In this document: positions 1 to 21,645 of the stretch, piece by piece | Numbering within the stretch: the first letter of the stretch is position 1 | How the letters are laid out: each line of letters opens with the position of its first letter | DNA from: a virus | Strand: one strand, 5' to 3' | DNA: 21,645 nucleotides | Virus record (IMG/VR): IMGVR_UViG_3300046804_002057 | Span: 1 to 21,645 of that record | The notes under the pieces: generated by a model | Told to the model about the DNA's origin: nothing | The model's database searches: none | What the model saw: only the letters and a program-made list of their open reading frames with translations | Made by a program: the position numbers and the translations under genes

Positions 1-1276
1 TGGTCCTCTTCTTGGACAGATCGATCTCAGACAGGTGACCGCTCTTGGATTCAACCTTGCTCCGCGGGCCAACGCGCTCCGCTCCGCAGGCAGGGCAGAC
101 CCGCTGCAGATGCACGAAGCCGCAGGCGTGACACTTCATCTCTTTTTTCTCGCGCTCGGTCTTCTCTTTCCTGACCTTGGCGTCGTAGTTCGAGGTCTTC
201 AGATCCGACACGCCATGCTCGAAGACTTCCTGCGTGTCATTCAGAAACCGCAGCAGGTTCCCCGAGTGATCCAGCCAGAGAGCGAACCCCTTCTCGTCAT
301 GCGAGCGCATCGCACGACCGATCTGCTGGATGTGACCTGAGAGACTCTTTCGATACGGCCGCGCTCCGATGCCGATCTTGATGTCCGTCACATCAAAACC
401 CTTGGCCAGTGCCTCACAGGAGACCAGACCAATGATCTGCGAATCGGGCTTGCGAAACTCCTCAATCAGCTCCCGGCGCCGCTCGCTGCTACCGTCCTTG
501 TAGCTGATCTGCTGAAAGTTGTAGCCCCGCTCCTGAAACATCCGGCAGAGCTCAGCGCCATGCGCTACGGTCGCTGAGAAGGCAATCGTTTTCGCAGGGC
601 CATCAAAGTATTGCAGCGACTTGTTGATCCATTCCTCAACAACATCCCCCACGATCTTGATGCCTCGCGTCTCGATCTCTTTCTCTTTCCACTCGCCGTC
701 AAACTTGATCTCGGCGCCAGTCATGTCGATCTCTTTTGCCGCGTAGCACTTGAGCGGCACCAACCAGTTCTGGTCGATTAGCTTGTTCGTGGTCGTGCTG
801 TTGACGACATTGGTGAAGATCTGACCCATGCCCTTGGTGAAAGGGGTTGCGGTCAATCCAACCACTCTGGCTGGCGTGTTCTCGCAGTAGTCGATCACCG
901 ACTTGTACATCGTATGCGCTTCATCCCAGACAATCAGCGAGGGCGGATCAATATCCCGACGCGCCAAGGTCTGCGCCGACACGACTTGGATCGGCTCCCA
1001 CGGACGATGCCTCCAGTGATTGGCCTGAATCACGCCATGCTTGATCCCGTACTTATCAAGGGTCATGCTGGTCTGATCAACAAGCGACACGCGATCACAA
1101 ATGAAGAACGCTCGCGTGCCTTTGTTGAACGCCTCGCCCAACAGGTACGAAGCAATCACCGTCTTGCCTGCGCCGGTCGGGGCGACCAGCAATTGACACC
1201 GATGCCCCTCCCGAATGCCGTCGCGCAGCCTGTCAATACACTCTCTCTGGTAGTCTCTCAGTTCATCAAAGTTCAT
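1..1276 (-). CDS. SF2 DEAD/DEAH-box helicase, C-terminus cut by window edge
   Basis: My own translation of the minus strand gives at least 425 residues open at the left edge. It shows superfamily 2 helicase motifs in order: Walker A APTGAGKT (residues 32-39), DEAH (118-121), LTATP (141-145) and motif VI QQIGRAMR (317-324). A Cys4 zinc knuckle follows (C382, C385, C394, C397). It should be an ATP-dependent DNA or RNA translocase used in phage replication, recombination or repair; the exact pathway cannot be read from sequence. The start is the ATG at 1276, with AGGAG about 7 nt upstream. It is the third gene of the leftward early unit, after the ParB-like gene, and is separated from it by a 50-nt gap holding a dyad element. 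The family call is firm; restriction-type or UvsW-type subfamily is not assigned. Confidence 0.93.
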   Translation of the reverse strand, partial: MNFDELRDYQRECIDRLRDGIREGHRCQLLVAPTGAGKTVIASYLLGEAFNKGTRAFFICDRVSLVDQTSMTLDKYGIKHGVIQANHWRHRPWEPIQVVSAQTLARRDIDPPSLIVWDEAHTMYKSVIDYCENTPARVVGLTATPFTKGMGQIFTNVVNSTTTNKLIDQNWLVPLKCYAAKEIDMTGAEIKFDGEWKEKEIETRGIKIVGDVVEEWINKSLQYFDGPAKTIAFSATVAHGAELCRMFQERGYNFQQISYKDGSSERRRELIEEFRKPDSQIIGLVSCEALAKGFDVTDIKIGIGARPYRKSLSGHIQQIGRAMRSHDEKGFALWLDHSGNLLRFLNDTQEVFEHGVSDLKTSNYDAKVRKEKTEREKKEMKCHACGFVHLQRVCPACGAERVGPRSKVESKSGHLSEIDLSKKRT

Positions 1277-1301
1277 GGTTTCTCCTGTGTGTCAAGCGAG
1301 A

Positions 1302-1325
1302 AAATAGGTCAAAATAAACCCATTT
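1302..1325. promoter_or_regulatory. 24-bp dyad, copy 1 (shared with 19120-19143)
   Basis: The forward sequence is AAATAGGTC, six bases, then AACCCATTT: an imperfect inverted repeat with 9-base arms. It begins right after the ParB-like stop and lies upstream of the helicase start. The left arm and the geometry match the element at 19120-19143, and the similarity extends to a CTTGACA about 10 bases further along the minus strand. It could be an operator, or a weak hairpin terminator followed by a T-rich run; I saw no convincing -10 box. Confidence 0.5.
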
Positions 1326-1326
1326 C

Positions 1327-2148
1327 TCAACGCGCCAGCGCAATCAATTCGCTCTCAAGTTTTTTAACTCTCGACGATAAGTAGTTGTTTTGTCTCGTCA
1401 TTTCGGAACACTTGTTCTGCCACTGATCTCGTGCGGCCGTCATAGACCTGAGCTCTCGCTGCAGCTTTTTCAGTTCCTCGACCTCTCGGCCGCCCTGCAC
1501 TGCGCTGCACGCCTTGAACTCTTCCGCGAGCGCAACGTAGTTGGTCTTTAGATCCTGATAAACGGACAGCGGGATCATCTCTTCCTTCGGCTTCTCCTGT
1601 CTCGGCTTCTTCTGACCAGAGGTCTTCGCTGCCTGCTTTTGCTTGGCCGGCGGCTCTTTGGACAACTTGGCCGCCTCGGCAACAGACATCCTGCCTTCCT
1701 TCACCGCTTCCTGTACTTCAGGCTGCGCTTGGGTTGCCTGCTTCGCATTCTTCATCGTGCTCTTGGATACTTGCGTCAGCTCTGCAGCCTTCTCCAAGGT
1801 CATCGTTGCAACCTGCAGGCTTTTGCTCGGGCGACCTGATGACTTTGCCCAATCAGCCAGCTCTGCAAAGATGAACGACCGTTGACTCGGATTCAGATGC
1901 CGGCGATGCAGGTTCTGGCTCAACACAAACGCAACAGGATCATCGCCCTCCCAATCCGCCATGCGCATCTTTTTGACATTGAGTTCGACGCAAGCCTGAT
2001 ACCGATGCCAACCATCAAGGATCTTGCCTTGATAGATCAGGATCGGATTGCGCAGGCCGTTCAAGTCAACATCATCAACCAACGCCTTGAATTGTTCATC
2101 AGGCATCGGAGGGAATGCTTTGCTCAGCGGATGTTGTACATAGCTCAT
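1327..2148 (-). CDS. ParB/Spo0J-like N-terminal domain protein with HTH and coiled coil
   Basis: A 273-aa protein. Residues 33-51 contain RNPILIYQGKILDGWHRYQ, matching the ParB-family motif (ILDGxHRY). Residues 79-90 (NLHRRHLNPSQR) match the second ParB motif. A helix-turn-helix-like stretch follows at about 118-140 (TLEKAAELTQVSKSTMKNA). Then come a Lys/Pro/Gln-rich linker (about 160-190) and a predicted coiled coil (about 200-270). ParB-fold proteins bind DNA and CTP, or act as nucleases in some phage and plasmid members. No ParA partner is visible, so plasmid-style partition is not supported; regulation or DNA processing is more likely. The ATG overlaps the Cro-like stop (ATGA), so the two are translationally coupled. 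Confidence 0.85.
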   Translation of the reverse strand: MSYVQHPLSKAFPPMPDEQFKALVDDVDLNGLRNPILIYQGKILDGWHRYQACVELNVKKMRMADWEGDDPVAFVLSQNLHRRHLNPSQRSFIFAELADWAKSSGRPSKSLQVATMTLEKAAELTQVSKSTMKNAKQATQAQPEVQEAVKEGRMSVAEAAKLSKEPPAKQKQAAKTSGQKKPRQEKPKEEMIPLSVYQDLKTNYVALAEEFKACSAVQGGREVEELKKLQRELRSMTAARDQWQNKCSEMTRQNNYLSSRVKKLESELIALAR

Positions 2149-2390
2149 TTGACATTCTCCAGTTCAGGCCAGATCTGCGGCCAAAGTTTCGGAAACAATC
2201 GTTTTCTCCCTATCCTGCCTTTGGTCTTGACTTCCAGCGGATAGGCCAACAACACCAACTTCCATGAAGGAATTTCCTGCATGTGCTTCCAATCGCTCAC
2301 AGTAGACATTGCTGATTGACTCAGCCTTGCCGCCTGCGCCGTACCACCGACCGCCTTGATGATGCTGGCCGGCTTGAGTTTCGCTGCCAT
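2145..2390 (-). CDS. Cro/CI-like helix-turn-helix repressor
   Basis: An 81-aa protein. I chose the ATG at 2390 because GGGAGG lies about 5 nt upstream; an in-frame ATG at 2418 has no good ribosome site and sits in the promoter. Residues 8-35 (IIKAVGGTAQAARLSQSAMSTVSDWK) look like the HTH of small Cro or YdaS-type regulators. A short basic region (KTKGRIGRKRLF) follows. It is the first gene of the leftward early unit and directly faces the divergent promoter at 2414-2447, its obvious target. This is consistent with a lytic/early switch, but a single small repressor does not prove a temperate life cycle. Confidence 0.75.
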   Translation of the reverse strand: MAAKLKPASIIKAVGGTAQAARLSQSAMSTVSDWKHMQEIPSWKLVLLAYPLEVKTKGRIGRKRLFPKLWPQIWPELENVK

Positions 2391-2413
2391 CTTGCCCTCC
2401 CAAAAAAAAGGAG

Positions 2414-2442
2414 TTGACATCGTATTCGCTTTTGCGTAATGT
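2414..2442 (+). promoter_or_regulatory. Sigma70-type promoter for the rightward early operon
   Basis: The sequence reads TTGACA (2414-2419), a 17-bp spacer, then TAATGT (2437-2442). The -35 is perfect and the -10 matches 4 of 6 consensus bases. Transcription would start near 2449, just before a small CCC-TTC-GGG hairpin (2453-2461) and the AGGAG ribosome site of the first rightward gene at 2487. Confidence 0.75.
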
Positions 2443-2447
2443 GTCAA
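2419..2447 (-). promoter_or_regulatory. Sigma70-type promoter for the leftward early unit
   Basis: On the minus strand TTGACA (2447-2442) is followed by a 17-bp spacer and TACGAT (2424-2419). It overlaps the rightward promoter almost completely, each -10 touching the other's -35, so the two should be mutually exclusive for RNA polymerase. The outer TTGACA/TGTCAA arms also form an inverted repeat. Transcription would start near 2412, giving a short leader before the Cro-like gene. Confidence 0.7.
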
Positions 2448-2486
2448 CCGTTCCCTTCGGGAGCGCGATTATTAGGAGATGCGAAC

Positions 2487-2651
2487 ATGGACGACTGGCA
2501 GCAGCAAGCAATGCAAGAACGGATGCAGGAGCTGATTGAGGCTCTACAGAGAGCCGAGACAGGCAATGCAAGTGGCGATGATTGGAAGATCATCTATTTT
2601 GAGTGTGGACTTAGGAGAGAAAATAATGAGTTTGACCGTATCGGAAACTAA
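2487..2651 (+). CDS. Small acidic helical protein, unknown function
   Basis: A 54-aa protein and the first gene of the rightward operon. The ATG at 2487 is preceded by TTAGGAG at a good distance, which decides this start. The N-terminal half is rich in Gln, Glu and Met (MDDWQQQAMQERMQELIEAL) and should be helical. No motif was recognised. Its last 26 nt overlap the start of the SSB-like gene in another frame. Being first behind the early promoter, it may be a leader peptide or early regulator, but that is only a position-based guess. Confidence 0.6.
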   Translation: MDDWQQQAMQERMQELIEALQRAETGNASGDDWKIIYFECGLRRENNEFDRIGN

Positions 2652-3255
2652 GGGCGACTTCAAGCTGGCTCCGGCTGGCAACCATCTGGCGCGGTGCTAT
2701 AGGGTCATTGATCTTGGCACCCAAAAGACCAGTTGGCAGGGCGTAGAAAAGGCGGCCAAGAAGGTTCAGATCGTCTGGGAGTTGCATGGCGAGGATGCCG
2801 ATGGCGCCCCGCTTACGACTGATGATGGCCGTCCCTTGTCGGTGCAGCGCCGATTCACCCCCAGCCTCGGCCCCAAGGCCAAGCTGCGCGAGATCCTTGT
2901 GGCATGGCGCGGCCGTCCGTTCACCCCGGAGGAGTTGGAAGGCTTCAAGCTCCAGAACATCCTCGGCGCGTGGTGCATGTTGACGCTGACGCATGAGACT
3001 CGCAATGAGAAGACCTATGTCAACATCAGCTCGGTGACCAGCGTACCCGGCCCCATCAAAAAGATGGGACTGCCTGAGCCGGTGAATGAGCTTGTGTGGT
3101 TCGACATTGACGAGCCCGACATGGCGGTCTTCAACAGCTTCCCCGACTACTTGAAGGAAACCATCCAAGGGTCTCCGGAATGGAAGATGCGCACCGGCAA
3201 CTACGATAGTTCCTCGAAGGCTGATGATGAGCCTTCTGATGACATACCGTTCTAG
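2626..3255 (+). CDS. Phage single-stranded DNA-binding protein-like
   Basis: A 209-aa protein starting at the ATG at 2626, with AGGAG about 10 nt upstream. The body (VQIVWELHGED..., TYVNISSVTSV) looks like the OB-fold-type phage proteins of the DUF669/SSB-like group. The C-terminus is a flexible Ser/Asp stretch ending DDEPSDDIPF, the acidic tip typical of SSBs that recruits helicases and nucleases. It is followed 8 nt later by a RecB/Cas4-like nuclease gene, a pairing common in phage recombination and replication modules. The fold assignment is from pattern memory; the C-terminal tip is directly visible. Confidence 0.75.
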   Translation: MSLTVSETKGDFKLAPAGNHLARCYRVIDLGTQKTSWQGVEKAAKKVQIVWELHGEDADGAPLTTDDGRPLSVQRRFTPSLGPKAKLREILVAWRGRPFTPEELEGFKLQNILGAWCMLTLTHETRNEKTYVNISSVTSVPGPIKKMGLPEPVNELVWFDIDEPDMAVFNSFPDYLKETIQGSPEWKMRTGNYDSSSKADDEPSDDIPF

Positions 3256-3263
3256 GGGGCAGC

Positions 3264-4031
3264 ATGAGCCTGACTATCAGCAAGAACGATCACCCGGCTG
3301 AGTCCACCCACTGGTACACCGTGGATGGGCTGCCGGCTTATGAGGTGATGGCCAAGAACGGCAACATGCGCCCCACTACCTTGGCAGACGCTCGCAAGAT
3401 GAACCTGCTGCCATCGGTCTCGACCATCATCAAGTGCGCCGCCACGCCGGGTCTGGAGCAGTGGAAGATGGAGCAGATGCTCTTGGCCGCCCTGACCCTG
3501 CCTCGGTTGGCGGGAGAGAACGAGGCAGAGTTTCTGAAACGGGTGCGGGCTGACAGTAGGGAAACTGGGCGCAAGGCAGCAGATCGCGGGACGGCCGTTC
3601 ACGCGGCCGTGGAGGACTTCTACGGCGGCAAAGGCATCAAGACGCACCCCGAGATCATCCGGGGCGTAGAAAACGCTCTGACGGCCAAATTTGGGCAGCA
3701 GGACTGGCTTGCGGAGAAGTCCTTCGCCACCTCGTCTTACGGCGGGAAGGTGGATCTTTGCTCCGGTGCCGCGGTGATTGACTTCAAGACCAAGGAGTTT
3801 GGCCCAGACAAGCTCCCCACGGGCTTTGAGGAAAATGTCATGCAGCTCGCGGCCTACCGCTTCGGGCTGGGACTGAATTCCGCAAAGTGCGCGAATGTTT
3901 TCATCTCCGTCACCGAGCCCGGGCTGGTTCACATCGTCGAGTGGGACGAGGACGATCTGTTCCGGGGATGGAAGATGTTCCTTGGCTTGCTGGACTATTG
4001 GTACGCCAAAACTCAACTGAAGGAAATCTGA
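3264..4031 (+). CDS. PD-(D/E)XK nuclease, RecB/Cas4-type exonuclease
   Basis: A 255-aa protein with the full nuclease signature: RGTAVH (H113), GGKVD (D164), VIDFKTKE (D173, K175) and QLAAYRF (Q194, Y198). This order (His, Asp, DxK, QxxxY) is characteristic of the RecB/AddB/Cas4 and lambda-exonuclease-like group, which cut DNA ends with divalent metals. The start ATG at 3264 has GGGGG upstream. Its first residues (MSLTISKND) resemble those of the preceding SSB-like gene (MSLTVSETK). Probable role: end resection for recombination, or degradation of host DNA, acting with the SSB-like protein and the helicase. The stop overlaps the next ATG by one base. Confidence 0.9.
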   Translation: MSLTISKNDHPAESTHWYTVDGLPAYEVMAKNGNMRPTTLADARKMNLLPSVSTIIKCAATPGLEQWKMEQMLLAALTLPRLAGENEAEFLKRVRADSRETGRKAADRGTAVHAAVEDFYGGKGIKTHPEIIRGVENALTAKFGQQDWLAEKSFATSSYGGKVDLCSGAAVIDFKTKEFGPDKLPTGFEENVMQLAAYRFGLGLNSAKCANVFISVTEPGLVHIVEWDEDDLFRGWKMFLGLLDYWYAKTQLKEI

Positions 4032-4294
4032 TGAGACTCGCTGACCTGATCAACTATCTGTTCACCTATGACGCTTTGGCGCCGGAACTGATCCCAGTCA
4101 ACAACTGGCGTCCGCAAGATCCTCGCAGGTATGACGAGCGCCGCAAGGCCAAGATCGCCTACCTGCGCGAGCGTAACTTGTACATCTTGGATGGGCATTT
4201 CACCCCGACCAAGGCGGCCAACACCGACATCACCGTGACCTTCAACCGCGAGCGCCAGCAGCTTGGCGCCCAACTCATACAGGTGGCGAAATGA
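4031..4294 (+). CDS. Small conserved-looking phage protein, unknown function
   Basis: An 87-aa protein whose ATG shares one base with the nuclease stop (TGATG), so translation is coupled. It is mixed charged and aromatic (NNWRPQDPRRYDERRKAKIAYLRERNLYILDG) with no cysteines, no membrane segment and no motif I recognise. The basic middle (residues about 32-48) could bind nucleic acid. It sits between the nuclease and a lipoprotein gene. Coding is supported by coupling and by continuous, GC-rich codon use like its neighbours. Confidence 0.65.
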   Translation: MRLADLINYLFTYDALAPELIPVNNWRPQDPRRYDERRKAKIAYLRERNLYILDGHFTPTKAANTDITVTFNRERQQLGAQLIQVAK

Positions 4295-4584
4295 GAACCC
4301 TAGCAATCGCAGCAACAGCCCTTCTGGGCGCTTGCGCCTCTCTTCCGGGTGCTAATAACAAGATCGAGCCGGTCGTCGCTCCTGCGGCTCCTGATGCGGC
4401 CTCTGGGCTGGCCGTGGAGAAGGAGGTGCAGGCGCTGACCCGGGCGGAAGTGATCGCTGGAATCAACGAGTGCGAGGCGGCAGGTCTTCGGCCGGTCGTC
4501 CTTTCAACCAAGCGCCGGGTCAATGGCCAACAAATCCCCGCCGTCGTGGAGGTGACATGCCTGCCCAAGATCCAACAAAAATGA
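4291..4584 (+). CDS. Small phage-encoded lipoprotein
   Basis: A 97-aa protein with a short signal peptide: MRTLAIAATALLGAC, a good lipobox (LLGAC) placing the lipidated cysteine at residue 15. The mature part has an Ala/Pro-rich linker (about 25-40) and a small domain with two more cysteines, C61 and C90, that could form a disulfide in the periplasm. It is not in the lysis cassette, so an Rz1-type spanin role is unlikely. Early phage lipoproteins of similar size (for example T5 Llp) block receptors and exclude superinfecting phage; that role is an inference from size, lipobox and early position. The ATG overlaps the previous stop (ATGA). Confidence 0.75.
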   Translation: MRTLAIAATALLGACASLPGANNKIEPVVAPAAPDAASGLAVEKEVQALTRAEVIAGINECEAAGLRPVVLSTKRRVNGQQIPAVVEVTCLPKIQQK

Positions 4585-4952
4585 GACCGGCAGCCAAGCG
4601 AGTTATCGAAGCGATGCGGGAAGTGCGTCTTGCCAACAAGGAAATCACCACCCGCAACATCGCGGAGCAGTTGGGCATCAAGGTTCAGACCGTGGGCGCC
4701 AACCTGCAGAGGATGGCCAAGGAAGGCTTGATCAGACGCCACGGCATGATCCTTCAGTTCGACGGTGCGAACCGGGCGAAGAATGTGCTGTGGCGTATCA
4801 ACACACTGGTAGTGCGCAAACTGGAGGCAGCAGCAAATGCCGCAAACGACGAGAACAAAAAGACCAGCAGATCAACCGGCGCGATGCACGATGTGCAAAG
4901 TTGTAAAGCAACCAAACGAGTATCACAAGACGCGGTACAACACGCTCAATAG
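4557..4952 (+). CDS. Winged-helix/HTH DNA-binding protein
   Basis: A 131-aa protein starting at the ATG at 4557 behind a strong GGAGGTGAC, inside the end of the lipoprotein gene. Residues about 30-65 (ITTRNIAEQLGIKVQTVGANLQRMAKEGLIRR) read as a MarR/LexA-like winged helix: recognition helix around VQTVGANLQRM, wing after GLIRRHGM. It is probably a transcription regulator of the early or middle operon. The tail from residue 94 on (Asn, Lys, Ser rich) lies wholly over the start of the zinc-finger gene in another frame, so the extent of the C-terminus is less certain than the domain. Confidence 0.7.
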   Translation: MPAQDPTKMRPAAKRVIEAMREVRLANKEITTRNIAEQLGIKVQTVGANLQRMAKEGLIRRHGMILQFDGANRAKNVLWRINTLVVRKLEAAANAANDENKKTSRSTGAMHDVQSCKATKRVSQDAVQHAQ

Positions 4953-5034
4953 CTGGTGCAAGGAATGTGTGAAGGAAGACAACAGATTCCGGTACCACGC
5001 ATACAAAGAGAAGAAAGGAAAGACGGATGGCTAA
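4837..5034 (+). CDS. Small Cys4 zinc-finger protein, HNH-associated type
   Basis: A 65-aa protein with paired CxxC motifs: RCTMC (C17, C20) and WCKEC (C41, C44). Between them is the pattern KxxKQPNEYHKTRYNTLNS, typical of the zinc-finger leader found in front of phage HNH nucleases and as stand-alone peptides. No HNH catalytic core follows, so it is not itself a complete nuclease. GGAGG lies about 7 nt upstream of the ATG at 4837. The gene overlaps the winged-helix gene by 116 nt in a different frame, an unusually long overlap for this genome. It probably binds nucleic acid or protein. Confidence 0.7.
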   Translation: MPQTTRTKRPADQPARCTMCKVVKQPNEYHKTRYNTLNSWCKECVKEDNRFRYHAYKEKKGKTDG

Positions 5035-5233
5035 GCTGCCTTACACATACACAATCTGCCCACCAAATGATCCACCGAAACAATACACAGCCATGACGCC
5101 GTGGATGGTCAAAGCCTTGCGCCACGGCAACGACTTGACGATTGATCAAAGAGCGGCGGTCTATCCGGCGCATTCGGATGACTTTGAAGGGAAGCTGGCA
5201 CGGTTGCTGGCAAACGCAAGGGAGAAGAAATGA
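5027..5233 (+). CDS. Small phage protein, unknown function
   Basis: A 68-aa protein, start ATG 5027 with AAAGGAAAG upstream and an 8-nt overlap with the zinc-finger gene. The N-terminus is rich in Tyr and Pro (MAKLPYTYTICPPNDPPKQY). The rest is helical and charged (TPWMVKALRHG...GKLARLLANAREKK). No motif was recognised. Part of the chain of small middle genes that run to 7583. Confidence 0.6.
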   Translation: MAKLPYTYTICPPNDPPKQYTAMTPWMVKALRHGNDLTIDQRAAVYPAHSDDFEGKLARLLANAREKK

Positions 5234-5409
5234 TTTTCTTTGGTGGAGTGTTCATGGTAGTGGCGGCGTTTGCGGTGTTCATGATGTTTGCCGATCCGGT
5301 GAACAACAAACGAGTGTGGCTGGAGGATGCCTGTGCGGCGGTGATGATGCTCGGGTTCGGTGTGATGGTAATTGGCGCGTGTGTTTGGATCGGAAGGGTG
5401 CTGGGATGA
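5230..5409 (+). CDS. Small two-segment membrane protein
   Basis: I translated this 59-aa frame by hand. It begins at the ATG at 5230, which overlaps the previous stop (ATGA), and ends at 5409. Two hydrophobic segments are separated by a charged loop: FFGGVFMVVAAFAVFMMF (about 3-20) and CAAVMMLGFGVMVIGACVWI (about 36-55). It should be an inner-membrane protein. It lies in the early/middle operon far from the lysis genes, so a role in membrane take-over or superinfection exclusion is more plausible than holin; no function can be assigned. Confidence 0.6.
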   Translation: MIFFGGVFMVVAAFAVFMMFADPVNNKRVWLEDACAAVMMLGFGVMVIGACVWIGRVLG

Positions 5410-5570
5410 GTGACATTGAGGTAATGATTGCGTACCTGCAACTCAAGATACGCCAGCGTGACTGGCACGGCGTGGCTGATGCTGCGATGGACATCAGGGA
5501 GATGGAAGCGCGTTTGCGTAGCATGCCCACGGTAATGGTTGCTCCAAAAGAAAACAAAAATGCCAGCTAA
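5406..5570 (+). CDS. Small helical protein, unknown function
   Basis: A 54-aa protein starting at the ATG at 5406, coupled to the membrane protein by an ATGA overlap. The sequence begins MSDIEVMIAYLQLKIRQRDW and continues as an amphipathic helical stretch (GVADAAMDIREMEARLRSM) with an Asn/Lys tail. No known motif. Its pattern, a helix of about 40 residues built from LQxKIxxxDWxGVADAAxDIRExEA, resembles the 59-aa product at 6999-7178 (IQKDHRRCYEALLKRDWEKAAYFADAIQ), hinting at a shared small helical fold. Confidence 0.6.
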   Translation: MSDIEVMIAYLQLKIRQRDWHGVADAAMDIREMEARLRSMPTVMVAPKENKNAS

Positions 5571-5589
5571 CGGATGGAGAAAGAGACAA

Positions 5590-5841
5590 ATGCAATGGAT
5601 ATCGAATGATGAGAACAAACGGCGAAACGAAGCCTTCGCAGAGTTTATTGGCGGCGTTGCTTATGAAGAGGACGGAGGCTGGTCGAAAGAGGTCTGGGAC
5701 GCGGCGTGGAGCGCGAGACGCGAATGGGTTGGGCTGACGGATGAGGAAATTGACGATTGTTTCGGTATGGATAACGGATTTAGCCCATACGATGCAATTA
5801 AAAAAGCAGAAGCCAAACTCAAGGAGAAGAACAATGTATGA
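5590..5841 (+). CDS. Modular small phage protein with REWVGLTDEE motif (1)
   Basis: An 83-aa protein. I prefer the ATG at 5590, with GGAG about 10 nt upstream. An in-frame ATG at 5560 would add 10 residues and overlap the previous stop but has no ribosome site. The N-terminal part (about 1-40) is unique. Residues 44-53 are REWVGLTDEE, also present in the gene at 6055, and the C-terminus ends AEAKLKEKN, shared with two neighbours. The motif looks like a mobile cassette fused to different N-terminal parts. Function unknown; abundance in phage early regions suggests a host-interaction role. Confidence 0.65.
   Translation: MQWISNDENKRRNEAFAEFIGGVAYEEDGGWSKEVWDAAWSARREWVGLTDEEIDDCFGMDNGFSPYDAIKKAEAKLKEKNNV
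5719..5748 (+). repeat. 30-bp direct repeat, copy 1 (REWVGLTDEE module)
   Basis: This stretch matches 6283-6312 at 29 of 30 positions by eye, differing only at one third-codon base (gacGgat versus gacTgat). It encodes the REWVGLTDEE core in both proteins. Near-identity at the DNA level, with unrelated flanks, points to a recent duplication or recombination rather than convergent protein selection. Confidence 0.85.
5812..5833 (+). repeat. 22-bp gene-end/RBS repeat, copy 1
   Basis: A 22-bp sequence ending one gene (encoding AKLKEKN) and carrying AAGGAGAAG, the ribosome site of the following gene. It recurs perfectly at 6032-6053, and in diverged form at 6364-6384 (gccaagctgcgggagaagaac). The repeat thus doubles as C-terminal coding sequence and as translation start signal for the next cistron. 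Confidence 0.85.
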
Positions 5842-6058
5842 CGACGAACTGCATGGAAAAGCCGCAACCTATGCAAACAATCGCAGAGATGCTTACATTG
5901 AAAAAATGAGACAGGGTAAGGTTGAAAAGAAAACCCAAGATGAACTGCGCTGGATTTGGGTGGCTCATTACGAAGGATACAAAGAAGGGTATTGGGTGGC
6001 AACAGGCGATGACCGTTACACAACAGACCCCGCCAAACTCAAGGAGAAGAACACATGA
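5834..6058 (+). CDS. Small charged phage protein, KLKEKN tail
   Basis: A 74-aa protein from the ATG at 5834 (AAGGAGAAG upstream, provided by the repeat at 5812-5833). It overlaps the preceding gene by 8 nt. Composition is charged and aromatic: YANNRRDAYIEKMRQGKVEKKTQDELRW, then WVAHYEGYKEGYWVATGDD. It ends DPAKLKEKNT, the tail shared with neighbouring genes. No known domain. It lacks the REWVGLTDEE core but keeps the same C-terminal cassette, consistent with module shuffling. Confidence 0.65.
   Translation: MYDDELHGKAATYANNRRDAYIEKMRQGKVEKKTQDELRWIWVAHYEGYKEGYWVATGDDRYTTDPAKLKEKNT
6032..6053 (+). repeat. 22-bp gene-end/RBS repeat, copy 2
   Basis: Perfect copy of 5812-5833, again forming the end of one gene and the AAGGAGAAG ribosome site for the next, whose ATG is at 6055. 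Confidence 0.85.
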
Positions 6059-6393
6059 GCATCGAAGCAATGAAGGCCGCGCTGGAGGCGCTGGAAGATA
6101 TTTTTGGAAAAAATAAAGTTGATGTTGGGGCTATCAATGTTTTGCGCAAAGCCATCGAAGAAGCAGAGAAGCAAGAGCCGGTGGCGTGTCCTTATTGCCA
6201 TTGTTCAGCCACGCTTGGTGCTGTGTATTTTGACCAGAACTGCGCTGGATGTGTGAAGCGAATGATCCACCCACAACCCAAGCGCGAATGGGTTGGGCTG
6301 ACTGATGAGGAAGCGGCTGAATGCTGGAACTCTAGCGCGGTCACGACATGGAAAAACATTGAAGCCAAGCTGCGGGAGAAGAACGGATGCTAG
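6055..6393 (+). CDS. Modular phage protein: helical N-term, Cys cluster, REWVGLTDEE motif (2)
   Basis: A 112-aa protein with three visible parts. Residues 1-43 are an Ala/Glu-rich helical segment (MKAALEALEDIFG...AIEEAEKQEPVA). Residues 45-66 hold CPYCHC...CAGC, probably a small zinc ribbon (C45, C48, C63, C66). Residues 77-112 are REWVGLTDEE followed by an AKLREKN tail. The first and last parts recur in many small phage proteins as I remember them, in varied combinations. ATGA overlap with the previous gene and AAGGAGAAG supply the start. Function unknown. Confidence 0.7.
   Translation: MSIEAMKAALEALEDIFGKNKVDVGAINVLRKAIEEAEKQEPVACPYCHCSATLGAVYFDQNCAGCVKRMIHPQPKREWVGLTDEEAAECWNSSAVTTWKNIEAKLREKNGC
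6283..6312 (+). repeat. 30-bp direct repeat, copy 2 (REWVGLTDEE module)
   Basis: Second copy of 5719-5748, 29 of 30 bases identical, encoding REWVGLTDEE of the 112-aa protein. Confidence 0.85.
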
Positions 6394-6809
6394 TCCAACT
6401 ACTCCAACCTGATCCGATCTTGCTTGATGACCCTGTGCGCCCGAGCATTGCGCCAGAGAGTCGCGTCGGCAAATGGAGTCGCGTTTACCTGCACATCGAC
6501 GATGACGACAGAACCGTGGGTGCCGTGCTGTGTGCCGTGCAGATGGACTTCATACCAACAGAAGAAGCGCAACTGTTTCTGCCTGATTTGAGTCCGCTGC
6601 CAAAAATTGCGGTGCTGTACAGCATCTGGTCATATCGCAAGGGCGCGGGCAGCAAATTAGTGCGCGAGTATCTGAGCATGAAGAGTCCAGAAGTGACAAT
6701 GCGAATCGTCACGATGAGTCCGAAGACGACGATGGCGAGAGACTTCCATTTACGCAATGGAGCGAAGACATTGCAGGAGAACGAGGAGACGGTGAATTAT
6801 GAATACTGA
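6387..6809 (+). CDS. GNAT-family N-acetyltransferase-like protein
   Basis: A 140-aa protein of usual GNAT length. Residues 73-97 (KIAVLYSIWSYRKGAGSKLVREYL) fit GNAT motif A: a beta strand, then R-K-G-A-G-S as the acetyl-CoA pyrophosphate loop and a helix. Residues 117-129 (ARDFHLRNGAKTL) resemble motif B (AxxFYxxxGF). It would transfer an acetyl group from acetyl-CoA to an unknown amine, perhaps a host protein. GGAGAAG lies upstream of the ATG at 6387, inside the end of the preceding gene. Substrate cannot be inferred from sequence. Confidence 0.65.
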   Translation: MLVQLLQPDPILLDDPVRPSIAPESRVGKWSRVYLHIDDDDRTVGAVLCAVQMDFIPTEEAQLFLPDLSPLPKIAVLYSIWSYRKGAGSKLVREYLSMKSPEVTMRIVTMSPKTTMARDFHLRNGAKTLQENEETVNYEY

Positions 6810-6999
6810 ACAGAAAAATAAAATGAGACCAATTGATTTTGTTATGCACGACGACGACTTTGCGGACATAGAACTGATTCGTGAAGCGGTAACAAAACCA
6901 CTCAAAATTTTTGGCCAGCTTGGTGAGTATGAAATTGTTGATTATCATTACCACGAGGTGGATGAGTGCATGTTGTTAGCCATACAGAAAAAGGCGTAA
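6799..6999 (+). CDS. Small acidic protein, unknown function
   Basis: A 66-aa protein from the ATG at 6799, overlapping the GNAT-like gene by 11 nt. It is strongly acidic and His/Asp-rich: VMHDDDFADIELIREAV and YEIVDYHYHEVDECMLLAI. The His/Asp clusters might bind metal, but no known motif was recognised. The local DNA is visibly more AT-rich than the surrounding genes. Confidence 0.55.
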   Translation: MNTEQKNKMRPIDFVMHDDDFADIELIREAVTKPLKIFGQLGEYEIVDYHYHEVDECMLLAIQKKA

Positions 7000-7178
7000 T
7001 GATGGACTACTCAGAACTGCTGTTGAACATTCAAAAAGACCACCGGCGATGCTATGAAGCGTTGCTCAAACGGGATTGGGAAAAAGCCGCATACTTTGCA
7101 GATGCGATCCAATTACAAGCGGCGGCGTTGGAATCCTTTTGCAAGGAAAGGGAAAGCAATGAACGAAATGTGGGCTGA
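6999..7178 (+). CDS. Small helical protein, unknown function
   Basis: A 59-aa protein. The stop of the previous gene and this start overlap (TAATGATG), so either ATG 6999 or 7002 may be used. The sequence MMDYSELLLNIQKDHRRCYEALLKRDWEKAAYFADAIQLQAAALESF should form one or two helices. It is similar in pattern to the 54-aa product at 5406-5570 (RDWxGVADAAMDI versus RDWEKAAYFADAI). Function unknown. Confidence 0.55.
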   Translation: MMDYSELLLNIQKDHRRCYEALLKRDWEKAAYFADAIQLQAAALESFCKERESNERNVG

Positions 7179-7395
7179 CATCACCGATGACGGCGAACCC
7201 ATGATCGACTGGGATGAGGCCGTCCAGAAGGCATTGCTGTTCGATGGCGGGGATCGTGAGTATGACGCCGCCCTCGGGAAGATCTTGGTTCAGGTGCAGC
7301 GCGAAGCCTTCGAGATTGGCTTCCGGGAGGGCGTGGCATCCAAGGGGCCGATCATGCAGATGACCGCCCTGACCTTCACCGGGGGTACCGCATGA
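7159..7395 (+). CDS. Small acidic phage protein, unknown function
   Basis: A 78-aa protein from the ATG at 7159 (AAAGGGAAAG upstream); ATG 7168 is an alternative. The first half is acidic (MWADITDDGEPMIDWDEAVQKALLFDGGDREYDAALG), then comes a helix with a phage-typical pattern (QREAFEIGFREGV). No catalytic motif was seen. It overlaps the preceding gene by 20 nt and couples to the next by an ATGA overlap. Confidence 0.6.
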   Translation: MNEMWADITDDGEPMIDWDEAVQKALLFDGGDREYDAALGKILVQVQREAFEIGFREGVASKGPIMQMTALTFTGGTA

Positions 7396-7583
7396 CCACC
7401 CAAGAGATGGAGGACATGGTCAAGCAGGTCTTCTTCTACTGCGAGACCGAACGGATTGATCCCAAGGGACTCTACCCGGACGGCAACCTCAACCTGCTGG
7501 AGTTCTCAGCCAAGCTGATTGCCGTCTGGGAGCATCGGAAGAAGGCTACTGAACTCGACCGCGCAGCATCTGACGCGACATAG
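7392..7583 (+). CDS. Small protein, last gene of the rightward operon
   Basis: A 63-aa protein starting at the ATG at 7392 (ATGA overlap). Sequence MTTQEMEDMVKQVFFYCETERIDPKG...LNLLEFSAKLIAVWEHRKKATEL suggests a compact helical protein. No known motif. Its 3' end overlaps by 38 bp the 3' end of the 316-aa gene on the other strand, so the two operons converge with no space for a separate terminator. No strong hairpin with a T-run was seen nearby. Confidence 0.6.
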   Translation: MTTQEMEDMVKQVFFYCETERIDPKGLYPDGNLNLLEFSAKLIAVWEHRKKATELDRAASDAT

Positions 7584-8496
7584 CATCAATCAGCTCTTGC
7601 CGGGTTGGTTGGCGCTCCATACCCGTTTTGAGCGGGAACAAGCGTTCCAGCAGGTCTGCCCCGGCAGGAGCCATCGCCCGGCCAACGTATGGGGCTGCAG
7701 CAAGCGCCGCGCCGGGGATCTGGAAGGCAGGCACACCGGAGGCCATCATCGCCCCGCCAGTGGCCGATAATCCGCTCAGAGCGGCATCAATGCCGGTCTG
7801 TTCCGCCCCAGTGGCAGCCTGATGGCCGGCAAACGCACCAGCCAGCGGCCCAATGATCCTGTTTGGCCCAAAGAACCGCGAGGCGGCTCCCAGAGCGCCC
7901 ATTGCTTGCGATCCCATAGACGGAGGACGAGGAGGCGGATTCTCTCTGCGAAGAGCTTCTGCCTCAATCTGGCCAAGATTTGTGCGTACATCCGGCACCA
8001 CCGCCAGCCCGGAACGCATCAGCACCTCACCCGGCTGCAGGGTTTTTTGCATCTGTTGGTTTGCGGCTGCATGCGAGACATCTCGACCGCCGGGGCCGCC
8101 AATGTGGATCGCCCATCGATCACCGGCTGTGGTTGGCCCGCGCTCCATGATTCTGGCGGCAGTCGCTCCAGCAGGCTGGGCACTCGGACGCATCTGGACG
8201 GCTTCGGCCGCTTGCTTGGCCAGCAGATCCGTTCTGGCCTTGGCCTCCGCCGCCCGGATAGCGTTCAGCGTCCGCGCTCCACGGACTGCCGGAACAGTGC
8301 CAACAGCAGCGCCAACTATCGCCGCATCTCTCGGGCTGAATGAGATGGTTCCTTCCTGCTCGTCCGCCTTTGCTGCAGGCGCAGAGCGAGGTTGATCGCG
8401 GAAGATCGGATCAATTGCTTCCAGCGCATCAGTAGATACCGAACTCTGCTTGTCAGAGAAGATCGGATCGAGGTCTTCCAGTCTGTTTTCGGCCAT
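7546..8496 (-). CDS. Putative internal virion/ejection protein, Ala/Gly-rich
   Basis: A 316-aa protein, last gene of the leftward tail operon. The N-terminus carries a repeated short motif: LEDLDPIFSDK (residues 6-16) and LEAIDPIFRDQ (25-35). Several hydrophobic Ala/Gly stretches follow (RDAAIVGAAVGTVPAV; IIGPLAGAFAGH; ATGGAMMASGVPAF...AALAAAPYVG), which may associate with or cross a membrane. The position after the hub and together with three other low-complexity proteins fits the P22/T7-style internal or ejection proteins. No lysozyme or transglycosylase residues are seen. No ribosome site is visible; it is probably coupled to the gene ending 2 nt upstream. Confidence 0.6.
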   Translation of the reverse strand: MAENRLEDLDPIFSDKQSSVSTDALEAIDPIFRDQPRSAPAAKADEQEGTISFSPRDAAIVGAAVGTVPAVRGARTLNAIRAAEAKARTDLLAKQAAEAVQMRPSAQPAGATAARIMERGPTTAGDRWAIHIGGPGGRDVSHAAANQQMQKTLQPGEVLMRSGLAVVPDVRTNLGQIEAEALRRENPPPRPPSMGSQAMGALGAASRFFGPNRIIGPLAGAFAGHQAATGAEQTGIDAALSGLSATGGAMMASGVPAFQIPGAALAAAPYVGRAMAPAGADLLERLFPLKTGMERQPTRQELIDAMSRQMLRGRVQ

Positions 8497-8498
8497 GA

Positions 8499-10217
8499 TC
8501 AGGGACTTATGATGTTGGAGATTGCGCGGCCAATTGTTCCGCTGATGTCATTCGATGCAGGTCTTTCTTGCCTGACAGACGAAGGATTGAATGGCGCGTA
8601 CTTGTTGACAAACTGACCGTAGTAGTCGTTGTACTGATTCACGATACGCTGATACTCGGGCGAGTTAAAGAACTGCGTGCGTCGCTCAGGAGGCAGCGAG
8701 CTGTAGGCTTGGTATGTCTGCTCGCGCTCTTTGTTGCCCAAGATGTTAAGTCTCGTCCAGTATTCAATCGCCTTGCTGGAGTCAGCCACGCTGGCCATCG
8801 GCGCACCCATCAGTTGTGCATCGAAGTTGGATACCTGCGATCCCAACACGCCCTTGTTGGCTCGCGCATTCAGCAAGAACTGTTCGCCAAGGATCTGCGT
8901 GGCTCTGGTCAGCATCGGACGAAGATTCTCCGGCACCTTCAGCGCCTGAACGAACTTGTCCGCCGGCAGACTGAATGAGCCACCGGGGATTCGCACGCCC
9001 TCTTGTGCCGCGTTGTAGATGGCCGAGATCACGCCCTGCTTTTGCAACAGGCCGAATATGTCGGTGCCACCGGCTTTGACATTCTCTTCGTTCTGTTTGA
9101 GCAGAGTCATCAACTCGCGCAGGCTTCTGTCACGCGCCGAAGTCACCGCAGGGTTGGCGGCCATGACCGCTTCACGCAACGGCTTGACCTCGGCCTCGGA
9201 TTCCTTGATCCGCCCAGCCCGAAGCTCTGCTTGCGTGGCCAAGGGAAGGTTTTGCTCTTCGGCACTCGTCTCGCCAGCCGGTGCGGCAGGTCTTGCGGCG
9301 GGTGCGCCTTGGCTTGGCCTGACACTGACCGTGAACTTCTGATCCGTGCCACGCAATTGGTTGGCAAGCGCCTGAGCCTGCTCATCGGTATCCACGACAT
9401 ATCGGTTGACGCCGTCAGCGCCAAACTCCGGTTCAGCAGGAGCTGCAGGGGTCGCAGGAGTCTGCCCAGTCACTGGGCCGCCAGCCGGCAGGTACTTGGT
9501 CACAGCCGGGCCATACTTGGCCATCAGCTCGGCCACACCCATGCCAGCTTTGAAGTCTTCACGAACCAGCTTGGCTCGCTCGATGTCCATGTTGTAGGCG
9601 TTCTTCAGCCCCTCGGCCATCTTCGGGCTGACTTGCTGCACTCGCATGTACAGCTCAGGAGTGATCTTGGATACATCGCCACCGGGCACAGTGCCAGAAG
9701 ACAGAGACTGCGCTGCAGCCTCGGGCGTGGTTCCAAATATCTGCGAGATCATCTTGAGTGCCTGAGCTTCCTTGGCAAGCTCTACACCTTTCTCGGCCAT
9801 GCCAAGCTGGCTTTGAACCATTTCAAGGCGCATCTTGGCCAACTGCTGGGCAGCGGCATCTTGTCTCGCTTGTTGACCTTGCAACTCGCCAACAGCATTG
9901 CCAAATGCCACGCCAAACTGTCCAGTCGGATTGGGCGCAAGCAGACCACGCGAGATTGCAAACAGCGTATCCGATGCGTTGGGCTTGGAACGCTCTTCCA
10001 GCGAACGAAGCAGATCTGCCTGCACACGGCGCAGATTGTTCATCTCGGCGTACACATTCTGCCGAGCTGCCTCGGGTGAATCAGGCATCGTGATCTGTTG
10101 GACTTCTTCACGAGCAGGCACAGCGGAAAGGCCGCTTTGTGAGGGAGTAGAGTCAATCGCTGAGCCAACCATGCGACCTAGCGCGCCACCAACAAAGGAG
10201 GGGAGAATGTCAGCCAT
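8499..10217 (-). CDS. Putative internal virion/ejection protein, helical
   Basis: A 572-aa protein with a good ribosome site (GGAGGAAT) before the ATG at 10217. The N-terminal 20 residues are Gly-rich (MADILPSFVGGALGRMVGSA). Residues about 45-200 are Gln/Ala/Met-rich and probably helical or coiled. A Pro/Ala linker follows (about 245-320), then a folded-looking C-terminal domain (about 350-550). This architecture and position resemble phage ejection or internal core proteins, but no catalytic motif is recognised. Function is inferred from the neighbourhood, not from homology. Confidence 0.6.
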   Translation of the reverse strand: MADILPSFVGGALGRMVGSAIDSTPSQSGLSAVPAREEVQQITMPDSPEAARQNVYAEMNNLRRVQADLLRSLEERSKPNASDTLFAISRGLLAPNPTGQFGVAFGNAVGELQGQQARQDAAAQQLAKMRLEMVQSQLGMAEKGVELAKEAQALKMISQIFGTTPEAAAQSLSSGTVPGGDVSKITPELYMRVQQVSPKMAEGLKNAYNMDIERAKLVREDFKAGMGVAELMAKYGPAVTKYLPAGGPVTGQTPATPAAPAEPEFGADGVNRYVVDTDEQAQALANQLRGTDQKFTVSVRPSQGAPAARPAAPAGETSAEEQNLPLATQAELRAGRIKESEAEVKPLREAVMAANPAVTSARDRSLRELMTLLKQNEENVKAGGTDIFGLLQKQGVISAIYNAAQEGVRIPGGSFSLPADKFVQALKVPENLRPMLTRATQILGEQFLLNARANKGVLGSQVSNFDAQLMGAPMASVADSSKAIEYWTRLNILGNKEREQTYQAYSSLPPERRTQFFNSPEYQRIVNQYNDYYGQFVNKYAPFNPSSVRQERPASNDISGTIGRAISNIISP

Positions 10218-10220
10218 AAC

Positions 10221-11351
10221 TTATTCCTCCATCCAATTAGTATCCTGAGTGCCTGCGTCCCCGGTAAAGGTATAGGCACCTATTTGATCTTGATATGGAA
10301 CTCCAGTCGAATCGACATATTGACCGCTCTGCGGATCGAAATAAATTCCTTCCCCTGAAGAGTTGACTCCAGCAAATTGATAATCTGCAGAAGTGTCAGC
10401 CGGCCCGGTTGTTACTATTGATCCAGCGTCAGTTCCACCAGTAATGCCAAGAATCTTTCCAATATCCTTGATGCCTTCAGTAATGCCCTTGTACGGAGCA
10501 ACGCCACCTTGTCCCGGAGTGAAGAGAGCGCCAGCGCCAGCGGTAAGACCACCCAACAATTCGGCAGGCGACTTGGCATACGCGCCCGGCATCGGGCCAG
10601 TGTACTGTTGCGTGGTTGATGTCGGCACCGTGTAACCCTTGATCAGTTGCGACACTTGACCCAAGGCGCTCATCGGATAGTTCAGCTTGGCCTGTTCTAG
10701 CGCCTGCTGTTGCGCGCCGAGCTTGTTCAGAATATCCAGACCACCAGTGCCTTGCGTGTATTGCTGTCCAGACAGTTGTCCAAGCTGTTGAGCTGCCTGC
10801 AGATCCAGCGTCTGCTGAGCCTGCGCTGCTTTCAGGGCAGCATCAAACCCGCCAGCCAAAGTCTGCGCTTGACGACCCAGCACATCGCGGTTGGCTTCAC
10901 GCGCCAGATTGCCATAGACATTCATGCCGCGAGTCGAGCCGAACTGACCCGACCCCACAGCTCCGGCCGTTGCACCGGGAGCAATCTTGTTCTCCCATTC
11001 CTGCTGACCCAATCGCCCAATCTCACCCACCACCTGCTCGGTGTAAGGGTTCATGTACTGACTGATCATGCTCATGGTCGGCGTATTGGCCACATTCGTT
11101 GCCGTGCCAACCGCAGTTCCAAGAGCGCCTTGGCCAGCTCCTACAGCCCCCGGAGCTTGCTGGAAGACTTGCTTTTGCAGGTCAGAAAAACCGGCAACGC
11201 CGCCTTGTTCAACGGCTTGCTGCCCGGCTCCTGCCAGTCCGCTCAGGAAGTTGTTGTACCAAGCCGGCGCAGTGGTGGTGGTGGCCGTTGTAGTCTTGAC
11301 ATCAGGAGCCGCCGCTCCTTGCCAAAAACCGGGTTGTGCTGGATCAGCCAT
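10221..11351 (-). CDS. Putative virion structural/ejection protein, Gln/Ala/Gly-rich
   Basis: A 376-aa protein. The central region has MSQYMNPYTEQVVGEIGRLG-like and SGQFGSTRGMNVYGNLAREANRD stretches, a pattern I remember from uncharacterised structural proteins of environmental podoviruses. It is followed by Gln/Ala repeats (AAQAQQTLDLQAAQQLGQL). The C-terminus is Gly/Thr/Asp-rich. It overlaps the 570-aa gene by 8 nt. No enzymatic motif. Likely packaged or part of the ejection apparatus; confidence in the precise role is low. Confidence 0.55.
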   Translation of the reverse strand: MADPAQPGFWQGAAAPDVKTTTATTTTAPAWYNNFLSGLAGAGQQAVEQGGVAGFSDLQKQVFQQAPGAVGAGQGALGTAVGTATNVANTPTMSMISQYMNPYTEQVVGEIGRLGQQEWENKIAPGATAGAVGSGQFGSTRGMNVYGNLAREANRDVLGRQAQTLAGGFDAALKAAQAQQTLDLQAAQQLGQLSGQQYTQGTGGLDILNKLGAQQQALEQAKLNYPMSALGQVSQLIKGYTVPTSTTQQYTGPMPGAYAKSPAELLGGLTAGAGALFTPGQGGVAPYKGITEGIKDIGKILGITGGTDAGSIVTTGPADTSADYQFAGVNSSGEGIYFDPQSGQYVDSTGVPYQDQIGAYTFTGDAGTQDTNWMEE

Positions 11352-13056
11352 GTTTTTTCCTCGCCATCTTCAAGTATTCCAACGGACTCTTCGCCGCCGG
11401 AGGGATTTTGTTCACCGGAGCCGAACGCTTGTGCTGCCGAATCTCTTCACGAAACTTGTCCAGAATCTGCGCTCCAGCCTTGGACGATCCATCGCCCAAC
11501 TGCGCCACCGTATCCGCGTCGATCACATACTCGCCATCAGCCAACATGGTCGGGATGTCATCTGACTGCCCTGTGCCCGGCCCATTCACCGCGAAGCCGC
11601 GCTTCATGTGACGCCGGTACAGCCTGTTCTCCGGCCCCGGAACCAGATCCACCGCACCACCTATTGCATAGCCCCGCGCCAGTATCAATCGCTGCAGGGC
11701 GGGATCAATGGCCGTATTTTGATCTGTTAAGCCGCCGGAGACAAGGCTGGCCTGCTCATCCGTCAATCCGGAAAACAGCGGGCTAACTTGCTGATCCGTC
11801 GGCATGGTGCTGCTCAACAGGTTCGGAGCCAACATCGGACGGGCAAACGGATTGCCATACCGGATCGGCGTATTGGTCAGGCCGCTCTCTTCGCCAAGAA
11901 TCTGGCCAAACTGCGGAGCTGCACTCTGATCCGTCGGAGCAACTTTTTGCACCATGCCTACCGGAAGACCTCCGCCAGTCGGCGTTCCAAGCGTGCTTGT
12001 AGCGGCCGTAGGAAGCCCTGTAGGCGTGCCGGCGGTCGGCCTGACAGATATGGGCGACGCAGCCTGTCTCTGAGGCGCTGTGGGCGATCCTGTGAGCGCC
12101 TGACCCACTTGGCCGCTGAGGTAATTGGTGGCCGACTCAGCCGCCGGCTTTGCCCAGTCTGGCAGCTCGTTCGACAGCGTGCTCAGAGCGCCTTGCGCTG
12201 CTGCGGTTCCAAGGAATCCTTCAACGCTCGGGGTCTGACCTTTGAGCGCCGAGGTCGTGGCGTAGCTGGCAAGCCGCCCGGCCAACTTGGAGTCGGTCAG
12301 ATCAGTCGTGACCATTCCAGTAGCAGCACCAGCGCCAGAGATCAGGGCGTTCTGAATCGTGTCTTCCAGCGACTTGCCGGTCAGACCGGATCGCATCGCG
12401 CTGGTGACGATATTATTGACAACCGGGTTCTGCAGAGCCTCAACCATTTCTGCCGGGGCACCCAAGGCATCGGCCAGATAGGCCAAGCCCGGCTTCAGTT
12501 TTCCAGTTGGGATGCCTCCAGATTCGCCCGGAAGAATGTTTTGCTGAAGCGGAGACTCTGGGAGTGCTGGAGCCTGCGGAGTAGCAGGAGCCTCTGGCAA
12601 TCCAGTGGTGGTTTCCGGAAACGCGCTTTCCAGCGGCCCCGGAATGTCAATCGGCGCAGACGCTACCTGTGAAGGGGTAAGGCTTGGCACAAGCTCTTCT
12701 GCAGTCACTTCCGGCACAACAGAAGCCTCCGCGCCCTGCTCGGCAACGCTTATTGCCTCCTCCAGACTCATCGGCTCCGGAGGCGGAACCAAGCCTTGGC
12801 TCATCTCGGTGAGGACAGCCTCCGGCGCTGCAGCAGTGGCAGCTGCAACCTCAGTTGCGGCCTCGGCGGCAGGAAGCACTGATTCTGCAAGTGATGCGGT
12901 AACTGCGCCAGCCCCAGCAACTTCTCCAGCAATAGCGCCTAATGCAGCCCCGGCAAGCTCTTCTTCAAAAAAACTTGTTGCTACTGCAGATGCAACGGTT
13001 TCAATCGCAACATCTGCAACGAGTGCTTCGGCAACAAATGCGGCAACGACGGCCAT
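11344..13056 (-). CDS. Large Ala/Pro-rich virion-associated protein with C-terminal SDDIPxxLxDGEYVI domain
   Basis: A 570-aa protein. The first 100 residues are extremely Ala/Val/Glu-rich with hydrophobic stretches. The middle is Pro/Thr/Gly linker (about 325-400). From residue 494 a recognisable phage module appears: GTGQSDDIPTMLADGEYVIDADTV, then a Lys/Arg tail. This SDxIPxxLSxGEYVI module is found at the C-termini of several phage tail and virion proteins; its job is not known to me. The start at 13056 has GAGGGAGAAC upstream, and its ATG overlaps the previous stop (TAATG). Probably an ejected or internal structural protein. Confidence 0.6.
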   Translation of the reverse strand: MAVVAAFVAEALVADVAIETVASAVATSFFEEELAGAALGAIAGEVAGAGAVTASLAESVLPAAEAATEVAAATAAAPEAVLTEMSQGLVPPPEPMSLEEAISVAEQGAEASVVPEVTAEELVPSLTPSQVASAPIDIPGPLESAFPETTTGLPEAPATPQAPALPESPLQQNILPGESGGIPTGKLKPGLAYLADALGAPAEMVEALQNPVVNNIVTSAMRSGLTGKSLEDTIQNALISGAGAATGMVTTDLTDSKLAGRLASYATTSALKGQTPSVEGFLGTAAAQGALSTLSNELPDWAKPAAESATNYLSGQVGQALTGSPTAPQRQAASPISVRPTAGTPTGLPTAATSTLGTPTGGGLPVGMVQKVAPTDQSAAPQFGQILGEESGLTNTPIRYGNPFARPMLAPNLLSSTMPTDQQVSPLFSGLTDEQASLVSGGLTDQNTAIDPALQRLILARGYAIGGAVDLVPGPENRLYRRHMKRGFAVNGPGTGQSDDIPTMLADGEYVIDADTVAQLGDGSSKAGAQILDKFREEIRQHKRSAPVNKIPPAAKSPLEYLKMARKKHG

Positions 13057-13496
13057 TATTGTTCTCCCTCACGACGAGGCCCAAGCATCACGGTGACGTT
13101 GTAGACGCCATTCGCTTTCTTAACTTGATACCCCATATCTGGCGGCTGATCTTTGCCGATATAACGGAAAATTGATAGCAGGGTGGGATCTTCAAACTGC
13201 GTTACCAAGACATCAAAACCAATGTCATAGGCTTCACGAGTAAATTCCACGCTGCTCTGAAGATAATTCCTTGGCGTGTCAGCATTCAAGGCGCGAAAGA
13301 ATCCCATGCGATTTTTGCCCTTGTGAATGACAAACAAAGTGTTGCCAAACCGAAGCAGAATCGCATCCGGCATCTGGCATTCCTTGGTTATCGAAGCTAG
13401 CACCGCAGAGGGCGGATACTTCGACTTGGTTTCCTCTGCCGCGATCCGGATGATTTCCGGAACAGACAGCTCTCGTTCTTGGCTATCGACAACCAT
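13056..13496 (-). CDS. Conserved-looking phage protein, possible GNAT fold
   Basis: A 146-aa protein. Residues 47-75 (LLRFGNTLFVIHKGKNRMGFFRALNADTP) read as paired beta strands. Then come a helix (NYLQSSVEFTREAYDIGFD) and a strand-helix (VLVTQFEDPTLLSIFRYIGK) ending MGYQVKKANGVYNVTVML. This strand/helix order and length resemble the GNAT-like protein found near tail genes of other podoviruses, but the R/QxxGxG/A loop of acetyl-CoA binders is missing. It lies 3 nt after the KAS gene, so a link to acyl chemistry is possible. AGGTG precedes the ATG at 13496. Enzyme function is not shown. Confidence 0.5.
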   Translation of the reverse strand: MVVDSQERELSVPEIIRIAAEETKSKYPPSAVLASITKECQMPDAILLRFGNTLFVIHKGKNRMGFFRALNADTPRNYLQSSVEFTREAYDIGFDVLVTQFEDPTLLSIFRYIGKDQPPDMGYQVKKANGVYNVTVMLGPRREGEQ

Positions 13497-13499
13497 GTG

Positions 13500-14600
13500 T
13501 CACCTGATCAATTGAAATACCGCTGCGCTGTAGATGTTTCCCATCCCCGCAGCAAGACTGAGAATCAACCCTTCCGGAGCCTCAACATCGTGAGACAGGA
13601 AGACATGATCCTCTTCGGTGCGATTAGCAATCGCTGGAACCTTCCCCACACGCATCTCTTCCAGAAGAAGGAGCGTCTCAAGCAAGCCGCTCGATCCCAT
13701 CGTGTGACCAATGCGGGGCTTGTATGAGGTCGCCACAAAATTCGTGAGCATGGAAGACAAAGCATTCTTTTCCGCAGCATTGTTTGAATCCGTCCCTGTG
13801 CCGTGAGTCTTGACAACCCTGATGTCATCCGGGCGCACCATGTTCTCCAGCACGCCCTTGATTGCTTTGGTAAAGCCTTCACCATCTTCGCGCTGACCAA
13901 TCGGGTTGGTTGATGCCTCGGAGGCGTTGTTCGCGGTAACGAGGGAGGCTTGGCCAGTCTCGGCGACTGACGCATGCTCGAACACCGCCAGCGCAGCCCC
14001 TTGACCGATGCGGAACTTCTTGTTCTTGCCATCGAAGGCAGATGGAATGATCCCGGCTTCCTCTTCCTTGGCGGTCAGCACCGCCTTGGATTCGCCGAAG
14101 AACTCCAGCACCGAGTTAGATACGCCATCCTCAACGGTCAGGACGATCACCCGCTTGTAGTTCTGATACCGGATCATCACCTCAACATCCTGCATGACCT
14201 TTAGGCTGCTGGCGCAGGCGCTTGAATCCGTCACCACCAGATCGATCTGCCCGAACTGCTGGGCTATTCTGCCAGCCCAGACTTGGGTCAGGGTGAACGG
14301 CATGAAACGGTAGCCGTAGTTCAGCTTGTTTGCCGGGTACGCCTTGGGCGTCATCCCCGCGAAGTGCGCGTTGCCTGCAGCAAGGACGAAGGCAGTCTTG
14401 CCAACCGGGTTTTCTCGCAGCCGCTTGATCAGAGCCGGGTCAAGCACCTTCTCCGCCACCTTGTGCGGGACATAGTTCATGCCGGTCTTGAGATTCCCGA
14501 AGACCTCCGGAAACAGATGCACGCGCTGCGGATAGACGACATCGTCCAGCAGCGTGGTCTGTTCCGTACAGGCCGTCCGGGAATGGGTCAGGAAGATCAC
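13500..14600 (-). CDS. Beta-ketoacyl-ACP synthase (FabF/FabB-like), phage-encoded
   Basis: A 366-aa condensing enzyme of the thiolase fold. The catalytic residues are visible: Cys129 in TDSSACASS, His266 in KTHGTGTD, Lys294 and His299 in SYKPRIGHTMGSSG. This is the Cys-His-His set that loads an acyl chain from ACP and condenses it with malonyl-ACP in fatty acid or polyketide synthesis. It is shorter than bacterial FabF (about 413 aa): the part before the nucleophile is about 35 residues shorter. The usual GFGGTN gating loop near the C-terminus reads AAGMGN. Start is GTG at 14600, overlapping the ACP stop (GTGA), so the two proteins are co-translated. Family call firm; product unknown. Confidence 0.9.
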   Translation of the reverse strand: MIFLTHSRTACTEQTTLLDDVVYPQRVHLFPEVFGNLKTGMNYVPHKVAEKVLDPALIKRLRENPVGKTAFVLAAGNAHFAGMTPKAYPANKLNYGYRFMPFTLTQVWAGRIAQQFGQIDLVVTDSSACASSLKVMQDVEVMIRYQNYKRVIVLTVEDGVSNSVLEFFGESKAVLTAKEEEAGIIPSAFDGKNKKFRIGQGAALAVFEHASVAETGQASLVTANNASEASTNPIGQREDGEGFTKAIKGVLENMVRPDDIRVVKTHGTGTDSNNAAEKNALSSMLTNFVATSYKPRIGHTMGSSGLLETLLLLEEMRVGKVPAIANRTEEDHVFLSHDVEAPEGLILSLAAGMGNIYSAAVFQLIR

Positions 14601-14884
14601 TTGATCAGCTCAATCGCAGCGTCAATCGACTCAGGCTCCCGAGTCTTGTGTTGCATCAGGAAGGCGTGCATCTCGCCTACCGTGGCAGGGTTCATGGTCT
14701 TGGCAATCTCTTCTGGAACGCCGTAGATCTCGCTCATGTAGATGCAGATCATCAGCGTGTCCAGACTGTCGATGTCAATGTCGGGCAGCTTGTCATCCAG
14801 CGACTTGGCGTTGTCAAAGTCAGGGTGCATCGGTTTTGCGATGCGCGCGACTGCATTGAACAGTTCTGTGAATTCCATCTTCAT
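14597..14884 (-). CDS. Acyl carrier protein, phage-encoded
   Basis: A 95-aa protein with the ACP signature DIDSLDTLMICIYMSEIYGV: Ser40 in D-S-L is the expected 4'-phosphopantetheine attachment site, followed by the acidic recognition helix II. The protein is acidic overall, as ACPs are, and slightly longer than E. coli AcpP, with a C-terminal extension (HKTREPESIDAAIELIK). It would carry acyl chains as thioesters for the coupled synthase encoded next. No phosphopantetheinyl transferase is in the window, so a host AcpS/Sfp enzyme must load it. The ATG overlaps the previous stop (ATGA) and the stop overlaps the KAS start. Confidence 0.9.
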   Translation of the reverse strand: MKMEFTELFNAVARIAKPMHPDFDNAKSLDDKLPDIDIDSLDTLMICIYMSEIYGVPEEIAKTMNPATVGEMHAFLMQHKTREPESIDAAIELIK

Positions 14885-15129
14885 CCCTTTGGATTGACGG
14901 CATTGACCACGGCTTGCGCCCAGTCCTGCCAGTTCTCATAGATATACGGGCCGGGGATGGCCTCATTGACAAACACATCAATGGCTTTCAACCCTGCGGC
15001 CCAATCCTTCCAATTCTCTTCTGTCACGCCGATCTGCAACTGCTGAGGTGCATACGCCTCACACATCAGAGACGACCACGACTCAAAGGTATGGAAGCGC
15101 GGATCATAGACCAGAGCAGGCTGAGCCAT
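14881..15129 (-). CDS. Small Trp-rich protein upstream of ACP, unknown function
   Basis: An 82-aa acidic protein with five tryptophans, four of them in the repeated patterns ENWKDWAAGL (residues about 38-47) and ENWQDWAQAV (about 65-74), suggesting an internal duplication of a short helical unit. The first ATG (15129) overlaps the hub stop (TGATG) and the stop overlaps the ACP start. No known motif. The repeat NWxDWAxxL may mark a protein-binding helix hairpin. It is the first gene after the hub and may be a minor virion part or a partner of the ACP/KAS pair. Confidence 0.6.
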   Translation of the reverse strand: MAQPALVYDPRFHTFESWSSLMCEAYAPQQLQIGVTEENWKDWAAGLKAIDVFVNEAIPGPYIYENWQDWAQAVVNAVNPKG

Positions 15130-17183
15130 CAGTACGGCCTCACATCGCCAACGTCTGCGCTGAGCATTATCCGACCCAACTGATAGTTTCCGTCCTGCAC
15201 ATCCGACACGAAAATCAGGCGCAGTTCCCGGCGCTGCTCACGCAGATCGATCTTGCCGGTGTCAGGCTCAAAGGTGTAGGGGCCAGTGGTGACGTCCGCC
15301 TTCTGGGCGAACGGGCGACCAGTGACATAGAACTCCATCTGCCCGGACTGAATGAAGTCAGGCTCCATCCGCTCCAGATGCAACCAGTAGTTGTCTCCCA
15401 CCATCGTGGACTGCGACGGGCCACCAGCAACCAAGCCAAGGTCGTTGGTCTCGAACGACGAACGGATCGCTCGGATGCTCTGGCCTTTCACCTCGTTGGT
15501 TCCGACCTCGTGCTGCCACAAACTCATCAAGCCGGGCACACTCTTAAAGTCGGCCGATACGGTGTCGGTTGCCGTGCAGTTCGCGCTCAGGGTGATGTCG
15601 TAGTAACCCTCGGTTGTGCTGGCCACGATGTCAAGAATCGTCGTTCCATCAGGCACACCATCGGCCACGACAATCATCCCGACATAGAGCTGGTTGCTGA
15701 TCGCCGTCGTGATCACCGCGTTGCCGTTTGTGGTGTCAATGTCTTGGGTGAGAATCGTTCTCTCAACTGACAAGTCTTCTCCGGCCATCACAGGGAAGCG
15801 AAACACCTGAGAGAAGTATCCAGCGGTGCGAGTCGCGCCAACAGAGGAGCCTGCGTCATACCAGCAGTTCTCGCGGATGTTGTAGATGATCGCGTCGTTG
15901 CACTCTTCCGAGTCGCCCTTCGGGTAGAACCACCAGATCTCGCCGAACCTTGGAACCTTGGTCGCCCAGACCTTCTGGCGCTGGTTGTAGTTGAGGTTGT
16001 CGAAGAAGTAGTTCTGATTGAAGTCGTTCGGCAGTTCCTTGATCACGCCGTTGTAGAGCAGGAACCGATCAACGCCGATCCAGTAATAGATGCCGTCATA
16101 CTCGATCACGCACTGGCTGGAAAGAATCGTGGACGAGCCGACGATGTCATAGCGCCAATAGAGCTGCTGCGTTCCCACGGTGGTTGGCGCATAACTCACC
16201 CGGATCAGGGAGTCGAGCGCCCAAAACAGACCGGACGGCGCATTCGATCCGCCGCGCACCGGAAGGCCTTTCACAATCTTTTGCGAGGAGACATTCACCT
16301 CGTTGGAGTCCGCGCTGTTCCAGTCAAACACATTGCCGGCCGAGCAGTTCTTGATCAGGCCGTTGTCGCCGTAGACGAAGACATACGGGTGCAAAGCCAC
16401 CACGCCGCCAGCCACCTTGATGGTGTCTCCGGTCGGAGCCGTTCCGGCGGTGTCTTTCAGTGGATACATGACCGACCCACCCGGAGCGCCAGCCAGCACC
16501 GCAGTTGCGGTGGTGTTGTCGATCTGGGCGAGGTTTTGGCCGGGGTGAGCAAGCAGCAGATTGTTGCCATCACCAGTGGCGTCGAAGAATCCGTCGAACT
16601 GCCACAGGTTGAAGTCGCTGGACTGGAAGTCAGAGTCCACGGTCGCAACCTTGACCGAGAAGCCGGATCCCGTGCCCCCGATAGCCGAGGCCAGAGCGGA
16701 CAAAGTGTCTCCAGCCGCATACCCGTTGCCCTCGGTGGTGATGGTCACGGAGGACACAGCAGCCCCAGAAACAACGATGGTGGCCTTTGCGCCCGTCCCA
16801 GAGCCGCCAGTGAGGCTGACTGCGGTGTAGGTGCCGTTCGTGTACAGAGAGCCGCCTGTGAGCGTCCCAGTGGTCAGGATCGGCCCGCCGTTCATGTTGT
16901 ATTCGGTGATCCCCGCGCCGATGCCGTTGTTGTCGCACTCGAACCGCTCAAGGCCGTCGTTGTAGCCATTGAAAATGCGGTTGAATCCGTCCTCAGATTC
17001 AACGTAAATGCCGCGAGACAACCCCTTCATCTGGTTGGTCATCTCGCGGTAGCCGCCAATTTTCCTCGGGCGGCCACGTTGAAACCGCACCCACTCGCCG
17101 TCCTGATAGAACAGCTTGTCCAGCACGGTACCGTCGCGCTGGATTCCCGACTTGGTATCGAGGGCGAAAACCTTTTTGGTCAT
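15129..17183 (-). CDS. P22 gp10-like tail hub/DNA stabilisation protein with inserted domains
   Basis: A 684-aa protein. The N-terminus (KLFYQDGEWVRFQRGRPRKIGGYR, about 23-46) and the beta-rich body (FIQSGQMEFYVTGRPF, IYYWIGVDRFLLYNGV) match the pattern of podovirus tail hub/nozzle proteins (P22 gp10 type), which plug the portal and carry fibres. Two stretches look inserted. About 106-182 is Gly/Ser/Thr-rich with YTNGTYTAVSLTGGSGTG and GNGYAAGDTLSA. About 480-548 contains TTNGNAVITT and VGMIVVADGVPDGTTI. Both types recur in phage and surface proteins as I remember. It is coupled to the fibre-like gene by an ATGA overlap. Confidence 0.7.
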   Translation of the reverse strand: MTKKVFALDTKSGIQRDGTVLDKLFYQDGEWVRFQRGRPRKIGGYREMTNQMKGLSRGIYVESEDGFNRIFNGYNDGLERFECDNNGIGAGITEYNMNGGPILTTGTLTGGSLYTNGTYTAVSLTGGSGTGAKATIVVSGAAVSSVTITTEGNGYAAGDTLSALASAIGGTGSGFSVKVATVDSDFQSSDFNLWQFDGFFDATGDGNNLLLAHPGQNLAQIDNTTATAVLAGAPGGSVMYPLKDTAGTAPTGDTIKVAGGVVALHPYVFVYGDNGLIKNCSAGNVFDWNSADSNEVNVSSQKIVKGLPVRGGSNAPSGLFWALDSLIRVSYAPTTVGTQQLYWRYDIVGSSTILSSQCVIEYDGIYYWIGVDRFLLYNGVIKELPNDFNQNYFFDNLNYNQRQKVWATKVPRFGEIWWFYPKGDSEECNDAIIYNIRENCWYDAGSSVGATRTAGYFSQVFRFPVMAGEDLSVERTILTQDIDTTNGNAVITTAISNQLYVGMIVVADGVPDGTTILDIVASTTEGYYDITLSANCTATDTVSADFKSVPGLMSLWQHEVGTNEVKGQSIRAIRSSFETNDLGLVAGGPSQSTMVGDNYWLHLERMEPDFIQSGQMEFYVTGRPFAQKADVTTGPYTFEPDTGKIDLREQRRELRLIFVSDVQDGNYQLGRIMLSADVGDVRPY

Positions 17184-18433
17184 ACGAACGTGCCGCCCGA
17201 AATGCCGCCGGTGAAGGTTCCGGTGCCATTTATCGTCAGGCCTGTCGCGGACAATGCGAACAACTGCGCTCCAAGGATTGCGATGTCAAACTGACCAGCA
17301 CCACTACGGTAGATGCCGGTGGTTGGCTCGCTGCCGAAGTACAGCGACGGAGCGCCCACAGAGCCGTCCAGCAGGTTCACCGTGGACTGACCAGCCACCA
17401 CCGTGTTGGCGTTGACCAAGTTCGTTCCATCGCACAGCAAGGTCGATTGTTGGTTCGGCAGGATCGTTGCCGTCGATCCGCCCATCACCCCGGTGCTCAG
17501 CGTCACCGTGTAGTTAGATACGCCGCCGCTGGTCGCGTTCTGGACGTAGTAGATCTGGATCGTAGGCGGAACAATGATCGTGACGTTGCCAGTCAGCGTG
17601 CCGCTGCTGATGTACTTCTGGATGGTGTTGGAGGCTTCCGACGAGGTCAGGGTGTAGGTGCCGGAGGACACCGTCTTCACCAACTGGGAGAAGTTGAACT
17701 GCGTGTTCTTGCCCAGACCCACCGAGTAGAAGGCCGTGCCAGAGCATGCAATCAAGCAGGAATCCGACTGCTGCAGGCCGACCGAGGCCGAGTCGTTGAA
17801 CGTGTCAGAGCCTTGGCAGGCTATCGTCAGAAGTCCAGTTCCGCCGTTTCGCACTTGCGTGAACCAGTTGTTGCCGACCGTCGCAGCATCGGGAAGAGTC
17901 AGCGTTCCAGCGCCGCCCGTCCACAGGAAGAGCTTTGCACGATCCGAATCAACCACCGTGTAGTCAGTCGAGAACGAACTGACCGGCGAGGCTTGGTTCA
18001 GGGTCAGGCCGGCGGCGTAGAGGCCGTATCCAGCCAGAGTTGCAGCATCCGCACTGCTCGTGCCAGTCCCAAAGGCGATGTTGCTCCAAGTGCCAGTGGT
18101 CGTCGGATTGGCCGTAATGTAAATGTACTTGGACTCGCCGGCTGCGATAGTGATAATCGTGTTTGTGCCGGCGTAGTCTTTGACGGTGAACGAGTTGGAG
18201 CCGACATTGCGGATCAGGGCGTCCTGACCTACCGACGCTTGATTCGCCGGCGGCATCCACAGAGACAGACCCGTGGTCGTCGCCGTAACATTCATTATCC
18301 GGGCGGCATAGTCGTCCGTCGCGTTGCCGTTGATCGGCCACTGAAGCTGAGTATCGGCTGAGAGCGTGATCGCGCGATACGAGACATCCGTTGGCTGGAT
18401 CACGTTGCCGGTGAAGGGAGAGTTGTAGCTCAT
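17180..18433 (-). CDS. Tail fibre/spike-like structural protein
   Basis: A 417-aa Ser/Thr/Gly/Asn-rich, beta-strand-rich protein with few charged residues, typical of trimeric phage fibres and spikes. The N-terminus (MSYNSPFTGNVIQPTDVSYRA) is probably the virion anchor. Repeated patterns such as SKYIYITANPTTTGTW and DSCLIACSGTAFYSVG suggest tandem beta domains. The C-terminus ends with TGLTINGTGTFTGGISGGTFV, a motif also common in fibre stalks, and has no visible chaperone or receptor-binding tip, so the protein may be short or act as an adaptor. It lies between the adaptor and hub genes. Confidence 0.65.
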   Translation of the reverse strand: MSYNSPFTGNVIQPTDVSYRAITLSADTQLQWPINGNATDDYAARIMNVTATTTGLSLWMPPANQASVGQDALIRNVGSNSFTVKDYAGTNTIITIAAGESKYIYITANPTTTGTWSNIAFGTGTSSADAATLAGYGLYAAGLTLNQASPVSSFSTDYTVVDSDRAKLFLWTGGAGTLTLPDAATVGNNWFTQVRNGGTGLLTIACQGSDTFNDSASVGLQQSDSCLIACSGTAFYSVGLGKNTQFNFSQLVKTVSSGTYTLTSSEASNTIQKYISSGTLTGNVTIIVPPTIQIYYVQNATSGGVSNYTVTLSTGVMGGSTATILPNQQSTLLCDGTNLVNANTVVAGQSTVNLLDGSVGAPSLYFGSEPTTGIYRSGAGQFDIAILGAQLFALSATGLTINGTGTFTGGISGGTFV

Positions 18434-18435
18434 GG

Positions 18436-19071
18436 TCAGGTATCCAGTACATTGGCCTGACGGTCAGCGATGCGCTGCACATCCTCGGCCTTCAGCGTGT
18501 TGATGATCAGGTCGTACTGCTGCTGCCACATGGCCATGCGCTCGTCGTTCTTGAGGAACGGCATGGCCTGCAGGAGTGACCCGTACAGAAGCGCCTGCGG
18601 GGCGTAGATGGTGAACCAGTTGGTCTGGTTCGAGGAGTCCAGCGGCTGCACACGCTCGTAGTACAGCACCTCAAAATTGTATGCAGAGGCCGGGGTCGGA
18701 GCCACCAGCCAGTGCGTGTAGTCATAGTCAGCGTAGAACTTCGGCACCCCAGTTGCGGTCGGATCAGGCCAATACTCGCGCAGGTACTCGTACTTGCGGA
18801 GCAGCACAGGGATGCGCTCGCCGTCCACAGTGACGTTCATGGAGACCGTCTTGTGCCAGCGCGCCGGCTTGTCCACCGTCGCCTGATTGGCCACCATCGC
18901 GGAGGTGTTGACGGTCAGGTTGCCAAGGAATTTGATCTGGCTGGCAATGACCTGCTCGGCCAGCATGATGAACAGAGGGATCTTCTCCAGCGTCGCAGTG
19001 TCCGAACGCTCCAAATAACTCTGGATGTTCTCGACCAGCGAGTCGTAGGTCATAACACTGGCAGTGGTCAT
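18436..19071 (-). CDS. Head-tail adaptor (P22 gp4-like / tail accessory factor)
   Basis: A 211-aa protein, first gene of the leftward tail operon. It is mainly helical at the N-terminus (YDSLVENIQSYLERSD...IPLFIMLAEQVIASQIKFLG) and C-terminus (PQALLYGSLLQAMPFLKNDERMAMWQQQYDLIINTLKAEDV). In between is a beta-rich part with VPKFYADYDYTHWLVAPTP and EVLYYERVQPLD. This is the pattern of the phage adaptor family that joins the portal to the tail. Length fits. AAGGGG lies about 10 nt before the ATG at 19071. The 71-nt gap upstream carries the dyad at 19120-19143. Confidence 0.7.
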   Translation of the reverse strand: MTTASVMTYDSLVENIQSYLERSDTATLEKIPLFIMLAEQVIASQIKFLGNLTVNTSAMVANQATVDKPARWHKTVSMNVTVDGERIPVLLRKYEYLREYWPDPTATGVPKFYADYDYTHWLVAPTPASAYNFEVLYYERVQPLDSSNQTNWFTIYAPQALLYGSLLQAMPFLKNDERMAMWQQQYDLIINTLKAEDVQRIADRQANVLDT

Positions 19072-19119
19072 CGGAAAACCCCTTTTCGTTGCAACATTTT
19101 AACCTTTTGTCAAGAAGAA

Positions 19120-19143
19120 AAATAGGTCAATTTCGACCAATTT
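19120..19143. promoter_or_regulatory. 24-bp dyad, copy 2 (shared with 1302-1325)
   Basis: The forward sequence is AAATAGGTC, six bases, then GACCAATTT: an inverted repeat with one mismatch in 9-base arms. It touches the endolysin stop and lies upstream of the adaptor gene. As minus-strand RNA it would be a short GGTC/GACC stem followed by UAUUUUUCUU, so a weak terminator is possible; an operator or activator site is equally possible. The sequence alone does not decide. Confidence 0.5.
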
Positions 19144-19667
19144 CAGGCCAGCATGGTGTTGGCCGCAGCCTCTACCGACTCTACCCGAGCCAGCCAGCCC
19201 TTCAGGAACTTTTCCTGCTCCGGGCGCCGGGACACAATCCCCCGGTAGAACGCCTCTTTCTGCTCCGAAAACCGCTCCAGAAGCTCTTCCGGCCGGTGGT
19301 TGGACACCGCAGCCAAGGTTCCCGGCCCGATGGCGCCATCGTCCTTGGTTCCGGCCGCCCGTTGCAGGAACTTGGCCGCCTGACCCGTGCCGGCGTTGAC
19401 CGCAAAGTCAAAAACCGCGTAATCCACCCCCGCTGGCAAGTCATCGCATCGGCACCGATCCCAGTATTGCTTCTTGTAAAACGGCTTCACCTGATCCACG
19501 GTCAAGGCTTTCATCTCGCCGTCCATGATCGCCCGGCCAAGATACTCGCCCCACGCAATCCGCGTTACCCCGAGGTTGGTCTCGCCGCCCCGGTCGTGCG
19601 GGTCGTTGACATAGCCGCCCTCGGACTTGATGACATGGGCGAACGCGGCTTCCCAGTTGGCTTTCAT
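19143..19667 (-). CDS. Endolysin, GH108 N-acetylmuramidase with peptidoglycan-binding C-terminus
   Basis: A 174-aa lysozyme-type enzyme. Residues 15-35 (SEGGYVNDPHDRGGETNLGVT) are the GH108 signature; Glu16 is the expected catalytic acid. The C-terminal part (about 95-170: GQAAKFLQRAAGTKDDGAIGPGTLAAV) fits the small peptidoglycan-binding domain usually attached to this family. There is no signal peptide, so release should depend on a holin. It is the last gene of the lysis cassette; its ATG overlaps the stop of the membrane protein gene (ATGA). It cuts the glycan strands of the host wall at the end of infection. Confidence 0.93.
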   Translation of the reverse strand: MKANWEAAFAHVIKSEGGYVNDPHDRGGETNLGVTRIAWGEYLGRAIMDGEMKALTVDQVKPFYKKQYWDRCRCDDLPAGVDYAVFDFAVNAGTGQAAKFLQRAAGTKDDGAIGPGTLAAVSNHRPEELLERFSEQKEAFYRGIVSRRPEQEKFLKGWLARVESVEAAANTMLA

Positions 19668-19891
19668 TTCTCAATATGCTCCGTGACTTTGACGGCGGCC
19701 AAGATGCCGATGAAGCCGCCTACGATGGTGTTGAAGGCAGGGCCGATGATTGGGAATATGTCGTCATTGCTGACCACACCGTTGGGCACGAACAGGCCGT
19801 ACAAAAAGACACCGACCATTGAGACCATCACCAGCGACAGGGTGACGCTAACAAGAATGGTCACAAAACAAATCGTGTTCTCGCGGTTCAT
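19664..19891 (-). CDS. Small two-TM membrane protein, holin-like
   Basis: A 75-aa protein; I chose the ATG at 19891, which overlaps the previous stop and begins MNRENTICFV. Two hydrophobic segments are seen: CFVTILVSVTLSLVMVSMVGVFLYGL (about 8-33) and IIGPAFNTIVGGFIGILAAV (about 48-67). A charged tail follows (KVTEHIEK). Size, topology and position just before the endolysin fit a holin or antiholin. Because the neighbouring gene is also holin-like, which one triggers lysis cannot be said. Confidence 0.65.
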   Translation of the reverse strand: MNRENTICFVTILVSVTLSLVMVSMVGVFLYGLFVPNGVVSNDDIFPIIGPAFNTIVGGFIGILAAVKVTEHIEK

Positions 19892-20286
19892 TTTTTGTCC
19901 TTCATGGCGATGATCTTCTCCAGCGTCCTGCCGCCGAAGTAGAAAGACATGATCAGCATGCCCCACTGCCCCAGCAGCTCGACATACCGCTCGTTGGTGT
20001 CGCGGTCAAAGGCAGACATCAGGGCAAAGATGAAGTAGCCAGTCAGAATCGCAATAAGCGTCATTGGCCGGATGTTCTTCGACAGCCAAGAGTCAGAACC
20101 CATGTCGGCTTTTAGCCGATCTGTCAGTTCGTGCTGCTCCGATACGTCGGCATTCAACTGCGCCAATTCGCCGTTTTGCTGCATCTCCAGCAACTTCAGC
20201 TTGGCCGCCTCTGCCGCCGCAGGGTCTGGGAAGACCTTGTCAAGAATCTTGCTGCCAATATCTAGCACCGCACCGAGTGGGAACAT
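19888..20286 (-). CDS. Holin, GTA_holin_3TM-like
   Basis: A 132-aa protein with an amphipathic N-terminal region (MFPLGAVLDIGSKILDKVFPDPAAAEAAKLKLLEMQQNGELAQL). Then comes SDSWLSKNIRPMT and two clear hydrophobic segments, about 75-93 (MTLIAILTGYFIFALMSAF) and 103-118. The PDPAAAEAAKLKLLEMQQNGEL and WLSKNIRP patterns are those of the GTA-type 3TM holin family as I know it. It would form membrane lesions that let the endolysin reach the wall. It is coupled by overlap to the downstream two-TM gene. Confidence 0.75.
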   Translation of the reverse strand: MFPLGAVLDIGSKILDKVFPDPAAAEAAKLKLLEMQQNGELAQLNADVSEQHELTDRLKADMGSDSWLSKNIRPMTLIAILTGYFIFALMSAFDRDTNERYVELLGQWGMLIMSFYFGGRTLEKIIAMKDKK

Positions 20287-20287
20287 A

Positions 20288-20821
20288 TCAACCTCTGAAA
20301 TAGATGGCGACGAAGATGATGATGCCGCCGATACCCAAGAACACGAAGATCCCCGCTGTCATTAGCAGCTCCTCCTGCTCCTGTTTTTTCCTTTCCGCTC
20401 TGTCCTTGGCCAGTCTTGCCTTGCGGATTGCTTCTCTGTGTGCCTCGTCCTGCTCGCCAGACAGCCTATCGCGTTCTTGGCAAAGCTCTTGATATAGCCC
20501 CAGCTCGCCTTTCATCGCGAAGAGGTCGCGGAGCTGAGTTTCAAACTCCTTGGCCTGCTTTCTGGCCATCACGATTTGGAAGGCTTGCGACAGCACTGAC
20601 TCTTGTGCAGCCGCTTCCTTCGGGTCTTCTGACTTCGGTTGAGTCTTTGCTACCTCAACGGCCTTCGCGGCCTTTTCAATCTCTGCCTGACTGTGGAAGA
20701 ACGACTGCAAGTCTTCGTAGCAGTCCTTAATCTCGTGGCCAAGCTCCAGCGCCTGTTTAACTCCAGCCACAGCCCCCTTGGCGACCGCAAAGGCTGCGCC
20801 TATGGTTATGGGATCGAACAT
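20288..20821 (-). CDS. Coiled-coil protein with C-terminal membrane anchor, lysis cassette
   Basis: A 177-aa protein from the ATG at 20821 (GAGAGGATT upstream). The N-terminus (MFDPITIGAAFAVAKGAVAGVKQALELG) is a mildly hydrophobic helix. Residues about 45-150 are strongly charged and coiled-coil-like (KQAKEFETQLRDL, AIRKARLAKDRAERKKQEQEE). A single TM lies at about 154-174 (TAGIFVFLGIGGIIIFVAIYF). The anchor is at the C-terminus, the reverse of an Rz inner-membrane spanin, so a spanin call is not supported. Similar proteins occur near lysis genes of environmental phages; function unknown. Confidence 0.65.
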   Translation of the reverse strand: MFDPITIGAAFAVAKGAVAGVKQALELGHEIKDCYEDLQSFFHSQAEIEKAAKAVEVAKTQPKSEDPKEAAAQESVLSQAFQIVMARKQAKEFETQLRDLFAMKGELGLYQELCQERDRLSGEQDEAHREAIRKARLAKDRAERKKQEQEELLMTAGIFVFLGIGGIIIFVAIYFRG

Positions 20822-20837
20822 TTCGCATAAATCCTCT

Positions 20838-21032
20838 CTACAGTCCGAGCAGCTTGCGGACGAATTCAGCCCCGACACCGGGGCCGAGCAAGACCACGAT
20901 GATCACTGCATAGAGCAGGTACTCAATCTTGGTCATGCGCTTGTCCCCGTCCTTCAAGGACGAGGCGATATAGCTGTACCGCTCAGAGCAGATGGCTTCG
21001 TGAACAGCCAACTTGGTCTCAAGCGTTTCCAT
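20838..21032 (-). CDS. Small XhlA-like membrane protein
   Basis: A 64-aa protein. The ATG at 21032 overlaps the previous stop (TGATG); a TTG three bases earlier would add one residue. The N-terminal half is charged and helical (METLETKLAVHEAICSERYSYIASSLKDGDKRM), followed by one TM (about 37-55, YLLYAVIIVVLLGPGVGAE) and a short basic tail. This layout resembles XhlA-type hemolysin/holin accessory proteins. It is likely part of the lysis cassette; its exact job is unknown. Confidence 0.6.
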   Translation of the reverse strand: METLETKLAVHEAICSERYSYIASSLKDGDKRMTKIEYLLYAVIIVVLLGPGVGAEFVRKLLGL

Positions 21033-21205
21033 CAATCAAAGCCTCGCAGGGTCTTGGCTAGACGCGCGCGCTGCCCCAACTTGCCGGGCTTGTGAGAAGC
21101 GGCTTCCAGCTTCTTCATGGGGATGTTTTTGCCTTCCTTCACTCCCAAGGCAGAGCGCAGCGAGCCGGGCTTCTTGATGGCTTTCTGAATCCATTTTTCA
21201 CTCAT
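21032..21205 (-). CDS. Small basic phage protein
   Basis: I translated this 57-aa frame by hand: it begins MSEKWIQKAIKKPGSLRSAL at the ATG at 21205 and ends at 21032. It is very basic, with two KPG motifs (KKPGSLRSALG and HKPGKLGQRARLAKTL), suggesting an internal repeat. I remember similar short proteins next to phage lysis and structural genes but know no function. Its stop overlaps the next gene's ATG and its start lies 8 nt inside the preceding gene, which supports it being a true gene. Confidence 0.65.
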   Translation of the reverse strand: MSEKWIQKAIKKPGSLRSALGVKEGKNIPMKKLEAASHKPGKLGQRARLAKTLRGFD

Positions 21206-21341
21206 TTGCAATCTCTTCTTGTTTGGGCTGTTCGGCAGCGGCAGCTTGAATCGCCGCGATGAGTTGATACACCTCTTGGTACGGGCGCGTGCCCAAGTAA
21301 CCGAGGACGGCGTTGACGGTGTCTAACGACAGATTGATCAT
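21198..21341 (-). CDS. Small helical phage protein
   Basis: A 47-aa frame translated by hand: MINLSLDTVNAVLGYLGTRP at the start, then YQEVYQLIAAIQAAAAEQ and an acidic tail, ending at 21198. The pattern (LxxxxVNxVLxxLGxxPYxEVYxLIxxIQxQ) is one I have seen in short proteins of podovirus genomes. It begins at the ATG at 21341, 4 nt inside the preceding gene. Function unknown. Confidence 0.6.
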   Translation of the reverse strand: MINLSLDTVNAVLGYLGTRPYQEVYQLIAAIQAAAAEQPKQEEIANE

Positions 21342-21541
21342 TCCGATTCCTTGATTTGAGCCATCACTTCATCAATGGTTTCTTTCACTTCCCAAGAATT
21401 GCCGTTCATCCCAAAAGCCACGGTGACTTTTGTCCCGTCCTCTTGTGTGTTCTCGAAGAACGACATCATCGTTTCGGTATTGAGGATCAAACCCTCACCG
21501 ATGCGTCCCTTGGTAGCGTTGGTCAACCTGATGAGCTTCAT
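21338..21541 (-). CDS. Small phage protein, MKLI-type
   Basis: A 67-aa protein. The ATG at 21541 follows GGAG with suitable spacing, which I prefer over the TTG at 21556. It is beta/alpha mixed: MKLIRLTNATKGRIGEGLILNTETMMSFFENTQ, then TKVTVAFGMNGNSWEVKETIDEVMAQI. This resembles short phage proteins with an FlbD-like pattern (valine-rich strand followed by VxExxxEVxxxI). Function unknown. Confidence 0.6.
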   Translation of the reverse strand: MKLIRLTNATKGRIGEGLILNTETMMSFFENTQEDGTKVTVAFGMNGNSWEVKETIDEVMAQIKESE

Positions 21542-21645
21542 ACTTGCTCCATCCAAGAGGTTGTGGCTTCATCCCACGAATATAGCTTGTCATCAGTCGG
21601 CATCGGTACAGGCGCATTCCATAGGCAAGTGTCCTCATTCAACAC
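21538..21645 (-). CDS. C-terminal end of a phage protein (start beyond window)
   Basis: The last 35 residues of a gene entering from the right edge: VLNEDTCLWNAPVPMPTDDK, then LYSWDEATTSWMEQV and a stop at 21538. The PMPTDDKLYSWDEATTSW pattern occurs at the ends of several small phage structural or fibre-related proteins. Its stop overlaps the next ATG (ATGA). Too little is visible to name it. Confidence 0.55.
   Translation of the reverse strand: MLNEDTCLWNAPVPMPTDDKLYSWDEATTSWMEQV

Follow-up and report, generated by a model that had tools for sequence, protein, structure and literature searches.

The window analysed here is a stretch of viral DNA of 21,645 nucleotides (IMG/VR record IMGVR_UViG_3300046804_002057). 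ORF calling and the sequence itself place three successive genes within it, encoding an acyl carrier protein (ACP), a beta-ketoacyl-ACP synthase (KAS) and a GNAT-fold protein (Table 1). The ACP and KAS genes meet at ATCAAGTGATC, through a 4-nt GTGA overlap that comprises the ACP stop TGA and the KAS start GTG; 3 nt separate the KAS stop from the ATG of the third gene, the stop of which shares TAATG with the start of ejection protein 1, and the gene for an 82-aa protein, upstream, overlaps the ACP start (ATGA). Five consecutive genes thus abut. The upstream border of this cargo slot is the gp10-like gene, with ejection-type genes lying downstream; the gp10-like protein matches phrog_3287 (7e-21) and phrog_460, head closure Hc2 (0.001), and its orthologue is annotated in the related phage MW202545.1. 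From gene position we infer that the cassette is expressed late.

Table 1. Features of the ACP-KAS-GNAT cassette and its flanking genes (positions within the window).
Feature	Coordinates	Strand	Evidence
Third ejection-type protein, 572 aa	8499..10217	-	position and synteny only
Second ejection-type protein, 376 aa	10221..11351	-	position and synteny only
Ejection protein 1, 570 aa, candidate substrate; start overlaps GNAT stop	11344..13056	-	
GNAT-fold protein, 146 aa, candidate acyltransferase	13056..13496	-	AlphaFold, Foldseek, conserved residues
FabF-like beta-ketoacyl-ACP synthase, 366 aa, GTG start	13500..14600	-	profile, catalytic residues
Acyl carrier protein, 95 aa, phosphopantetheine-attachment Ser40 (DSLD)	14597..14884	-	profile, predicted fold, conservation
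82-aa protein, between gp10-like gene and cassette	14881..15129	-	
P22 gp10-like tail/head-closure ('phage stabilization') protein	15129..17183	-	PHROG matches, MW202545.1 orthologue

Taken alone, the window ACP gives a weak profile match (0.005), PF00550 matches 13 of 37 members of its family (best 3e-4), and PDB ACPs align in register with the family profile. The predicted model (pLDDT 91.8) begins helix II (residues 40-54) at Ser40, which sits in D39-S40-L41, and the best 50 Foldseek matches are essentially only ACPs (lowest E 0.016). The modelled helical fold, with the serine of a DSL motif at the start of helix II, accordingly places the protein among the predicted ACPs.

For KAS, the domain matches (PF02801, 1.2e-13; PF00109, 4.6e-9) and the catalytic residues Cys129 (SSACASSLK), His266 (KTHGTGT), Lys294 and His299 (KPRIGHTMG) indicate, on sequence grounds, a member of the KAS I/II superfamily. 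These residues, ACP Ser40, the GTGA overlap and the third gene 3 nt on all agree, to the residue, with the original prediction for this locus. KAS resembles FabF in its Cys-His-Lys-His active site and in its profile matches (PDB FabF, 1.9e-18; NCBIfam FabF, 1.2e-24). However, assignment as a FabF (KAS II) equivalog was rejected, since the NCBIfam score of 86.8 bits lies far under the curated cut-off of 493.75 and loop 1 reads AAGM instead of GFGG in 97 of 99 unique relatives; at 366 aa the protein is also shorter than FabF. It matches phrog_35856, a group of unknown function, at 3e-42. A first scan of bacterial genomes contained no copy of this KAS. A second yielded one 54%-identical KAS, whose contig, from a Balneolaceae MAG, has neighbouring genes that look phage-like, and one bacterial KAS at 24%, so that a host donor was not identified.

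The third protein is assigned by its modelled fold to the GNAT superfamily. AlphaFold (pLDDT 90.7) and Foldseek agree on this fold, which had been put forward as a possibility, and the PDB matches listed are acetyltransferases (best E 1.4e-4), although TM-scores to GNATs reach only 0.5-0.6. The R/Q-x-x-G-x-G/A pyrophosphate (CoA) loop is missing, its place being taken by N71-A72-D73-T74, of which N71-A72-D73 is invariant. Across 46 members of the GNAT-like family no Pfam acyltransferase model matched, and the best PHROG value was 0.007, in two members only. This candidate acyltransferase could be non-enzymatic. Foldseek also matches it to a phage protein of DUF2824 (E 7.5e-4), the Pfam family of P22 gp14, and the slot between hub/tail and ejection genes is that of P22 gene 14 and T7 gene 13; a non-enzymatic GNAT-fold protein might then replace P22 gp14 or T7 gp13, with ACP and KAS as bound partners or minor virion parts. 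Yet sequence homology to either protein was rejected by profile comparison (hhalign probabilities <1%), and a Cys-His-Lys-His set intact in all 99 unique KAS relatives would be hard to explain without catalysis, which makes a purely structural role rather unlikely. Neither P22 gp14 nor T7 gp13 is accompanied by an ACP or KAS.

The phages that carry the three genes are short-tailed, aquatic and uncultured, and form a family. A search of phage collections, which had been proposed as a check on whether the pair is conserved at this position, found KAS encoded on at least 120 viral contigs; the order ACP-KAS-GNAT is the same in every locus with enough sequence, being seen in about 80 IMG/VR loci and in MW202545.1 (Caudoviricetes sp. 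ctpbd312, Manatee Spring), and the position between hub and ejection genes is conserved, with the 4-nt overlap present in the close family. Identity between MW202545.1 and the window is 62% for KAS, 48% for ACP and 36% for the third gene; its annotation gives only a 3-oxoacyl-ACP synthase, with the start placed too late, and hypothetical proteins. Residue conservation was checked in 99 unique sequences each of KAS and ACP, and the ACP serine, like the KAS residues, is intact in every one. Median dN/dS values are about 0.1 (KAS 0.084, ACP 0.107, GNAT 0.088), so that the sequences point to strong purifying selection on all three genes. Intact catalytic residues had been taken to argue for activity, and degraded sites or a recent chance insertion had been named as what would speak against the prediction; no degraded residue was seen. 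A neutral hitchhiker might be suggested by the absence of ACP and KAS from sister phages, but the selection, the constant gene order and the wide divergence of KAS, whose identity falls as low as about 53%, refute recent insertion, and we give this explanation next to no weight.

Sister phages that share the tail gene but lack ACP and KAS vary in this slot: some have only the GNAT-like gene, others encode a protein of GNAT appearance or an Asp/Asn hydroxylase with a cupin, and some have nothing there; the hydroxylase and cupin and the GNAT-type proteins are possible modifying enzymes. Profile searches of the sisters found no ACP without KAS. Since some sisters have the GNAT-like gene without the pair, ACP and KAS are accessory to that protein and not part of the virion core, and the GNAT-like protein is the more constant partner, a feature that the original prediction did not foresee. 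A single origin of the phages lacking ACP and KAS was considered and not adopted: the GNAT tree implies at least three changes, yet one clade is not rejected (p-AU 0.46).

The sister phages also bear on whether the cassette makes a small molecule, i.e. whether a GNAT-like protein fed by ACP and KAS produces an N-acyl amino acid or a compound like an acyl-homoserine lactone. The GNAT-fold enzymes LuxI and FeeM make such compounds from acyl-ACP, and the enzyme types (ACP, KAS, GNAT fold) are the same here. However, the PF17327 (AHL_synthase) match in one GNAT-like member is not significant (E 0.12) and was rejected as noise; the cassette is tied to virion genes, and sisters carry the GNAT-like gene without ACP-KAS. 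Synthesis of a product of this kind is thus quite improbable.

No PPTase (PF01648) was found in 14 long phage records, and no malonyl transferase (PF00698) or FabG-type reductase (PF13561) in 8, so that host enzymes would be needed, as had been anticipated from the window. Late ACP and KAS might instead boost or redirect host fatty-acid synthesis (membrane supply, fluidity, lysis) with no virion target, a role with which their intact residues are consistent; phage ACP, and fabG-acpP-fabF in three prophages, have been termed auxiliary metabolic genes (PMC8224337, PMC11705849). The Rhodobacteraceae prophages place ACP next to FabF as here, but in the typical bacterial order with FabG and, so far as is reported, not in a tail operon (PMC8224337). 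Against a metabolic role, the slot is fixed beside ejection genes and always includes the GNAT-like gene, no other fatty-acid gene was found in long records, and the low FabF score and replaced loop 1 of KAS are unlike recently borrowed metabolic genes; we regard it as unlikely.

In phages that have the GNAT-like gene, ejection protein 1, encoded immediately downstream, typically starts M-[S/G/A]-A-V-V (MAVVAAF in the window). Position 2 is S/G/A in 72 of 73 distinct N-termini from phages with KAS and in 29/29 from those without, and the motif is unchanged by KAS presence; with KAS, Ala3 and Val4 each occur in 66/73. This M-x-A-V-V start is found in none of the 22 sisters lacking the GNAT-like gene. 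When copies of ejection protein 1 with an overall identity below 25% are compared in pairs, residues 2-5 show 60% identity and residues 11-20 only 34%, and third codon positions vary. Nevertheless, 40-52% of genes have S/G/A at position 2 anyway, the motif may be just the beginning of an amphipathic membrane helix, and neighbouring genes may have been inherited as a block.

What the genes are, their folds and conserved order, the intact residues, the purifying selection, the accessory nature of ACP-KAS and the motif correlation are established; on that footing we tentatively favour, at somewhat less than even confidence, a late acylation cassette in which ACP, charged by the host and by phage KAS, feeds a GNAT-like protein that acylates a virion protein. 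Active sites, position and GNAT fold all stood from the original prediction, and among its hypotheses (remodelling of host lipid and a signalling compound were also proposed) acylation of a virion or ejection protein fits best. A host PPTase would convert phage ACP to the holo form, which FabD or acyl-ACP enzymes of the host would load; KAS, its catalytic residues being intact, would condense an acyl group with malonyl-ACP to give a particular (3-oxo)acyl-ACP, perhaps worked on further by host reductases. The GNAT-fold protein, lacking the CoA loop and encoded adjacently, would then take the acyl group off ACP and pass it to a protein made by a neighbouring gene. An ejection protein is the most plausible target, and the leading candidate site is the conserved N-terminus of ejection protein 1. 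Acylation would aid membrane insertion of the ejection channel, and phages without ACP-KAS would draw on host acyl-ACP or another acyl group. The full version of this scheme, in which a GNAT-fold N-terminal acyltransferase, supplied by the phage's own ACP and KAS, fatty-acylates the N-terminus of ejection protein 1 while virions assemble and so yields a lipidated DNA-ejection channel, the phage determining the acyl group and the sisters using the same transferase on host acyl groups, is possible but doubtful. Some sisters have an empty slot, so the function would be dispensable.

Two known systems offer partial parallels to such an acylation cassette. The ApxIC/HlyC (RtxC) acyltransferases are reported to have a GNAT fold without CoA-contact elements and to use acyl-ACP (PMC8339906); the phage protein shares a GNAT fold without the CoA loop, but differs in having no Pfam acyltransferase match and its own ACP and KAS alongside. 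In the IacP/SipB system, the secretion operon has an ACP of its own, IacP, through which the pore-forming translocon protein SipB is acylated, so that, as here, a dedicated ACP lies among the genes of a membrane-penetrating delivery machine; the abstract of that paper names no partner KAS or GNAT, and Cys is the acylated residue (PMC5279801). As 56 of 58 ejection protein 1 sequences contain no Cys, SipB-like Cys acylation is ruled out in nearly all; no Lys is conserved in 80%, so acylation at a fixed Lys is not indicated. The open-access literature yielded no report of lipidated ejection proteins and nothing specific on phage tail operons that include both ACP and KAS. Ejection-protein lipidation becomes directly testable through this conserved ACP-KAS pair, which has intact sites and lies beside a GNAT-fold protein in an ejection operon. 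The pair also suggests that at least some of the phage ACP/KAS genes called auxiliary metabolic genes may in fact serve virion assembly. Around the slot, the 82-aa gene keeps its place among relatives with or without ACP-KAS, and a 190-250-nt gap in sisters codes for a small protein, about 50 aa long and unrelated to ACP.

The cassette formed by the genes for an acyl carrier protein (ACP), a FabF-like β-ketoacyl-ACP synthase (KAS) and a third, GNAT-like protein is real, widespread and conserved; its parts are known, and no description of their combination and genomic place was found in the open literature searched. In the ORF and sequence checks, the original prediction held for the coordinates of all three ORFs, for the GTGA overlap and 3-nt gap between them, and for each residue it named. 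The ACP start is in turn overlapped by an 82-aa gene (ATGA) and the third-gene stop by the start that follows (TAATG). A search of the gene run for sigma-70-like promoters gave none; these tight junctions and the lack of an internal promoter of this type argue that cassette and flanking genes very likely form one translationally coupled message. The window, a 21.6-kb virus record, is probably a fragment.

Coordinates of features in the window and in relatives
Record	Feature	Position	Strand	E-value
Window	ACP	14597-14884	-	
Window	KAS	13500-14600	-	
Window	third gene (GNAT-like, 146 aa)	13056-13496	-	
Window	ejection protein 1	11344-13056	-	
Window	ejection protein 1, C-terminal segment	11344-11600	-	
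Window	P22 gp10-like gene	15129-17183	-	
Window	GH108 endolysin (lysis gene)	19143-19667	-	1e-29
Window	GTA-type 3TM holin (lysis gene)	19888-20286	-	2.4e-12
Window	second GNAT-looking ORF (140 aa)	6387-6809	+	
G001	protein similar to second GNAT-looking ORF	21851-22273		
L002 (MW202545.1)	KAS start region	20001-20157		
L178	ACP-KAS-GNAT cassette	7720-9569		
L191	small ORF before GNAT-like gene	8385-8615		
L263	hydroxylase and cupin in slot	7469-8403	+	

Pfam, NCBIfam and PDB profiles make the predicted KAS identity certain. The FabF gating loop GFGG is replaced by AAGM in 97 of 99 sequences, which suggests that substrate access differs from that in FabF; since the F400A mutant of FabF remains reactive towards acyl-ACPs (PMC7138838), this loop is no argument against KAS activity. 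The ACP matches weakly as a single sequence and clearly as a family (PF00550 matches 13 of 37 members), with which solved ACPs align in register by profile comparison. Its model is confident, helix II begins at Ser40, and the 50 best structural matches are essentially ACPs only, with E-values that are modest, as one expects of a short helical protein. Sequence searches gave no match for the third gene; its model (pLDDT 90.7), in which the elements follow the order of a GNAT fold, matches GNATs of solved structure. The glycine loop for binding the pyrophosphate of CoA is missing, and N71-A72-D73 is invariant in its place; GNAT-fold acyltransferases that use acyl-ACP likewise lack CoA-contact elements (PMC8339906). 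A second GNAT-looking ORF lies in the opposite-strand region, without a Pfam match; its RKGAGSKL resembles a CoA-binding loop.

A two-sequence KAS scan returned at least 120 viral relatives, of which 80 were kept. The pair proved conserved at this position: wherever the contig was long enough, KAS is immediately preceded by ACP and immediately followed by the third gene. The predicted catalytic residues are intact: Cys129, His266, Lys294 and His299 are invariant in 99 unique KAS, as is Ser40 in 99 unique ACPs (median dN/dS 0.08 to 0.11). Two relatives, 53 and 55 kb long, bear 127-bp end repeats and therefore look complete; in both, the gp10-like gene stands on one side of the cassette and a set of four or five large ejection-type genes on the other. 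In the sole named record with the cassette, MW202545.1, the KAS start seems to have been annotated ~156 nt downstream of the conserved one, a GTG that overlaps the ACP stop. One cassette with phage-like neighbours comes from a contig that binning assigned to a Balneolaceae MAG, possibly a host lead or a mis-binned virus. A PPTase was searched for in 14 long records, and a malonyl transferase and a FabG-type reductase in 8, and none of them turned up; as predicted, priming and loading of the phage ACP would therefore fall to host enzymes.

Used as a query, the third gene led to phages that have this operon and neither ACP nor KAS (L116, L182), and a search with the gp10-like protein of such phages gave 80 loci, none with ACP or KAS by profile. 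The GNAT-like gene is present in 37 of these and absent from 22 with enough sequence. In GNAT-less examples, the slot before ejection protein 1 is occupied by a protein that looks like a GNAT (PF00583, E 0.04, falling short of the cut-off), by a 121-aa protein of no known function or, with the gp10-like/83-aa genes on one side and the ejection protein on the other, by an Asp/Asn β-hydroxylase (PF05118, 1.7e-10) with a cupin; in a further example it is empty. The GNAT tree requires at least three changes between phages with and without KAS, a single clade not being rejected. ACP-KAS is therefore a companion of the GNAT-like protein and not part of the virion core; the slot itself appears to accommodate enzymes with a possible role in virion-protein modification. 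Many KAS-less sisters (L191, L223, L227 and others) conserve a small ORF of ~50 aa, MHGQQTMKYLNDKAVADAI..., directly before the GNAT-like gene.

Protein acylation is, tentatively, the best reading of the cassette; a dedicated ACP is known to support acylation of a membrane-inserting secretion protein (PMC5279801). The candidate target, held at low probability, is the N-terminus of ejection protein 1, encoded next to the third gene. Where the GNAT-like gene is present, whether with KAS or not, this protein typically starts M-[S/G/A]-A-V-V, a start absent from the 22 phages without that gene; in highly divergent pairs residues 2-5 are 60% identical, versus 34% at 11-20, and third codon positions are variable. 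The association is a correlation, confounded by an amphipathic helix, by block exchange of adjacent genes and by the baseline of S/G/A at position 2 (40 to 52% of genes in general). Cys acylation of ejection protein 1 is excluded in nearly all members. Its C-terminus bears a GPGTGQSDDIPTMLADGEYVIDADTV segment; the stretch around it matches tape-measure PHROGs.
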